Assembly (NCBI RefSeq): GCF_009914765.1
Contig: NZ_WYDS01000016.1
Coordinates: forward strand, 62,001-126,000
DNA: 64,000 nt
Reading direction: 5' to 3'
From: Halodesulfovibrio sp. MK-HDV
Lineage (GTDB): Bacteria; Desulfobacterota; Desulfovibrionia; Desulfovibrionales; Desulfovibrionaceae
Made by a program: the position numbers and the translations under genes. How positions within the stretch are numbered: position 1 is the first letter of the stretch; each line of letters begins with the position of its first letter. Shown here piece after piece: positions 1-64,000 of the stretch. The notes under the pieces were generated by a model. The model was not told the DNA's origin. It saw only the letters and a list, made by a program, of their open reading frames with translations, and searched no databases.

Positions 1-398
1 CAGAAGCATATGCCGAAGGAAAAGAGCTGTTTTTAAGCGAACAACCACTGTTGTTAACAGCCAAAATCAGTGATCAACAAAACAACGAAGATGGTGACGA
101 CGAAGACGCTGTAAAAGAAATTAAGTTGTTATGTGAGAAGGTTGAGTCACTCACCGAAGCATGTCAATGCAATCTTGAGCCGACAACAATTGACATACCA
201 TATAACAGATTATGCATGCAGGCCATCACAGATCTTAAAGAGGTTTTAGTAAAACATAATGGTCCAGTACCAGTTTATGTACGAGCCATGATCAGTGACT
301 CTGATGCAATTTTCAGTCTGGATGAAGCATACTCTATTCATCCGGGACCTCAATTCGAAAAAGACTTTGCCAAATGGAAAGGAGTTGTCCATGGCTAA
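1..398 (+). CDS. dnaE: DNA polymerase III subunit alpha, C-terminal end (partial)
   Basis: The window opens inside this gene; about 131 C-terminal residues are visible in frame 3 before a TAA stop. They match the tail of bacterial replicative polymerase DnaE: an OB-fold end (the LLLTAKIS strand), an acidic linker and a final small domain with the pattern PVYVRAMISD followed by YSIHPGPQFEKDF. DnaE is the catalytic subunit of the chromosomal replicase in the cytoplasm, and this tail contacts single-stranded DNA and tau in characterised homologues. The last 8 bases overlap the start of queD, so the two are translationally coupled. Only the tail is seen, so the call rests on that pattern and could be a related C-family polymerase. 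Confidence 0.7.
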   Translation, partial: EAYAEGKELFLSEQPLLLTAKISDQQNNEDGDDEDAVKEIKLLCEKVESLTEACQCNLEPTTIDIPYNRLCMQAITDLKEVLVKHNGPVPVYVRAMISDSDAIFSLDEAYSIHPGPQFEKDFAKWKGVVHG

Positions 399-777
399 TG
401 GTATCTGGCGGCTAACTGTGCGTTCCGATTTTGCAGCCGCACACGCACTTCGCAACTACGATGGTAAGTGCGAAAATATTCACGGACACAACTTTGCTGT
501 TGAAGCTGTTGTAGAAGGTGACAAGCTTTCTGAAGACGTTGAAATTCTTCTCGACTTCAAAGTAATGAAAAGTAAACTGAAAGAAGTCACCGAGCTTATC
601 GATCATAAAGATTTGAACTGTACAGCTCCGTTTGACAAAATGAACCCTTCATCTGAAAACCTTTCCCGTTTCATTTATCAGGAACTGGGTAAGCGAATTG
701 AATCATACGGCGTACGCGTTCACTCCGTGACTGTGTCTGAAAAAGCTGCACAGTCTGCGACCTATCTGGAGTTATAG
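391..777 (+). CDS. queD: 6-carboxytetrahydropterin synthase (QueD/PTPS family)
   Basis: A 128-residue protein of the 6-pyruvoyl-tetrahydropterin synthase fold. It probably converts dihydroneopterin triphosphate to 6-carboxytetrahydropterin in queuosine (7-deazaguanine) synthesis. Zinc ligands are visible as His18 and the HGH pair His31/His33, with the candidate catalytic Cys27 just before (KCENIHGH). A late SEK motif supplies the pterin-binding Glu. I chose the ATG at 391 because AAAGGAG lies just upstream at 378-384 and the family begins at this point; the longer in-frame start at 295 lies wholly inside dnaE. It overlaps dnaE by 8 bases and is followed 3 bases later by the MarC gene. No other queuosine genes are in view. 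Confidence 0.85.
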   Translation: MANGIWRLTVRSDFAAAHALRNYDGKCENIHGHNFAVEAVVEGDKLSEDVEILLDFKVMKSKLKEVTELIDHKDLNCTAPFDKMNPSSENLSRFIYQELGKRIESYGVRVHSVTVSEKAAQSATYLEL

Positions 778-780
778 GAC

Positions 781-1395
781 ATGATGGATTTGAACTGGCA
801 GGTCATTTTTGAAATCTCTGTCACATTATTTTTGATTTTCGATCCGCTTGGCAACGCCGCCATGTGTCTACCTATGCTGGGCGCTTTTACGCCCAAGCAA
901 CAGCGACGCATTATGCTGCGAGAGCTCGTTATCGCACTCGGAATCATTCTTTCGTTCATGTACCTTGGTGACAACCTGCTCGGTTTGCTTAACATTCATC
1001 ACTCTACACTACGTATTGCCGGTGGTATTATCCTGCTCATCATTTCCATGAAAATGGTATTCCCACAGGGTAATGGTTCTTCAACAGATCTTGAGAAAGA
1101 TCCGTTTATTGTGCCTATTGCTGTCCCGCTCCTCGCTGGACCATCCTTGCTGGCAGCAGTCATGCTGTATGCAGCACGATCTCAAGAGAGCCCGCATGGC
1201 AACACAGAACTGTTAACAGCTATCTTTTTGTCATGGCTTGTTACCGCCATTATCCTGCTCTGCTCCTCGTCCCTTACCAAAATATTAGGGCACCGGGGTT
1301 TGCGGGCAACAGAACGTCTCATGGGACTCATTCTGATTTTTATGGCCGTTCAAATGCTTGAAGACGGCATCCGCATGTTTGTAGAAACATTTTAG
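781..1395 (+). CDS. MarC family integral membrane protein
   Basis: A 204-residue, very hydrophobic protein with about six membrane segments. Features of the MarC/YhgN family are visible: an N-terminal segment with LIFDPLGNAA, a central PFIVPIAVPLLAGP motif and a C-terminal ATERLMGLILIFMAVQM helix. The family has no firmly established function; the old link to multiple antibiotic resistance is not supported. It sits in the inner membrane. The gene starts 3 bases after queD and ends before a strong terminator, so it closes the dnaE-queD-marC run. The start ATG is followed by a second ATG; either may be used. Confidence 0.85.
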   Translation: MMDLNWQVIFEISVTLFLIFDPLGNAAMCLPMLGAFTPKQQRRIMLRELVIALGIILSFMYLGDNLLGLLNIHHSTLRIAGGIILLIISMKMVFPQGNGSSTDLEKDPFIVPIAVPLLAGPSLLAAVMLYAARSQESPHGNTELLTAIFLSWLVTAIILLCSSSLTKILGHRGLRATERLMGLILIFMAVQMLEDGIRMFVETF

Positions 1396-1438
1396 AAGAC
1401 TACAGCGCCCCGTGTGCCATACGTCTTTTTAAAGACAT

Positions 1439-1490
1439 TAAACGGCCATCTTTTTTCGATACTTTATCGAATAAAGATGGCCGTTTTTTT
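1439..1490 (+). terminator. Rho-independent terminator after the MarC gene
   Basis: A long hairpin: AACGGCCATCTTT pairs with AAAGATGGCCGTT, and the loop region contains a second short stem (TTCGAT/ATCGAA). A run of seven T follows. It ends the dnaE-queD-marC transcript and separates it from the convergent DJ-1 gene. Confidence 0.9.
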
Positions 1491-1633
1491 AGACTAAAGT
1501 CAGCACACTATAAAAAATATTGATCCAAAAACTCGAATGAATATCACATATTCACGACACACAAACTTTTTGAAAATGAGCTCTACGTTCTAATCTGGAA
1601 AATTCAAAATAAGCACTGTTACCCTTTCTGCTC

Positions 1634-2230
1634 TCAAATAAAGGGCAGTACAACGGAAAGAGAATGCTCTACACTAGATTCTTTTTCACCGGTAGGCGCG
1701 ACATAGTGTATTGCAGATTCAGCTGATTCTCTGCCTGCAATCTTTGCTATAATCCAAGTAGCCAAATATTGAGAAGCCATACAGCCACCTGCTGTAGCTA
1801 TATTGCCTTTTGCAAAAAATGGATCATCTAAGACCTTGATTCCAGCATCCATCACCCAAGGCTTAGTTGTTAAATCTGTACAAGCAGGTATACCATCAAG
1901 CAACCCCAATACTCCCAAAAGCAACGTGCCCGAGCACTGAGCGCAGATCACTTGCCTTTGCGAATCTAAACTCAATCTACCCAGTATCTCATCATCCTTT
2001 GCAACATCACGAGTACATACACCGCTACCGAAAATAACGACATCTGCACTATTTGCGAACTCCAAAGGCTGCTGCGCTGTAACGGTTACTCCGTTCATTG
2101 ATGTTACAGTCTCTTTAGGACATGTAATCTGTACATTCCATCCAAATTCTTTCATTCGGTTTAAGATACCTAGAGCTATAAATGAGTCCAGCTCGTTAAA
2201 TCCATCAAAGGTTAAAATCGCTATATTCAT
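1634..2230 (-). CDS. DJ-1/PfpI family protein
   Basis: A 198-residue protein with the class I glutamine-amidotransferase-like fold. The likely reactive residue is Cys99 in the nucleophile elbow AQCSG, with Cys96 three residues before it. The N-terminal strand NIAILTFDGF and the GGCMASQYLATWI region are typical of the DJ-1/PfpI group that includes isonitrile hydratase-like and transcription-factor-associated members. The substrate cannot be told from sequence; chaperone, deglycase-like or hydratase roles are all possible. A good ribosome site (GGAGGTAA) lies just upstream of the ATG at 2230. It stands alone, convergent with the MarC gene. Confidence 0.8.
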   Translation of the reverse strand: MNIAILTFDGFNELDSFIALGILNRMKEFGWNVQITCPKETVTSMNGVTVTAQQPLEFANSADVVIFGSGVCTRDVAKDDEILGRLSLDSQRQVICAQCSGTLLLGVLGLLDGIPACTDLTTKPWVMDAGIKVLDDPFFAKGNIATAGGCMASQYLATWIIAKIAGRESAESAIHYVAPTGEKESSVEHSLSVVLPFI

Positions 2231-2572
2231 TAGTTACCTCCAGTTAGAGCACATAATTATTTCTATTTTTCTTAAATTAATAATGACTGGAGCATACCTT
2301 ATATCCTCTGTCAATCTGACCACCAAAGGCAGCATGTTCTGCCTTTGCAAGTGTTAATGTGATCATCACCAATGATTCACCGATAACGCTTTGTAAAAAA
2401 AATTCATGATTCCGCTCTATCTACCCATCTCCGTCCTCGCGCCACACACACAACTACTCTAAACCTTAAGAACTCTTTTGCACACAAAACTGCACACACG
2501 CCAGTAAATAACAACCTATGTTCATTTAATATTCTCTTGGAACAGCGTGAAGGAGATGCTGTCATCCACACA

Positions 2573-2584
2573 ACATGTGCAATT
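2573..2584 (+). promoter_or_regulatory. Candidate enhancer (upstream activator) site, copy 1
   Basis: The 12-base word ACATGTGCAATT occurs here and again, identically, at 3681-3692, in each case 100-150 bases upstream of a sigma-54-type promoter. That spacing suits an upstream site for a bacterial enhancer-binding protein. The function is inferred. Confidence 0.45.
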
Positions 2585-2673
2585 ATAGACACATACATGT
2601 ATATATTTTGTACACAATTTGCTTATATAAAAACTGCACAACTGCAAGTAGCTGAAATACTGTACACGTTTTT

Positions 2674-2692
2674 TTGGTACATCTATTGCTAT
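2674..2692 (+). promoter_or_regulatory. Sigma-54-type promoter upstream of zinc-ribbon gene 1
   Basis: The sequence TTGGTACATCTATTGCTA carries GG at 2676-2677 and GC at 2688-2689, the exact 12-base spacing of -24/-12 elements. It differs from the consensus TGGCAC-N5-TTGC at one position (T for C). A run of seven T precedes it. Transcription would start near 2701 and give a leader of about 230 bases. Confidence 0.6.
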
Positions 2693-2724
2693 ATCCAAAG
2701 TACGTGTGATGCATTTTACACGTG

Positions 2725-2835
2725 ACATGATGGCTGCATTATAATGAGGAAACTTCACTACTACTATGTAGATCGTTTTTTACTCTATCCGTTAACTATC
2801 CAATGCATTGTGCATTTATAATGCAGTCATCATGT
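2725..2835. repeat. Imperfect inverted repeat pair (22-23 base arms)
   Basis: The arm at 2725-2746 (ACATGATGGCTGCATTATAA then TG) is the reverse complement of 2813-2835 apart from one substitution and one extra base. The spacer is 66 bases. The left arm contains TATAAT on the + strand and the right arm contains TATAAA on the - strand, so the arms could be paired operators over opposed promoters or the stem of a long hairpin in the leader. Confidence 0.6.
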
Positions 2836-2864
2836 ACTCAAACACTCAGTTATTAAATAAAGAA

Positions 2865-2906
2865 TATGCACATAAGATGAGATTTATGCAGTTATGCACA
2901 TAAGAT
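2865..2906. repeat. Direct repeat TATGCACATAAGAT x2
   Basis: The 14-base word TATGCACATAAGAT occurs at 2865-2878 and 2893-2906, a 28-base period, ending 23 bases before the start codon of the zinc-ribbon gene. The position suits a regulator or RNA-binding site in the leader. The exact repeat is seen; the role is inferred. Confidence 0.6.
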
Positions 2907-2929
2907 CATCATGTATGGCGAGGATAATT

Positions 2930-3262
2930 ATGAATTGTCCAAATTGCAGCACAAAACTGCATATGACGGAACGAAAAGGCATTGAAATTGATTTCTGTCC
3001 AGACTGTCGAGGCGTATGGCTCGACAGGGGCGAGCTGGATAAAATTTTAGAAAAAAGTATCGCCGAAGAACAGGAATACAGCAGGCCGCAGGCGTCACAG
3101 CAAGTCATGCAGCCCACCTCATCCGGTTTTCCAGATGCGCAGCAACGCAAAGATTATGATTCGCACAATTACAAACATGGAAAGCATAAACACGGACACG
3201 GACACGAGCAATACGGACACAAAAAAAGCCGTAAGCCATGGTTCATGGAACTATTCGACTAA
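2930..3262 (+). CDS. TFIIB-type zinc-ribbon protein 1 with His-rich tail
   Basis: A 110-residue protein. Residues 1-40 form a TFIIB-type zinc ribbon: CPNC at the N-terminus, then FCPDCRGVWLDRGELDKIL, giving four cysteines for one zinc. The middle is Gln/Pro-rich and disordered-looking, and residues 75-100 are rich in His and Lys (KHGKHKHGHGHEQYGHKK), a likely additional metal-binding stretch. These small proteins are widespread in Proteobacteria and their function is not established. I chose the ATG at 2930 because it gives the usual MNCPNC start and has GAGGA upstream. A paralogue lies at 4033, and both have sigma-54-type promoters. Confidence 0.8.
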   Translation: MNCPNCSTKLHMTERKGIEIDFCPDCRGVWLDRGELDKILEKSIAEEQEYSRPQASQQVMQPTSSGFPDAQQRKDYDSHNYKHGKHKHGHGHEQYGHKKSRKPWFMELFD

Positions 3263-3315
3263 AAAATTTTGCATATACCTCTATGATGAAAAGCAGCAGT
3301 TGTTATCAAGTAAGC

Positions 3316-3344
3316 CGTATAACAGCCCCCCAGTCAGTTATACG
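3316..3344 (+). repeat. Short inverted repeat (hairpin) after zinc-ribbon gene 1
   Basis: CGTATAAC at 3316-3323 is perfectly complementary to GTTATACG at 3337-3344 around a C-rich 13-base loop (AGCCCCCCAGTCA). There is no T run, so it is not an ordinary terminator. It may be a processing or stability element at the 3' end of the upstream gene, or an operator for the RNA that follows. Confidence 0.5.
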
Positions 3345-3358
3345 AAGGTGATCGCTTA

Positions 3359-3628
3359 GAGCCGCAAATACTCTTCGGCAGCAGACTATGTGGCTCAATT
3401 TGATAACTTCGAAAGCTCATATCCCCGCATAGCAATACAGTCACTTTCTAAGGATGCTATGCAGGATGAATCTAACATCTTAGCCGACGGGGTAAGGAGC
3501 CCCTTCAACCACGCGGAACTCAGCCGCGTGAGGCAGAGCATAATTGAACTTCTTTCCTCCTGAAAAAAGAAGAGCAAATCGTACGATCCTAAGCATAAAA
3601 GGGTGAGTTCTAACGAACTCACCCTTTT
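3359..3628 (+). ncRNA. Candidate structured non-coding RNA with its own terminator
   Basis: This stretch holds successive local hairpins: GAGCCGCA/TGTGGCTC (3359-3396, one G-U), GCATAGCA/TGCTATGC (3427-3462), GGGG/CCCC (3489-3503), CACGCGG/CCGCGTG (3510-3530) and CTTCTTT/AAAGAAG (3549-3572), then a strong terminator at 3597-3628. That density of 7-8 bp stems is well above chance. I do not recognise it as 6S, SRP, RNase P, tmRNA or a known riboswitch. The ends are guesses. An alternative is a protein relic: frame 3 is open from 3360 to 3563 but follows a TAG, lacks an ATG near its beginning and has no ribosome site. Confidence 0.45.
3597..3628 (+). terminator. Rho-independent terminator
   Basis: AAAAGGGTGAGTTC pairs with GAACTCACCCTTTT across a TAAC loop, a 14 bp stem ending in T-rich DNA. 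The symmetry would let it act in both directions, but no gene ends against it from the right. Confidence 0.85.
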
Positions 3629-3678
3629 CTATTTCCATATTCCATTTCCGTATTTCATTTTTACTGACACATCATAGC

Positions 3679-3692
3679 GCACATGTGCAATT
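3679..3692 (+). promoter_or_regulatory. Candidate enhancer (upstream activator) site, copy 2
   Basis: A perfect 10-base palindrome, GCACATGTGC, extended by AATT to share 12 identical bases with 2573-2584. It lies about 146 bases upstream of the -24 element at 3827, a typical distance for an enhancer-binding-protein site. Confidence 0.5.
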
Positions 3693-3824
3693 TTTAGCCA
3701 CTTTCAGTAAAGGCGTTTAAAAAACATGCACAAGAAACAGCCACCACGAGTGATTTTTAAACACTATTCATATCTACCGTCAGCCATCTACAGATAACAC
3801 ACCAATCTTCATATACTTTCATTT

Positions 3825-3843
3825 TTGGCACGCGCATTGCTTA
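3825..3843 (+). promoter_or_regulatory. Sigma-54 promoter upstream of zinc-ribbon gene 2
   Basis: TTGGCACGCGCATTGCTTA is a full match to the sigma-54 consensus TGGCACG-N4-TTGCW, with GG at 3827-3828 and GC at 3839-3840. Transcription should start near 3852 and lead into the gene at 4033. An RpoN-type promoter needs an enhancer-binding activator, so the gene is probably inducible. Confidence 0.8.
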
Positions 3844-4032
3844 TACAAAAATACGAACCACAAGAACGAATCGATGCAAGATGACTCATGGTTCACATAA
3901 CAGTAATAATAAAAACATATTTTGAGAGGCTACTGAAACAGTAGTTACACAATCAAAATTTAATATCGTAAAAAAATATATACATTTATTAGCATTGCAT
4001 ATCCCTACTGCAGTGCCTTTAAGGAGAATATC

Positions 4033-4350
4033 ATGACATGCCCAAACTGCAACTTAGAACTTACTATCGTTAACCGTAAAGGTGTTGATATAGAGTGCTG
4101 TACTGTCTGCAACGGAGTCTGGATGGAACGCAAAGAGATGGATCGTCTCTTACAGCAAGTGCTTTCCGCTAAACTCACAAATCCAGCACCTAGACGTGTT
4201 CAAACCCCTTCCATATCCCCTACCAGTGAAGAAAGCCTCACTGAAACTGGAAGCGATTACGACACATACTTCGCATACAAGTACCACGGCTGCTATGGCT
4301 TCCCATCCCCTCGCATCGCGCGTGCTAAAAACCTCCTTGAGAAACGCTAA
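4033..4350 (+). CDS. TFIIB-type zinc-ribbon protein 2
   Basis: A 105-residue paralogue of the protein at 2930. The N-terminus is again a four-cysteine zinc ribbon: MTCPNCNLELTIVNRKGVDI, then ECCTVCNGVWMERKEMDRLL. Instead of a His-rich tail it has a Ser/Thr/Pro linker and an aromatic C-terminal stretch (YFAYKYHGCYGF). It has a good ribosome site (AAGGAG, 6 bases before ATG) and a textbook sigma-54 promoter 190 bases upstream. The function of the family is unknown; the shared control with its paralogue suggests a common regulon. Confidence 0.8.
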   Translation: MTCPNCNLELTIVNRKGVDIECCTVCNGVWMERKEMDRLLQQVLSAKLTNPAPRRVQTPSISPTSEESLTETGSDYDTYFAYKYHGCYGFPSPRIARAKNLLEKR

Positions 4351-4407
4351 CCCTCCTTAGCGACAAATAAGCATCAGGCATCCCCAGACACGATGCCTTA
4401 TCCACGC

Positions 4408-4440
4408 AAAAAGCCAGAGACATCCATCTCTGGCTTTTTC
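4408..4440. terminator. Bidirectional terminator after zinc-ribbon gene 2
   Basis: AAAAAGCCAGAGA and TCTCTGGCTTTTT form a 13 bp stem around CATCCA, with A and T runs on both sides. It ends the zinc-ribbon gene 2 transcript and can back up the dxs terminator. Confidence 0.9.
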
Positions 4441-4445
4441 GCATA

Positions 4446-4476
4446 AAAAAAAGCCGAAGCACAATGCTCCGGCTTT
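4446..4476 (-). terminator. Terminator of the xseA-dxs operon
   Basis: Read on the minus strand, GCCGGAGC pairs with GCTTCGGC (one G-U) across ATTGT and is followed by eight T. It lies 110 bases beyond the dxs stop. Confidence 0.85.
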
Positions 4477-4585
4477 CTTCTTATCTATATTCTGTCACCG
4501 CTGCAAAAGCTCATTGGCTTCTGTCACAACTTGCCCTGCCGGAAACATTTCTGTTCCGACACGTCTTGTAACAACAGCTGCTATT

Positions 4586-6499
4586 TTACTTCTTATCGAA
4601 CAATTCCTGAACAGCTTTTTTAATGCCGCTAGTATTGATCCCCAACTGCTCGCGCAATTCAACCTGAGTCCCGTGCTCAATCCATTCGTCAGGAATTCCC
4701 AGACGCTTGATTCTACAGTTACCCAAGGCATCACTGTCTGACAAAAATTCGAGCACCGCAGAAGAAAAACCGCCCTGAAGAACGTTTTCTTCCAACAGCA
4801 ACAATGAATCATGCGTCTTAGCAAGCTCAAGCAACTGTTTTTCCGGCAAAGGTTTTACACAACGCGCATTAAACACGGTTGCCTGCTTTCCAGTTTCTGC
4901 CGCAAGTTCTTTCACTGCTTCAATGGCAGGATATGTGCGGGAACCGACGGAAATAACAGCGACCCCTTCGCCCTGAATCATTATTTCGCCAGTACCAAGA
5001 ACAAACGGTTCCGGTTTCGCTTTCAACGGAACACCGTATCCAGCACCACGCGGGTAGCGAATAGCAACAGGGCCGTCATGAGTAAGCGCAGTCGCCATGC
5101 AATCTGCCAATTCAGCCTCGCTTGAAGGAACAAGCACCGTCATATTCGGAATATGGCGCATGAAGCTCAAATCAAACACACCATGATGCGTAGGTCCATC
5201 TTCACCCACAAGACCACCACGATCCAGACAGAATGTTACTGGCAGATTCTGTAAACAGACATCATGAACAATCTGATCATATGCTCGCTGCATAAATGTA
5301 GAATAAATCGCCACAAACGGACGATATCCCTGTGTAGCAAGCCCTGCTGCAAATGTTACAGCATGCTGTTCACAGATGCCTACATCAATGAAGCGATCAG
5401 GAAATTTCTTTTCAAAACAAGCTGTTCCAGTACCTTCAGGCATTGCCGCAGTAATCGCCATAATGCGATCATCCTGCTTTGCTAACTGGCACAACGTATC
5501 GCCAAACACATCTGTGTACGTCGGTACAGAATTAACCTTAGCGACTTTTTTCGCCTGACCGGTTTCCGGTTCAAACTGCCCTACACCGTGGAAAAATGTC
5601 GGGTTGGATTCAGCAGGAGCATAGCCCTTGCCCTTTTTGGTGAGAACATGCAGCAGCACTGGCTCATCCAAATCCTGATAAAGTCTGAATGCACGTTGCA
5701 GCGCTTTAATATCGTGTCCGTCAATCGGTCCCATGTAGTTAAATTCGAATGCTTCAAACAGCATTCCGGGCGTAAAGAAACTCTTTAAACTAAGTTCACT
5801 TTTGCGAGCATAGTTAAGCATTTCTTCGCCAATGGCAGGAACCGCATTGAGGATTGTCTCAACATCTTTCTTAAATCGACGCACCCAGCGAGAAGACAAG
5901 TTGCGAGACATAAAGTGGGACATTGCCCCGACGTTTTTGGAAATGGACATCTCATTATCGTTGAGGATAACGAGCATTTTTTTATCTGTATGCCCCGCCA
6001 GATTAAGCCCTTCAAAGGCAAGACCAGCGGTCATGGAGCCATCTCCGATAATGGAGATTACTTCATTCTTTTTGCCGGAAAGATCGCGAGCAACAGCCAT
6101 GCCTAATGCAGCGGAAATGGAAGTAGAAGAATGCCCTACGCCAAAATGATCGTACTCACTTTCTGCAATCTTAGGAAAACCACTTACACCGTCTTTTTTT
6201 CTCAGTGTATGAAAATTATCCTTACGTCCAGTAAGCAGTTTCCATGCATACGCTTGATGCCCGACATCCCATACCAATTTGTCATGATCAAAATCAAAAA
6301 CTGACATCAATGCAAGGGTCAATTCAACCACTCCAAGAGAAGGGGCAAGGTGACCACCTGTCTGGGAAACTGTGGAAATTATCTCTTCGCGCAACTCCTC
6401 GGCAAGCTGCTCAAGCTGAGCTTGATCAAGCTTACGTACATCGGACGGCAAATTGATGCTGTCCAATAGGCGAGGAGAAGATTGGCTCTTATCTGGCAT
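4586..6499 (-). CDS. dxs: 1-deoxy-D-xylulose-5-phosphate synthase
   Basis: A 637-residue thiamine-diphosphate enzyme, full length for the family. It condenses pyruvate with glyceraldehyde 3-phosphate, the first and usually rate-setting step of the MEP isoprenoid pathway, and also feeds thiamine and pyridoxal synthesis. Visible features: the VGHSSTS histidine motif, the TPP/Mg motif GDGSMTAG followed by EGLN, the transketolase-type DVGICEQHAVTFAAG segment with the catalytic Glu, and the DRGGLVGEDGPTHHG block. It is last in the xseA-M23-xseB-ispA-dxs run, 66 bases after ispA, so the first MEP enzyme is co-transcribed with a prenyl synthase that uses its product. Confidence 0.97.
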   Translation of the reverse strand: MPDKSQSSPRLLDSINLPSDVRKLDQAQLEQLAEELREEIISTVSQTGGHLAPSLGVVELTLALMSVFDFDHDKLVWDVGHQAYAWKLLTGRKDNFHTLRKKDGVSGFPKIAESEYDHFGVGHSSTSISAALGMAVARDLSGKKNEVISIIGDGSMTAGLAFEGLNLAGHTDKKMLVILNDNEMSISKNVGAMSHFMSRNLSSRWVRRFKKDVETILNAVPAIGEEMLNYARKSELSLKSFFTPGMLFEAFEFNYMGPIDGHDIKALQRAFRLYQDLDEPVLLHVLTKKGKGYAPAESNPTFFHGVGQFEPETGQAKKVAKVNSVPTYTDVFGDTLCQLAKQDDRIMAITAAMPEGTGTACFEKKFPDRFIDVGICEQHAVTFAAGLATQGYRPFVAIYSTFMQRAYDQIVHDVCLQNLPVTFCLDRGGLVGEDGPTHHGVFDLSFMRHIPNMTVLVPSSEAELADCMATALTHDGPVAIRYPRGAGYGVPLKAKPEPFVLGTGEIMIQGEGVAVISVGSRTYPAIEAVKELAAETGKQATVFNARCVKPLPEKQLLELAKTHDSLLLLEENVLQGGFSSAVLEFLSDSDALGNCRIKRLGIPDEWIEHGTQVELREQLGINTSGIKKAVQELFDKK

Positions 6500-6565
6500 T
6501 ATAAATCCGGGTGCTATTAGTTAGGAATGAAGCGTCAAACCATGCTGACAAAGGTAGTGTACTCT

Positions 6566-7471
6566 TTATGTAACTCTGTCAACAATGTACTGGGCAAGCC
6601 TACGCAAAAACTGTGCTTCTGCCCCGTCATACACTGCGATCTGCGCTACCGCATCATCTGTCAGTGCCTGAGCAAGCTCACGGCTTTTGTCAATACCAAG
6701 CATACTTGGGTATGTATTTTTACCCTGCTCAATATCGCTGCCTACTGGCTTTCCAAGTTCTTCTTCAGTTCCGGTTTCGTCTAAAATATCATCTACAATC
6801 TGAAACGCTGCACCAATGTTTGCGCCGTAAGTACGAATGCGATCCAGATCTTCTGTGCTGGCACCACCCAAAATCGCACCGCTCTCACAAGAGCATCGAA
6901 TCAGGGCACCAGTTTTCATTGCGTGCATTGTCTGCAATTCTTCAAGCGAAACATCATCACGGCCAGTAAAATCCATATCGAGCTGCTGTCCACCGACCAT
7001 ACCGCCGGAACCAGCCGCAGTAGCCATAGTGTTCAGAGCAGCCAAAACGGAAGCAGCTGGAATATTCTTCACTGTTTCTGTCATCAGAACAAAAGCTTCT
7101 GTTAACAGCCCGTCGCCAGCAAGAATCGCTGTAGCTTCGTCGAAAGCTTTATGGTTGGACGGCTTACCACGACGCAAATCATCGTCGTCCATTGCTGGCA
7201 GATCATCGTGTACAAGCGAGTAAGAATGGATGCACTCAATGGCGGAAGCAAACGACATAACCTGCTCTTTCTTTGCGCCAAACATAGCCGCAACAGCAAT
7301 ACACAGCACGGGACGCAACCGCTTGCCACCAGCAAGTAAGCTGTACTCCATAGAATCCAGTAATCGCTGTGGAATATTTCTATTGTGCAGACAGGTCGAA
7401 AGGTAGTTTTCAACAGAAGCAGCCTCAGTCTTCAGCACGGATTTAAACTCCTGCACACTCATCATCGTCAT
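6566..7471 (-). CDS. ispA: Polyprenyl (farnesyl/geranylgeranyl) diphosphate synthase
   Basis: About 301 residues of the trans-prenyl-chain synthase family, which condenses isopentenyl diphosphate with allylic diphosphates for quinone and undecaprenyl lipid synthesis. The first Asp-rich motif is HDDLPAMDDDDLRRG and the second is FQIVDDILDETG, both magnesium-binding. An in-frame GTG at 7483 touches the xseB stop but has no ribosome site; the ATG at 7471 has AGGTGG nine bases upstream and is preferred. The exact product length (C10, C15 or C20) cannot be fixed from what I see. It lies between xseB and dxs, the common bacterial arrangement. Confidence 0.92.
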   Translation of the reverse strand: MTMMSVQEFKSVLKTEAASVENYLSTCLHNRNIPQRLLDSMEYSLLAGGKRLRPVLCIAVAAMFGAKKEQVMSFASAIECIHSYSLVHDDLPAMDDDDLRRGKPSNHKAFDEATAILAGDGLLTEAFVLMTETVKNIPAASVLAALNTMATAAGSGGMVGGQQLDMDFTGRDDVSLEELQTMHAMKTGALIRCSCESGAILGGASTEDLDRIRTYGANIGAAFQIVDDILDETGTEEELGKPVGSDIEQGKNTYPSMLGIDKSRELAQALTDDAVAQIAVYDGAEAQFLRRLAQYIVDRVT

Positions 7472-7483
7472 TCTCTGTTCCAC

Positions 7484-7723
7484 CTAGTCTGCTATGGTTG
7501 CAACGGTTGTTTCTTCTTCAAACGGAGCTTCGCCTTCTTCTGTGAAAAGGCGGATTTCATTACGGGCATTCTCAAGTTGCGTACGACATTCTTTAGAAAG
7601 CGTCATGCCTTCCTTATACAATGCTACGCTTTTTTCCAAAGCAAGTTCACCATTTTCTAAAGAATCAACAATGGCCTGAAGTCGCTTTAACTGCGTTTCA
7701 AAATTTTTCTTTTTTACTGCCAT
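7484..7723 (-). CDS. xseB: Exodeoxyribonuclease VII small subunit
   Basis: A 79-residue helical protein with the XseB pattern: [20 protein letters not shown], then [19 protein letters not shown]. Several copies bind each XseA to make exonuclease VII, which degrades single-stranded DNA from both ends. It directly abuts ispA (its stop codon lies 12 bases before the ispA ATG) and is separated from xseA only by the M23 peptidase gene. The acidic C-terminal tail is normal for the family. Confidence 0.93.
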
Positions 7724-7734
7724 GAGTTACTCTC

Positions 7735-8592
7735 TTATTTCTTTTCTGAGAAAAGCGGAATCGGGTCAACAGCCACACCTGAAACATTCAATCCAAAATG
7801 CAGATGCGGTCCTGTTACACGGCCAGTTGCTCCAACCTTACCGATGACCTGCCCTTTTTTAACAGTTTCGCCTTCACGCACAAGCACTTTTGACATGTGA
7901 AAGTACATGCTCACAACGCCCTGCCCGTGATCAATATAAATAGATTGGCCGGAAAAAAAATGCGGGATAGCAATGCGCACCATGCCGTCTGCACATGCCT
8001 TAATCGGTGTTCCCTTTTTTCCACGCAAATCAATACCGCTATGCGGCTGACGCGGTTTACCATTAAAAAAGCGTTGAACACCAAACTCACTGCTTATACC
8101 ACCGGGGATAGGACGAAGAAAATCAGCATCCCACATACGCTCAGCAGCAAGGGATTCCATCATGCTTCGAACCGTTGCCCGCTCTGCGTAATGTCTATCC
8201 AAACTCTTCTTGCTCAACTCAACATATTTTCTGTCTACTTTAAGATGCTGCTCACGGTATTTTTTGTGTTCTACCGGAATAGTACGGGAGACAGTATTAA
8301 CACCCGCCGGAGTTTCTTCCACAGCAGAAATTTGGAGCGTCTTCTTCGCAAAATCACGAGGGAGCGATACCAAGGCTACGCCCTTATACTCGTTGTCAGT
8401 TTTTACGACAGAGATAGAAATATTTTTATCGCCCCACGTTACCTTAACAGGGGCTTGGGCATCTGCATGCACTGTGACAAGAAATGCCCTGCCGTTCATA
8501 GCACTTTCTGGTAAATCAATGCGGAGTGCCCCCAATGCCGGAACAGCACTGAGCAGAACAAAACAGATCAATAAAACAACACGACGAATCAT
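7735..8592 (-). CDS. M23 family (LytM-type) metallopeptidase, exported
   Basis: A 285-residue protein with an N-terminal signal peptide (RRVVLLICFVLLSAVPALG), a beta-rich middle domain of about 100 residues, a Lys/Arg-rich helical linker and a C-terminal LytM/M23 domain. The zinc motifs are intact: HSGIDL supplies His and Asp, and HLHFGL supplies the remaining His ligands. It is therefore probably an active peptidoglycan endopeptidase acting in the periplasm. It is inserted between xseA and xseB, and its ATG overlaps the xseA stop by 4 bases (ATGA), so it is co-translated with xseA although unrelated in function. Confidence 0.9.
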   Translation of the reverse strand: MIRRVVLLICFVLLSAVPALGALRIDLPESAMNGRAFLVTVHADAQAPVKVTWGDKNISISVVKTDNEYKGVALVSLPRDFAKKTLQISAVEETPAGVNTVSRTIPVEHKKYREQHLKVDRKYVELSKKSLDRHYAERATVRSMMESLAAERMWDADFLRPIPGGISSEFGVQRFFNGKPRQPHSGIDLRGKKGTPIKACADGMVRIAIPHFFSGQSIYIDHGQGVVSMYFHMSKVLVREGETVKKGQVIGKVGATGRVTGPHLHFGLNVSGVAVDPIPLFSEKK

Positions 8593-9989
8593 CCTTCACT
8601 CCCATTTTTTTCCATTGAGTTAACCTGTACGCCCACAGAACCATCTGCAACCATCACGTTCAGGTGCTCACCCTTTGCAACGTCATCGACGCTGCGAACA
8701 AATTTACCATCAGCTTTTTGTACCAGACTGTATCCTCGCTCCAACGGTTTACGCGGATCAAGGCTTTCCAACATAATAGCTGCACGATCAAGTGAACGTT
8801 CCGCAGTTGTAAGCATTCCGTCACCTGCCCATTGCAGTCGGCTTTCCAAGCTATGCACTTTCTGCAATTGGTAGCTTATTGCATCTTCACCAAACGCTCG
8901 CTTAATTCGCTCTTCGCTGTATTTTACAACACGCTCAGTATGTTCCAGCTTCAGCGTCATAGCCCTATCGAGACGATCGGTCAGTCCGACAAACTGCTCA
9001 TCCAGACGCCCTAAACGCTGCACAGGTGACAGCCAGCCGAGCCCACGTTCGAGAGTACTCAAGCTATGCTCTTTTGTACCCAGTTGATGTTCCATCTTAC
9101 GAGCCAGTCGAATCTCAAGTTCATCAAGAGATTGAATCAACATGGAACGTTCAGGCCACAGCAACTGAGCGGCATGGCTTGGTGTGGCAGCGCGGACATC
9201 CGCAGTCATATCAGCGATAGTAGTATCGACTTCATGTCCCACACCAGCAATAACTGGAATTTTAGAACCAAAAATTTTTTCAGCAAGCGTTTCATCATTA
9301 AACGCCCACAAATCTTCAATAGAACCACCACCACGAATGAGCACGATAACATCTGCCCATTCCTCAGCGTTGATCTTATCCATCTGCTTTACAAGCTGCC
9401 CTGCAGCAAGATCGCCCTGCACCAAGGCAGGATAGATACGAATCTGGGCACCCCAGCCACGGGCACCGGATATGCGCAAAAAGTCCTGTATCGCCGCACC
9501 GGACGGAGCCGTAATAACAGCTACTTTCTCAGGGTGATACGGCAACGAACGTTTTCGCATGGATTCAAAGAATCCTTTTGCGCTCAGCTTTTTCTTCAGC
9601 TCTTCAAATTCCATAAAGAGCTTACCGAGCCCAACATCCTGCGCCAGCTCAACAACCAGTTGATAGCTACCGCGCGGCGGGTACACGTTCAGTCTGCCAG
9701 CGCACATAATCTCGGTACCATTTTGCATAGTACGGGCAAGACTAGGACGCGGGCCATCCTCAAAAACTTCACCAGTAAGGGGATCGAACCGCTCATCGCC
9801 GCGTTGGTTCCCCTTAAACCAGACGCAGTTCAGCACCGCGTCCGTGTCTTTGAGAGAAAAATACATATGACCGGAAGCTGGACGCGAAAGGTTAGACACC
9901 TGACCGCGTACCCACACAAACGGAAATGCACCCTCAAGAGTCTTCTTAAGGGCGTCTGTTAATTCTCGGACTGTAAAAATCTGGCTCAT
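8589..9989 (-). CDS. xseA: Exodeoxyribonuclease VII large subunit
   Basis: A 466-residue catalytic subunit. It opens with an OB-fold (SQIFTVRELTDALKKTLEG, then WVRGQVSNLSRPASGHMYFSLKD), continues with the conserved catalytic domain (VITAPSGAAIQDFLRI, then DVIVLIRGGGSIEDLWAFNDE, then PVIAGVGHEVDTTIADMTAD), and ends in a long coiled coil and the ERGYSLV motif. The ATG at 9989 is preferred over an upstream in-frame start at 10043, because it gives the family start MSQIF and has GGAGG eight bases upstream. That ribosome site lies at the edge of a GC-rich repeat element (10010-10064). Confidence 0.95.
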   Translation of the reverse strand: MSQIFTVRELTDALKKTLEGAFPFVWVRGQVSNLSRPASGHMYFSLKDTDAVLNCVWFKGNQRGDERFDPLTGEVFEDGPRPSLARTMQNGTEIMCAGRLNVYPPRGSYQLVVELAQDVGLGKLFMEFEELKKKLSAKGFFESMRKRSLPYHPEKVAVITAPSGAAIQDFLRISGARGWGAQIRIYPALVQGDLAAGQLVKQMDKINAEEWADVIVLIRGGGSIEDLWAFNDETLAEKIFGSKIPVIAGVGHEVDTTIADMTADVRAATPSHAAQLLWPERSMLIQSLDELEIRLARKMEHQLGTKEHSLSTLERGLGWLSPVQRLGRLDEQFVGLTDRLDRAMTLKLEHTERVVKYSEERIKRAFGEDAISYQLQKVHSLESRLQWAGDGMLTTAERSLDRAAIMLESLDPRKPLERGYSLVQKADGKFVRSVDDVAKGEHLNVMVADGSVGVQVNSMEKNGSEG

Positions 9990-10009
9990 ACTATATTGCC
10001 TCCGGCGGG

Positions 10010-10064
10010 TCTCCGACGGGCAGGCTCCGCCTTGCATCCGCAAAGGGACACTGTCCCCTTGACC
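10010..10064 (+). repeat. GC-rich dispersed-type repeat element, copy A
   Basis: Begins TCTCCGACGGGCA, passes through CCTTGCATCCGCAA and ends GGACACTGTCCCCTTGAC. Reverse-complementing 10160-10213 gives the same order of blocks: TCTCCGAGGGGCA, CCCTGCACCCGCAA, GGGACGCCCTCTTGAC. Both contain small internal palindromes, such as GGGACACTGTCCC. It resembles a dispersed palindromic element rather than coding DNA. Confidence 0.6.
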
Positions 10065-10159
10065 CCAATTAGGCGAGGCTTTTTAGACATTCATACAATA
10101 GAAATACGTTAAACACTAAAGAGGCTGTACTACCACAAACTAACTCTAACATAAACGCA

Positions 10160-10213
10160 GTCAAGAGGGCGTCCCTCTTGCGGGTGCAGGGCAGCGCCCT
10201 TGCCCCTCGGAGA
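10160..10213 (-). repeat. GC-rich dispersed-type repeat element, copy B (inverted)
   Basis: Inverted relative of copy A with roughly three quarters of positions matching by eye. Contains its own dyads (AGAGGGCGTCCCTCT and AGGGCAGCGCCCT). The adjoining GCCGTCGGGGAC (10214-10225) may belong to it. Composition is much richer in GC than the flanking DNA. Confidence 0.6.
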
Positions 10214-10230
10214 GCCGTCGGGGACTTCTG

Positions 10231-10275
10231 CTAGAAAAACGCTCCTGCTGCGCATAGGCGCAACAGGAGCATTAT
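10231..10275 (-). terminator. Terminator of the ispG-proS operon
   Basis: On the minus strand GCTCCTGTTGCGCC pairs with the GCGCAGCAGGAGC region and is followed by GTTTTT. It lies about 90 bases after the proS stop. Confidence 0.8.
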
Positions 10276-10363
10276 TATTTACTCAGGTAACAGCTAGCAG
10301 GTACTGGTTCTGCTTACTGCGCAAGTAAGTCAGAGAGTAGATGCATAGACGGGGAACGACGAA

Positions 10364-12091
10364 CTAAGCGATGTTCCACCCTGCGTATACTTTCTCTTTC
10401 CATTCTTTGAAAGCTTCTGCGAAGCCTTCAACAGGAAGTTCGGTTTTTTCACCGGTGCGACGATCTTTAGCTTCTAGGATGCCATTTTTAAGACCACGGC
10501 CACCAACTACAATCTGCATTGGAATACCGATGAGGTCAGCATCTTTAAACTTAACGCCTGGACGCTCTTTACGGTCATCAACGAGTACGTCGAGACCCTG
10601 CTCTTTCAGGAATGTGTAGATTTCATCTACCTTGTCGTTCACTTCGTCACTCTTAATGTCGAGGTTTACAACAAGTGCTTCGAAAGGAGCAAGCGGAGGC
10701 GGGAAGCATATACCGTTTTCGTCATGGTTCTGCTCAATACAGGAAGCAACAACACGGGAAACACCGATGCCGTAACAGCCCATGAGCATAACTTTATCTT
10801 TGCCGTTCTCATCAAGGAAAGTACAGCCAAGAGTTTCAGAGTATTTGGTACCAAGCTTAAATACGTGACCAACTTCGATGCCTTTAGTAAGGGCAATTTC
10901 TTTGCCACACTTAGGACATACGTCGTTTTCGGTAATAACGCGAAGGTCTGCGTAACCGGTAAGCTCAACATCACGCTTCAGACAAACATGTTTGAGGTGT
11001 GCATCCGCTTTGTTTGCACCAACAACCCAATCAGTAGCCAAACGTAATTCATTATCTGCGTAGATACGTTTTACGTTTAGTTTCACAGGACCTGCGAAAC
11101 CAACTGGAGCATCGGTCCATTCACGAACCTGCTCTGGAGTTGCCATCTCAAGAGTATCTGCCTGAATCAGGTTTTTGAGTTTAACATCGTTAAGCTCTCT
11201 GTCACCACGAACAAGCGCAACAACAGGTTCACCGTCTGCATCAAAAAGAAGAGTCTTGATGAATGCAGTTGCAGGTACATTAAGGAAGTTTGAAACTTCT
11301 TCAATCGTATGTGCGTTCGGGGTAGAAATCTCTTCCATAGGAGTCTCGAGTGCTTCGCACTCTTCACCAGAGCACAGAATTTCTGCACGTTCTACGTTTG
11401 CTGCATAAGAACAAGAGTCACATACTACAATAGTATCTTCGCCTGTTTCTGCAAGCACCATAAATTCGTGAGAGAAACTGCCGCCGATGGAGCCGCTGTC
11501 TGCTTCAACCGGACGGTACTCAAGTCCCATACGGGTGAAAATAGCGTTGTACGCTGCGTACATGGCATCGTAGCTTTCATCCAGACCTTCTTGGTCTTTA
11601 TCGAAAGAATAAGCATCTTTCATGATGAACTCACGGCCACGCATAAGACCGAAACGAGGACGAACCTCATCGCGGAATTTAGTCTGAATCTGGTACAGAT
11701 TCATAGGCAGCTGACGGTATGAACGTACTTCGCCACGCACGATATCAGTAATAACTTCTTCGTGTGTTGGTCCAAGACAGTATTCACGGTTGTGACGGTC
11801 TCTCAGACGAAGTAATTCTTTGCCATAAAAGTCCCAGCGTCCAGATTCCTGCCACAAATCGGCAGGCTGCACCATTGGCATACTCACTTCGTTACCGCCA
11901 GCTTTGTCCATTTCTTCACGGACAATAGCAGCAGCCTTAGTGATGGAACGTAAACCAAGCGGCATGTATGTATAGATACCGGATGTAAGTTTACGGATCA
12001 TACCCGCACGGGTAAGCAGCTTATGACTGACAACTTCAGCGTCAGCAGGTGCTTCCTTAAGCGTAGGAATGTAGAAACGACTCCAGCGCAT
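10364..12091 (-). CDS. proS: Prolyl-tRNA synthetase
   Basis: A 575-residue class II aminoacyl-tRNA synthetase that charges tRNA-Pro. It has the bacterial (ProS type 1) architecture. The catalytic core is at both ends of the N-terminal half, with motif 2 [21 protein letters not shown] and motif 3 near GCYGIGVSR. An editing (INS) domain of about 180 residues is inserted between motifs 2 and 3, including a CDSC/CPKC zinc-like pair and the [21 protein letters not shown] block. The C-terminal anticodon-binding domain ends in [11 protein letters not shown]. It starts 2 bases after ispG stops, a two-gene operon. Confidence 0.97.
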
Positions 12092-12093
12092 AG

Positions 12094-13173
12094 CTATCCT
12101 TTATTTCGTTCTATAAGAAAATTATCTAATTCTTCCATAAAAGCGTTAAGCAAATTTGCTCCGCCTTTTACCGTTCTAATAACTTTTCCTTTACGGAAAA
12201 TAATGCCTTTATCTCTGCCACCGGCAATACCGATATCAGCCTCGCGAGCTTCGCCCGGCCCGTTAACAACGCAACCCATAACGGCAACTTTGATCGGGTC
12301 GACAACGCCCTCAAGACGTTTTTCAACGACTTCAACAAGATTAATAAGACCGATTTCGGTTCTACCGCATGTTGGGCAAGAAATAATCTCCGGTCCACGA
12401 TTACGTAAACCAAGAGCGCGCAAAAGTTCCCAAGCGACAGTCATCTCCTGAACAGGATCGTCCGTCAGGGAAACGCGCAAAGTATCACCAATGCCCTGCC
12501 AGAGCAATACACCAAGACCTACTGAAGATTTTATTGCGCCACGTAACAAAGTGCCAGCTTCTGTTACGCCGATGTGCAAAGGATAATCGCATCTGCCAGC
12601 GAGTAACCTGTAGGAATCAATTGTGTGCAGTACTGAGGAAGACTTCAAAGAAATCTTGGTGTTATAAAATTCACGTTTTTCGAGCATGGCAACATGGTGC
12701 ATAGCACTTTCTACCATTGCTTCAGGAGTTGGACCACCAAATTTGTCCAATAATGCTTTCTCTACAGAGCCGCTGTTGACTCCAACTCTGATAGCAGCAT
12801 TATGTGCTTTAGCAGCATCTACCACTTTATCCACGTTTGACGCGCCGCCAATGTTACCCGGGTTAATGCGCAACGCATCAACACCAGCTTCCAACGACTT
12901 GATTGCCAGCCTGTGGTCAAAATGAATATCAGCAATAAGAGGAACAGAAACCTGCTCCTTAATTCGAGAAATTGCCCATGCTGCCTGCTCATCAAGAACT
13001 GCAACACGTACGAGTTCGCACCCGCCTACTACAAGTTCTTCAATCTGAGCAACGGTTGACTCTACGTCGCGAGTATCTGTGTTAGTCATGCTCTGCACAA
13101 CCACGGGATGCTCACTACCGATTTTAAGTGACCCTACGGTCACTTCCCGAGTCTTTCTTCTTTCTAAGGACAT
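12094..13173 (-). CDS. ispG: 4-hydroxy-3-methylbut-2-en-1-yl diphosphate synthase
   Basis: A 359-residue [4Fe-4S] enzyme of the MEP pathway (GcpE). It reductively opens the cyclic diphosphate to HMBPP. The N-terminal TIM barrel begins [15 protein letters not shown] and contains [13 protein letters not shown] and [12 protein letters not shown]. The cluster domain has three cysteines in SCPTCGRTE and [11 protein letters not shown]. This is the short bacterial form without the extra middle domain. It lies directly upstream of proS and near ispA and dxs, so three isoprenoid genes fall in one 8.6 kb block. Electrons probably come from ferredoxin or flavodoxin, as is usual for the family. Confidence 0.97.
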
Positions 13174-13578
13174 AGCTTCCTTTTACTCCTTCCTATGCAG
13201 GGCTGTTCAAAAACAAACACGTTGTTATGCTTACGCGTATTTCTATCTGCGCTTTCAGGGTTGTTTTATCTTTTAATCTCATGCTTTCGGCAGCAACAAT
13301 CGGCGTCATCGTTTGAAAAATAAATGTAACGTAACAAATACGTCAGCAACTCACTTTCCCCCCGCCTTACACTATACAACAAGCTTGCGAAAACAGTTGA
13401 TTGTAATCAAAAAAACAACCCAATGACAGAAATACAAAAGCTTACAAAAAAAACAACTGTTCTATTTTACATGCTCTGCTTTACTATCGTAATTTCCCAA
13501 GGAATGTTTCAAAAACAATTCATCTTCATTACTGCATTTCATATGGCAAGCCAAGCGTAATGCCATGATGATTTTGTA

Positions 13579-13606
13579 TTGACAAAACAGGACTGAATAC
13601 TATTAT
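13579..13606 (+). promoter_or_regulatory. Sigma-70 promoter for the znuACB leader
   Basis: Perfect -35 TTGACA at 13579-13584, a 16-base spacer, and -10 TATTAT at 13601-13606. Transcription would start near 13613, about 300 bases before znuA. No obvious Zur box is visible over it. Confidence 0.7.
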
Positions 13607-13647
13607 CAGGGTAATTCTTCTGTGGATTAAAACACAATAAGGAAGAT

Positions 13648-13692
13648 ATGTTATTTCCACTTGTCTTCAATCTTACGCTTGAAGACTTATAG
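13648..13692 (+). CDS. Possible 14-residue leader peptide upstream of znuA
   Basis: A mini open frame, MLFPLVFNLTLEDL, with AAGGAAG close upstream of the ATG, begins about 35 bases after the predicted start of transcription. Its codons overlap a perfect 8 bp hairpin: GTCTTCAA (13663-13670) with TTGAAGAC (13679-13686). This could be an attenuation-type leader, or the hairpin alone may matter and the frame be incidental. It has no metal-binding residues. Low confidence. Confidence 0.25.
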   Translation: MLFPLVFNLTLEDL

Positions 13693-13912
13693 GGTTCACA
13701 AGCAAGTTACTAAAGTCGTACTCACGGCTATCACGTAAAGCATGAACCGGCACAAAGCCATCAACCACAGGAGGCAACACATATTTTAGTCATCAATACT
13801 AGAGTTATAGGTTCTAGCTCCACATTGCCTTGTACCTGAAAAATACGTTACAATACGCTAACCATTTGAGCCAACAATCTTTTTAATTCCCTACACCTGA
13901 AAGTGAGCCCAT

Positions 13913-15007
13913 ATGCAGTTATATAAAAAAGGATTAGTATTTCTATTTCTTGCACTTTTGTTTCCCATTCCGTTCACAGGTACAGCATTGGCGAAAAAGC
14001 CTGTTGTGTTTGTCAGCATTCTTCCACAAAAATATTTCGTTGAACAAATCGCAGGTGACACTGTTGATGTAGAAGTAATGGTTATGCCCGGTGCAAGCCC
14101 CGCTACATACGAACCTCGACCTCTTCAGATGGCTATGCTCGCCAAGGCTGATGTGTACCTTGCCATTGGTGTGCCGTTTGAACGCACATGGCTTCCACGT
14201 ATTAAGGCGACAAACCCCAACCTTACTATTGTTCATCTAGACAAAAAACTACGCAAGCTTCCCATGGCCGCAAATCCAATGGAGATTGATGCCAGCCCAC
14301 GCGGAGCGATTCTGCACGACTATCGAGAAACAGAGGCTGAACGCGAAGTACATGGCACCAAAGACGAGCATGAACATCATGCTACCGAAGATGAACATGA
14401 ACATCACGCTACTGAAAGCGAACATGAACACCACGCTGCCGAAACCGGACACAAAGAGCACGAAGATCACGACCATGCCGGACATGAAAAACATGATCAT
14501 GCCAACATGCTCGATCCGCACGTATGGCTTTCTCCACGCTGGGTAAAAACAATGGCAAAGCCAATACGTTTATCCATAAGCAAAATCGCACCGGAACACG
14601 CCAAGCAGTACCGCATTAATACACGAGCATTCACTAAGAGACTGGACGAACTGGATGAAGAAATTCATACAATCTTTAAACCAATTCCGGCAGAAAAACG
14701 TGTATTCATGACCTTCCATCCGTCGTGGGGCTATTACGCCATGACCTACAACCTTATTCAGATTCCAATTGAGTTTGAAGGTAAATCGCCGACACCAAAA
14801 ACTCTTGAGCAGATTATATCCATTGCAAAAAAACGAAATCTTAAAACTATTTTTATACAACCTCAATTTTCACAATCAAGCGCAACAACAATTGCAAATT
14901 CAATTGACGGTACCGTAATCGTGGTCAACCCGCTTGCTGAAAACTGGGAAGAAAACTTACGCGATGTTTCTAAAAAACTCGCAGCATCATTTATCCTCTT
15001 TGAGTAG
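13913..15007 (+). CDS. znuA: Zinc ABC transporter substrate-binding protein
   Basis: A 364-residue cluster A-I metal-binding protein of the periplasm. Residues 1-28 form a signal peptide ending TALA. The mature protein begins KKPVVFVSILPQKYFVEQIAGD and has the family blocks MVMPGASPATYEPRPLQM and LDPHVWLSP, with metal-ligand histidines in the latter and in MTFHPSWGYY. Between them (about residues 145-200) is a long His/Asp/Glu-rich loop, typical of zinc rather than manganese binders, made of three 9-residue DEHEHHATE-like repeats plus a degenerate tail. It starts the znuA-znuC-znuB operon, 2 bases before znuC. Confidence 0.9.
   Translation: MQLYKKGLVFLFLALLFPIPFTGTALAKKPVVFVSILPQKYFVEQIAGDTVDVEVMVMPGASPATYEPRPLQMAMLAKADVYLAIGVPFERTWLPRIKATNPNLTIVHLDKKLRKLPMAANPMEIDASPRGAILHDYRETEAEREVHGTKDEHEHHATEDEHEHHATESEHEHHAAETGHKEHEDHDHAGHEKHDHANMLDPHVWLSPRWVKTMAKPIRLSISKIAPEHAKQYRINTRAFTKRLDELDEEIHTIFKPIPAEKRVFMTFHPSWGYYAMTYNLIQIPIEFEGKSPTPKTLEQIISIAKKRNLKTIFIQPQFSQSSATTIANSIDGTVIVVNPLAENWEENLRDVSKKLAASFILFE
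14363..14443 (+). repeat. Three tandem 27-base repeats encoding the ZnuA His loop
   Basis: Units at 14363-14389, 14390-14416 and 14417-14443 each encode a DEHEHHATE-like nonapeptide (residues 151-177). They differ mainly at third codon positions, so the repeat is kept at protein level. Such in-frame repeats can change in copy number. Confidence 0.8.
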
Positions 15008-15009
15008 TC

Positions 15010-15831
15010 ATGAACCAACCTGTTATCGACATATCTGGAATCACCTACAGCTACCCTGATACTTCACGCTTCAAAGTGTTGGACAACCTGAATTTCACGG
15101 TAACGCAAGGTGCGTACATAGCTATTTTGGGCCCTAACGGCGGCGGAAAAACAACGCTGCTCAAGTGCATTCTTGGGCTGTTGACTCCGCAATCCGGCAA
15201 TATCAAGGTCTTTGGAAGAAAACCATCGGAAAGCGTACGATATATTGGGTACGTTCCACAGTACGCCACAACAAAAGATTTGTTTCCGGCTACGCTTCTT
15301 GATGTTGTAATGATGGGCTCCATTACCAACCCGCTTCTTTTCCCGTTTTCAAGAAACCAGCGCCAGAAAAATGAAGCAAAGGCTGTTGATGCATTGCACA
15401 AAGTAGGTCTTGCTGGAAAAGAAAAAGAGAGGCTTTGCAATCTTTCCGGTGGACAACGACAACGCGTAATCGTGGCTCGGGCGCTTATGTCTGACCCGAA
15501 ACTTCTGCTTTTGGATGAACCAACCGCGAACTTTGATCCAAGCGGTAAGTTCTGCTTTTACGAATTCCTTGCAGAACTTCCGGACGACATTACAACCATA
15601 GTTGTAAGTCACGACATTTCTATTGCAGCATCACCGTTTACCGGCATCGCCGTTGTAAATCACAATCTGTCGTATCATGAAGGAAATGACCTTACTCCTG
15701 AGTTCCTTGCTCATCTATATGGAACACATGACAGCACATGCCCAATGGGTGCTTTTATGCATAATGTGCCGCAAATGCTTTCTTTCAAGCCTTTCTCTGA
15801 AACTACTAGTTCATCGGATTCTGAGGAATAA
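15010..15831 (+). CDS. znuC: Zinc ABC transporter ATP-binding protein
   Basis: A 273-residue ABC ATPase on the cytoplasmic face of the importer. Walker A is GPNGGGKTT, the Q-loop VGYVPQYA lies near residue 80, the signature is LSGGQRQRV, and Walker B is LLLDEPTANFD, followed by the switch histidine in VVSHD. The length and the DLFPATLLDVVMMG block match the metal (ZnuC/MntB) subgroup. It is between znuA and znuB, separated by 2 and 5 bases. The acidic, Ser-rich C-terminal tail of about 20 residues is longer than usual. Confidence 0.92.
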   Translation: MNQPVIDISGITYSYPDTSRFKVLDNLNFTVTQGAYIAILGPNGGGKTTLLKCILGLLTPQSGNIKVFGRKPSESVRYIGYVPQYATTKDLFPATLLDVVMMGSITNPLLFPFSRNQRQKNEAKAVDALHKVGLAGKEKERLCNLSGGQRQRVIVARALMSDPKLLLLDEPTANFDPSGKFCFYEFLAELPDDITTIVVSHDISIAASPFTGIAVVNHNLSYHEGNDLTPEFLAHLYGTHDSTCPMGAFMHNVPQMLSFKPFSETTSSSDSEE

Positions 15832-15836
15832 GTGTA

Positions 15837-16637
15837 ATGGACATACTCACACTCCCCTTCATGCAAAACGCTATTGCAGCGTCTTTACTAGCATCCATTG
15901 CCTGCGGTATCGTCGGCACGCTTGTTGTTCTTAATCGTCTTGTATTTCTTGCTGGCGGAGTTGCCCATGCAGCTTATGGCGGCGTCGGCTTAGCCTTTTT
16001 CTTCGGACTTCCTGTACTGCCATGTACATTGGGATTCACCCTTGGCTCTTCCGTTGTTATGTCTACCATTGCCAGAAAATATAAAGAAAAGTCAGACGCC
16101 GTAATCGGCGTTCTCTGGGCTGCAGGGATGGCATTCGGTATAATTCTTATTGATCTCACGCCGGGGTACAACGTTGATCTTATGAGCTTCCTTTTCGGCT
16201 CTATTCTCACCGTATCCTCGTTTGATCTCTGGCTCATGTTCGGACTGGATATTTTTATTTTAGCCGCAACCATTATTGCATACCCCGGCCTACTCAGTAT
16301 CTCGTTTGATGCGGAATATGCTGAATCCCGAGGCTTGCCTGCATCGCTTTTGCACACCTTGCTCGTGTGCATGGCGGCATTATCAATTGTTATGATCATT
16401 CGAGTCGTAGGGCTTATTCTCGTCATTGCATTGCTTACTATTCCGCCTTTTATTGCAGAACGAAAAGCACGCAACCTTGCGACAATGATGGGCGCTGCCG
16501 TTTTGTGGAGCATGCTTTTCTGCCTCTTGGGACTATTCTTCGCATTCTGGTTCAACCTAACTTCAGGTGCCAGCATTATTGCAGTAGCATCCATTACGTT
16601 CTTTCTCGTGGTTGGTTTTGAACAACTCCGCAAATAA
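15837..16637 (+). CDS. znuB: Zinc ABC transporter permease
   Basis: A 266-residue inner-membrane protein with about eight hydrophobic segments, of the ABC-3 metal permease family. Conserved pieces include FLAGGVAHAAYGGVGLAF near residue 40, VIGVLWAAGMAFGI, and the coupling region SFDAEYAESRGLP. It forms the zinc channel with ZnuC and receives metal from ZnuA. It is the last gene of the operon, and a strong bidirectional terminator follows 75 bases later. The substrate could be manganese, but the His-rich ZnuA argues for zinc. Confidence 0.92.
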   Translation: MDILTLPFMQNAIAASLLASIACGIVGTLVVLNRLVFLAGGVAHAAYGGVGLAFFFGLPVLPCTLGFTLGSSVVMSTIARKYKEKSDAVIGVLWAAGMAFGIILIDLTPGYNVDLMSFLFGSILTVSSFDLWLMFGLDIFILAATIIAYPGLLSISFDAEYAESRGLPASLLHTLLVCMAALSIVMIIRVVGLILVIALLTIPPFIAERKARNLATMMGAAVLWSMLFCLLGLFFAFWFNLTSGASIIAVASITFFLVVGFEQLRK

Positions 16638-16710
16638 CTACTCGCCCTAATTATTGTCAGAAGCCCTAGTCAATTTGGAACTATTCTCGACAAGTGACTT
16701 TCAGAAAAAC

Positions 16711-16752
16711 AAAAAAAAGCCCCTGCACAACACAGTGCAGGGGCTTTTTTTA
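16711..16752. terminator. Bidirectional terminator between znuB and the FlgO-like operon
   Basis: AAGCCCCTGCAC pairs with GTGCAGGGGCTT around a six-base loop, flanked by eight A on the left and eight T on the right. It serves both convergent operons. Confidence 0.93.
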
Positions 16753-16770
16753 CAGTCTACTATCAAATTA

Positions 16771-17412
16771 TTAGAAACTGGTGCCAACGCTTGGGATAAC
16801 CCCACGTTTTTCATTGCTGCCGACTGTAAGCAAACGCATTTCTGCATTCAGCGGCAAGGTCTGCGTTGCCATTGCGAGCACCTCGTTTGTAGGAGCATGA
16901 ATGAAGCGCATGTTGAAACGTACACGGTTCATTGTCTGTGTGTACGTTCCGGCAACAATAATGGTTGCACGTACGTTTTCATTAGCAAGAACATGTGTAC
17001 GACGACTCAGTACAAATTCGCCACCGCGTGGCTCAAAAAGAATGGAACGTCCTTTACGGATTTCCTGTACTTTATAGCCGGAGGTAACGAGCCAGCGGGA
17101 GACTTCTTCACTCATCTGCCGAGCAAGGGAGCTGGTTTCTTCCAGATCTCCAAGTGCAACAGGAGTTGTTACAATAACACCATACCCTTCAACGTCACCT
17201 TCATCTAAATCAAGTTTCCGGCGCAGTTGAGCATCAAGCTGAGCTGCAAGAGTGTTTGCAACAACAGGGATGTTTTTCCGCACAACAGGAGCGCATTTTT
17301 CAGCCTCTTTTTGTTTTGCGGCAATAAAATCTTCATATGTTCCGGCAGAAGCAGCAAACGGGAGCAGCAAGCACACAAACATAACCAGTGTGGTAAGAAT
17401 ACAACGAATCAT
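16771..17412 (-). CDS. FlgO-like exported protein (second copy)
   Basis: A 213-residue protein with a signal peptide (RCILTTLVMFVCLLLPFAASAG). The body matches the FlgO domain seen in Vibrio flagellar outer-membrane proteins. A first half carries LAAQLDAQLRRKLDL and YGVIVTTPVALGDLEETS; it continues LARQMSEEVSRWLVTSGYKVQEIR, then FVLSRRTHVLANENVRATIIVAGTYT and VRFNMRFIHAPTNEVLA. In Vibrio, FlgO works with lipoprotein FlgP at the outer membrane. It is third in an operon with a lipoprotein and another FlgO-like gene. No flagellar genes are in this window, so a non-flagellar envelope role is possible. Confidence 0.65.
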   Translation of the reverse strand: MIRCILTTLVMFVCLLLPFAASAGTYEDFIAAKQKEAEKCAPVVRKNIPVVANTLAAQLDAQLRRKLDLDEGDVEGYGVIVTTPVALGDLEETSSLARQMSEEVSRWLVTSGYKVQEIRKGRSILFEPRGGEFVLSRRTHVLANENVRATIIVAGTYTQTMNRVRFNMRFIHAPTNEVLAMATQTLPLNAEMRLLTVGSNEKRGVIPSVGTSF

Positions 17413-17423
17413 TTTACTCTCCT

Positions 17424-17720
17424 CTACCGAAGTGTTTCGAGTAGGCGGTTTACAGCTGTAATTTCAGAAACGAGCTGTTCGCGCATATTTTCATGTTCTG
17501 CAGAAGCAAGCCCGAGCAGGAAGTGCTCTTTTGCCAACTCATACCGCTGTTGAGAGATATACTGTCTGCCAATATATAAATTTTGCATTGAGTTACTGCT
17601 GTAGGGAGATGCTACGACCTGATATGCAGCAGGACGCTGTACAGCAGTCGACTTCTTACATTCCAGAGCGCTACACCCGGAGAGAGCAACCATTACTAAA
17701 AGTACCAATACGCGTTTCAT
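17424..17720 (-). CDS. Small lipoprotein of the FlgO-like operon
   Basis: A 98-residue protein with a lipoprotein signal peptide: hydrophobic VLVLLVMVALSG then Cys16 in the lipobox LSGC. The mature part has one TPR-like helix pair (NLYIGRQYISQQRYELAKEHFLLGLASAEHE). I do not recognise a named family. It lies between the two FlgO-like genes (11 and 8 bases away) and has no similarity to Vibrio FlgP that I can see, but it occupies the same place a FlgP-like partner would. Confidence 0.65.
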   Translation of the reverse strand: MKRVLVLLVMVALSGCSALECKKSTAVQRPAAYQVVASPYSSNSMQNLYIGRQYISQQRYELAKEHFLLGLASAEHENMREQLVSEITAVNRLLETLR

Positions 17721-17728
17721 GTCAGCTC

Positions 17729-18547
17729 CTAGTGCAAGTCTTCGCCAAGGTCGATGGCTGTCAGATCATTTGCTCTGGTCATGGTTTCAAAATCGCGCAT
17801 TGAAACAAAGCCTGAACTTAACTTAGGTCCGGTATCTGCCAACATTCTACGAATGACATCTGTCTGCCGAAACACAAGCTGCGCGGTACGCAGTACTGCA
17901 TTATCTTTCACACGCACCATGCGCGCATTCACAAAGACATTTCCCTTTACCTGATAATAGGTGCCGACAATTGCCAAGGCTCGTCTATTCTTTACATAAG
18001 TACGATGATTGCGGGTTAACATGAACTCGCCCTCGCCCTTACGTCCTTTAATCTCATTGCCGATTCGGTATTCTTTTACAGGCACATTACGCTGGTTGAG
18101 TTCGTAAATAAGTGCTTCTGTAATGTAACGACCGAAGGCTGAACTTTGTTCAAAATTATTCTGCTCTACAAATGTGACAGGAAGTATGCTTGCATTCTTG
18201 AATGCTTCCCAATCAAGATTGCTTAACAACTGATTGGCGAGCTCACGAACTTTAAGTTTGACTTCACGCGCATTATCAACTGCCGGCACATCGGACTGCA
18301 TATTGCCTTTACGCCACAACATTCCGCCAGCTCCGTCCGGAAGCATTACGCCGTTATCATAATTGATAACTGTTGTGACCGAAGTGAGTGATGTGTCTTC
18401 CTGATAAAGGGCATCCGCCGATTCAGGAACCATACTTTCTACAGCACCATACACTTTCTTCTGTGGCTGTTGTTCTGCCCATACTTTCGGGACGCCAACC
18501 ATAATAACCAAGAGCGCAATACCTACGCCGCGAAAAGCATTAGACAT
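17729..18547 (-). CDS. FlgO-like exported protein (first copy)
   Basis: A 272-residue protein with a signal peptide (VGIALLVIMVGVPKVWA). The C-terminal 180 residues have the FlgO pattern: VRELANQLLSNLD, ASILPVTFVEQNNFEQSSAFGRYITEALIYELNQRNVPVKEYR read in that order, the ELMLTR-like stretch FMLTRNHRTYVKNRRALAIVGTY, and VFVNARMVRVKDNAVLRTA. The N-terminal 80 residues are extra and variable. It is the first gene of a three-gene operon. Its likely place is the periplasm or outer membrane; the precise role is unknown. Confidence 0.65.
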   Translation of the reverse strand: MSNAFRGVGIALLVIMVGVPKVWAEQQPQKKVYGAVESMVPESADALYQEDTSLTSVTTVINYDNGVMLPDGAGGMLWRKGNMQSDVPAVDNAREVKLKVRELANQLLSNLDWEAFKNASILPVTFVEQNNFEQSSAFGRYITEALIYELNQRNVPVKEYRIGNEIKGRKGEGEFMLTRNHRTYVKNRRALAIVGTYYQVKGNVFVNARMVRVKDNAVLRTAQLVFRQTDVIRRMLADTGPKLSSGFVSMRDFETMTRANDLTAIDLGEDLH

Positions 18548-18663
18548 GCCAGTCCTCCATATCAGTTCGTACCAATTCTGGTGCGTTCATTATTTGCCGA
18601 GTTACATTCACTATCGGCGTTGGCATGGAAAACTTAAATAGAATATCATTCGGATATACAGAC

Positions 18664-18700
18664 CAAAAAAAAAGACCGCCCTAAGGACGGTCTTTTTTAT
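18664..18700 (-). terminator. Terminator of lon
   Basis: On the minus strand AAAAGACCG and CGGTCTTT form the stem around a CCTTAGGG core, with a T run of nine following. It is symmetric enough to work both ways, but the gene ending here is lon. Confidence 0.8.
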
Positions 18701-18720
18701 TCTATATTTTTTATGAGCGC

Positions 18721-21195
18721 TTAATGCGTAACTTGTGCGGCATCAGGCTCACAAATCTTTAGAGAGTCAAGAAGCTCCCTAGTCTGACACTTTCCCTGGT
18801 AGATCTCCGCAGAGTCGACTGCAAGTGCGTATGGAAGCACTTCATCTACATTCTCAACAGGTACAATAGTCATACCTCTAAGAACGTCTGCTGGAATATC
18901 TTTAAGATCTTTTTCGTTATCTTTAGGGATAAGCACAGTGGTGATGAGTCCACGACGGGCAGCCAGAAGCTTTTCACGTAAACCGCCAATCGGCAGAACA
19001 CGACCACGCAGAGTAATCTCACCAGTCATGGCAATATCGTTACGTACAGGAATACCAAGCAGTGCTGATACCATAGAGGTGCAAAGGGTAATACCGGCAG
19101 AAGGTCCATCTTTAGGAGTTGCGCCTTCCGGTACGTGAACGTGAATGTCGATGGTCTTATGGAAGTCCGGCTTTAAACCAAACAGACCGGAACGAGAGCG
19201 AATGTATGAAAGAGCTGCCTGTGCAGACTCAGTCATAACTTCACCAAGTTTACCAGTGGTGGAAACTTTGCCGGTACCCGGCATAATTGCAGTTTCGACC
19301 AACAGTAACTCGCCACCCATCTCTGTCCAAGCAAGACCGGTTGTTACACCAATCTGCGCCTCATCTTCTCTTTCGCCATAACGGTATCGTTTAACACCGA
19401 GCATGCTGGAGAGACTCTGAGTTGTTACAGAAATAAGCTTGTTCATATCATCCGCTTCTACAACACGCATTGCGGCCTTACGGCAGATAGATGCAATTTC
19501 GCGTTCAAGGCTACGTACACCTGCTTCACGGGTGTAGTGACGGATAATATCCATAATCACGTTATCAGACATTCGCAGGTTATCACTCTTAATGCCGTGC
19601 TGATCAATTTGTTTTGGCAGCAAGAAATCACGAGCGATGCGTTTTTTCTCAGTTTCAAGGTAGCCCGGCAGCTGAATAATTTCCATTCTATCCTGAAGCG
19701 GAAGTGGAATGGACTGCAAGCTGTTGGCTGTTGTGATGAAAAACACCTGAGACAGATCATAGTCTAAATCAAGGTAGTGATCATTAAATGTGCTGTTCTG
19801 TTCCGGATCAAGTACTTCGAGCAACGCCGCGGAAGGGTCGCCTCTAAAGTCAGTACTCATTTTATCAATTTCATCAAGGCAGAAGAGCGGGTTATTGAAA
19901 TCCACTCGCTTGAGAGACTGAATAATTTTACCCGGCAACGCACCAACATAGGTACGTCTATGTCCGCGAACTTCCGCTTCATCACGTACGCCGCCAAGAG
20001 ACAGACGAACAAAATCGCGGTTTGTTGCACGTGCAATAGAACGAGCAAGTGATGTTTTACCAACACCCGGAGGGCCTACAAGGCAAAGGATAGGACCCTT
20101 CAGCTTTGTTGCAAGCTTCTGCACTGCGAGAAATTCAAGAATACGTTCTTTCGGCTTTTCAAGACCAAAATGGTCTTCATCCAAAATAGAGCGTGCTCCA
20201 TCAATATCAATCGGAGTTTCTTTCAGCTTGTTCCAAGGCAGGTCTACAATCCAGTCGATGTAGTTGCGAACAACGGTGTATTCTGCGGAAGAAGCAGGCA
20301 TAGCACGCAGCTTTTTCAGCTCCCGCATGCCTCGGTCACGAGCTTCATCTGGCATATCTTTGCTGTTAAGAATTGCCTCAAGTTCGTTAAGCTCTTCCTG
20401 CGGATCATCGTCGCGACCCATTTCTTTATTGATCGCTTTGATCTGCTCGTTAAGATAGTACTCTTTCTGGTTACGTTCCATCTGATGTTTAACGCGGTTT
20501 TTAATGCGTTTTTCCATTGATGTAATCGCAATTTCGCCCTGAAGGAGTTCGTATACTTTCTCAAGTCGCTGAACAGGATCTGTAAGCTCAAGAACTTCCT
20601 GCTTCATTCGGTAATCAACTTTAAGGTGCGGCATAATGGCGTCTGCCAATTTGCCAACAGAGCTTACCGCGTTGATAGCGAGCAGGGTTTCCTGAGCGAG
20701 TTTTTTATTAATTTTTGCATACTCTTCTAGAGAGTCATGACAAGCACGGGCAAGCGCTTCTGCTTCCGTACCTTCAATATCATTTTCTTCTATAGGAGCT
20801 ATGTTGGCGAGAACAAAAGTTACTTCTTCTTCGCCCTCTTCTTCTGTTTCGAGTTTTTCAACACCAGCAGAAGTCCAGCGTGCACGATACAGACCTTCAA
20901 ACAATACCTTTATGGTACCGTCAGGCAGTCTGAGCATCTGGAGCACTTTAGAAACAGTACCAATCTCGAAGAGATCGTCTGCTTCAGGAACTTCCATTTC
21001 CGGCTCACGTTGGGCAACAAGAAAAATCTCTTTACTGCTATCAGCAATAGCATGCTCGATAGCTTTGATGGAGGCCTCACGACCAACAAACAAAGGAATA
21101 ATCGAACGCGGAAACATTACTACTTCCCGCAGGGACATCAGTGGGAGTTGAATGGTAGCAAGACGCTTTTCGTCGCTTGTTCCAATCTCAGTCAT
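18721..21195 (-). CDS. lon: Lon ATP-dependent protease
   Basis: An 824-residue LonA protease. The N-terminal substrate domain begins [17 protein letters not shown]. The AAA+ module has Walker [10 protein letters not shown] and Walker [10 protein letters not shown]. The C-terminal protease domain carries the Ser-Lys dyad: Ser in DGPSAGITL and Lys in [12 protein letters not shown]. It degrades misfolded and regulatory proteins in the cytoplasm. The ATG at 21195 has GGAGG seven bases upstream and gives the usual start; an in-frame extension to 21222 has no ribosome site. It follows clpX by 150 bases with its own likely promoter and terminator. Confidence 0.97.
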
Positions 21196-21349
21196 ATATC
21201 CTCCTCGTTTCGTGCCGTGCACTCTTCCGCAAGGAAGACAAGAGGCACAACGAGATATTTAAGTCTCGGTGCCGAATTGTCAATTGCTTCAGCTGAATAT
21301 ACTCAAAATGCATCACACATTCATGTGATGCATTTTGATAACTATCTAA

Positions 21350-22600
21350 TTAAGAAGCAGTCTTTGCCTCATTCTCATAAATAAGCATAGGCTCTTTTCC
21401 TTCTTCAACTACCGCTCTGTTGACTACGCACTCCTTAACACCCTTAAGGGAAGGAAGATGGTACATAATTTCAAGCATGATAGATTCCATTACGTTACGC
21501 AGTCCCCTGGCACCAGTCTTGCGTTCAATGGCCTGACGGGCAATCGCTTTAAGGGCGTTAGTGGTAATACGTAATGAAACTTTGTCGAATTCAAAAAGCT
21601 TCTGGTACTGACGTACAAGCGCGTTTTTAGGCTCAGAAAGAATACGTACAAGGTCGTCTTCGCCAAGCTCTTCAACACAAGTAATGACAGGAATACGCCC
21701 GATAAATTCAGGAATAAGACCAAACTTTACAAGGTCGTTAGGCTGTACTTGTGACAACAAGGAGGAGAGGGACATCTCTTCCTTAACCGTAATTTTTGCA
21801 CCAAAGCCCATTGCCTTGCCGCTCATACGTGTTTCAATGATCTTATCAAGACCAATGAACGCGCCGCCGACAATAAACAGGATGTTAGAGGTATCCATGC
21901 GGATAAACTCTTGCTGAGGATGCTTACGGCCACCTTTAGGTGGAATGTTAGCTACAGTACCTTCAATAATTTTAAGAAGTGCCTGCTGTACACCTTCACC
22001 GGACACGTCACGGGTGATGGACGGGCCGTCACCTTTGCGGGAGATTTTATCAATCTCATCGATGTAGATAATACCTTTTGCAGCGGATTCGATGTCGTAA
22101 TCAGCATTCTGCAAAAGCTGCACAAGAATGTTCTCTACGTCTTCACCAACATACCCTGCTTCAGTGAGGGTTGTCGCATCTGCAATAGCAAACGGAACGT
22201 TAAGAACGCGTGCAAGAGTTTTTGCCAGCAGGGTTTTACCGCTACCGGAAGGACCGGCAAGAAGAATGTTGCTTTTTTCAAGCTCAACATCACCAAGCTT
22301 GTGCTCAAAGAACACACGCTTGTAGTGGTTGTGTACAGCAACAGACAAAATCTTTTTAGCCTGATGCTGACCGATAACATACTCGTCGAGCTTACTTTTA
22401 ATTTCCTCAGGTGTAAGAAGCTGATCGCCATCTTCTATGGCTTCAACACTTTCCTGCGCGATAATCTCGTTACAAAGAGCGATACACTCGTCACAAATGT
22501 AGACTTCTGGACCTGCGATAAGACGAGCAACCTGCTCCTGTCCTTTACCGCAGAAAGTACAATTGAGCTCTTCGTTTTGTTCGATAGAGTTTTTATCCAT
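21350..22600 (-). CDS. clpX: ATP-dependent Clp protease ATP-binding subunit ClpX
   Basis: A 416-residue AAA+ unfoldase. The N-terminal zinc domain has two CxxC pairs ([11 protein letters not shown] and CDECIALC). Walker A is [15 protein letters not shown], Walker [11 protein letters not shown], and the [23 protein letters not shown] block read in order is diagnostic for ClpX. The ClpP-docking loop is the IGL-type motif IGLDK near residue 265. The gene follows clpP directly. A GTG at 22612 overlaps the clpP stop by one base and adds MEYH; the ATG at 22600 gives the family-like start, and the ribosome site is weak for both, so the start is uncertain by four residues. Confidence 0.95.
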
Positions 22601-22611
22601 ATGGTATTCCA

Positions 22612-23214
22612 CTACTTCTCTGTTTTGAGAATGTCATTACGGGATACGAGGATTTCGTCGATAAGGCCAAAGTCCTTTGCTTGCTCCGCACCCATGAAGT
22701 AATCACGTTCTGTGTGTTCAACAACAGTTTTAATCGGTTTCCCTGAGTGATGTGCAAGAATACCGTTCAAGGAATCTTTTAACCGCAGAATTTCTTTGGC
22801 GTGGATTTCAATATCCGTAGCCTGCCCCTGAATTCCACCAAGCGGCTGATGAATCATAATACGGCTGTGAGGCAAAGAGAAACGTTTACCTTCGGCACCG
22901 GCAGCCAGCAATAACGCACCCATGCTTGCAGCTTGTCCCATGCACAGCGTCGCAACAGGAGAAGAAATATACTGCATGGTATCATAAATTGCCATCCCTG
23001 CGGTAACTGATCCGCCAGGAGAGTTGATATACATGTAAATTTCTTTTTCAGGATTCTCTGATTCCAGGAACAAAAGCTGTGCACAAATCAATGAAGCGAT
23101 CTGATCATCAATTGGAGTTCCGAGGAGAATAATCCGGTCTTTAAGCAAACGGGAGTAAATATCGTAGGCACGTTCAGACCGACCGGTGGTTTCGATAACA
23201 ATAGGCACTGCCAT
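22612..23214 (-). CDS. clpP: ATP-dependent Clp protease proteolytic subunit ClpP
   Basis: A 200-residue serine peptidase that forms the tetradecameric barrel of ClpXP. The catalytic Ser is in [11 protein letters not shown], the His in [10 protein letters not shown], and the Asp near [17 protein letters not shown]. The N-terminus ([21 protein letters not shown]) includes the short propeptide region. It is the first gene of the clpP-clpX pair and lies 260 bases downstream of tig, in the classic tig-clpP-clpX-lon order. Confidence 0.97.
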
Positions 23215-23406
23215 AACGCACTCCTAACAGTGGTAAAAAAGTATATTTTGTAGGCTTGAAAAAAAAAGGGCAGCGAATGTACGCATCAAATATAACAGAT
23301 GTGCACTACCCGTTCTTACAAACGGACTTATAGCAACCTAGCAGAAGTTTACCCAACTGCTCAAGAAGCAAAGAGACTCTATTTGTGATAACTTACAATA
23401 TAAAGC

Positions 23407-23441
23407 AAAAAAACGGGGCTAGCATTTATGCCGCCCCGTTT
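23407..23441 (-). terminator. Terminator of tig
   Basis: On the minus strand ACGGGGC pairs with GCCCCGT around GGCATAAATGCTA and seven T follow. It lies 35 bases past the tig stop, so clpP probably has its own promoter in 23215-23400. Confidence 0.88.
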
Positions 23442-23474
23442 ATATTGTCTAATCTGAAGAAAGTAAAAGAGAAC

Positions 23475-24788
23475 TTAGTCTTCTTTTTCTTCTTCTTTCT
23501 TTGGCTCAACTTCAGTAACGTTAGCTTTTTCGTAGATTGCGTCCATTGCTTTATCAGCAAGGAGACGGTCACGAAGGCTAAAGAGAAGATTGTTTTTGGA
23601 GTAGTATTCTTTAACAACGTTGAATTCCTGACCTGCACGCTGTGCAATCTGGTGAAGCTGCATATCAACTTCCTGATCAGCTACTTCAACGCCTTCTTTC
23701 TTAGCTACTGCAATAAGGAAAACCTGAGTTTTTGCGATCTCTTCTGCTTCTGGACGAACTTCTGCCTGAAGCTCTTCCGGAGTCTTACCAAGAGATTCAA
23801 CAGACTTGCCCTGACGCTCGAGACGTTCGATACGTTCCTGAATGAGGCTGTCTACGTGACCGTCAACCATAGTGGCTGGGATCGGGAAGTCGACAGTTTT
23901 CAGAAGGGAATCAAGCATGGTTTTCTGAGCCTGAGATTTGTTAAGCTGCAGGCGGCTGCTTTTGTAGGATTCTACAACTGCTTCACGCATTTTCTCAATG
24001 GAATCGAAACCGCCAGCTTTCTTAGCGAGTTCGTCGTTGAGTTCAGGAAGTTTTTTCTCCTGAATGCCGTGTACAGTCACTTTCATGGTCACAGTTTTAC
24101 CTGCGAACTCAGGGTTGATGAAGTCTTCAGGGAAGGTAACTTCGCCTTCGCCAGCTTCGCCAACAGTGATTGATTTTACGAGTGTTTCGAAATCTTCGAG
24201 AGCCTGCTTGTCACCAAGAGTCATCTGGAAGTTTTCAGCGGATACACCTTCAAGAGGCTCACCATTTTCGTAAGCAGCAAAGTCGATTACAGCAATCTCA
24301 CCGTCTTTAGCAGCGCGGTTTTCCGCGATTACTACGTTTTCAGCCATGTTACCACGGATGCGGTCGAGTACTTCGTCAACTTCTTTTTCGTCTACAACAA
24401 CTTTTTCTTCTTCAACTTCGATGCCTTCGTAGTTTGGAAGGTCAAAAGCTGGCATAACTTCGAAGGAGATAGAGTAGGTGAACTCTTCGTCACGAACGAG
24501 TTCGCCGCCGTCAAAGTCGATACGAGAAACCGGGGAAAGTTCACCTTCGCCGATTACTTCGTTGATGTGAACGTTAACGAGGTCCTGAGTTGCTTCAGAA
24601 TAAACTTCTTTCTTAAAGCGACCTTCGATTACGCTGGTAGGTACTTTACCTTTACGGAAACCTTTGAGGTCTACGTTGGTACGGTACATTGCGATTGTTG
24701 CAGCAAGTGCAGCATTAACCTCGTCCACAGGAACAGTAATATTAATCTGCTTCTTAACCGGAGACAGATCTTCTACTTTATATTCCAT
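23475..24788 (-). CDS. tig: Trigger factor
   Basis: A 437-residue ribosome-associated chaperone and peptidyl-prolyl isomerase. The N-terminal ribosome-binding domain has the signature FRKGKVPTS (the FRxGxxP motif) at residues 45-53. The central FKBP-like domain is present, with GEIAVIDFAAYENGEPLEG, and a long helical C-terminal arm ends in an acidic tail (PKKEEEKED). It binds near the ribosomal exit tunnel. It is transcribed from its own unit upstream of clpP and downstream of tRNA-Leu, with a standard ribosome site (GGAGCG) before ATG. Confidence 0.96.
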   Translation of the reverse strand: MEYKVEDLSPVKKQINITVPVDEVNAALAATIAMYRTNVDLKGFRKGKVPTSVIEGRFKKEVYSEATQDLVNVHINEVIGEGELSPVSRIDFDGGELVRDEEFTYSISFEVMPAFDLPNYEGIEVEEEKVVVDEKEVDEVLDRIRGNMAENVVIAENRAAKDGEIAVIDFAAYENGEPLEGVSAENFQMTLGDKQALEDFETLVKSITVGEAGEGEVTFPEDFINPEFAGKTVTMKVTVHGIQEKKLPELNDELAKKAGGFDSIEKMREAVVESYKSSRLQLNKSQAQKTMLDSLLKTVDFPIPATMVDGHVDSLIQERIERLERQGKSVESLGKTPEELQAEVRPEAEEIAKTQVFLIAVAKKEGVEVADQEVDMQLHQIAQRAGQEFNVVKEYYSKNNLLFSLRDRLLADKAMDAIYEKANVTEVEPKKEEEKED

Positions 24789-24869
24789 GGCTCACGCTCC
24801 TTCTTGTCCAGTGGAAAATTAGAAAAATTCTCCGGCCATCAATAAAGTGAAGTACCGGATAGAAATATA

Positions 24870-24954
24870 TGGTGCGAAAGGAGAGACTCGAACTCTCACG
24901 GGATTAACCGCCAGATCCTAAATCTGGTGCGTCTACCAATTCCGCCACTCTCGC
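24870..24954 (-). tRNA. tRNA-Leu (anticodon UAG)
   Basis: An 85-base class II tRNA with an encoded CCA. The acceptor stem is GCGAGAG with CTTTCGC (one G-U), the D arm includes GGAATTGGTAGAC, and the anticodon loop TTTAGGA gives UAG between CCAGA and TCTGG. There is a long variable arm as expected for leucine, and the T arm is GAGAGTTCGAGTCTCTC. It reads CUN leucine codons. It lies 80 bases upstream of tig on the same strand. Confidence 0.97.
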
Positions 24955-25099
24955 ATTCATTCATATGTACGACTGTTACCGCAATAAGGATTTATATGTC
25001 CTTGCTTGCTTACTTGGTAACATGTCGAAGGCGCAGACATTTACCATTGCTACGCACAGAGTTCAAGCATTAAAATGCAATTAAATTACATTTCTTGTG

Positions 25100-25131
25100 A
25101 AAAAAAGCTCTAAGTAGACGAAGCTACTTAC
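25100..25131 (-). terminator. Weak terminator candidate after selD
   Basis: On the minus strand TAAGTAG pairs with CTACTTA across GCTTCG or so, followed after GAGC by seven T. The gap before the T run makes it a weaker candidate. Confidence 0.4.
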
Positions 25132-25153
25132 AAACATTTTTACGTCACTATTA

Positions 25154-26215
25154 CTAACGAATAAGCAATGTTCCGCACTCTGTACCGCTTTTTAGTACTT
25201 CTCCGATCACAACAGCCATCTCGCCCCTTTCTGAAAGGAAGGAAACAGCCTCTTCGACACGTGCTTCAGGCACAGCCAAGACAAGCCCGCCTGATGTCTG
25301 AGCGTCAAATATAAGATCAACCCGCAAAGAGTCAACACCCTCAGCAACTTCTGTTGCGTTTTTACAGTGAAGCTTGTTTGCATGGCTGCCCTCAGGCACT
25401 AATCCCATACTTGCCAACTCCAGCGCCTTATCAAGCACAGGTACGGCCTCGGAGTCAATAGCAACGAGTGCTTTTGATGCCTGTGCCATCTCTAAAATAT
25501 GTCCGCCAAGTCCGAATCCGGTAACATCTGTAGCGGCTTTCAGTTTAAATTGACGAATAAGCTCAGCCCCAATATTATTTAACCGAGCTGACCATCTATA
25601 TAATAGTTCTTCCATTTCCTCACAGCCATCCCAGCTGGCTTTAACACCAGTAGCAAGCACACCGGTACCAACCGGCTTTGTGAGAATCAGGACATCGCCC
25701 TGCTGCAAACCAGCATTAGAGGCATACCCGTCCGGCTCAACGTACCCTGTCACAGAAAGGCCGTATTTTATTTCCGCATCTTCAACACTATGTCCGCCAG
25801 CCAGCACCGCGCCTGCCTCGACGATCTTATCGTACCCGCCTCGAATAATTTCACTCAACATACTTTTAGGCATGCTTTTAACGGGAAAACAAACAATATT
25901 CATAGCGCACCACGGAGTGCCCCCCATTGCGTACACATCAGATAACGAATTCGCGGCAGCAATTTGCCCGAACCGATATGGATCGTTCACAATAGGCGTG
26001 AAAAAATCAAGAGTCTGCACAATGGCCTTACCTGCCGGAAAAGACAAGATTGCTGCATCTTCATTATTAGTCGTACCGGTAAGCACTCTGCCCTGCTCTC
26101 TCTCTGTAGCCCGTGGCAGTGACTGTAAAATCTCCTCCAGGTCCCCTGGAGCAATTTTAGCAGCTCAACCAGCCGCCTTAACAGTATCCACCATTTTAAT
26201 TGTAGGCTTACTCAT
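25154..26215 (-). CDS. selD: Selenophosphate synthase, selenocysteine-containing
   Basis: A 353-residue enzyme that makes selenophosphate from selenide and ATP, the selenium donor for Sec-tRNA. The gene has an in-frame TGA at codon 17 (26165-26167), giving VKAAGUAAKIAPGDL, where U is the position of the catalytic Cys/Sec in this family. The rest reads without break, including GTTNNEDAAIL, KPVGTGVLATG, and TDVTGFGLGGHILEM. A SECIS-like hairpin follows the TGA by 13 bases. The ATG at 26215 lies inside the end of the LysR gene (8-base overlap). Automatic callers would start it falsely at 26086 and lose the active site. Confidence 0.93.
26135..26167 (-). promoter_or_regulatory. Sec codon and bacterial SECIS element in selD
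   Basis: The UGA at 26165-26167 is followed, 13 bases downstream, by a perfect hairpin: CTCCAGG, loop GGA, CCTGGAG (26151 down to 26135 on the minus strand). The UGA-to-loop distance (20 bases) and a G at the loop start match the bacterial SECIS model used by SelB. Confidence 0.85.
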
Positions 26216-27134
26216 GCACAATACCTGCATTAACCCGCATTGAACGAGTTTCATCCTTTAAAAATTGAATAAAGCTATGAATAGCTGGAAAATAGTGACG
26301 ACGGTTGTGATACACACAGAAGAACTGTCTACTCAGTTTCATATTTGAGACAGGAAGAATTACAAGCTCACCGCGTTCAACTTCTGCTGAAACTGCAAGT
26401 CTGGATGTAATTGAAAGCCCCATACCAGCTTTAACAAATTGAATAACTGCATTGGTAGATTCAACCTGCACAACAGACGGAAGGGAGCGGATATCGACAT
26501 TCTGCTCCGCAAGTGCATTGGCGAAAGACTTACGTGTACCGGAGCCTCGCTCACGCATTACCCAGCTGTGCTCCGCAAGAGTTTCAGCTGACAATGGCTC
26601 CTTCATTGAAGCATATGAAGGGGGAGCAATAACCACCAATTCATCGTCAACAATAGGAATAAATGTCAGTTCTGGATCATTTTCGAATGCGCCAACAACA
26701 CCAATCGAAAGATCACCATCAGATAATTTTTGAATAATTGCTTCTGAATCTGCTACTTTCAGTGAAACATCCACATTCGTGTTTTTTAACATGTACTTGG
26801 CCATCACACGGGGGAGTAGATAATGGGCGGGAATCGTACTGCCACCTATGACTATTTCACCGGCAATTTCATCATGCAGCTGCGCTATTTCTGCTTTCGC
26901 TGCATTAATAGATGAAAAAGCTTTTTTGGCATATTTATACAGAATTGTACCTGCTTCTGTAGGCAAAACAATGCGCCCCATTCTATCAAGAAGTGGGACG
27001 GTTAACTCTGACTCAAGCGCGGAAACATGTGCGCTGATGGTCGGTTGCGATAAAAAAAGATCTTTCCCTGCTCGGGAAAAACTTTGTAACTCATAGACCT
27101 TGCAAAACGCTTCTAACTTTCTGTAATCAATCAT
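26208..27134 (-). CDS. LysR family regulator, probably selenium-metabolism associated
   Basis: A 308-residue LysR-type regulator. The winged helix occupies residues 1-60 (RKLEAFCKVYELQSFSRAGKDLFLSQPTISAHVSALE in order), then a linker helix and a two-lobed effector domain (GEIVIGGSTIPAHYLLP). The GGSTIPAHYLLP start of the effector domain resembles CysB/CysL-like regulators. It overlaps selD by 8 bases, so the two are one transcript, which fits the known pairing of a LysR regulator with selD in sulfate reducers. The ATG at 27134 gives the family start MIDYRKLEAF; no good ribosome site is seen at any start. Confidence 0.85.
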   Translation of the reverse strand: MIDYRKLEAFCKVYELQSFSRAGKDLFLSQPTISAHVSALESELTVPLLDRMGRIVLPTEAGTILYKYAKKAFSSINAAKAEIAQLHDEIAGEIVIGGSTIPAHYLLPRVMAKYMLKNTNVDVSLKVADSEAIIQKLSDGDLSIGVVGAFENDPELTFIPIVDDELVVIAPPSYASMKEPLSAETLAEHSWVMRERGSGTRKSFANALAEQNVDIRSLPSVVQVESTNAVIQFVKAGMGLSITSRLAVSAEVERGELVILPVSNMKLSRQFFCVYHNRRHYFPAIHSFIQFLKDETRSMRVNAGIVHE

Positions 27135-27177
27135 ATCTATTGAATACATCGAAAAATGAAATACTGCAATAGACACA

Positions 27178-27207
27178 AAAAAAGGCCGTTGTAAAAACAA
27201 CGGCCTT
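27178..27207 (-). terminator. Terminator of the ribosomal superoperon (after rplQ)
   Basis: On the minus strand AAGGCCGTTG pairs with CAACGGCCTT across TTTTTA, then seven T. It lies 31 bases past the rplQ stop and only 44 bases before the LysR start, so the LysR promoter must be in or near the terminator. Confidence 0.92.
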
Positions 27208-27237
27208 AATATGCATAGTGCGAGACAGGTAAATCGA

Positions 27238-27693
27238 CTATTCAGCTGCGTTAGCAGCTTCTACAGCCTGTTTAACTGCTTCGTCTTTCTGATCCTTGCT
27301 CATAGGAGCAGCGGAGTCAGATTCTTCTACACCGGGCTTGCGGATAAGTTCAATCACAGCCATTGGTGCGTTATCGCCCTTACGTGGAGTAGAGAGCTTG
27401 ATAACACGTGAGTAGCCGCCTGGTACACCTTCGAAAAGCGGTCCGATTTCATCGAACAAAAACTTAACGAGCTGGTGAGAACCAAGAACTTTGTAAGCCT
27501 GACGGCGAGCGTGAAGATCATTGCGTTTAGCAAGAGTAATCAGCGGCTCAATAACGCCACGCAGGCTTTTAGCTTTAACCACGGTGGTACGAAGAGAGTA
27601 ATGAGTCAGCAGAGACTTCGCCATGTTGCGAAACATAGCCTTACGATGTGAAGGTGTTCTGCTGAATTTCTTTCCAGATTTTCTATGCCTCAT
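27238..27693 (-). CDS. rplQ: 50S ribosomal protein L17
   Basis: A 151-residue L17 starting [20 protein letters not shown], the family hallmark, with EPLITLAKR and the YTRV-like GGYSRVIKL block. The C-terminal 35 residues (Ser/Asp/Ala-rich) extend beyond the E. coli protein. It is the last gene of the superoperon and its start overlaps the end of rpoA by 11 bases. Confidence 0.96.
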
Positions 27694-28726
27694 TTTGCTG
27701 CTTCCTCTTCAACCAGTCCTGGTATTTCTTCTCAAAGCCATCAACTTGCATGCCAAAATCAAGTTCCATTTCGCCAAGCACGCGACGAATTTCGTCGAGT
27801 GACTTACGGCCAAAGTTCTTGGTTTTAAGCATTTCAGATTCAGTACGCTGAACAAGTTCACCAACTAATGCAACATTTGCACTCTTAAGGCAGTTAGTAG
27901 CACGAACTGAAAGTTCGAGTTCATCGATACCTTTGAAGAGATTTTCGTTCAGGCCGCTATCAGCAGACGCCTGTTCGTTTTCTTCTTCAGAGATGCGTTC
28001 GTCAAAGTTGATGAAAACAGAGATCTGTTCTTTAATGATCTTTGCACTGTAGGCAATGGCATCCTCTGGTGAAACTGAACCATCAGTCCACACTTCAAGG
28101 ATGAGCTTGTCATAGTTGGTCATCTGGCCAACACGGGCCTGCTCAACAGTGTAGGCAACCTTGCGAACTGGTGAAAAACTTGCGTCAAGCTTGATAAGAC
28201 CAATCTCATCGCTAAGTCCTTCATGCGTGTCTGCTGGCACGTAACCTTTACCCATTCTGATCTCGAGTTCAAAAGTGACTTCTTTGTCCTCGGTCAGAGT
28301 GAATAACGGCTGGTCCGGATTAAGAACCATCACGTGCTGGTTGCCTTTAATGGCTTCGGCAGTTACAGCGCCCTGCTTGTTCGCGGTGAACTCAATACGT
28401 TGAGGTTCTTCCGTGTCCATAGCAAAACGTACTGACTTAAGATTCAGTACAATATCAGTAACATCCTCAAGAACGCCCTCAATAGTGGTGAACTCGTGAT
28501 GTACATCTGACATTTTTACTGCAACAGCGGCAGCACCCTGAAGGGAGGCAAGTAACACGCGACGCAACGAGTTGCCGATGGTGTTACCATATCCACGTTC
28601 AAGAGGCTCGCATACAAACTTACCGTACTGCGTGTTGCCTTCGCCGATACGCGCAATGGTGTCCGGTTTAACCAACTCAGACCAGTTGCGAGTATTAATA
28701 GTTCTGTCGCCTTGTTTGATGAGCAT
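27683..28726 (-). CDS. rpoA: DNA-directed RNA polymerase subunit alpha
   Basis: A 347-residue alpha subunit. The N-terminal assembly domain has the blocks [20 protein letters not shown] and [19 protein letters not shown]. The C-terminal domain contains [19 protein letters not shown] and the helix-hairpin-helix [18 protein letters not shown], which contacts UP elements and activators. An extra charged linker ([15 protein letters not shown]) joins the two domains. Spacing to rpsD is 13 bases. Confidence 0.97.
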
Positions 28727-28739
28727 GCTTTAAACCCGC

Positions 28740-29367
28740 TTATTTGGAGTAGAGCTCGACAATCAGCTGTTCGTTGATTGGGAACTGAATGTCTTCGCGT
28801 TGAGGCAGAGCCTTAACGGAACCCTTGAAGTTAGGGGCGTCAACTTCCAGCCAATTTGGACAACCGCGTCGAGCGATAACTTCCTGAGCTTCCGCCAGAA
28901 CTGGATCTTTACGATGTTTTTCTACAACAACGATCTCGTCGCCAACTTTCACCTGCATAGAAGGAATGTTTGCCTGACGGTTGTTGAGTGTAAATACGCC
29001 GTGACGAACCATCTGACGAGCTTGCTGACGTGAGTTAGCAAAGCCGAGACGGAACACCGCGTTATCGAGGCGACGTTCGAGAAGTGCGAGCAGGTTTTCA
29101 CCAGTAACGCCTTTCTGCATGTCAGCCTTTTTTAAAGTAGCTGCGGAACTGTTTTTCAAGAATGCCGTACATACGACGAACTTTCTGTTTTTCGCGCAAC
29201 ATAACTGCGTAATCGCTTACTTTTTTGCGGGAACGGCCTGCCTGTCCAGGTGCGTATGGACGGCGGTCGAACGCGCATTTATCAGTGTAACAGCGATCGC
29301 CTTTCAGGAATAACTTTGAACCTTCGCGTCGACAAATGCGACACTTAGCACCATTATATTTAGCCAA
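28740..29367 (-). CDS. rpsD: 30S ribosomal protein S4, with an apparent one-base frameshift
   Basis: The two halves of S4 are in different frames. The first 80 residues ([20 protein letters not shown] to FRSYFKK) run from 29367 and hit a stop at 29122. The rest ([20 protein letters not shown] to QLIVELYSK) continues in the +1 frame to 28740. The break falls in a run of six A (T6 at 29128-29133 on the + strand); five would join the halves as a normal 208-residue S4. S4 is essential, binds 16S rRNA first and autoregulates the alpha operon, so a true knockout is unlikely. A sequencing or assembly error in the homopolymer is most likely; slippage on the A run is the alternative. The N-terminal CxxC residues of zinc-type S4 are present. 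Confidence 0.9.
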
Positions 29368-29384
29368 AACAATCTCCTCTTGTA

Positions 29385-29774
29385 TTAGACGCGACGTCTC
29401 TTAGGTGGACGGCAGCCATTGTGAGGGATCGGGGTAACGTCACGAATGAACGCAACCTTAAATCCAGCAGCGTTGATAGCACGCATGGCGGCTTCGCGAC
29501 CGGTACCTGGACCTTTGACGTAGATACCGACAGTACGCATTCCGTTGTCTTGTGCTTTCTTGGCAGCAGCATCAGCTGCAACCTGAGCAGCAAACGGAGT
29601 AGACTTACGGGAACCCTTAAAGCCAGCCTGGCCTGCGGATCCCCAACTTACTGCGTTACCACGAGTGTCGGTAAAGGTAATAATGGTATTGTTGAAGGTA
29701 GCCTGGATATGGGCGATCCCTACGGGAATATTCTTTCTTTCTTTCTTCTTGCCCGTACGCTTGGGTCTAGCCAT
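29385..29774 (-). CDS. rpsK: 30S ribosomal protein S11
   Basis: A 129-residue S11 with [20 protein letters not shown] in the N-terminal half and the C-terminal [18 protein letters not shown], both hallmarks. It forms the platform of the 30S subunit beside the mRNA exit. It lies 17 bases before rpsD and is separated from rpsM by an unusually long structured spacer of 162 bases. Confidence 0.97.
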
Positions 29775-29936
29775 AACTATACTCTCTCAACTAGATTAAT
29801 TGATAGATGGGGTTGGGAACCTCATACGAGCTTAGTACGACTAAGCCGTGATACGCCGGGTCTAAGGAGTTGCATCATATGAAAGCATCCTTAGGCTCGG
29901 GAGAGATTCCACGCCTGATCCTACATGAGGATGGAC
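29775..29936 (-). promoter_or_regulatory. Structured 162-base spacer between rpsM and rpsK
   Basis: All other gaps in this part of the operon are under 20 bases except this and the rpmJ-map gap. It contains two clean hairpins: GCTTAGT-ACG-ACTAAGC at 29830-29846 and ATCCT-ACATG-AGGAT at 29918-29932. No gene, no terminator. It could be an internal promoter or a ribosomal-protein (S4-type) regulatory site. Confidence 0.45.
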
Positions 29937-30308
29937 TTACTTCTTCTTCTTACCAACAACAGCGCGACGTGGACCTTTACGGGTACGTGCGTTTGTCTTA
30001 GTACGCTGACCGTTCACAGGAAGACCGCGACGGTGACGCAGACCACGGTAACAACCGGAGTCCATAAGACGTTTGATGTTGGAAGATACTTCGCGGCGGA
30101 GGTCGCCCTCTACCTTGTAGTCCTGCTCAATAACTTTACGGATCTCGTTAACTTCTTCCGCAGTGACATCGTCAATATTACGTGTCCAGTCAACACCTAC
30201 GGTGTCGAGGATCTGGAGAGCGGTATGACGACCAATGCCGAAAATGTAGGTAAGGGCGATATCAGCACGCTTACCTCTTGGGAGATCTACACCTGCAATT
30301 CGAGCCAC
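29937..30308 (-). CDS. rpsM: 30S ribosomal protein S13
   Basis: A 123-residue S13 beginning [20 protein letters not shown], with YIFGIG and the C-terminal [20 protein letters not shown]. It sits in the 30S head and contacts P-site tRNA and L5. It starts 18 bases after rpmJ. The C-terminal KKKK tail is normal. Confidence 0.97.
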
Positions 30309-30326
30309 AATTTACTCCTGGTATGC

Positions 30327-30440
30327 TTAGCCCTGACGCTGTTTATGTCGGGGATTTTCGCAAATGACTCTCAGGATGCCCTTGCGCCGGATAACCTTGC
30401 ACTTAGAGCACATTTTCTTAACTGAAGGCCTGACTTTCAT
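30327..30440 (-). CDS. rpmJ: 50S ribosomal protein L36
   Basis: A 37-residue protein, [20 protein letters not shown] then [17 protein letters not shown]. The zinc ligands Cys11, Cys14, Cys27 and the late His are all present (C+ form), so this is the zinc-binding paralogue. It lies 18 bases before rpsM and 120 bases after map; infA, often found here, is absent. Confidence 0.96.
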
Positions 30441-30560
30441 CTTTGACTCCATAGTCTGGATCTTCTGACACAACAAAAACTGAGCTGAATAAGCCCAGAA
30501 CTGAGGTCAGTAACACCAAGTTCCACAAGAAGTCAATACAAATAACATGTATTGACTCAA

Positions 30561-31328
30561 TTAATCAGACAAACTCAGAATAACTGGTCCATCTGATGTA
30601 ATAGCAATAGAATGCTCAAAATGAGCAGAAAGCTTTCTGTCTTTGGTTACTGCAGTCCATTGGTCGTCGAGAATATCGACTTCAAAGGACCCTTCAGTGA
30701 CCATAGGCTCAATAGCTATTGCCATCCCAGCTTTCAGTGGGAGTCCCGCATTACCCTGCGGAACAAAGTTAGGAACTTCCGGCTTTTCATGAAGTTTACG
30801 GCCGATGCCGTGTCCTACGAAACGACGGACAATACCAAATCCATGAGATTCAGCATGTTCCTGAATTGCTCTGGAAACATCATTAAGATTATTCCCTGGG
30901 CAAGCTTGCTCGATACCTTTCATGAGAGACTCACGAGTAACATCGATAAGCTTTTGAGCTTTTTCCGATACACTACCTACAGCAAAAGTCCTGGCGTTGT
31001 CACCATAAAAACCTTCAAATAGGACCCCAACATCAAAAGAAACTATATCGCCCTCTTTAAGCTCGCGATCTGACGGGAAACCGTGAACGATTTCTTCGTT
31101 AATCGAACAGCATAAAGAATACGGGAATCCATAGAGACCAAGGAACGCTGGTTTAACATTGAACTGTTTACACAAGTTCATTGTCAGCTCATGGAAAAAT
31201 ATAGTCTTAACGCCTGGGCGAACGTGTTCACCCAGAACGTCAAGAATGATAGCACCAATTCGATTGGCCTCCCGAAGGAGGCCAATTTCTTTCTCATTTT
31301 TTAAAAATACACCGCGGTATTTTTTCAC
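30561..31328 (-). CDS. map: Methionine aminopeptidase type I
   Basis: A 255-residue metalloenzyme that removes the initiator methionine. The metal ligands are visible in order: Asp in DIVSFDVGVLFEGFYGDNA (two Asp), His in VGHGIGRKLHE, Glu in IEPMV and Glu near the C-terminus. The start appears to be GTG at 31328, 9 bases after the secY stop, without a strong ribosome site, so it may be coupled to secY translation. A 120-base gap follows before rpmJ. Confidence 0.95.
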   Translation of the reverse strand: MKKYRGVFLKNEKEIGLLREANRIGAIILDVLGEHVRPGVKTIFFHELTMNLCKQFNVKPAFLGLYGFPYSLCCSINEEIVHGFPSDRELKEGDIVSFDVGVLFEGFYGDNARTFAVGSVSEKAQKLIDVTRESLMKGIEQACPGNNLNDVSRAIQEHAESHGFGIVRRFVGHGIGRKLHEKPEVPNFVPQGNAGLPLKAGMAIAIEPMVTEGSFEVDILDDQWTAVTKDRKLSAHFEHSIAITSDGPVILSLSD

Positions 31329-31337
31329 TTCAGCTTT

Positions 31338-32645
31338 CTACCTTTTTTTAGACTTATTCATAAGTCCTTCATACTGGCGAGAGATCATGTGAGACTCTAC
31401 CTGTGACATAAAGTCCATTGCTACCCCAACGATAATCAAGAGGCTTGTTCCGCCAAAATAGAACGGAACGTTAAGCTTTGCAATGAGAAGCATGGGAAGA
31501 ACACAGATAGCTGCGATGTAAAAAGCACCCCAGAGAGTAATCCTGGAAAGTACTTTATCAATGTACTCTTTCGTCTTCATGCCTGGCCGAATACCAGGAA
31601 TAAAGCCGCCTGAGTTCTTCAGATTCTCTGCAATGTCTTTTGGATCAAAGACAATAGCAGTGTAGAAGAAACAGAAGAATACAATGAGAGCGATGAAAAT
31701 GATGTTATATACAATTGTCTGAGGAGCAAACCATGCTGAGAACTGCTGAATCCACTCTACATCTGGTGCAAATGTGCCGATTGTAGCCGGGAACATGAGC
31801 AAAGAAGATGCAAAAATTGGAGGAATAACACCAGCTGTGTTAATTCGCAGTGGAAGGTGTGTAGTCTGTCCGCCAACCATTTTTCTACCCATTTGACGCT
31901 TAGCGTAATGAATAGGGATACGGCGTTGACCACGCTCCATGAAGACAATGAATGCTAAAACTGCTGCCATGACGACGAGGATGAGAAGACCAACAAAAAT
32001 GCTGAGTTCACCCGCGCCAACAAGGTTAAAGGATCTAAAAAGGGCACCCGGAAGACCAGCAATAATACCGGCAAAGATGATTAAGGAAATACCATTTCCT
32101 ACACCCTTTTCAGTAATTTGCTCGCCTATCCACATAATCAAAACGGTACCTGCGGTAAGCGTAATGATAGTGGTGAGTCGGAAAGCCCATCCGGCTGTTA
32201 GTACAACTGGTGCGCCAATTGGACTGGTCATACTTTCCAGACCAACAGCAATACCCAGACCCTGAATGATGGTAATGAGAACAGTACCATAACGAGTGTA
32301 CTGGGTAATCTTCTGACGACCAGAAGCCCCCTCCTCTTTTGCCATACGCTTAAGATCAGGTGAAACTACCTGCAAAAGCTGTACGATAATAGAGGCAGAA
32401 ATATAGGGCATGATACCGAGGGCGAAGATCGACAAATTACGAAGTCCGCCCCCGGAAAACATGTCAAACAGGCCGAACAGGGTGTTTTGAACGCTGGCAA
32501 AGAAATCAGACAACGCTGCCGTGTCAACACCTGGAACAGGTACATGAATACCGATACGGTATACAGCGAGTAGGAAGAAGGTCCACAACAATTTCTTTTT
32601 CAGTTCTGGCTGTTTCGCCAGATTATCAACACCACTGAGCGCCAC
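31338..32645 (-). CDS. secY: Preprotein translocase subunit SecY
   Basis: A 435-residue inner-membrane channel protein with ten membrane segments. The signature FALGIMPYISASIIVQLL lies in segment 2, where the plug helix follows SGGGLRNLSIF. Cytoplasmic loop 5 carries the ribosome and SecA contact VVFMERGQRRIPIHYAKRQ (as IVFMERGQ...). It starts 7 bases after rplO in the spc part of the operon. Confidence 0.97.
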   Translation of the reverse strand: MALSGVDNLAKQPELKKKLLWTFFLLAVYRIGIHVPVPGVDTAALSDFFASVQNTLFGLFDMFSGGGLRNLSIFALGIMPYISASIIVQLLQVVSPDLKRMAKEEGASGRQKITQYTRYGTVLITIIQGLGIAVGLESMTSPIGAPVVLTAGWAFRLTTIITLTAGTVLIMWIGEQITEKGVGNGISLIIFAGIIAGLPGALFRSFNLVGAGELSIFVGLLILVVMAAVLAFIVFMERGQRRIPIHYAKRQMGRKMVGGQTTHLPLRINTAGVIPPIFASSLLMFPATIGTFAPDVEWIQQFSAWFAPQTIVYNIIFIALIVFFCFFYTAIVFDPKDIAENLKNSGGFIPGIRPGMKTKEYIDKVLSRITLWGAFYIAAICVLPMLLIAKLNVPFYFGGTSLLIIVGVAMDFMSQVESHMISRQYEGLMNKSKKR

Positions 32646-32652
32646 GTTTTAC

Positions 32653-33102
32653 CTACCCTTCAAGCGCCTTGGCTTCGCCGCCGGCGTTTTGGATTTTTTC
32701 AAGTGCAGAAGCAGTGAACTTGTGAGCTTCAATAGTCAGCGCAGCGGAAATTTCGCCACGTCCGAGAATTTTAACAGCTGCACCGTTCTTAGCGAGACCG
32801 CGTGCGTAGATGTCCTCAAGGGTGATGTTACTCTGTCCCTCGAATGATTCTGCAAGGCGATCAAGGTTGATCACGTCGTATACTGCTTTAAACTTAGCGT
32901 TGGAGAACCCACGCTTAGGCAAACGACGGGCCAGAGGCATCTGGCCACCTTCAAAACCTGGACGAACGCCGCCGCCTGAGCGAGCATTCTGGCCTTTATG
33001 ACCTTTCGCTGCAGTCTTACCCCAGCCTGAGCCGGAGCCACGACCGATACGACGACGTTGCTTACGTTCCTCTGGGAATGGGTAAAGTTCATGAAGTTGC
33101 AT
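32653..33102 (-). CDS. rplO: 50S ribosomal protein L15
   Basis: A 149-residue L15 beginning MQLHELYPFPEERKQRRRIG, with the Gly-rich RNA-binding extension RGSGSGWGKTAAKGHKGQNA and GFEGGQMPLARRLPKRGF. It binds 23S rRNA late in assembly. The start overlaps the rpmD stop by one base (TAATG). Confidence 0.96.
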   Translation of the reverse strand: MQLHELYPFPEERKQRRRIGRGSGSGWGKTAAKGHKGQNARSGGGVRPGFEGGQMPLARRLPKRGFSNAKFKAVYDVINLDRLAESFEGQSNITLEDIYARGLAKNGAAVKILGRGEISAALTIEAHKFTASALEKIQNAGGEAKALEG

Positions 33103-33272
33103 TACTCCGTAACCTCCACCATATGAGAAACTTTAGCAATCATACCGCGTACTGCAGCATTGTCCTTAAACTGTTTTTCCTGACGGATCTTTCTCAAACC
33201 TAATGCGTCCAATACTGCACGCTGTTTAGGGAGAGTGCCGATCCGGCTACGTACAAGTTTAATCTTGATCAT
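33102..33272 (-). CDS. rpmD: 50S ribosomal protein L30
   Basis: A 56-residue L30: MIKIKLVRSRIGTLPKQRAV, then LDALGLRKI and a C-terminal VRGMIAKVSHMVEVTE. It has the ferredoxin-like L30 pattern in full. It is too short for a 60-codon threshold, which is why it can be missed. It lies 8 bases after rpsE and overlaps rplO by one base. Confidence 0.96.
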   Translation of the reverse strand: MIKIKLVRSRIGTLPKQRAVLDALGLRKIRQEKQFKDNAAVRGMIAKVSHMVEVTE

Positions 33273-33280
33273 GGCTATAC

Positions 33281-33772
33281 CTACTTCCTAGGAGCTTCGA
33301 GCTTCTTACCACGCAATGAACCGACATAGTCAGCACTGCGCAGGGATGTCAGACCAGCCATGGTTGCACGGAGTACGTTATGTGGGTTGTTAGTGCCGAT
33401 AGCTTTTGCAAGAATATCAGTAACACCAACAGCTTCCATGATCGCACGTACCGGGCCACCAGCGATGATACCAGTACCTTTTGAAGCAGGCTTCAAAACT
33501 ACACGACCAGCGCCGAAACGACCTAATACCTCATAAGGTAATGTACCGTCAACCAATGAGATCTGAACCATGTCTCTTTTAGCACGCTCAGAGGCTTTAC
33601 GTAAAGCTTCAGGAACTTCCTGAGCTTTACCGAGGCCGAAGCCTACGTTGCCCTGACCGTCGCCAACAACAACCAATGCTGAAAAGCTGAAACGGCGACC
33701 GCCCTTTACAACTTTCGCTACGCGGTTGAGATAGACAATCTTTTCAATCAAACCGAGTTCGTTTTGTTCCAT
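33281..33772 (-). CDS. rpsE: 30S ribosomal protein S5
   Basis: A 163-residue S5 with [20 protein letters not shown] and [20 protein letters not shown]. It helps decoding accuracy and has mRNA helicase activity at the entry tunnel. ATG at 33772 ([10 protein letters not shown]) is preferred to an ATG four codons upstream, because it gives the usual start; the ribosome sites are weak for both. Confidence 0.95.
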
Positions 33773-33789
33773 GACTATACCCATACCTG

Positions 33790-34146
33790 TTAAAATTTCA
33801 GGCCTGCTTCACGAGCAGCATCAGCGATAGCTTGAATGCGGCCGTGATAGATGTAGCCATTACGGTCGAACACTACGCGCTCGATCTTCTGTTCCTTAGC
33901 AAGGCGAGCGATTTCTGTGCCAACCTTGGCTGCAGAAGCCTTGTTGGATTTAAGAGCTTCGCCGTCTTTGCTAAGAGTCAGTGTAGAAGCGGCTACGATG
34001 GTAGAACCTTCGCAGTCGTCTACAAGCTGAGCGTAGATATGCAGGTTAGACCTGAAGACAACGAGACGCGGACATTCAGCAGAGCCTGAAATCTTTTTCC
34101 GGATGCGAACTTTACGACGCAACCTTTTTTCGTTCTTGGACTTCAT
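33790..34146 (-). CDS. rplR: 50S ribosomal protein L18
   Basis: A 118-residue L18 with a basic N-terminus ([20 protein letters not shown]) and the blocks [18 protein letters not shown] and [20 protein letters not shown]. It binds 5S rRNA with L5. Gap of 14 bases from rplF. Confidence 0.96.
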
Positions 34147-34160
34147 CTGTCTAGACCTGC

Positions 34161-34697
34161 CTATTTACCTGCAGATTTACCGGCTTTGCGGCGGATCTGC
34201 TCATTATCATATTTAATGCCCTTGCCTTTGTAAGGTTCCGGCGGACGTACACGGCGAACGGTAGCTGCAAACTCGCCTACGAGCTGCTTATCGATGCCGT
34301 TTACTGTCAGCTTGTTACCCTCAGCTTTTGCCTCGATTCCTTCCGGAAGAGGCATAACTACTGGGTGGGAGAACCCAACTGCAAGTTCAACATTTTTTCC
34401 CTTTACCGCAACTTTGTAACCAACACCGTTGACTTCGAGAGTCTTGGAGAAGCCTTTGCTTACACCTTCGATGCAGTTAGCAACGAGAGTACGACGCAGG
34501 CCGTGCTGTGCACGTGCTACGCGGGACTCATCTTTGCGGGTAATTACTACGTTGCCATCAGCAATTTCGTAATTGAGAGTAGCTTCTACCGGAGTAGAAA
34601 TACTGCCCTTAGGGCCCTTTACATTAATAACTTCGCCCGCAATCTTAACTTCAATACCAGAAGGGATTGCTACAGGCTGCTTACCAATACGTGACAT
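34161..34697 (-). CDS. rplF: 50S ribosomal protein L6
   Basis: A 178-residue L6 made of two similar domains, beginning MSRIGKQPVAIPSGIEVKI, with the C-terminal signature PPEPYKGKGIKYDNEQIRRK. It lies near the GTPase-associated centre. Gap of 11 bases from rpsH. Confidence 0.97.
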   Translation of the reverse strand: MSRIGKQPVAIPSGIEVKIAGEVINVKGPKGSISTPVEATLNYEIADGNVVITRKDESRVARAQHGLRRTLVANCIEGVSKGFSKTLEVNGVGYKVAVKGKNVELAVGFSHPVVMPLPEGIEAKAEGNKLTVNGIDKQLVGEFAATVRRVRPPEPYKGKGIKYDNEQIRRKAGKSAGK

Positions 34698-34708
34698 GAC
34701 TGCACCCG

Positions 34709-35089
34709 CTACCAGATTTCGCAGAGGATTTCGCCGCCAGCATTAGCTGCTTTGGCTGCGATTCCTTCTAGTACACCACGGGATGTGGACAGGATACATA
34801 TACCAAGACCGTTTTGTACGGCCGGAACGTCCTGTGCACCTACGTAAACACGACGACCCGGCTTAGAGATACGTTTGAGGCCAGCGATTACAGCTTTACC
34901 TTTTACGTATTTCAAAGTGATCTTGATTTCACGATCTTCTACGGAGAAGTCGTTTACGTAACCCTCAGCCTTGAGGATGGAGGCAATGGATTCCTTCATC
35001 TTCGAGCGCGGCACACTCACTTCCTTATGAAGGGCCAAGTGCGCGTTGCGGACACGTGTAAGCATGTCAGCAATAGGATCAGTCAGCAT
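34709..35089 (-). CDS. rpsH: 30S ribosomal protein S8
   Basis: A 126-residue S8 beginning MLTDPIADMLTRVRNAHLAL and ending with the conserved GLGICILSTSRGV and GEILCEIW. It binds the central domain of 16S rRNA, and in E. coli is the translational repressor of the spc operon at rplE. Gap of 18 bases from rpsN. Confidence 0.97.
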   Translation of the reverse strand: MLTDPIADMLTRVRNAHLALHKEVSVPRSKMKESIASILKAEGYVNDFSVEDREIKITLKYVKGKAVIAGLKRISKPGRRVYVGAQDVPAVQNGLGICILSTSRGVLEGIAAKAANAGGEILCEIW

Positions 35090-35107
35090 CTAAAACTCCT
35101 TGTTGAC

Positions 35108-35293
35108 TTACCAGCTCGATTTACGAACGCCTGGGAGCTCACCGCGCAGAGACATCTGGCGGAAGCAAATACGGCAAATGCCGAAACGACGCATGAAAGC
35201 GCGTGGGCGTCCACAAATTGGACAACGATTGTATGCACGCGCGCTAAACTTAGGTTTACGCGCGGCTTTAACTTCTAGAGATTTACGAGACAT
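35108..35293 (-). CDS. rpsN: 30S ribosomal protein S14 type Z
   Basis: A 61-residue zinc form of S14 (rpsZ type): [20 protein letters not shown], then two CxxC pairs in [20 protein letters not shown]. The short, C+ form needs zinc, in contrast to the 101-residue E. coli form. Gap of 12 bases from rplE. Confidence 0.96.
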
Positions 35294-35305
35294 CTTTGGT
35301 TCTCC

Positions 35306-35845
35306 TTACTTCTTGAAAGGCATTCCGAGCTGATCAAGCAGGAATTTGCCTTCTTTGTCAGAGGAAGCGGTAGTAACGATGGTGATGTTCATACCAAAGG
35401 CATTATCAACACGATCAGCTTCCATTTCAGGGAAGATGGTGTGTTCTTTAATACCAAGGGTAAAGTTACCACGACCATCAAAACCACGATCAGGGATACC
35501 GCGGAAGTCACGTACACGAGGCAGTGCAAAGTTAACGAGCTTATCGAGGAAATCCCACATTACCGCACCGCGAAGTGTTACTCGGCAGCCAATTGGCATA
35601 CCTTCACGCAGTTTGAATGCAGCGATAGACTTCTTAGCACGAGTAACAACGGCCTTCTGACCAGCAATGGCGGTAAGCGCTACAACAGCATCTTCGAGGA
35701 TCTTGTTGTTTGTGCTTGCTTCACCAAGGCCGATATTGAGGGAGATCTTTTCCAGCCCGGGAACCTGCATAGGTCCTTTGTACTGGAACTCTTTCTGCAA
35801 GGCCGGCACCACGTTTTCATTATAGATCTTATTCAGACGGGTCAT
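35306..35845 (-). CDS. rplE: 50S ribosomal protein L5
   Basis: A 179-residue L5 with [14 protein letters not shown], the [20 protein letters not shown] block and [20 protein letters not shown]. It binds 5S rRNA and reaches S13 across the subunit interface. Gap of 11 bases from rplX. Confidence 0.97.
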
Positions 35846-35856
35846 CGTCTTTCACC

Positions 35857-36180
35857 CTACCCAAGGATTTCGTTACACTTCTTGCAGAAGCGCACTTTTT
35901 TACCGTCTTCGGTGTGGCGATAGCCTACGCGAGTAGGTTCAGCACATGCACCGCACATGACCATCACGTTAGAAACGTGAATAGGCATCTCTTTTTCGAC
36001 GATTCCACCAGGCTGCTGTGCATATGGATTCGCCTTAGTGTGGCGTTTAACCATATTAGCACCCTCGACAACTACGCGATCTTTCTTACGAAGAATCTTT
36101 GTAACTTTGCCGATTTTGCCTTTGTCCTTACCGGAGGTAACCATGACCTTGTCGTCTTTATGGATACGATACTGTTTCAT
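35857..36180 (-). CDS. rplX: 50S ribosomal protein L24
   Basis: A 107-residue L24 with the KOW motif near the start ([20 protein letters not shown]) and [13 protein letters not shown]. The C-terminus has two CxxC pairs ([14 protein letters not shown] and FCKKCNEIL), a zinc-ribbon-like end seen in some bacterial L24. It is an assembly initiator of the 50S subunit. Confidence 0.96.
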
Positions 36181-36188
36181 GGTTACTC

Positions 36189-36557
36189 CTACAATACCTC
36201 AGGTGCGAGAGATACGATCTTCATGAACCCTTTGCCGCGGAGTTCGCGTGCAACTGGACCAAAGATACGTGTACCTACTGGTTCGCCCTGTTTGTTCAGC
36301 ACTACGGCTGCGTTACTGTCGAACTTGATGTAAGTGCCATCTACGCGACGAATTTCTTTCTTCGTGCGCACAACAACAGCTTTCATCACGTCACCTTTTT
36401 TCACCTTAGAATGAGGCATAGCCTCTTTCACGGATACTACGATGATGTCGCCTACAGAAGCATAACGGCGTTTTGAACCGCCGAGTACTTTAATACAAGC
36501 AACTTTTTTGGCACCGGAGTTGTCCGCTACTTCAAGAGTAGATTCTACCTGAATCAT
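36189..36557 (-). CDS. rplN: 50S ribosomal protein L14
   Basis: A 122-residue L14 beginning [20 protein letters not shown], with the [20 protein letters not shown] block and the C-terminal [13 protein letters not shown] and [12 protein letters not shown]. It forms an intersubunit bridge. Gap of 8 bases before rplX. Confidence 0.97.
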
Positions 36558-36566
36558 AGCAAACCC

Positions 36567-36833
36567 CTAAACGGCTTTTTCCAAAACAGAAACGAGATGC
36601 CAGCGTTTGTTGCGACTGAGTGGACGAAACTCGATAATTTTCACTTTATCACCCATTGCGCATTCGTTGTTTGGGTCGTGAGCTGTGAATTTCTTACGAC
36701 GACGAATGTACTTCTTAAGAAGCGGGTGTTTAACGAGTGTCTCGACGCGAACAACAATAGTTTTGTCGTTCTTGTCACTCACAACAGTACCAACGAGCGC
36801 GCGACCCTTCCGCTGTTCAATAGCTTCGGACAT
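36567..36833 (-). CDS. rpsQ: 30S ribosomal protein S17
   Basis: An 88-residue S17 with [20 protein letters not shown] and the signature [20 protein letters not shown]. It binds helix 11 of 16S rRNA. It starts one base after the rpmC stop. Confidence 0.96.
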
Positions 36834-36834
36834 T

Positions 36835-37023
36835 TTACGCTCCCTTTTCCTTCAAAATGGTCATAATACGTGCAATAGCACGTTTTGTAGCAGGAATACC
36901 GGAAGTATTATCAAGCTGTGCAGTTGCATGCTTGAAACGCAGGTCAAAAAGTTCCTTGCGTGTTTCTTCCAGCTTAGCGTTGAGTTCTTCAACACTAAGT
37001 TTTTTTAGTTCTGCGGCTTTCAT
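36835..37023 (-). CDS. rpmC: 50S ribosomal protein L29
   Basis: A 62-residue helical L29: [20 protein letters not shown], then [20 protein letters not shown]. It lies at the exit tunnel where trigger factor docks. The ATG at 37023 has GGAGGG upstream and gives the family start; an in-frame GTG-type extension overlapping rplP is rejected. Confidence 0.96.
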
Positions 37024-37024
37024 T

Positions 37025-37438
37025 CTAGAGCCCCTCCTTAACCACAATAGTGGTCTTGATAGGAAGCTTGTAAGATGCGCGTTTCAGTGCTTCTTTTGCA
37101 AGCTCGATATCAACACCCTTGATTTCGTACAAGATGCGGCCAGGCTTTACAGGTGCGAACCAACCACAAGGGGCGCCTTTACCTTTACCCTGACGAACTT
37201 CAAGAGGCTTAGAGGTTTTCACACGATCCGGAAAAATACGGATCCAAACCTGACCACCACGTCGAATGTGACGAATCATCGCAATACGAGCAGATTCAAT
37301 CTGCTGACTGGTGAGTTTGCCATGTTCGAGTGCTTTCAAACCGATGTCACCGAAAGCAATGGTATTACCACGAGTGGCTTTGCCTTTAAGGCGGCCAGTC
37401 TGTTGCTTGCGGTATTTAGTCTTTCTAGGCTGAAGCAT
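37025..37438 (-). CDS. rplP: 50S ribosomal protein L16
   Basis: A 137-residue L16 beginning [20 protein letters not shown], with [20 protein letters not shown] and [20 protein letters not shown]. It lies near the A-site tRNA elbow. The start overlaps the rpsC stop by one base. Confidence 0.97.
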
Positions 37439-38079
37439 TACTGCCCTACCTCACTGTCAAGGATTTCACCTTTATAGATCCAGACTTTAACACCGATAAT
37501 ACCGTAAGTGGTGGAAGCTTCTGCAAAACCGTAGTCGATATCAGCGCGCAAAGTCTGAAGCGGAACGCGACCTTCGCGGTACCATTCGTTACGTGCGATT
37601 TCAGCGCCCGCTAAACGACCGGCACAAGATACTTTAATACCTTCTGCGCCAAACTTGCGTGCCATAGAAACAGTACGTTTCATAGCGCGGCGGAAAGCAA
37701 CTCGGCGTTCCAACTGCATCGCAATGTTTTCAGCTACAAGCTGTGCATTGGTTTCAGGGCGACGGATTTCGTTAACTTCGATGGAGAATTCACGCTGGAA
37801 TTGACCACGGAGTTCAGCACGAAGCTTTTCGATTTCTACGCCCTTACGGCCGATGACGATACCCGGACGTGCTGTGCTAAGGATAAGACGAACTTTCCCG
37901 CCTGCACGTTCGATTTCAATGTCAGCAATACCTGCATGAAACAGGGCCTTTTTTACGTACTTACGAATTTTGCTATCTTCGAATACAAAGGCAGGATAAT
38001 CTTTTTTGCTGAACCAGCGAGATCTCCAGTTCTTGTTAAAACCAAGACGGAAACCATATGGATGTACTTTTTGTCCCAT
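37438..38079 (-). CDS. rpsC: 30S ribosomal protein S3
   Basis: A 213-residue S3 beginning [20 protein letters not shown], with the KH domain around [20 protein letters not shown] and the C-terminal [17 protein letters not shown]. It lines the mRNA entry tunnel. Gap of 9 bases from rplV. Confidence 0.97.
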
Positions 38080-38088
38080 AACTGTATC

Positions 38089-38421
38089 CTAACTTTCTTC
38101 GAGAATGACAGTGATATGGCTGGTACGTTTCAGGATGCGAGTTGCGCGACCCTGTGCACGAGGCATAAAACGTTTCCAGGTTGGACCCTCGTTGACTATA
38201 ACCTGTTTCACCACGAGAGCATCCACATCAGAGCCAGGCACCTGTTCGGCGTTGGCGATTGCAGAGTGCAGCACTTTAAAAATAACTGCTGCACCTTTGT
38301 TCGGGGTGAACTTCAGGATATTTACAGCGTCTTCTACTGGCAGACCCACGATGTTTTTAGCAACAAGACGGGTTTTGCGTGTAGAAACGCGTACGAACTT
38401 AGCGGTAGCTTGAGCTTGCAT
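38089..38421 (-). CDS. rplV: 50S ribosomal protein L22
   Basis: A 110-residue L22 with RVSTRKTRLVAKNIVGLPVE and the hairpin region PTWKRFMPRAQGRATRILKR that lines the exit tunnel, then TSHITVILEE. Macrolide-resistance changes in other species fall in that hairpin. Gap of 15 bases from rpsS. Confidence 0.96.
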   Translation of the reverse strand: MQAQATAKFVRVSTRKTRLVAKNIVGLPVEDAVNILKFTPNKGAAVIFKVLHSAIANAEQVPGSDVDALVVKQVIVNEGPTWKRFMPRAQGRATRILKRTSHITVILEES

Positions 38422-38436
38422 ATTAATTCACCTGCC

Positions 38437-38718
38437 CTAGCGTTTAGCCTTGCTCTTTTTGTCGGCAGCATGGCCGTAATAGGTGCGGGTCGGAGAGAAT
38501 TCACCGAATTTGTGACCAACCATGTTCTCGGTCACGAATACTGGGATGAATTTCTTACCGTTATGAACCGCAAAGGTAAGGCCTACCATTTCAGGAAGAA
38601 TCATGGACCGGCGGGACCAAGTCTTGATTACGCGGCGATCGCCACTTTCCTGAGCCTTCTCAACTTTTCGGAGAAGATGGTCGTCGACAAAAGGACCTTT
38701 TTTAAGAGACCTAGGCAT
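38437..38718 (-). CDS. rpsS: 30S ribosomal protein S19
   Basis: A 93-residue S19 beginning [20 protein letters not shown], with [20 protein letters not shown] and [20 protein letters not shown]. It binds 16S rRNA in the head with S13. Gap of 9 bases from rplB. Confidence 0.97.
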
Positions 38719-38727
38719 TTTCTACTC

Positions 38728-39558
38728 CTACTTCTGACCGCGACGCTTGACGATAAGCTTACTGGAAGCTTTCTTCTTGTCGCGAGTCTTGTAGCCTTTG
38801 GTAGGGACGCCCCAAGGGGTAACCGGATGGCGACCACCAGAGCTACGACCTTCACCACCACCCAATGGGTGATCGATAGGGTTCATTGCAACACCACGAA
38901 CTTTCGGACGGTTACCGAGCCAGCGATTACGGCCAGCTTTACCGATGCGAATTTTTTCATGAGTTACGTTACCAACCTGACCAACTGTTGCGATACAGGT
39001 CAAAAGAACCTTACGAACTTCACCGGAAGGCATGCGCAACAATGCGTATTTGCCTTCTTTAGCAACGAGCTGTGCGTATGCGCCAGCAGCACGACAGAAC
39101 TGTCCGCCACGGCCTGGAGCAAGCTCGATGTTGTGAATGATGGTACCAACCGGAATTTTGCTCATAGGAAGAGCGTTACCAGGTTTGATGTCAGCAGTTT
39201 CACCTGCGATAAGAACATCACCCTGTTTTACGCCAACTGGAGCAATAATGTAACGCTTCTCGCCATCTACGTAATGCAGAAGAGCGATACGAGCGGAACG
39301 GTTCGGGTCGTATTCGATATGAGCAATAGTTGCCGGGATATCGAACTTATTACGCTTAAAATCGATTATACGGTAAAGACGTTTGTGTCCACCGCCACGA
39401 CGACGCTGAGTAATACGACCGTAGTTGTTGCGACCTGCTTTTTTGGACAGGCCTTCAGTCAAAGACTTCTCTGGGGTGCTACGAGTGATTTCCTCGAAGA
39501 GGGAAATAGTCTGGGAGCGACGACCCGGAGAAGTAGGCTTAAGCTTACGAACAGCCAT
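38728..39558 (-). CDS. rplB: 50S ribosomal protein L2
   Basis: A 276-residue L2 with the blocks [40 protein letters not shown] and the C-terminal [20 protein letters not shown], which includes the conserved His required near the peptidyl-transferase centre. It starts 3 bases after rplW. Confidence 0.97.
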
Positions 39559-39561
39559 TGC

Positions 39562-39852
39562 TTACACTCCCTCGAAGAATTCGATTTTTTCGCCAGCGGC
39601 CAGAGTAACGTACGCCTTTTTGAAGCCAGGAATCTGACCGACAGTGCGGCCATTACGGACTCTTGCTTGTGGGCGACGTTTCACTACGTTAACACCTGCA
39701 ACTTTTACATTGTAGGCTTCTTCTACAGCCTTCTTGATCTCAATTTTATTAGCAGATGGTGCTACAAAAAATGTAACCTGCTGTGCTGCTTCCTTAAGGA
39801 AGGTAGCTTTTTCAGATACAAGCGGCTTGATGAGGATCTTTGTATAATTCAT
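39562..39852 (-). CDS. rplW: 50S ribosomal protein L23
   Basis: A 96-residue L23 with LIKPLVSEKATFL, VAPSANKIEIKKAVEEAYNV and GFKKAYVTLAAGEKIEFF. It is the docking point for trigger factor and SRP at the tunnel exit. Gap of 12 bases from rplD. Confidence 0.96.
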   Translation of the reverse strand: MNYTKILIKPLVSEKATFLKEAAQQVTFFVAPSANKIEIKKAVEEAYNVKVAGVNVVKRRPQARVRNGRTVGQIPGFKKAYVTLAAGEKIEFFEGV

Positions 39853-39864
39853 GTGACCCTACCT

Positions 39865-40485
39865 CTACTTCAGTCGTTCCTGAACGGATTCAACAGCACC
39901 TTCAAGCAGAACAAGCTGCTTGTGACGGAGCACATCGTATACGTTCAGCTGCTCTACAGACTGTACTGTGATACCTGGGAGGTTACGTGCGGAAAGAACG
40001 AGCTTTTCTTCGAGGTCTTTTGCCACGATGAGTGCTTTGTTCAAACCGAGCGCCTCAGTAACACCAGCCATGAGCTTAGTCTTTACTTCAGGAAGTTCGA
40101 TGCCATTAACAACCATGAGATTCTCACCGGAAAGGCGGGAAGACAAAGCCATTTTAATAGCAAGGCGACGAACCTTTTTATTTACCTTAAACCCATAGTC
40201 ACGGGGCTGCGGACCAAAGGTCACAGCACCACCACGCCAAATTGGGGAACGGGAAGAACCAGCACGTGCACGGCCAGTACCCTTCTGGCGCCAAGGTTTA
40301 GCGCCACCGCCACGAATATCGGAGCGGCCCTTAACAGAGTGGGTGCCTGCACGCTTAGCTGCACGCTGAGCGCGTACAACAAGGTTCAGGATCTCGGGTT
40401 TTACCTCGACCTCGAACACTTCAGGAGCCAAGGTGATTTCACCAGCTTCTGCTTTGTTCTGATCGTATAATTTTACAACAGCCAC
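39865..40485 (-). CDS. rplD: 50S ribosomal protein L4
   Basis: A 206-residue L4 with the extended loop around [20 protein letters not shown] and [20 protein letters not shown] that reaches the exit tunnel. In E. coli L4 represses its own (S10) operon; a leader hairpin upstream of rpsJ is noted separately. Gap of 12 bases from rplC. Confidence 0.97.
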
Positions 40486-40497
40486 TGTAGTACCCCT

Positions 40498-41127
40498 TTA
40501 CTGCTTACGTACCAGTACAAGGCCGTTCTTAGGACCAGGTACTGCACCCTTAACCAGGATGAGGTTCTCATCGGCGCGAATAGCGACGACTTCGAGGTTA
40601 GATGTAGTCTGGCGAACATTACCCATGTGACCAGGCATTTTCTTGCCTTTGAACACTTTACCAGGGAATGTTGCGTGACCAATGGAGCCCGGCGCACGGT
40701 GCACTTTTTCGTGACCATGGGATGCAGGCATACCAGCGAAGTTCCAGCGCTTCATTACGCCCTGGAAACCTTTACCAATTGTAGTGCCTGTAACACGAAC
40801 TTTTTCGCCTGCAGCAAAGATCTCTGCAGAAAGTTCCTGTCCGACTTCCAGTGTTGGTGCTTCCTCGAGACGAATTTCGCAAGTATTGCGGAACAAACCG
40901 CGGTCAGCTTTTGCAAAATGACCACGCATTGCTTTGGTTACGTGCTTTTCTTTAGCTTCACCAAATGCAATCTGTACTGCATTATATCCGTCAGTAGCTG
41001 CATCTTTTTTCTGGATAACAGGACACGGACCTGCTTCGATAACGGTAACTGCAACAGCAGAACCATCGTTAGCGAAGATACGGGTCATGCCAACTTTGCG
41101 GCCCAAGATTCCTAATTTCTCAGTCAT
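40498..41127 (-). CDS. rplC: 50S ribosomal protein L3
   Basis: A 209-residue L3 beginning [20 protein letters not shown], with [20 protein letters not shown] and [20 protein letters not shown]. It helps initiate 50S assembly, and its loop approaches the peptidyl-transferase centre. Gap of 12 bases from rpsJ. Confidence 0.97.
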
Positions 41128-41139
41128 GATTACCTCTCG

Positions 41140-41457
41140 CTAGAGTTTAATCTCAACGTCCACGCCAGCGGGTAGACTGAGCTTTCCAAGAGCATCAACA
41201 GTTTGTTGAGTAGGCTCGAGGATATCCATAAGACGCTTGTGGATGCGCATTTCGAACTGTTCACGAGACTTTTTGTCTACGTGTACGGAACGGTTGACCG
41301 TGAACTTGTGAATGTTTGTCGGGAGTGGGATTGGACCAGCAACCCCGGCGCCCGTGTTGCGCGCCGTATCAACGATCTCTGCCACAGCCTTATCAAGGAT
41401 GCGGTAATCGTAAGCTTTAAGCTTTATTCTGATACGATCACTGCTAACAGTTGTCAT
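41140..41457 (-). CDS. rpsJ: 30S ribosomal protein S10
   Basis: A 105-residue S10 with [40 protein letters not shown] and the C-terminal [11 protein letters not shown]. It also acts as the NusE antitermination factor. First gene of the S10-spc-alpha run, with a 700-base leader region upstream and no tuf in front of it. Confidence 0.97.
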
Positions 41458-41499
41458 AGTTTATTACTCCATATTAGGGATACGAGACCCTTACCTGTG

Positions 41500-41523
41500 A
41501 TCATTCCGTGAGGGGAATGATCC
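41500..41523 (-). promoter_or_regulatory. Hairpin in the rpsJ (S10 operon) leader
   Basis: GATCATTCC and GGAATGATC form a perfect 9 bp stem 43 bases upstream of rpsJ. It could be part of an L4-type or other leader control, as in E. coli where L4 acts on the S10 leader; that role is inferred. Confidence 0.45.
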
Positions 41524-41942
41524 AAACTGCAATAAGCAGAAATTTCCTCACGACGGTACAAGATGAAATCTCTGTAAAGTAACGGCTGAACAGATGCATC
41601 TTGCCCTAGTAACGACAGAGGCAGGTGAACTCAAGATGAGTTCCAAAGTTGTTTTTCGTAAATAATGGAGAATATATGAGAGGGAAATGTGATGTGTGAC
41701 AAACCAGCCATGCCTGACAACATCAATAAAGCCTCTACTCCACTACTTGCGAAGAACGCCCAAATGTCGTCAGCCTAGCCTGAGTATTATTGTATAGACA
41801 CAATATACGCAGGGGGCCCGCAGGGGTTCAAAGATGCAAGTGATTAACACTTAAATTTGTATGTGCACCTTACAGTAAAACATGGTCCTTACTGGAACGG
41901 CACGACATAATGCAGCATCTAGAAACGCCTGCAAATGTCAAA

Positions 41943-41971
41943 AAACAGCAGAATGGGCTCGACCCATTCTT
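41943..41971 (-). terminator. Second, weaker terminator downstream of fusA
   Basis: On the minus strand AGAATGGG pairs with CCCATTCT around TCGAG, then GCTG and six T. It would catch readthrough from the str operon before the S10 promoter region. Confidence 0.5.
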
Positions 41972-42129
41972 AACCTCCAAATTTGTGAGGAGGAGTTTTT
42001 GTGCTTGTGAGCAAACAGTTGTTCGTCTCAAGCGAGAAAGACTTATATGTGAGACAAGCTCTAACGTCAACACCTTTTTCGTATTTTTTTTACGATGTGT
42101 TGAATTATACTTACTCTACCCTTTCTACC

Positions 42130-42166
42130 CGGAAAAGCTCCGGCCATCTTACGATGACCGGAGCAT
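42130..42166 (-). terminator. Terminator of the rpsL-rpsG-fusA operon
   Basis: On the minus strand GCTCCGGTCATC pairs with GATGGCCGGAGC (GTAA loop) and four T follow. It lies 25-60 bases past the fusA stop. Confidence 0.85.
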
Positions 42167-42189
42167 TATATCACCTGATAACTCAGGAA

Positions 42190-44265
42190 CTAACCTTTAC
42201 TGCTTACAATTTCTTCAGCAATAGAGTTAGGTACAGGCTCGTAGTGATCGAACTGCATAGTGAAGTTCGCACGACCCTGGGTTTTTGAGCGAAGGTCTGT
42301 TGCGTAACCGAACATTTCGGAAAGCGGAACCATTGCATCAATAACCTGAGCGTTAGCACGGGTGTCCATACCCTGTACGCGACCACGACGACCGTTAAGG
42401 TCACCCATTACGTCGCCAAGGTATTCCTCAGGAGTTACAACCTCTACACCCATGATAGGTTCGAGGATCTGAGGACCAGCTTTCTTACAAGCAGCTTTAA
42501 TCGCCATAGAACCAGCGATGTAGAATGCCTGTTCAGAGGAGTCAACGTCATGGTAAGAACCCCAAATGAGTTTTACCTTAACGTCAACTGTTGGGAATCC
42601 AGCATAAACACCACTTTTGAGTGCTTCCTGAATACCTTTGTCAACAGCTGGGATGTATTCTCTAGGAATAACACCACCACTAATGGAGTTAGCGAATTCG
42701 TAACCTTTCTCTGGGTTAGGTTCGATTTCAATAACAACATGACCATACTGACCACGACCACCAGACTGCTTAGCGTACTTGTGATCTTCTTTAGCAACCT
42801 TCGTGATAGTTTCACGGTAGGCTACCTGAGGCTTACCAACGTTAGCGTTAACGCTAAATTCGCGGGTAAGACGGTCAACAATGATGTCGAGGTGAAGTTC
42901 ACCCATACCGGAAATAAGGGTCTGACCAGTTTCGTCATCACCTTTTACACGGAAGGATGGATCTTCTTTAGCGAGCTTAGCAAGAGCTGCGGACAGAGCG
43001 TCACGGTCAGCTTTTGTTTTAGGCTCAATAGCAACTTCGATAACTGGGTCTGGAATATCGAGAGACTCGAGAATTACTGGACGATCCAACGCGCAGATGG
43101 TGTCACCAGTAGATACGTTTTTCAGACCAACAACAGCTACGATGTCGCCAGCAAATGCTTCTTTAATATCCTCACGCTTGTTAGCATGCATCTTAAGAAG
43201 ACGACCAACACGCTCTTTTTTGCCGGTAGTTGCGTTGAAAATGGTCATGCCAGTTTCAATTTTACCGGAGTAGATGCGGCTGAAGGAAAGGTGACCGATG
43301 TATGGGTCAGAAGCGAGCTTGAATACGAGAGCGGAGAAAGGTTCTTTGTCATCACATGGACAAGGAATTTTCACTTCTTCGTTATCAGGATCAGAACCTT
43401 CCATTGCTGGGATATCAACCGGGCTTGGGAGGTAATCAATTACCGCGTCAAGCAAAGGCTGAACACCCATGTTACGGAATGCGGAGCCACAGAATACAGG
43501 CACGATTGAACGTGCGATTGTAGCTTTACGCAATGCAGCTTTAATCTCTTCAGCGGAGAGTTCTTCGCCACCGAGGTATTTTTCGAAGAGAGCTTCGTCT
43601 TCTTCTGCTGCAGCTTCCATCATTTCAAGGCGTTTTTCATCGAAGAGGTCCTGCAGATCTGCAGGAACAGCTTTGATTTCGAACTCAGCACCTTTGGTAG
43701 CTTTATCATAGTAGATAGCTTCGCCGGATACGAGGTCGATAATGCCTTCAAAATGATCTTCAGCACCGATTGGAATCTGGAGAGAAATAGGCTTAGCACC
43801 GAGACGATCGGAGATCATGCCTACTGCACGCCAGTAGTCGGAACCGATACGGTCCATTTTGTTGATGAAGCAGATGCGAGGCACACCGTAACGGTCTGCC
43901 TGACGCCATACAGTCTCAGACTGAGGCTCAACACCAGCAACAGCATCAAATACACACACGGTACCATCAAGAACACGAAGGGAACGTTCAACTTCCATAG
44001 TGAAGTCAACGTGGCCCGGTGTATCAATGATGTTAACGCGGTAATCTTTCCAGAAACAGGTAGTTGCAGCAGAGGTAATAGTAATACCACGCTCTTTTTC
44101 CTGCTCCATCCAGTCCATTGTGGACTCACCGGTATGAGTCTCACCAATTTTGTGAGATACACCAGTGTAGTAGAGAATACGTTCAGTAGTAGTAGTTTTA
44201 CCCGCATCAATGTGGGCCATAATACCGATGTTTCTCTGTTTATCTACAGATATTTTAGCAGACAC
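42190..44265 (-). CDS. fusA: Elongation factor G
   Basis: A 691-residue translational GTPase. The G domain has [20 protein letters not shown] (G1), the RGITI switch I, DTPGHVDF (G3) and NKMD (G4). Domains II-V follow, with the loop [10 protein letters not shown] and the C-terminal [14 protein letters not shown]. It drives tRNA-mRNA translocation. It follows rpsG by 15 bases and, unlike in E. coli, is not followed by tuf. Confidence 0.97.
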
Positions 44266-44280
44266 AGCAAGCTCCTCAGA

Positions 44281-44766
<486 letters not shown>

Positions 44767-44774
44767 TTAACTGC

Positions 44775-45146
44775 TTACTTAGGACGCTTAGCGCCGTATT
44801 TGGAACGGCCCTGGCGACGATCTGCAACACCAGCGGTGTCGAGGGTACCACGTACGATATGATAACGTACACCTGGTAAATCTTTTACACGACCGCCACG
44901 AATCATAACTACGGAGTGTTCCTGCAAGTTATGACCTTCACCAGGGATGTAGGCAGTTACTTCGATGCCGTTGGTGAGGCGTACACGAGCTACTTTACGC
45001 AGCGCGGAGTTAGGTTTCTTAGGTGTAGTGGTGTAAACACGAGTACAAACGCCACGACGCTGTGGGCAAGCCTGCAGCGCTGGTGTTTTCTTACGTTTTA
45101 CAACCTTCTTACGTTCCTTGCGGATAAGTTGGTTGATAGTGGGCAT
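44775..45146 (-). CDS. rpsL: 30S ribosomal protein S12
   Basis: A 123-residue S12: [20 protein letters not shown], then [20 protein letters not shown] and [20 protein letters not shown]. The streptomycin-site lysine is in the KPNSA loop. The ATG at 45146 has GGAGG eight bases upstream; the in-frame extension to 45239 is rejected. First gene of the str operon. Confidence 0.97.
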
Positions 45147-45655
45147 TTTTCCTCCAAAGGAATTTATCAAAGTCGTTCGCTTAGTACAGGATGAGCGGCC
45201 CCGGTCTGAGGTGCAACTCAAATCACAACAAAGTACCATCCGACATTTAGTGGAGAACTAAAGGCTGGTTGGCAGCTCATCTATTCCAAACGGGGACCCG
45301 ATGCAGCCCAGCAGCCCGCTCGGCATCGTCAGTCAGACCCGTGAAATTTCGAATCAGCTACTTACGTCTTTTTTTTCAGAGGGTACAAGTGATTTTTGAT
45401 ATTTTTCTCAAATATAATAATGTTACTAACTGATCAAATATCTATTTTTTACTCTTCAACCATACTTGTACTCTTTTTCACAAAGATTCTAATCACCCAA
45501 CTACCCCAAAACACCCAAAATTCTGTCTTCATTTGTACTATTATTCTCAAGCGGTGGCATTTTGCCTGTTATTTTAATTTTGCTTGACATGAAGACACCT
45601 ACGTAATCTATTGTTTTTACTAACTAAAAAAAGGTAATTATTTGCCCTTGACTTT

Positions 45656-45673
45656 TTGTCTAATTTTTCACAA
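45656..45673. promoter_or_regulatory. Rex-like operator upstream of sat
   Basis: TTGTCTAATTTTTCACAA matches the Rex palindrome TTGTGAAATATTTCACAA at 15 of 18 positions, with both outer half-site cores TTGT and ACAA kept. It overlaps a TTGACT -35-like element at 45648. Rex is an NADH-sensing repressor known to control sat in Desulfovibrio vulgaris. Confidence 0.7.
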
Positions 45674-45684
45674 ACCATTCTCAA

Positions 45685-45737
45685 GCACTAAATAGTTTTT
45701 TTACAGACACAAGCGCAATCGTCTCTCTATTTAGTGC
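45685..45737 (+). repeat. Inverted repeat in the sat leader
   Basis: GCACTAAATAG (45685-45695) and CTATTTAGTGC (45727-45737) are perfect 11-base complements, 31 bases apart, beginning 12 bases after the Rex-like site and ending 79 bases before sat. Could be a stem-loop in the mRNA leader or paired operator halves. Confidence 0.65.
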
Positions 45738-45816
45738 GATTACAAGATTGGCTTTATGAAAAACCAAATCGGTAATTCACAAGTTACAAACTTTTATATT
45801 CCGGAGGAAGGAAGTT

Positions 45817-47094
45817 ATGTCTAAACTGGTAGCCCCACATGGTGGTAAAGGTCTCGTTTGTTGCCTGCTCGAAGGCGCAGAACTCGAAGCTGAAATTAAA
45901 AAAGCTGAAGGCCTGAAAAAGCTCGACATTTCCGGCCGCGCAAAAGGCGACCTTATCATGATGGGTATCGGTGGCTTCTCCCCACTGAACGGTTTCATGG
46001 GCAAAAAAGACTGGAAGAGCGTATGTGAGAACTTAACTCTTGCAGACGGCACTTTCTGGCCAGTACCAGTTACTCTTGACGCTTCCAAAGAAGAAGCTGG
46101 CGCAATCGCAGTTGGTGAAGAAATCGCTCTCGTTCGCAACGGTATCGTATTTGCTACTATGAAAATAGAAGAAAAATTCGAAATGACCGAAGCTGACAAA
46201 AAATGGGAATGCGAAAAAGTATTCAAAGGCGAAGGCGAAGAGTCTGCTGATGACGTATTCTGGAAGATCGCCCTTGAAGATCACCCAGGCGTAAAAATGG
46301 TTATGGCTCAGAAAGAAGTTAACCTTGCTGGTCCAGTTAAGGTTCTCTCTGAAGGCGAATACCCATCAGAATACGAAGGTGTTTATCTCCGCCCTGCAGA
46401 AGTTCGTGCAATGTTCGAAGAACGTGGTTGGTCTGAAGTTGCTGCACTGCAGTTGCGTAACCCAATGCACCGTTCCCACGAATTCCTTGCAAAAATCGCT
46501 ATCGAAGTTTGCGACGGCGTACTCATTCACTCTCTCATCGGTAACCTCAAGCCAGGAGACATTCCTGCAGACGTTCGCGTAAAAGCTATCGATGCACTTG
46601 TTGAACACTACTTTGTAAACGACAACGTAATTCAGGCTGGCTACCCACTTGACATGCGTTACGCTGGTCCACGTGAAGGTCTGCTCCACGCAACTTTCCG
46701 CCAGAACTACGGCGTAAACAACATGCTCATCGGTCGTGACCACGCTGGCGTTGGTGATTTCTACGGTTTATTTGAAGCACAGGAAATCTTTGATCGTATC
46801 CCTACTCCAGCAGATGAAGGCAAAGCACTGCTTTGTAAGCCAATGAAAATTGACTGGACCTTCTACTGCTACAAGTGTGACGGTATGGCTTCCCTGCGTA
46901 CTTGCCCACACAGCAAAGAAGATCGTGTTATCCTTTCCGGTACAAAACTCCGTAAAGCTTTGTCTGACGGCGCTGATGTACCTGATCACTTCGGTCGTGA
47001 CGAAGTTCTCGTTATCCTTCGCGAATACTACGAAGGTCTTACCGAAAAAGTTGAAGTTAAAATGCAGAACGCTGCTTCCGGCGATTCCATGTAA
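45817..47094 (+). CDS. sat: Sulfate adenylyltransferase (ATP sulfurylase)
   Basis: A 425-residue ATP sulfurylase of the dissimilatory type. It makes adenosine 5'-phosphosulfate from sulfate and ATP, the activation step before AprAB. The active-site blocks are visible: [15 protein letters not shown] (the QxRN and HxxH motifs), then [14 protein letters not shown], and GTKLRKAL near the end. [16 protein letters not shown] segment carries the Cys/His metal site found in such enzymes. The ribosome site is strong (GGAGGAAGGAAG). It is a single-gene unit with a strong terminator, and the Rex-like site suggests control by the NADH/NAD ratio. Confidence 0.96.
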
Positions 47095-47113
47095 TTTTAG
47101 CTACGCAGATTAT

Positions 47114-47147
47114 AAAAGGGGATCGGGTAACCGATCCCCTTTTTTTT
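47114..47147 (+). terminator. Terminator of sat
   Basis: GGGGATCGG and CCGATCCCC pair across GTAA and eight T follow. The stem is perfect. Confidence 0.93.
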
Positions 47148-47243
47148 ATTTAAAAGAGCTCTTACGTTCATAAACATTATATATAGGTAGCTGCTGTATA
47201 TATACGTTCTAAGCACCGAAATACTCATTGTAAAATCAGACAA

Positions 47244-48005
47244 TTACATAGAGAAACAAAAGGGAATGTGTTTCCACGCATCCTGCATCGCAACATCGTG
47301 CTCCAGCGCTTTGGCATCCAGCGTTATCAAAAAATTCCAGTAAGAAGCCGAATGATTGGGGTGCCGTACATGTGCCAATTCGTGTAGTAAAATATAGTGC
47401 AAAGATTCTACAGGCAAAAGCAATAAACGTGCATTCAAGGAGATTGTTCCATGGCCTGAACAACTACCCCACCGACTTTTTTGAAGACGAATTTGGACTT
47501 TTTTATAGGGAATCCCAACTTCTTGCGATGCCTCTTCCAAAAATTCAGGCAAATACTCTTTCCCGCATCGCACAAGCCAGCAGGACAACAGCTCAGCTTG
47601 TTCCTCTTCAGTCACATCATCCGGCAGCAATATTTCGCCGTCAATTTCAATAGAGAGCAATCCGGACGCGGTGCGTATAATTTTTTCAGCTTCAATCAAC
47701 TTCGCTGCAATACTAGCAGCCGCGACTTTTTGAACAGAATACTCGCGATCAATAGCAGACAATACAATTTTATCAGGAATCAAAGCTGGCAGGTCGTCGA
47801 CTTTTGCTGGAAGTTCCAGCCGCTTTGCTGCCTTGCGAATCCATTCTGTACGCTTTTTCAAAATTGGAGGAAGCCACGCCTTTTTAAATGTCTGCGGCAC
47901 CACAACCTCAAGTCCTTTTGTCCGCGTAATTTTTAAACGGACATATTTGGCTCGCTTACTGCGAGTAAGTGTATATTCGATAGTGCCATCATCTTTAAAA
48001 ATCAA
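47244..48005 (-). CDS. YgjP-like (DUF45) metal-dependent hydrolase
   Basis: A 253-residue protein with the zincin motif HELAHVRHPNHSASYW near residue 210, that is HExxH with a third His. The middle contains the family pattern RLQKSRWGSCSGHGTISLNA and LLLLPVESLHYILLHEL. The N-terminal region has the YTLTRSKRAKYVRLKITR strand pair of YgjP/M48-like members. It is a predicted cytoplasmic metalloprotease of unknown substrate. It stands alone, opposite to sat and the next gene. Confidence 0.85.
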   Translation of the reverse strand: MIFKDDGTIEYTLTRSKRAKYVRLKITRTKGLEVVVPQTFKKAWLPPILKKRTEWIRKAAKRLELPAKVDDLPALIPDKIVLSAIDREYSVQKVAAASIAAKLIEAEKIIRTASGLLSIEIDGEILLPDDVTEEEQAELLSCWLVRCGKEYLPEFLEEASQEVGIPYKKVQIRLQKSRWGSCSGHGTISLNARLLLLPVESLHYILLHELAHVRHPNHSASYWNFLITLDAKALEHDVAMQDAWKHIPFCFSM

Positions 48006-48176
48006 AACTGGAACTCCTTAAACATAAAAATCGAGCTAACCCCTTTACCCGCATTTGCAATCACAGTACAGTCTCCGAAAAACTGGCGGCTAATCAGGTT
48101 CACAGCCTCACCAAGCTATCTATGCAGCTTGCCAGCCCAAGACAACGATCGACTGCAACCCACTGGAGTTTCTTGC

Positions 48177-49094
48177 ATGTCCCTTTCAAAGCGATCTGCA
48201 TATGGCACTGCCTTATTTGCCTTTGCTGGAGCAATTTTTTGCGCACTTAATGCCACACAAAATCTAGACGTAATCTGCATAACAACAGGCTGCGAAATCT
48301 TCAAAGACATTTCGGTATTTGGAATTTCGTTATGGTGGTTTGGAACAGCGTTGTTTCTCACCCTCGCTCTACTGAACCTCTTGAACTATCAAAAAACTGC
48401 CCTGCTACTTGCTTTAAGCGCTGTTATCATAGATTTAGGGTTCTTACTCTTAATGATCTTCACAGCACCCTGCGTTCCTTGCCTCGCATTTGCAGCTATT
48501 CTTTTTGTACTATTCTTCATGCAATGCTCCGTGCTCAAACGCCCTGCCATATTAGTTCTGCCTATTTTAATAATTTGGACATTACTTTTCACGCCGAATA
48601 TTTTTTCAACTATAAACGAACAAATAGGCACATGGGCTATTTATGGCAACCAGCAAGCAGATGTTCAAGTCTTCTTTTCTCCAAGCTGTACTGCCTGCAA
48701 AAGCCTTATTCCGAAACTATCCAAAAAAGATTCCGGCAATATTGCCTACTATCCAATTGCTGAAACCGATGAAGACATAGAAAGAATCTTTCTGATGCAG
48801 AACGCAATCAATGACGAAAGTTCTATGTACGTTGCGTTCAATCGTGCCATTCGCGGCACAGCAGATTCAATTTCGGTGCCGCTCAGGACTCGTTTGCAAC
48901 TTCAGTGGAATCTTTTTAGAAACAAGTCAAAACTCGCCTCCATGGGAGTTACACGCATTCCAGTTCTCATCACCAACGGTGTACCAAGCTCTTTGCTTTC
49001 TAACGAAGAAAAGCAAGGAACCAAGGGGGATGAACTAGATTTTAACGACGACTTTTCCGGCTGTACAGACGACAGCACAGAGCCTTGTGAGTAG
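48177..49094 (+). CDS. VKOR-like membrane protein with thioredoxin-like domain
   Basis: A 305-residue protein with four or five membrane segments in the first 165 residues. The vitamin K epoxide reductase pattern is visible: CITTGCEIFKDISVFGISLW followed by FGTALF, with the paired cysteines, and then CVPC in a later membrane segment as the redox pair. A C-terminal thioredoxin-like part has FFSPSCTACKSLIPKLSK, a CxxC with Thr-Ala between, then a PVLITNG strand. VKOR-thioredoxin fusions make periplasmic disulfides. The ATG at 48177 has GGAG upstream. It is encoded before the Dsr operon, whose cytochrome and iron-sulfur subunits are exported, so a link to their folding is possible but inferred. 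Confidence 0.7.
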   Translation: MSLSKRSAYGTALFAFAGAIFCALNATQNLDVICITTGCEIFKDISVFGISLWWFGTALFLTLALLNLLNYQKTALLLALSAVIIDLGFLLLMIFTAPCVPCLAFAAILFVLFFMQCSVLKRPAILVLPILIIWTLLFTPNIFSTINEQIGTWAIYGNQQADVQVFFSPSCTACKSLIPKLSKKDSGNIAYYPIAETDEDIERIFLMQNAINDESSMYVAFNRAIRGTADSISVPLRTRLQLQWNLFRNKSKLASMGVTRIPVLITNGVPSSLLSNEEKQGTKGDELDFNDDFSGCTDDSTEPCE

Positions 49095-49130
49095 GTAACA
49101 TTCTCTAGTTATTTTCTTTTTTTGGCAGGC

Positions 49131-49144
49131 TGGTTGTCCAACCA
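49131..49144. promoter_or_regulatory. Palindrome upstream of the dsr operon
   Basis: TGGTTG-TC-CAACCA is a perfect 14-base dyad with a 2-base centre. It lies 37 bases after the VKOR gene stop and about 30 bases upstream of a TATAAT at 49172. The arms match the words of the palindrome at 54913-54930 in opposite order. A repressor or activator site is possible. Confidence 0.4.
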
Positions 49145-49266
49145 ATTTGATTGAATGTGTTGACGCAACCATATAATCACATTATGTGAAAAAAATCATT
49201 TGAAACCGAGGACCGGCGGGCGCGCACTATTGCCTCTTGTTGTCACACTTTTTTATGGCAATTTTC

Positions 49267-49295
49267 TTGGACAAATAGTGAAAAACGCTTTATAG
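49267..49295 (+). promoter_or_regulatory. Sigma-70-type promoter for the RsbRD-dsrMKJOP run
   Basis: TTGGAC at 49267-49272, a 17-base spacer and TTATAG at 49290-49295. Transcription would start near 49302, 36 bases before the RsbRD-N gene. An additional TATAAT at 49172 may be a second start. Confidence 0.5.
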
Positions 49296-49337
49296 GGTCT
49301 CCCGCTGGAATCCTTTTAGACCAAGCGAAGTAAGTCT

Positions 49338-49874
49338 ATGCGACACCAGTTACAAGCTATTTTATCTGAACATAAACAAAAAATTACCGAAGAATGGGTT
49401 TCAGCCATATTCGGTACCTACGAGATCGATACAGTAGGATTCCTGCGCAGTCAGGATAATGCTTTTGCTAACCCGGTAGGGAACAAGACAAAAAAAGCAA
49501 CTGCTATTCTTATCGATGCACTCGTGGATGATAATTTGGACAGCGATGTTGTAACTCCTGCAGTTAATGAACTGATTCAGGTACGCGCTATTCAAAAATT
49601 CGAAGCCGATCAGGCAATGTCTGTTCTCTTCGTTTTAAAAAACATCATCCGAAAACACACTGTCCCCAAACTTTCTAAGTCCGAAGAATTTGCTGATCTT
49701 CTGGAACTAGAATCAAAGATAGATTCTCTGGCTCTTGTGGGATTCCGTATTTATTCGGAATGTCGCGATAAGGTTCAGAGAATGCGCGTTGATGAATTCA
49801 AAAGGAAGCACTTTCAGCTCTTGAAAAGAGCAGAACGTATATTGGAGAAACCGGTTGGGGAATCGGAATCGTAA
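49338..49874 (+). CDS. RsbRD N-terminal domain protein
   Basis: A 178-residue all-helical protein resembling the N-terminal domain of RsbR-type stressosome proteins (a four-helix globin-like fold) with no STAS domain attached. The pattern is LSEHKQKITEEWVSAIFGTY near the start and VNELIQVRAIQKFEADQAMS in the middle, ending in a basic helix EFKRKHFQLLKRAERIL. It is the first gene before dsrM (30 bases), an arrangement common in sulfate reducers. It may sense a signal for the Dsr complex, or regulate it; no experimental role is known to me. Confidence 0.7.
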   Translation: MRHQLQAILSEHKQKITEEWVSAIFGTYEIDTVGFLRSQDNAFANPVGNKTKKATAILIDALVDDNLDSDVVTPAVNELIQVRAIQKFEADQAMSVLFVLKNIIRKHTVPKLSKSEEFADLLELESKIDSLALVGFRIYSECRDKVQRMRVDEFKRKHFQLLKRAERILEKPVGESES

Positions 49875-49904
49875 CAACCAATAGCCTAGCAGCGAGGTAA
49901 CGGA

Positions 49905-50900
49905 ATGATAATTTCACTTCTCGCGGTTATCGCCTTGGGTATACTGGCCTGGATGGGATCAATGATGGGATTCCAATATGTTCTGGCAGTTTGTTTACCC
50001 TACACAGCAATAACCGTATTCCTTGTAGGTTTCGCATGGCGGATAATTGACTGGGCAAAGCGCCCGGTTCCGTTCAGCATTCCTACCACAGGTGGCCAAC
50101 AGAAGTCTCTTCCCTGGATCAAGCCTGCCACTCTCGACAACCCGACCAATATGGCGGGTGTTTGGGGACGCATGATCCTTGAAGTACTTTTGTTTCGCTC
50201 CCTGTTCCGCAACACTAACGTTTCAATTGAAGGCGACCGCGTGGTCTACTGGTCCTCTAAGTTCCTGTGGCTTTTCGCGCTCATCTTCCACTACTCTTTC
50301 CTTATTATTTTTGTGCGTCATTTCAGGTTCTTTGCTGAGCCGGTACCATTCTTTGTGAATGCTATCGAAATGTTCGACGGCATTCTGCAGATTGGTGCAC
50401 CACGTCTGTTTATGACTGGTCCACTAATTCTCATAGCGTTGGCATACCTGATCGGCCGCCGTATCTTTAGTCAGAAAGTGCGTTACATCTCTCTTTTGAG
50501 CGATTACTTCCCACTTTTCTTGATTTTCGGCCTGTGTGCTACCGGCATCGCAATGCGCTACTTCTGGAAAGTTGACATTGCTACTGTAAAAATCTTTGTA
50601 TTGAGCTTGCTCCATTTCGCACCGGACACAGCTGCTCTTGCAAAAATCGGCAGCATTTTCTACGTGCACATGTTCTTCCTTGTAGTACTCCTTATGTACT
50701 TCCCGTTCAGTAAGCTTATGCATGCTGCTGGCGTATTCTTTAGCCCGACTCGTAACATGGCAAACGACAGCCGTATGAAGCTGCACGTTAACCCATGGAA
50801 CCCGGAAAAAGTTTACCGCACGTACGAAGCATATGAAGATGAATTCAGGGTACCTATGGTTGAGGCAGGACTCCCGGTCGTAAAGCAGCCGGAAGAATAA
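49905..50900 (+). CDS. dsrM: Sulfite reduction-associated membrane complex subunit DsrM
   Basis: A 331-residue inner-membrane cytochrome b-type subunit, related to NarI. It has six or so membrane segments with paired His for haem: HYSFLIIFVRHFRF, then the later VHMFFLVVLLMYFPFSKLMH. With DsrK it takes electrons from menaquinol and passes them toward DsrC-trisulfide. It begins the dsrMKJOP operon; the gap to dsrK is 9 bases. Confidence 0.95.
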   Translation: MIISLLAVIALGILAWMGSMMGFQYVLAVCLPYTAITVFLVGFAWRIIDWAKRPVPFSIPTTGGQQKSLPWIKPATLDNPTNMAGVWGRMILEVLLFRSLFRNTNVSIEGDRVVYWSSKFLWLFALIFHYSFLIIFVRHFRFFAEPVPFFVNAIEMFDGILQIGAPRLFMTGPLILIALAYLIGRRIFSQKVRYISLLSDYFPLFLIFGLCATGIAMRYFWKVDIATVKIFVLSLLHFAPDTAALAKIGSIFYVHMFFLVVLLMYFPFSKLMHAAGVFFSPTRNMANDSRMKLHVNPWNPEKVYRTYEAYEDEFRVPMVEAGLPVVKQPEE

Positions 50901-50909
50901 GGAGCAGTT

Positions 50910-52520
50910 ATGGCCAAAGTACCTTCACCAGAAGAGCTGATTAAAATCAGCTACGATATGCCAAGTCAGAACTGGATGGACACCAAGCCTGAGATTTCTC
51001 CTGGCTCGGTTGCATATCCAGCTAAGAAAAGAACCATGGAACCTCTTGGAATGCCCCATCCGCACGATTGGGATCCATTTGAGGAAGATTGGCACCTCCC
51101 AGAAAACTGGGAAGAAATCATCTATAACGGTTTGAAAGAACGCCTTGAAAAATACCGTTCTCTTAAACTTTTCATGGACATCTGTGTTCGCTGTGGCGCC
51201 TGTGCTGATAAGTGTCATTACTTCATCGGTTCCGGCGACCCTAAAAACATGCCTGTTCTGCGTGCAGAGCTGCTCCGTTCCGTTTACCGTAAAGACTTTA
51301 CCACTGCCGGTAAAATTCTTGGTAAACTTGCCGGTGCTCGCAAACTCGACAAAGACGTGATTAAAGAGTGGTTCTACTACTTCTATCAGTGTACTGAATG
51401 TCGTCGTTGCTCCCTGTATTGCCCATACGGTATTGATACCGCTGAAATTACTATGATGGCTCGTGAGTTGCTGCACGAACTCGGTCTTGGTCTGCACTGG
51501 ATCATGGACCCTGTTAGCAACTGTAACCGTACTGGTAACCACCTTGGTATTACACCGCATGCCTTCAAAGAAATCGTAGAGTTCCTCTGCGAAGACATTG
51601 AAGAAGTTACCGGTATCTCAATCAATCCACCTTTCAACGAACCTGGTCATGAAGTTCTCTTCATCACCCCTTCCGGTGACGCATTTGCAGAACCGGGCAT
51701 CTACACCTTCATGGGTTACCTGATGCTGTTCGAAGAAATTGGACTTGATTACACCTTGTCTACTTATGCATCTGAAGGTGGTAACTTCGGTCTCTTTACA
51801 TCATCCAGCATGATGAAGAAACTGAACGCCAAGATGTACGCTGAAGCAGAACGCTTAGGCTCCAAGTGGATTCTTGGTGGTGAGTGTGGTCACATGTGGC
51901 GTGTTATTAACCAGTACATGTCAACCATGAACGGTCCAGCACCTTCCTGCATGGAAACTCCAGTAAGCCCAATTACTGGCACCGTGTTCGAAAATGCTAG
52001 CGAAACCAAAATGGTTCACATTGCTGAGTTCACAGCTGACCTCATCAAGCACAACAAGATTCGCCTTGATCCTTCACGTAACGATCATCTCAAAACTACC
52101 TACCACGATAGCTGTAACCCAGCACGTGCTATGGGTCTTCTTGAGGAACCACGTGAAATCATGCGTGCGGTCTCTAATAACTTCTACGAAATGCCTGAAA
52201 ACACCATCCGCGAACAGACTTTCTGTTGTGGTGCGGGCTCCGGTCTCAACACTGATGAGATTATGGAAATCCGTATGCGTGGTGCTCTTCCTCGTGGTAA
52301 CGCTCTGCGTTACGTACAGGAAAAACATGGTGTTAACATGATGTCTTGTGTTTGTGCTATTGACCGTGCAACTCTTCCTCCGTTGGCCGATTACTGGGCA
52401 CCGGGTGTAGATATTGCTGGCGTGCACGAACTTGTCGCTAACGCCCTCGTAATGAAAGGCGAGAAAAAGCGTACTATGGACCTCAGGCAGGAAGAACTGC
52501 CAGGAATGGAGGATGAATAA
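50910..52520 (+). CDS. dsrK: Sulfite reduction-associated complex subunit DsrK
   Basis: A 536-residue cytoplasmic iron-sulfur subunit related to HdrD. Two [4Fe-4S] motifs are visible: CVRCGACADKCHYF and CTECRRCSLYCPYG. The C-terminal half has the CCG-type motifs that bind the noncubane cluster (DSCNPARAMG and FCCGAGSGLNTDE), the presumed site of DsrC disulfide or trisulfide reduction. It ends 2 bases before dsrJ. Confidence 0.95.
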   Translation: MAKVPSPEELIKISYDMPSQNWMDTKPEISPGSVAYPAKKRTMEPLGMPHPHDWDPFEEDWHLPENWEEIIYNGLKERLEKYRSLKLFMDICVRCGACADKCHYFIGSGDPKNMPVLRAELLRSVYRKDFTTAGKILGKLAGARKLDKDVIKEWFYYFYQCTECRRCSLYCPYGIDTAEITMMARELLHELGLGLHWIMDPVSNCNRTGNHLGITPHAFKEIVEFLCEDIEEVTGISINPPFNEPGHEVLFITPSGDAFAEPGIYTFMGYLMLFEEIGLDYTLSTYASEGGNFGLFTSSSMMKKLNAKMYAEAERLGSKWILGGECGHMWRVINQYMSTMNGPAPSCMETPVSPITGTVFENASETKMVHIAEFTADLIKHNKIRLDPSRNDHLKTTYHDSCNPARAMGLLEEPREIMRAVSNNFYEMPENTIREQTFCCGAGSGLNTDEIMEIRMRGALPRGNALRYVQEKHGVNMMSCVCAIDRATLPPLADYWAPGVDIAGVHELVANALVMKGEKKRTMDLRQEELPGMEDE

Positions 52521-52522
52521 TC

Positions 52523-52903
52523 ATGTATAACAGCAAGTATGTTATCTCCGGACTGGTAATCTTTTTAGCCGTTTTCTCATACCCTTTCTGGGGCAATCTG
52601 GCTTCCAAAGACTACACTGGTCCTAAACTGAGCCTGCCTACTGATCAAAAGCAGTGCATTGAGCCTGTCGAGTTTATGCGCGCCGAGCACATGACTCTAC
52701 TGAATCAGTGGCGTGACTCTGCACTTCGTGACGAGAAACGTGTATACGTTGCTTCTAACGGTGCAACATGGGAAACAAGCCTGCAGAAAACGTGTATGAG
52801 CTGTCATACCAATAAGGCTGAGTTCTGTGACACCTGTCACCTTGAGAACGCCGTGGAGCCATACTGTTGGACTTGCCACGTTCCGCCTAAGGGGAATGAA
52901 TAA
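52523..52903 (+). CDS. dsrJ: Triheme cytochrome c subunit DsrJ
   Basis: A 126-residue protein with an N-terminal membrane anchor or signal (YVISGLVIFLAVFSYPFWG) and three haem sites: CMSCH, CDTCH and CWTCH, all in the C-terminal third. It is the periplasmic triheme cytochrome of the Dsr complex; one haem has an unusual Cys ligand in characterised homologues. The stop overlaps the dsrO start by one base. Confidence 0.95.
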   Translation: MYNSKYVISGLVIFLAVFSYPFWGNLASKDYTGPKLSLPTDQKQCIEPVEFMRAEHMTLLNQWRDSALRDEKRVYVASNGATWETSLQKTCMSCHTNKAEFCDTCHLENAVEPYCWTCHVPPKGNE

Positions 52904-53679
52904 TGAAACGTAGCAGAAGACAATTCCTTAAGGTTGCCAGCCTTTCTGTTGCAGGTCTTGGCGCTCAGCTTGCAGCTGGCGGTATGACCCAAGCAGCTGC
53001 TGCTGTTAAACCTAGTTACAAAAAAAATGCTCTTGCGCTTAAAGCTAAGCGTTGGGCTATGGTTATTGATACTCGCGAGTTTGCTTCTAAAGAAGACTTT
53101 GATGCTTGCATCAATGCTTGTGACACAGCGCATAACATTCCACAGATGCCAGGTAATACTGAAATCAAGTGGATTTGGAAAGACGCTTACGATCACACCT
53201 TCACAGAAACAACTAACAAGTATCAGTCAAAAGAAGTTGAAGATCGTGAATACTTCATGCTCTGCAACCACTGCGAAAACCCTCCATGCGTTCGCGTATG
53301 TCCTACTCAGGCTACTTACAAGCTTGAAAACGGCATCGTTGCTATGGATTACCATCGCTGTATCGGTTGTCGTTTCTGCATGGCAGGTTGCCCATTCGGC
53401 GCACGCTCATTCAACTTCACTGATCCTCGCCCATACATTAAAGACATCAACCCTAAGTTCCCTACCCGCATGATCGGTGTTGTGGAAAAATGTAACTTCT
53501 GTGTTGAACGTCTTGATGAAGGCAAGCTTCCAGCTTGTGTTGAAGCCGCTCCGGGTAAAATTCACTTCGGCGACTTGTCAGATCCTGAATCTGATGTTCG
53601 TAAGTTGCTCGATGAGAACTATACACTTCGTCGTAAACCAGCATTGGGCACTGAGCCTGGTGTATTCTACATAATTTAG
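52903..53679 (+). CDS. dsrO: Periplasmic iron-sulfur subunit DsrO
   Basis: A 258-residue ferredoxin-like protein with a twin-arginine signal (RSRRQFLKVASL) ending in AQAAAA-like GGMTQAAA. Three or four [4Fe-4S] motifs follow: CNHCENPPCVRVCPTQA, CIGCRFCMAGCPFGA and CNFCVERLDEGKLPAC. It carries electrons in the periplasm between DsrJ and DsrP. It starts by one-base overlap with dsrJ and ends 10 bases before dsrP. Confidence 0.95.
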   Translation: MKRSRRQFLKVASLSVAGLGAQLAAGGMTQAAAAVKPSYKKNALALKAKRWAMVIDTREFASKEDFDACINACDTAHNIPQMPGNTEIKWIWKDAYDHTFTETTNKYQSKEVEDREYFMLCNHCENPPCVRVCPTQATYKLENGIVAMDYHRCIGCRFCMAGCPFGARSFNFTDPRPYIKDINPKFPTRMIGVVEKCNFCVERLDEGKLPACVEAAPGKIHFGDLSDPESDVRKLLDENYTLRRKPALGTEPGVFYII

Positions 53680-53689
53680 GAGGCCCATC

Positions 53690-54853
53690 ATGCTCGAAAA
53701 AGTTTTGAAAGGATCTCCAAAGTACTATATGTGGCTGGCTTTCCTTGGCGGCATCATCGGCATCGGTGCAATTACATACCTGTTCCAGCTTAAATACGGC
53801 CTTAGCCTTACTGGCATGAGCCGTGACGTAACTTGGGGCTTTTATATTGCTCAGTTCACCTACCTCGTAGGTATTGCTGCATCCGCTGTTATGCTGGTCC
53901 TTCCAGCATACTTCCACGGCTACAAACAGTTCAAGAAGATCATCATTTTTGGTGAATTCATGGCAATTGGCGCAGTTGTTATGTGCATGCTCTTTATCGT
54001 AGTTGATATGGGTATGCCTCAGCGTATGCTGAACGTAATGCTGCACCCTACCTTTAACTCCGTTATGTTCTACGACATGATGGTACTTATCGGTTACCTT
54101 TGCCTTAACGCAATTATCGGTTGGAAAACTCTGGAATGCGAACGCTTCCAGATAGCTCCACCACAGTGGGTTAAATACCTTATTTACACTTCAGTAATTT
54201 GGGCATTCTCAATCCACACCGTAACTGCGTTCTTATCTCAGGGTCTCCCGGGTCGTCACTACTGGCTTACCGCCGTACTTGCTGCTCGATTCCTTGCTTC
54301 TGCATTCTGCGCAGGTCCAGCTCTTCTTCTTCTCCTTCTCATGATTGTGAAGAAACTTGCTAAATTTGAAATTGGCAAAGAGGCTATTAAGACTCTTACC
54401 ATCATCATTACCTACGCAATGTGCCTCAACGTATTCCTGTTCCTTTGTGAAGTGTTTACTGCATTCTACAGTAACATTCCGGGTCATATGCATCCGCTTC
54501 ACTTCCTGTTCGCAGGTACTGAACAGGGTCTTCCTTGGGTAACTTACTGGATGTGGATTGGCGCAGTTCTCGCTATTGCTAGCCTTGTACTGCTCATTCC
54601 TACTTCCCTGCGCGAAAACATGAAGATCCTTCCTTGGGCTCTCAGCATGCTCGTTCTCGCTACCTGGATTGACAAAGGTCTTGGTCTCATCGTTGGTGGT
54701 TTCGCACCATCTCCTTTTGGAACCTGGGCTCTCTACGCACCAACTGTACCTGAACTGCTGATTTCTCTCGGCATCTTCGGTGTTGGCGCATTCATTGTGT
54801 CTATCCTTTGGAAGATCGCTATCGATGTAAAAAGAGAAGCTGGTACTCTGTAG
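53690..54853 (+). CDS. dsrP: NrfD-family membrane subunit DsrP
   Basis: A 387-residue polytopic protein with about ten membrane segments, of the NrfD/PsrC group that binds menaquinone near the periplasmic side. It begins with LEKVLKGSPKYYMWLAFLGG and contains TWGFYIAQFTYLVGIAASAV and the SIHTVTAFLSQGLPGRHYW region. With DsrO it forms the second quinone module of the complex. Last gene of the operon; a terminator follows 22 bases on. Confidence 0.95.
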   Translation: MLEKVLKGSPKYYMWLAFLGGIIGIGAITYLFQLKYGLSLTGMSRDVTWGFYIAQFTYLVGIAASAVMLVLPAYFHGYKQFKKIIIFGEFMAIGAVVMCMLFIVVDMGMPQRMLNVMLHPTFNSVMFYDMMVLIGYLCLNAIIGWKTLECERFQIAPPQWVKYLIYTSVIWAFSIHTVTAFLSQGLPGRHYWLTAVLAARFLASAFCAGPALLLLLLMIVKKLAKFEIGKEAIKTLTIIITYAMCLNVFLFLCEVFTAFYSNIPGHMHPLHFLFAGTEQGLPWVTYWMWIGAVLAIASLVLLIPTSLRENMKILPWALSMLVLATWIDKGLGLIVGGFAPSPFGTWALYAPTVPELLISLGIFGVGAFIVSILWKIAIDVKREAGTL

Positions 54854-54875
54854 TTTCCGTTTCTTAAAAAAATTA

Positions 54876-54905
54876 GGGTCTACCCATTGGGTAGACCCTT
54901 TTTTT
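54876..54905 (+). terminator. Terminator of dsrMKJOP
   Basis: GGGTCTACCC and GGGTAGACCC form a perfect 10 bp stem with a 3-base loop, followed by seven T; A residues precede it. Confidence 0.93.
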
Positions 54906-54912
54906 ATATCCT

Positions 54913-54954
54913 ATCAACCAACTGGTTGATGTCCTTTCACCCATATTCTATTCT
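54913..54954 (+). promoter_or_regulatory. Promoter with overlapping 18-base palindrome
   Basis: The palindrome ATCAACCAACTGGTTGAT (54913-54930) has 8-base arms and a 2-base centre. It overlaps a -35 TTGATG (54926-54931); the -10 TATTCT is at 54949-54954 after a 17-base spacer. Transcription would start at about the ATG at 54961. Confidence 0.55.
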
Positions 54955-54960
54955 TTAACT

Positions 54961-55218
54961 ATGAAAAAACACATACCACAAACATTGCTACAGTCTGAAC
55001 CTGCTGACACTTCAAAGTACAAACAAAGCCATTCTACGATGTTACGAGATGGATTTGTACAGCATCCACATACAACAGATCAGCAACCAGTACGTATAGA
55101 TGAGTTAATCAAATCTATTTCACAAAGAAATCAAGAAGCAATGTCTCCATTGCGCAAGCAAAAAAAGCACAACAAAGCAGTGTTAAACTCTGTTCTGCGT
55201 TCTATCTTCTCTTCATAG
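54961..55218 (+). CDS. Small hypothetical protein, possibly leaderless
   Basis: An 85-residue polar protein (MKKHIPQTLLQSEPADTSKY and so on) with a basic C-terminal helix (RKQKKHNKAVLNSVLRSIF). I recognise no family, no signal peptide and no membrane segment. There is no ribosome site, but the promoter and palindrome just upstream place the transcription start at the ATG, so it would be translated as a leaderless mRNA. The alternative is that this frame is accidental. It lies downstream of dsrP and on the same strand as proV. Confidence 0.4.
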   Translation: MKKHIPQTLLQSEPADTSKYKQSHSTMLRDGFVQHPHTTDQQPVRIDELIKSISQRNQEAMSPLRKQKKHNKAVLNSVLRSIFSS

Positions 55219-55637
55219 TATCACATCTGCATCACTGCATCGACATTGCAGCCCTTCTCACCCCCCTTTCATTCGTTAGTTATTTATTTTTATTGGAAAA
55301 AAAATACACAATCTAACTATTTTAGACTACAGTACTTTGTTTATAAGCAGTCGAGTTATAAGTCAGTTCCGTAACTATCTCGTAACATTTATTTTTCTGT
55401 TACATATTACGGCAGAACGCTTTTCCCATATAAGCTTTATTCTTTGGAAGCTTCGGATACTGCCGCCTTACTGACTGCAAATTTATATGAAATGGTATAA
55501 TGCGGAGTGCTTACTCGTGCCCGCCCTTGCATAGCGCCTTTTTGAATAATGCAAGCCTGCCCTTTCTGGCCCTGTGGTGTAACAAACCTACTATGAATGA
55601 AGGCTCTTTCTACGGTTTACAAGAAAAAGGAAGCTAC
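55219..55637. other. Intergenic region and leader of proVWX
   Basis: AT-rich, no gene. An extended -10, TGGTATAAT, has its TATAAT at 55496-55501, so transcription of proV should start near 55508. The 130-base leader has an inverted repeat CTTGCAT/ATGCAAG at about 55528-55555. This start rules out translation from the in-frame ATG at 55500. Confidence 0.55.
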
Positions 55638-56876
55638 ATGTCATCCCAAAAGGTGATGCTTGAAGTACAAAATCTCACTAAAATCTTTGGCACGAACCCA
55701 AAACGGGCTCTACCACTCCTAGAAAAAGGGCTTACTAAAGACGAAATACTCCAAAAAACCGGCTTAACAGTTGGAGTACACGATGCATCTTTCACCGTGT
55801 ATGAAGGAGAAATTTTTGTCATTATGGGGCTTTCCGGCTCCGGCAAATCAACCCTTGTCCGTATGTTAAACCGGTTAATTGAACCAAACGCCGGAAGCGT
55901 CTCAATGCATGGTAAAAATATTACCGAAATGACGCACGACGAACTGGTTCAATTCCGGCTCCACAACATGAGTATGGTATTCCAATCCTTCGCACTCATG
56001 CCTCACCTGTCAGTCCTAGACAATGCCGCATTCGGACTTGAACTTGCCGGAGTTCCTAAAAAAGAGCGATCTAAACGCGCCCTTGAATCATTAGAACAAG
56101 TGGGACTCGCTGGATGGGAAAAATCCAGTCCTGATCAACTTAGTGGTGGTATGCAACAGAGGGTAGGCTTAGCTCGCGGTCTTGCAGTTGATCCTGAAAT
56201 CATGCTTATGGATGAAGCTTTTTCTGCGCTTGATCCACTCATCCGTACTGAAATGCAAGATGAACTGCTGATGCTTCAAGAAAAATATCGCCGAACTATC
56301 ATATTTATTTCGCATGACCTAAACGAAGCGCTCCGCATCGGAGATCGAATAGGCATAATGCAAGGCGGAAAAATTATTCAGGTGGGCACTCCGGAAGATG
56401 TTCTTCAAAATCCCGCCAATGATTACGTAAAAGCATTCTTTAAAGGCGTTGACCCTACAAGTGTACTCAGTGCAAAAGATATCGCCTCCAAAAACCACCC
56501 TACCATCATCATTACAAAGGGTGGAAACCTGCGCACTACCCATGAAATATTGAGTGCCAGCGAGCGTGACTATGCATTTGTTCTCGATCCTCAGCATAAA
56601 TTGCAGGGTGTGGTTTCAACAGATTCTATCCTCGAAAAATTAAAAGAGAAAAATCCGGAAAGCACTCTGCGTGATGCCTTCCTTCCAGGCATCAAAGTCG
56701 TCAACGAAGATGACACAATGCAGGAAATTCTGCCCCTTGTTGCGCAAACCGCAAGCCCCGTTCCTGTTTTAGACAGCAATAAGAAATTTAAAGGGGTTGT
56801 CTCAAAAACACGTTTTCTTAATACATTACACCGCAGTGGTGAGAGTTCTGAAATTTTAGAATCTTATACTATATAA
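55638..56876 (+). CDS. proV: Glycine betaine/proline ABC transporter ATP-binding protein
   Basis: A 412-residue ATPase of the ProV/OpuAA type. Residues 30-290 are the ABC module: Walker A GLSGSGKSTLVRML, signature LSGGMQQRVGLARGL, Walker B IMLMDEAFSALD and switch HDLNEAL. A C-terminal pair of CBS domains covers about residues 285-400 (ERDYAFVLDPQHKLQGVVST and later VPVLDSNKKFKGVVSKTRF), which sense ionic strength in OpuA homologues. The ATG at 55638 has AAGGAAG upstream and follows the mapped -10. It begins the proVWX operon. Confidence 0.93.
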   Translation: MSSQKVMLEVQNLTKIFGTNPKRALPLLEKGLTKDEILQKTGLTVGVHDASFTVYEGEIFVIMGLSGSGKSTLVRMLNRLIEPNAGSVSMHGKNITEMTHDELVQFRLHNMSMVFQSFALMPHLSVLDNAAFGLELAGVPKKERSKRALESLEQVGLAGWEKSSPDQLSGGMQQRVGLARGLAVDPEIMLMDEAFSALDPLIRTEMQDELLMLQEKYRRTIIFISHDLNEALRIGDRIGIMQGGKIIQVGTPEDVLQNPANDYVKAFFKGVDPTSVLSAKDIASKNHPTIIITKGGNLRTTHEILSASERDYAFVLDPQHKLQGVVSTDSILEKLKEKNPESTLRDAFLPGIKVVNEDDTMQEILPLVAQTASPVPVLDSNKKFKGVVSKTRFLNTLHRSGESSEILESYTI

Positions 56877-56887
56877 GGAGCTCTGGT

Positions 56888-57721
56888 ATGTTTAACGAAC
56901 AAGTTATTCCAATGGATATCTGGATCTCAGACGGCGTCAACTGGCTTGTGGATAACCACAGAGCTTTTTTTCTCAAACTTAAATGGCCTGTTGAACAGAC
57001 TCTTAATGCACTGGACCACGGGCTTAACGCCTTGCATCCTGCAATAATAATCATCGCTGTGCTCCTACTGGCATGGAAAATTGCCGGATGGAGAATTTCC
57101 CTTTTTTCAGGACTCTCTCTCGTTCTTATCGGCCTACTTGGCTTATGGGAAGCGACCATGACTACCATGGCCATGGTTCTTTCTTCAGTAATCTTTTGTG
57201 TTATTGCCGGCGTTCCTCTTGGAATCTATGCAGGGCGTAGTAACCGATTTGAGCAAATCATGCGGCCTATGCTTGACGCCATGCAAACGACACCATCATT
57301 TGTCTACCTAGTACCGATTGTTATGCTCTTTTCCATCGGCAATGCTGCTGGTGTACTAGCTACAATTATCTTTGCGCTTCCACCAATCATTCGACTCACA
57401 TCACTGGGTATCCGACAGGTTCCGCGAGAACTTATTGAAGCCGCTGAAGCTTTTGGAGCAACGAATCGACAAATCTTAGTAAAAGTACAAATCCCCCTTG
57501 CCATGCCGACTATTTTGGCTGGGCTTAATCAGACTATTATGATGGCTCTTTCCATGGTTGTTGTTGCTGCTCTTATTGGCGCAGGTGGACTGGGATCGCC
57601 AGTAATTCTCGGACTAAACTCCCTTGATATTGGCCTTGCTGCAATCGGTGGTATCAGTATCGTTCTTATGGCTGTTATGCTTGACCGCATTACACAAGCT
57701 GCAGCCCAGAAAAAGAAATAA
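56888..57721 (+). CDS. proW: Glycine betaine ABC transporter permease
   Basis: A 277-residue inner-membrane permease with about six segments. The ProW/OpuAB binding-protein-dependent transport motif is present: EAAEAFGATNRQILVKVQIP. The N-terminal segment is short compared with E. coli ProW. The membrane part begins LHPAIIIIAVLLLAWKI and includes the quoted Q MQTTPSFVYLVPIVMLF block. The gap from proV is 11 bases. The substrate is inferred from ProX. Confidence 0.93.
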   Translation: MFNEQVIPMDIWISDGVNWLVDNHRAFFLKLKWPVEQTLNALDHGLNALHPAIIIIAVLLLAWKIAGWRISLFSGLSLVLIGLLGLWEATMTTMAMVLSSVIFCVIAGVPLGIYAGRSNRFEQIMRPMLDAMQTTPSFVYLVPIVMLFSIGNAAGVLATIIFALPPIIRLTSLGIRQVPRELIEAAEAFGATNRQILVKVQIPLAMPTILAGLNQTIMMALSMVVVAALIGAGGLGSPVILGLNSLDIGLAAIGGISIVLMAVMLDRITQAAAQKKK

Positions 57722-57791
57722 GCTGAGCCATACAACAAGCTGTTCCTGACCACCTTAAGAAAACCTTTAGCACCGTAGGATGTATTCAACG

Positions 57792-58811
57792 ATGTTTAAA
57801 AAGATTTTACTCGCCCTACTTATTGTATCCATGTCTGTTCCCGCATTTGCATTTAGCGACAAGCCGGGTGAAGGAATTACCATCAAACCTGCTCGCGCCA
57901 CATGGACAACAGGTTACTTTCACTCGATTATCATCGAAAAAGGACTTCGCGAGCTGGGGTATACCGTTAAAAAATCCAAAGAGCTTCCAGTAGCACTGTT
58001 CTTTAAAACGCTCTCACTGGGTGATGTAGACTACTGGCCAAATGGTTGGTTCCCACTCTACGACAACTATCTGGAAAAATTTAAAGATTCAATTTCTCCG
58101 ATTGGCTATGTCTTAAAAAAACAAGCTCTGCAGGGATATCTTGTCGATAAAGAACATGCTGACAAACTGAATATTAAATCACTGGAAGATTTCAAACGTC
58201 CTGAAGTTCGCAGAGCTTTTGATAAAGACGGAGATGGCAAAGCAGACCTTACCGGTGCCCCTCACGGATGGGAAAACGTTAAAGTTATCGATATGCATAT
58301 CGACAAATATGGCCTGAAAGATCATGTCGAACAGGTAAGCGCATCGTATGAAGCTGCTATGGCGGCGAATATTGCGGCTTACAAGAGCGGAGAGCCAATT
58401 TTTTACTACACATGGACTCCAAGCTGGACCATCTATAAATTGATTCCTGGCAAAGACGTTGTATGGATTAACGTTCCGCACAACATTCCGAACACTGGCT
58501 CCAAAGAAGAGCTCGCTTTAATGCGTTTGCATGAAGTAGAAGGCGCTGTATCCAATCCTATTGATATGGGCTTTAGTGTTGCTGATATCCGTGTCGTAGC
58601 GAACAATAACTTTCTTGCACAAAACCCGCCTGCTAGAAAATTTTTAGAGCTTTTCACCATCGACTTGAGTGACCTCAGTGAAGAATACACAAAACTCATG
58701 GAAGGCGAAAAATCTCAGCGTGATATTGAGCGTCATGCTGATGAATGGATTGAAAACAATCAAGTTCTTTGGAACAGCTGGCTTACTCAAGCCCGACGCA
58801 CCATAAGATAA
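57792..58811 (+). CDS. proX: Glycine betaine ABC transporter substrate-binding protein
   Basis: A 339-residue periplasmic protein with a signal peptide (MFKKILLALLIVSMSVPAFA). The mature start is FSDKPGEGITIKPARATWTT. Aromatic residues for cation-pi binding are visible: the YWPNGWFPLYD block and YYTWTPSWT; this fits the Trp cage of OpuAC/ProX proteins. The ATG at 57792 has TAGGATG eight bases upstream and is preferred to the ATG at 57780. It is the last gene of proVWX. Other quaternary amines cannot be excluded. Confidence 0.9.
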   Translation: MFKKILLALLIVSMSVPAFAFSDKPGEGITIKPARATWTTGYFHSIIIEKGLRELGYTVKKSKELPVALFFKTLSLGDVDYWPNGWFPLYDNYLEKFKDSISPIGYVLKKQALQGYLVDKEHADKLNIKSLEDFKRPEVRRAFDKDGDGKADLTGAPHGWENVKVIDMHIDKYGLKDHVEQVSASYEAAMAANIAAYKSGEPIFYYTWTPSWTIYKLIPGKDVVWINVPHNIPNTGSKEELALMRLHEVEGAVSNPIDMGFSVADIRVVANNNFLAQNPPARKFLELFTIDLSDLSEEYTKLMEGEKSQRDIERHADEWIENNQVLWNSWLTQARRTIR

Positions 58812-58823
58812 GTCATTCACTAC

Positions 58824-58865
58824 AAAAAAAAGCCCCGCTTTCTCACGAAAGCGGGGCTTTTTATT
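58824..58865. terminator. Bidirectional terminator between proX and the permease gene
   Basis: AAAGCCCCGCTTTC and GAAAGCGGGGCTTT pair across TCAC with A and T runs on each side. It serves both convergent genes. Confidence 0.92.
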
Positions 58866-58881
58866 ATTGAAAATAGAAAGC

Positions 58882-60057
58882 TTACACGTAGTTGGCAACA
58901 AGAATTACAACACCGCATACAGCTGCTGTTGCGATCCCCATGCTGCCACCAGGAGTCATGTATACAAGCTGCTGTGCTGCTACTTTTGCCTCACGACGAA
59001 GTTTGTAGCTCATCGCACACGGTAACAGGATACAGATAACTGCAAGAGCTGCTCCGGCATGGGCAAGTGCTGCGATAAAGCCGCCCGGCGCAAGTAATGA
59101 AGCAATCACAACCGGAACAAACACAATAAGGGTTGTCCCCATACGTTCTTTGCCAGTATCACCACGACGAAGGGTTTCCGCAGTCAGATCGAACAAAGAA
59201 AGTGCTACGCCAAAAAATGATGTAATCAGCGCAAAAGCTGCAAAGACAGACAGAATAGTTTGAACTACCACAGAGCCGTTGCACATAGATTTGATAAGAG
59301 AATCTACACTGCCACTCATGTTTACAATCTGATCCATTGGCACACTGCCAAGGGACAGGAATAACCAGAGCATGTAGCATAACAGTGGAAGCAACGTACC
59401 CCAAAACATGATGCGAATAAGCTGTCTGGTGTTTGTGCCCACAACAGTGGTGATACTTGGAATACAGAAGTGGAACGAGAAAGATGCAAAGAGTACCGGG
59501 ATAGCACCCACAAGATACTTGTAATCAGGTGTGGCATTCATCAGCACATTAACGTCTACAGTGGTACTTAATGTTGCAAATGCAATAGCCATTGCACCAA
59601 GCATACTTAAGAAAATTACGCTGTTAAAACGTACAATTGCGTTTGTACCTAAATATATAATAACAGCCATTGCTGCTGCGAATCCAACGGAGCAAGCTCC
59701 TGTACTGATAGGGTCAGCATTAACGCCAATAGCACGGGCAATAATACCACCCATTGCGGTCACGTACGCAACAAGTACAGCGTAGAGAAGAAAAGTCAGA
59801 CAAACAACGGCAATTACCTGCCCCCATCTGCCAAGAACTTTCTTAACCATCATATTTACGTTTAAACCAGCTCCGACCTGAAGGTTAACCTCAAGCAAGA
59901 GAAGCGAAGTGTAGAATGCCAGAGCCCACATGACCAGAAGCAGTACCATGCTGATTTTGAAGCCCAGGAAGCCGATTGCCATTGGCAAACCAAGCATTCC
60001 CGCACCGATAGTGGTGCCAGCTACAACACATACTGCATCCAGAGATTGAGACTTCAT
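58882..60057 (-). CDS. Aromatic amino acid permease (HAAAP family)
   Basis: A 391-residue permease with eleven membrane segments. Its N-terminus has the family motif AGTTIGAGMLGLPMAI and the middle SFSFHFCIPSITTVVGTN, typical of Mtr/TnaB/TyrP transporters for tryptophan or tyrosine by proton symport. The ATG at 60057 has GGGGGTT upstream and is preferred to an in-frame start at 60072. It is a single gene. Which aromatic amino acid it takes up cannot be told. Confidence 0.85.
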   Translation of the reverse strand: MKSQSLDAVCVVAGTTIGAGMLGLPMAIGFLGFKISMVLLLVMWALAFYTSLLLLEVNLQVGAGLNVNMMVKKVLGRWGQVIAVVCLTFLLYAVLVAYVTAMGGIIARAIGVNADPISTGACSVGFAAAMAVIIYLGTNAIVRFNSVIFLSMLGAMAIAFATLSTTVDVNVLMNATPDYKYLVGAIPVLFASFSFHFCIPSITTVVGTNTRQLIRIMFWGTLLPLLCYMLWLFLSLGSVPMDQIVNMSGSVDSLIKSMCNGSVVVQTILSVFAAFALITSFFGVALSLFDLTAETLRRGDTGKERMGTTLIVFVPVVIASLLAPGGFIAALAHAGAALAVICILLPCAMSYKLRREAKVAAQQLVYMTPGGSMGIATAAVCGVVILVANYV

Positions 60058-60775
60058 AATTATAACCCCCATAGGTCATTTGTGCCCGCGCCTACACCAG
60101 ATAACAAACAAGAGTGTTCAGCACCTGATTCAACCGTTTTTGAAGCAGATTGGGGAACACTTTTACTAGTGAGAATTGTAAGGATAAAAAGCGTGACGGT
60201 ACTTCTCGCCCTTTGAAGGCTTACTATTATTTTTTAATGTAAAGCCTACTAAGTTGTGTGCAGCGATACAGTAACGATGCTGACTTATACAGTTGCGCGA
60301 TTAATCTTTATAGTCAGCACCAAGTACACGTTGTGATAAGACAAGGTCAAGCACTGTAATGCATATTTTTTACGTTTCTGACAAAAACTAACACTTTTAG
60401 TATTTTATTATAATCTATGCACGGCAGCGCTACAATAGATAGTTTTACAATATTGTACAGTGTACATACATTTTTGTTTCCACGTTTAACATTAATGTTT
60501 AATTCGGCGTTGTCATTTTTGCACAAAAATCTCCCTTGCATCATTTCAAAAAACTCACTATTAAGCCTTCGCATCGCTTTAAAAAAGTGAGTGCACGCGT
60601 ACATTATGTTTTTAAATTTTCTGTATTTACAGTAAGTTATTGGCTTCAGAATGCTTAGCTTTTCAAGCTATTCTATAGTCAATATACGGCGAAGACCTCC
60701 AGACCGATCCGAAATTTCAAACGGACCGCGCCTGTGTCCACCCTATGTGTTTTTATTATTCATGGAGGATACACT
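60058..60775. other. Divergent intergenic region between permease and SulP genes
   Basis: About 700 AT-rich bases without a credible gene. A dense palindrome cluster lies at 60446-60466 (given separately). The right end holds the SulP ribosome site. I found no clear promoter. Confidence 0.55.
60446..60466. promoter_or_regulatory. Overlapping palindromes, candidate operator
   Basis: TACAATATTGTA (60446-60457) is a perfect 12-base palindrome and overlaps TGTACAGTGTACA (60454-60466), a 13-base dyad. The pair lies midway between the two divergent transporter genes. It does not clearly fit a regulator I can name. Confidence 0.45.
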
Positions 60776-62476
60776 GTGCGTTCACACGCTATTTTTAGCA
60801 GGCGAACTTTTCGGCCTGCTCTACTCACTACTCTCACATCCGGCTATACTCTTTCGCAATTTGTCAAAGATGTCGTTTCTGGTTCAACAGTAGGTATTGT
60901 TGCCCTGCCGTTAGCCATGGCATTTGCAATTGCCAGTGGCTGTTCCCCTGAAAAAGGACTTTTTACAGCCATCGTAGCCGGCTTCATTATTTCCGCAATT
61001 GGCGGTTCTCGCTTCCAAATTGGTGGCCCTACAGGGGCATTTGTTGTTATTGTTGCAGGAATCATAGCCAGACACGGGTATGAGGGGCTTGTAGTAGCTA
61101 CAGGTATGGCGGGCATAATCTTACTTGTTATGGGCTTTTGCGGATTGGGCAGGTTGCTCAAATTCATTCCGTACCCTGTGACTACCGGCTTCACCACCGG
61201 TATCGCTCTGCTGATTTTTACAACGCAGATAAAAGACTTACTCGGGCTAAAGTTAATGGATCTTCCGGCGTCGTTTATCCCAAAGGTAACGACGTTAGTG
61301 CAGGCATCACCTACTGCACATATAGACTCTATTACTGTTGCGGGCATCACTATTGTAACAATATATCTTACCCGTAAGCTCTTCCCAAGATTTCCGTCGC
61401 ATATTGCAGGTATTTTAGCCGCATCTGCTGTGGCAATCATAGGCGGTCTGGATGTTTCAACTATTGGAACACGCTTTGGCGGCATTCCGGCAGAACTGCC
61501 TACCTTTGCGCTGCCGGCAAATATTCCTTCACTCGTTATTACCATGCTTCCTGATGCCCTCACCATTGCTCTGCTGGCAGCCATTGAATCTCTCTTAAGT
61601 GCTGTTGTGGCTGACGGTATGACTGGTGAACGCCATCACTCATCCACCGAACTCATTGGTCAGGGTATTGCAAACATCGCATCATCCTTCTTCGGCGGCA
61701 TTCCAGCTACAGGTGCAATTGCCCGAACCGCTACCAATATTCGTGCGGGCGCATTCTCACCGGTATCCGGCATGGTTCACGCTATTGTGCTTGCATTATT
61801 TGTTAAATTTTTTGCTCCGGTTGCTTCTGCAATTCCACTTGCCAGCCTTGCCGGTGTCCTCACATATGTTGCATGGGATATGAGTGAACTGCCAAAATTC
61901 GTTCATATTCTCCGTGCTCCAAAATCAGATGCTGCAGTTATGCTTTGCACATTCCTGCTTACTGTTCTTGTAGACCTCACTGTAGGTGTACAGTTTGGCG
62001 TTGTGTTAGCGGCACTGCTTCTTATTGGACGCATCAGTGACGCAACTCAATTCCAAAACTGGGAACGAACAAAAGCTGCTCCGGTAAAACATGCTCCATC
62101 GTGGGACAGTGAAATTGAAGTCTATGAAATCAATGGCCCATTCTTCTTTGGTTGTGCCGATCGTTTCTCACAGACATTCTCTTTGATGCGCAAGCCACCA
62201 CGAGCCATTATTTTTAGAATGCGCCATGTTCATACAATTGATGCTACGGCGTTACACGCAATTGAACTGGTACTGCTCCAAATGCAGCAATTGAATGTAC
62301 ACGTGATGTTCTCCGGTGTTGATCCTTCCATTCAAAAACAAATGGTACGATTTGGCTTGTTGTCTTTTATTAGCAATGACGACATCTGCCATTCCTTTGG
62401 AACAGCATGGTCTAAAGCACACAAACTTGTTGATGAAACGAGTGCATCACCTACTGTAAAGCCTGCCGTAGCGTAG
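60776..62476 (+). CDS. SulP family inorganic anion transporter
   Basis: A 566-residue transporter. The membrane domain has about twelve segments, with the SLC26/SulP motifs SGSTVGIVALPLAMAFAIAS and GGPTGAFVVIVAGI and the later GIANIASSFFGGIPATGAIA. A cytoplasmic STAS domain covers the last 110 residues, with VYEINGPFFFGCADRF and the FRMRHVHTIDATALHAIE stretch. Substrates in the family are sulfate, bicarbonate or other anions; sulfate is plausible in a sulfate reducer but unproven. GTG at 60776 is chosen because GGAGG lies seven bases upstream; an ATG at 60734 has no ribosome site. Confidence 0.85.
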   Translation: MRSHAIFSRRTFRPALLTTLTSGYTLSQFVKDVVSGSTVGIVALPLAMAFAIASGCSPEKGLFTAIVAGFIISAIGGSRFQIGGPTGAFVVIVAGIIARHGYEGLVVATGMAGIILLVMGFCGLGRLLKFIPYPVTTGFTTGIALLIFTTQIKDLLGLKLMDLPASFIPKVTTLVQASPTAHIDSITVAGITIVTIYLTRKLFPRFPSHIAGILAASAVAIIGGLDVSTIGTRFGGIPAELPTFALPANIPSLVITMLPDALTIALLAAIESLLSAVVADGMTGERHHSSTELIGQGIANIASSFFGGIPATGAIARTATNIRAGAFSPVSGMVHAIVLALFVKFFAPVASAIPLASLAGVLTYVAWDMSELPKFVHILRAPKSDAAVMLCTFLLTVLVDLTVGVQFGVVLAALLLIGRISDATQFQNWERTKAAPVKHAPSWDSEIEVYEINGPFFFGCADRFSQTFSLMRKPPRAIIFRMRHVHTIDATALHAIELVLLQMQQLNVHVMFSGVDPSIQKQMVRFGLLSFISNDDICHSFGTAWSKAHKLVDETSASPTVKPAVA

Positions 62477-62494
62477 TTTAGAACATCTCCACTT

Positions 62495-62527
62495 AGCCCT
62501 GTAACACCTGTTACAGGGCTTTTTTTA
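62495..62527 (+). terminator. Terminator of the SulP gene
   Basis: AGCCCTGTAAC and GTTACAGGGCT pair across ACCT and are followed by seven T. Confidence 0.92.
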
Positions 62528-62655
62528 TCCATTGTTTGCGTTAGCCACTGTCTTTTAAGGGTATTAAGTATTTTTCAGTGTATACCATTCTAGATAGCCC
62601 TCAGAGTATGGTATCGTACTCACACTGTTTTTTTACTATTACCCAAAAGAGCACC

Positions 62656-63789
62656 ATGACGACACAGCAAGCTCCATCTTTTGAAGTCCAGACCAGCCCT
62701 GAGGAAACAAGCATTTCTCTTTCAGGAACGTGGACAACCTTGCATCTGGATACAGTTGAGCGCCCTTTTATGGACTCCGTACTGCATGCAGCGCACTCTA
62801 TCGTGCTGAACATTGCAAACATTGCTAAGCTTGATACCAACGGCGCATGGATTCTTGAACAATATCGTCGAAAAGCTGTCGCTGATGGAAAAACCTGTTC
62901 AATCTCCGGAGCGGAAGCCAACGATCAAATATTACTGACAACTGTTGGAAAACGTACGGAAGAAAAAGCACCTCCTAAACCTGTGCCGTTCTATATCTCA
63001 TTCTTAAACAATACAGGCCGCAGCTTCATTGAGCAGTGCAAAATCACAATAAATATTGTCGGGTTCCTTGGTGAAGTTGTCACCGCACTTGCCCGTTCTC
63101 TTCTTAATCCGCGGAGATTTAGAGTTACAGCGCTCTTCTATCACCTAGAGCATGTTGGACTTCGCGGTATCCCGATTATCGCCCTGCTTTCTTTCCTTAT
63201 CGGAATGGTGCTCGCATATATGGGCGCACAGCAGCTCCAAAAATTTGGTGCGCAGGTTTTTGTAATACAACTTGTCCAGATTTCCGTTCTGCGTGAACTC
63301 GGCATTCTTCTCACAGCAATCGTCATTGCGGGTCGCTCCGGCTCTGCGTTTACAGCGCAAATTGGTGCAATGATCTCCAATGAAGAAATTTACGCGATGA
63401 AAACGTCCGGCCTCGATCCTGTAGACACTCTTGTAATCCCGCGAGTTCTTGCCCTCATCATCATGCTGCCTATTCTCGGATTCATTGCAGATATAATGGG
63501 CTTGCTCGGCGGCGCACTTATGGTTTGGCAATCGCTGGATATCGGGCTTCATGGATTTATTATCCGTCTCCATGAAACACTGAACATCTGGGATTTTTAT
63601 GTTGGAATAATTAAGGCACCATTTTTTGCTATCGTCATTGCAACGATCGGGTGCTTTCAGGGCATGCAGGTTACAGGTAGCGCTGAATCTGTTGGTAGGC
63701 TCACGACCACAGCAGTTATTGAATCAATCTTTGCTGTAATCGTTATTGATGCAGGTTTCGCCATCTTTTTTGCGGCGATGGGGATTTAG
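62656..63789 (+). CDS. MlaE-type ABC transporter permease with STAS-like N-terminus
   Basis: A 377-residue protein. Residues 10-110 are soluble and STAS-like (IVLNIANIAKLDTNGAWILE, with the Asp/Ser-type loop before a helix). The remaining 260 residues are the MlaE/YrbE permease: GFLGEVVTALARSLLNPRRF, ELGILLTAIVIAGRSGSAFT and EEIYAMKTSGLDPVDTLVIP. It is the inner-membrane channel of retrograde phospholipid transport. ATG at 62656 is preferred to an upstream ATG at 62578, giving the usual start; the ribosome site is weak (AAGAG). The gap to the ATPase gene is 2 bases. Confidence 0.88.
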   Translation: MTTQQAPSFEVQTSPEETSISLSGTWTTLHLDTVERPFMDSVLHAAHSIVLNIANIAKLDTNGAWILEQYRRKAVADGKTCSISGAEANDQILLTTVGKRTEEKAPPKPVPFYISFLNNTGRSFIEQCKITINIVGFLGEVVTALARSLLNPRRFRVTALFYHLEHVGLRGIPIIALLSFLIGMVLAYMGAQQLQKFGAQVFVIQLVQISVLRELGILLTAIVIAGRSGSAFTAQIGAMISNEEIYAMKTSGLDPVDTLVIPRVLALIIMLPILGFIADIMGLLGGALMVWQSLDIGLHGFIIRLHETLNIWDFYVGIIKAPFFAIVIATIGCFQGMQVTGSAESVGRLTTTAVIESIFAVIVIDAGFAIFFAAMGI

Positions 63790-63791
63790 CC

Positions 63792-64000
63792 ATGAACGAC
63801 ATCATACTTTCTCTACGAGACGTTAAAACACAATATGGAAGCAATATTATCCATGAGAACCTTGATCTCGACGTTAAACGTGGCGAAATAATAGGTGTCA
63901 TTGGTGGCTCTGGGTCAGGTAAATCTGTCCTGCTCAGAACAATTCTTGGATTAAATCGCCACTCGCAGGGACAGATTAAAATTTTTGGAAAGCAGTACCA
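63792..64000 (+). CDS. MlaF-type ABC transporter ATP-binding protein (partial)
   Basis: The first 69 residues of an ABC ATPase (MNDIILSLRDVKTQYGSNII, then HENLDLDVKRGEIIGVIGGS) with Walker A GGSGSGKSVLLR. It starts 2 bases after the MlaE-type permease, in the usual mlaF-mlaE neighbourhood, though with permease first. The window ends inside it, so the Q-loop and signature are out of view. It would be the cytoplasmic motor of the lipid transporter. Confidence 0.85.
   Translation, partial: MNDIILSLRDVKTQYGSNIIHENLDLDVKRGEIIGVIGGSGSGKSVLLRTILGLNRHSQGQIKIFGKQY

Follow-up and report, generated by a model that had tools for sequence, protein, structure and literature searches.

Within the window (the whole stretch of 64,000 nucleotides that was analyzed, from Halodesulfovibrio sp. 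MK-HDV), a short segment between marC and dxs carries two putative sigma-54 promoters, P1 and P2, a structured RNA predicted to begin at P1, and two small zinc-ribbon proteins, ZnR1 and ZnR2. We consider it probable, on balance, that this locus is switched by sigma-54 and makes a new structured RNA together with small proteins, and that the RNA is functional in its own right. The promoters, their upstream sites, the RNA fold, and its covariation were computed; transcription, the activator, and the action of the RNA were inferred.

Distribution of the locus in the genus

The comparison set consisted of 10 genomes of the genus, with the window's own genome designated G000. A version of the locus was present between marC and dxs in 5 of the 10 (G000, G079, G099, G102, and G103). 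Merely 124 bases separate marC and dxs in G057, and G101 had no close marC match. The RNA model, the ZnR2 tail, and ZnR1 were not found in G100, G021, or G096, where the ORFs that follow the marC-like gene look different. A DJ-1/PfpI-family gene (1634-2230, - strand) lies between marC and P1 in the window; a DJ-1-like ORF was also recognized by eye in G103 (L107), with none listed at that place in G079, G099, G102, or G057. The G102 locus (L106, reverse complement 1491-5058) has ORFs of 590 and 568 amino acids between marC and P1 that look insertion-like.

Promoters and upstream sites

The following features were located upstream of the two zinc-ribbon genes.

2675 to 2689, + strand: sigma-54 promoter P1, TGGTACATCTATTGC, 1 mismatch to TGGCAC-N5-TTGC
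3826 to 3840, + strand: sigma-54 promoter P2, TGGCACGCGCATTGC, 0 mismatches to TGGCAC-N5-TTGC
2573 to 2594, + strand: candidate activator site of P1, in which a 12-mer (2573-2584) shares bases with the left half of a dyad
2575 to 2594, + strand: the dyad before P1, ATGTGC-N8-ACACAT, 100-101 bases upstream in 5 of 5 orthologous loci
2479 to 2496, + strand: far upstream half-sites of P1, a TGCACA-N6-TGCACA direct repeat 196 and 184 bases before the promoter
3681 to 3692, + strand: 12-mer before P2, with TGTGCAATTTTT kept in 4 of 4 P2-bearing loci and the right dyad half not retained
3727 to 3732, + strand: TGCACA half-site before P2, at 99, 97, 91, and 99 bases in G000, G079, G102, and G103

An earlier sequence-only reading of this DNA had claimed two sigma-54 matches, one exact and one with a single mismatch, and both were verified. 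Chance alone makes the pattern with up to 2 mismatches frequent in the window (79 matches vs. 66 expected, with 79 reached in 8 of 100 shuffles), and the motif alone is therefore little proof. Genome-wide, the exact pattern occurred 18 times vs. 3 times for the reversed control; 2 of the 18 sites precede ORFs that resembled flagellins when read by eye. One further exact match in the window, at 21508-21522, does not have the 12-mer upstream. P1 was found in all 5 syntenic loci, with 0 to 1 mismatches in G079, G102, G103, and G099. P2 was found in 4 of the 5, namely G000 and, with 0 to 1 mismatches, G079, G102, and G103; this second promoter is absent from the G099 locus. Both P1 and P2 match the sigma-54 -24/-12 consensus (TGGCAC-N5-TTGC) and are conserved across species. 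Their conservation and the TGTGC half-sites upstream support predicted sigma-54 control of both genes.

The shared 12-base word that had been placed 100 to 150 bases upstream of each promoter was confirmed at 102 bases for P1 and 145 bases for P2; ACATGTGCAATT is exact at both positions. Only 3 copies exist in the 4.17-Mb genome (reversed control, 1), the third of them inside an ORF read as RodA/FtsW-like (L001). Across species the 12-mer is only partly conserved, with TGTGCAA as the kept core. The dyad before P1 has the consensus ATGTGC-N8-RCACAT, and its scores out of 12 were 11 for G000, 11 for G079, 9 for G102, 12 for G103, and 11 for G099. Of 5000 stretches of 190 bases drawn at random from the window, nine scored 11, none scored 12, and 348 scored at least 9, so the degenerate dyad of G102 proves nothing by itself and its shared position is the argument. 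The exact dyad has 1 copy in G000, at P1, with a chance expectation of 0.99 per genome, and it also occurs in G100, G021, and G101, which lack the locus. Rarity is thus no argument for the dyad, and position is.

The dyad keeps only its left half at P2 (left and right matches of 6+3, 5+2, 6+1, and 6+0), at distances of 142, 121, 131, and 142 bases from the promoter. In our reading, the steps of 21 and 11 bases at P2 and of 42-43 bases between P1 and P2 approximate whole helical turns, with few independent events behind them. The far TGCACA pair of P1 is similarly spaced in G079 (198/186) and G103 (197/185) and wider in G102 (182/131), and the arrangement differs in G099 (130/66). What supports these candidate sites beyond chance is comparative, namely conserved promoters with half-sites and a dyad that appear to be held in position.

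A predicted structured RNA at P1

The sequence-only reading overlooked a structured RNA between P1 and ZnR1.

2700 to 2839, + strand: conserved structured RNA of ~140 bases, a 5' hairpin followed by a 19-pair closing stem with inner hairpins
2782 to 2794, + strand: unpaired segment ACTCTATCCGTTA, single-stranded in the consensus fold, with one position differing, in G103

The sequence separating P1 from ZnR1 contains a long inverted repeat, ACATGATGGCTGCATTATAA / TTATAATGCAGTCATCATGT. The 5' end of the RNA is near the predicted P1 start (+1 = 2701); in the five species the outermost pair of its first helix falls at +2, +1, +2, +2, and -3 relative to the predicted start. The 5 orthologous P1 leaders aligned with a mean column identity of 81%. 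In their consensus fold, a 5' hairpin precedes a 19-pair stem, inside which lie two small hairpins together with the single-stranded ACUCUAUCCG(U/C)UA. P2 leaders gave no consensus structure; these leaders also align poorly.

Fold z-scores against shuffles were -6.4, -6.4, -5.1, -3.8, and -5.2 for the five species, and for the G103 RNA 1 of 200 shuffles folded equally well. When 2240-4600 was scanned coarsely, the terminators after ZnR2 had the lowest z-scores (-7.6), and the RNA window ranked fourth (-5.2). Changes on both sides were found in 11 of 38 pairs, compared to a shuffle mean of 4.7 with 0 of 500 shuffles reaching 11 and 0 to 2 for slid partners; these counts come from five related species and from a structure derived from the same alignment, which favors it. 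By a second covariation measure, further pair types, the result was not beyond shuffles (59 of 500), and 11 of the 19 main-stem pairs are invariant. Compensatory changes of the kind expected for one conserved fold were thus present in 11 of 38 pairs of the five sequences, and these double changes are the stronger argument.

No Rfam score came near a gathering threshold, and on that ground the RNA was assigned to no known Rfam family. The RNA model gave a strong match in 5 of 288 family genomes, one place each, and these are its five source sequences. Four weaker rows (E 0.002-0.005) were the opposite strand of the same five places. No further copy was detected in the 288 genomes under the stricter filters of the large scan, which lose some weak matches. 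Matches of the RNA and ZnR2 tail models in the five loci are uninformative because the models were built from those loci.

A search for partners of the RNA gave few leads. Sites complementary to the unpaired segment were near the reversed-control count in 4 of 5 genomes, with 20 vs. 12 for the control in G102. In 30 loci drawn from the 101 listed complementary matches, the one five-locus group was the RNA locus itself. The 30 also included three groups of 2 to 3 loci, and the one inspected had no clear gene start. No conserved trans target emerged from these counts and the 30 loci. Duplexes of the RNA with ZnR1 or ZnR2 messages beat the shuffles (equaled by 2 or fewer of 200) in 4 of 16 tests, all in G102 and G103. 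The unpaired segment led to 72 loci in viral contigs, with one weak match at E 0.05.

ZnR1 and the RNA without it

A zinc-ribbon ORF had been claimed behind each promoter, and both ORFs were assigned to PF13453 (E 3.7e-19 for ZnR1 and 7.1e-11 for ZnR2).

2930 to 3262, + strand: ZnR1, a 110-amino acid PF13453 zinc-ribbon protein with a His-rich linker and a C-terminal ELFD
3597 to 3628, + strand: terminator-like hairpin GGGTGAGTTC/GAACTCACCC ending the P1 unit, with a similar hairpin in G079, G102, and G103
4033 to 4350, + strand: ZnR2, a 105-amino acid zinc-ribbon protein whose zinc cysteines are lost in three orthologues
4195 to 4296, + strand: conserved C-terminal tail of ZnR2, ~30 residues around PSISPTSEESLTETGSDYDTYFAYKYHG
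4408 to 4439, + strand: terminator-like hairpin after ZnR2

PF13453 scores were 68.3 bits for ZnR1 and 41.8 bits for ZnR2 (cut-off 22), and both CxxC pairs are present in each. A 14-base exact direct repeat, TATGCACATAAGAT, precedes ZnR1 at 2865-2878 and 2893-2906 and is not conserved in G079. The third PF13453 match in the genome (G000:C5:152250-152321, L008) is a partial one in a 491-residue frame, and relatives have similar partial matches.

True ZnR1 was found in 3 of the 10 genus genomes (G000, G079, and G102). The ZnR1 query matched a fourth, G103, where the match was its ZnR2 (37% identity), and tblastn of the stretches from G103 and G099 at E ≤10 gave no ZnR1 apart from that ZnR2 gene. 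The RNA is kept in both. In G103, P1 and the RNA are followed by ~350 bases before a terminator-like hairpin, with no frame of more than 50 codons in any of the six frames; in G099, the RNA is followed by a degenerate ZnR2-type ORF. ZnR1 appears expendable. Because the RNA persists in these two genomes that lack ZnR1, an RNA function independent of ZnR1 is favored. The G103 state may nevertheless reflect a recent gene loss rather than autonomy of the RNA.

These observations bear on the explanation that the structured element is merely a cis-acting 5' leader of ZnR1, whether riboswitch-like, protein-binding, or a stability element. Its place between P1 and ZnR1 in 3 of 5 species is what a leader would have, and G099 has a ZnR2-type ORF behind the element. 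However, G103 keeps the element with no trace of ZnR1 and no longer frame ahead of the hairpin, and the gene behind it in G099 is a different one. We regard a mere leader of ZnR1 as possible, although rather unlikely.

ZnR2 and its tail

Both CxxC pairs are kept in the ZnR2 of G000 and G103 and lost in that of G079, G102, and G099. The tail had dN/dS values of 0.08-0.22 in the 5 of 10 pairs that were computable; the remaining pairs were saturated at synonymous sites, and the five computable ones are not far from saturation. For the ribbon, values were 0.36-0.69 in four pairs with G099 and 0.05-0.26 in three other computable pairs. The low values outside G099 indicate that the ribbon stretch is still constrained there despite the lost cysteines. 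With the tail model, E was <1e-21 at its five source loci; six other genomes matched only part of the model, at E 0.006-0.05. None of the 288 family genomes carried a strong copy elsewhere. No ZnR2 relatives were found in phages or viral contigs.

An AlphaFold model of ZnR2 built with 8 sequences had a mean pLDDT of 63 and a pTM of 0.29. Blocks of the first 40 residues had pLDDT values of 75-83, and the tail was at ~50 with no regular structure. The model is compatible with a disordered tail and is no proof of one. The tail may be a short linear motif.

An interpretation with the weight placed differently, which we hold only tentatively, is that the core of the locus is a sigma-54-switched regulatory RNA family not encountered in our searches, accompanied by a zinc-shedding small protein whose ~30-residue tail is the acting part, and that ZnR1 is an optional passenger.

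Regulon and activator

The sequence-only reading proposed a single enhancer-binding protein for both genes. Conserved promoters and half-sites make this a fair inference, but the full dyad stands only at P1. The wider regulon that it also envisaged gained no support: of the 18 exact sigma-54 sites, the 17 besides P2 all lack the word within 220 bases upstream on either strand, even with 2 mismatches allowed. The 12-mer was dropped as a marker of a wide regulon owing to this absence. No dyad score above 9 was obtained at the 17 sites, and two of them had a single half-site. One-mismatch dyads in G000 gave 43 rows at 31 places vs. 14 rows for the reversed control, many near-symmetric sites being counted on both strands. 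Besides P1 there were 30 such places; 20 were tested, and none had a sigma-54 site with 0 to 1 mismatches 20 to 220 bases away, with a two-mismatch site near 1 of the 20. The survey thus covered the exact sigma-54 sites genome-wide and 20 of 30 near-dyads.

Sigma54_activat matches in G000 numbered 47, of which 41 had E <1e-57; sigma-54 control would therefore be available to this genome. The family is also matched in 14 of 14 control genomes, and its weak matches lack specificity. None of the 47 lies on the window's contig, and a comparison by eye of the near-dyad places with the Sigma54_activat list gave no convincing autoregulated activator. The simplest view is of an activator devoted to the P1/P2 locus or to a few sites.

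Relatives of ZnR1 were collected at 31 named loci, mostly alpha-proteobacterial by title, and at 7 loci from family genomes. One P-type ATPase BLAST group was present in 27 of these 38 loci, not always adjacent, and the single ATPase scanned (L048) was of the heavy-metal type, TIGR01525. The alpha-proteobacterial loci are not independent because their stretches are highly alike. At L048-L076, which come from many Rhodobacterales and are much alike, a P-type ATPase gene and L,D-transpeptidase genes neighbor the ZnR1 relatives. A Sulfitobacter plasmid carries an ATPase gene, then the gene of the zf-TFIIB protein, then that of an L,D-transpeptidase. The context is different on two other plasmids, and a Cupriavidus plasmid record has no annotation at the position of the ZnR1 relative. 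PF13453 relatives of the locus proteins were found on 142 and 134 plasmid records. The ATPase neighbors point weakly to metals for the relatives of ZnR1, and give no such pointer for the RNA or ZnR2.

The idea that P1 and P2 simply serve zinc-ribbon genes of a single metal or redox stress regulon, a possibility raised by the sequence-only reading, draws on the conservation of promoters and half-sites and on these ATPase neighborhoods in alpha-proteobacteria. However, no other member appeared among the 17 exact sites and the 20 of 30 near-dyads, the sole metal or redox candidate noticed beside the locus is the DJ-1-like gene at 2 of 5 syntenic loci, and such a regulon leaves the RNA unaccounted for. 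We consider it improbable. Least credible of all is the idea that a DNA element (a mobile-element remnant or a cruciform binding site) rather than an RNA accounts for the inverted repeat, since the repeat's length and constant ends would suit such an element but it has one strong copy per genome in one syntenic place, compensatory stem changes, a nearly constant single-stranded segment, and a start at the predicted +1 of P1.

Proposed mechanism

Under the favored interpretation, a sigma-54-switched locus with an RNA functional in its own right, both P1 and P2 are probably fired by a single enhancer-binding protein through TGTGCA half-sites. Transcription from P1 would start at the foot of the ~140-nucleotide RNA, whose closing stem would present the nearly constant unpaired ACUCUAUCCGUUA, and in some species the ZnR1 ORF would follow on the same transcript. 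The P2 message would yield ZnR2, a paralogue that has lost its metal cysteines in 3 of 5 species and keeps its conserved C-terminal peptide. The RNA, co-induced with ZnR2, would be either a regulatory RNA or a leader working with whatever lies behind it.

Such a locus would be a compact sigma-54 circuit with paired upstream sites. It also offers a candidate RNA family outside Rfam, whose nearly constant unpaired segment invites searches for a target or ligand. A zinc-ribbon protein that retains its tail while losing its metal site could give a handle on PF13453, a family of unknown function.

Comparison with known systems

Searches of the literature, with most subscription journals outside their scope, found nothing on small bacterial proteins of PF13453 (zf-TFIIB) and, at the level of titles, none naming the P1 RNA among those on small or structured RNAs of Desulfovibrio, which include a non-coding RNA survey of Oleidesulfovibrio alaskensis (PMC11124144). 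ZnR1 and ZnR2 resemble other PF13453 (Zn_ribbon_TFIIB) proteins in scoring above the cut-off. They are unlike them in that three ZnR2 orthologues lack the zinc cysteines and the 288 family genomes gave no strong match to the tail apart from the five loci. Compared to Rfam families, the P1 element is a structured bacterial RNA in kind, with no match near a gathering score.

The closest parallels are in D. vulgaris Hildenborough, for which PMC4641369 describes four sigma-54-dependent non-coding RNAs, and PMC3333781 names Dv_sRNA2 as a sigma-54-dependent non-coding RNA. The comparison with these RNAs is by their published description. Our RNA model matched, among the 288 genomes, only the five that supplied its sequences, all from a single genus. 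Of the 4 D. vulgaris RNAs, 2 lie directly downstream of their regulator gene (PMC4641369); in contrast, no activator domain was found on the contig here. Sigma-54 promoters and enhancer-binding proteins are shared features of the RNAs described in both papers (PMC4641369, PMC3333781) and, as predicted, of the locus studied here. Activator motifs of D. vulgaris are given as TGT/ACA half-sites 9, 11, or 12 bp apart in PMC4641369, and the dyad before P1, TGT-N12-ACA, has the same form.
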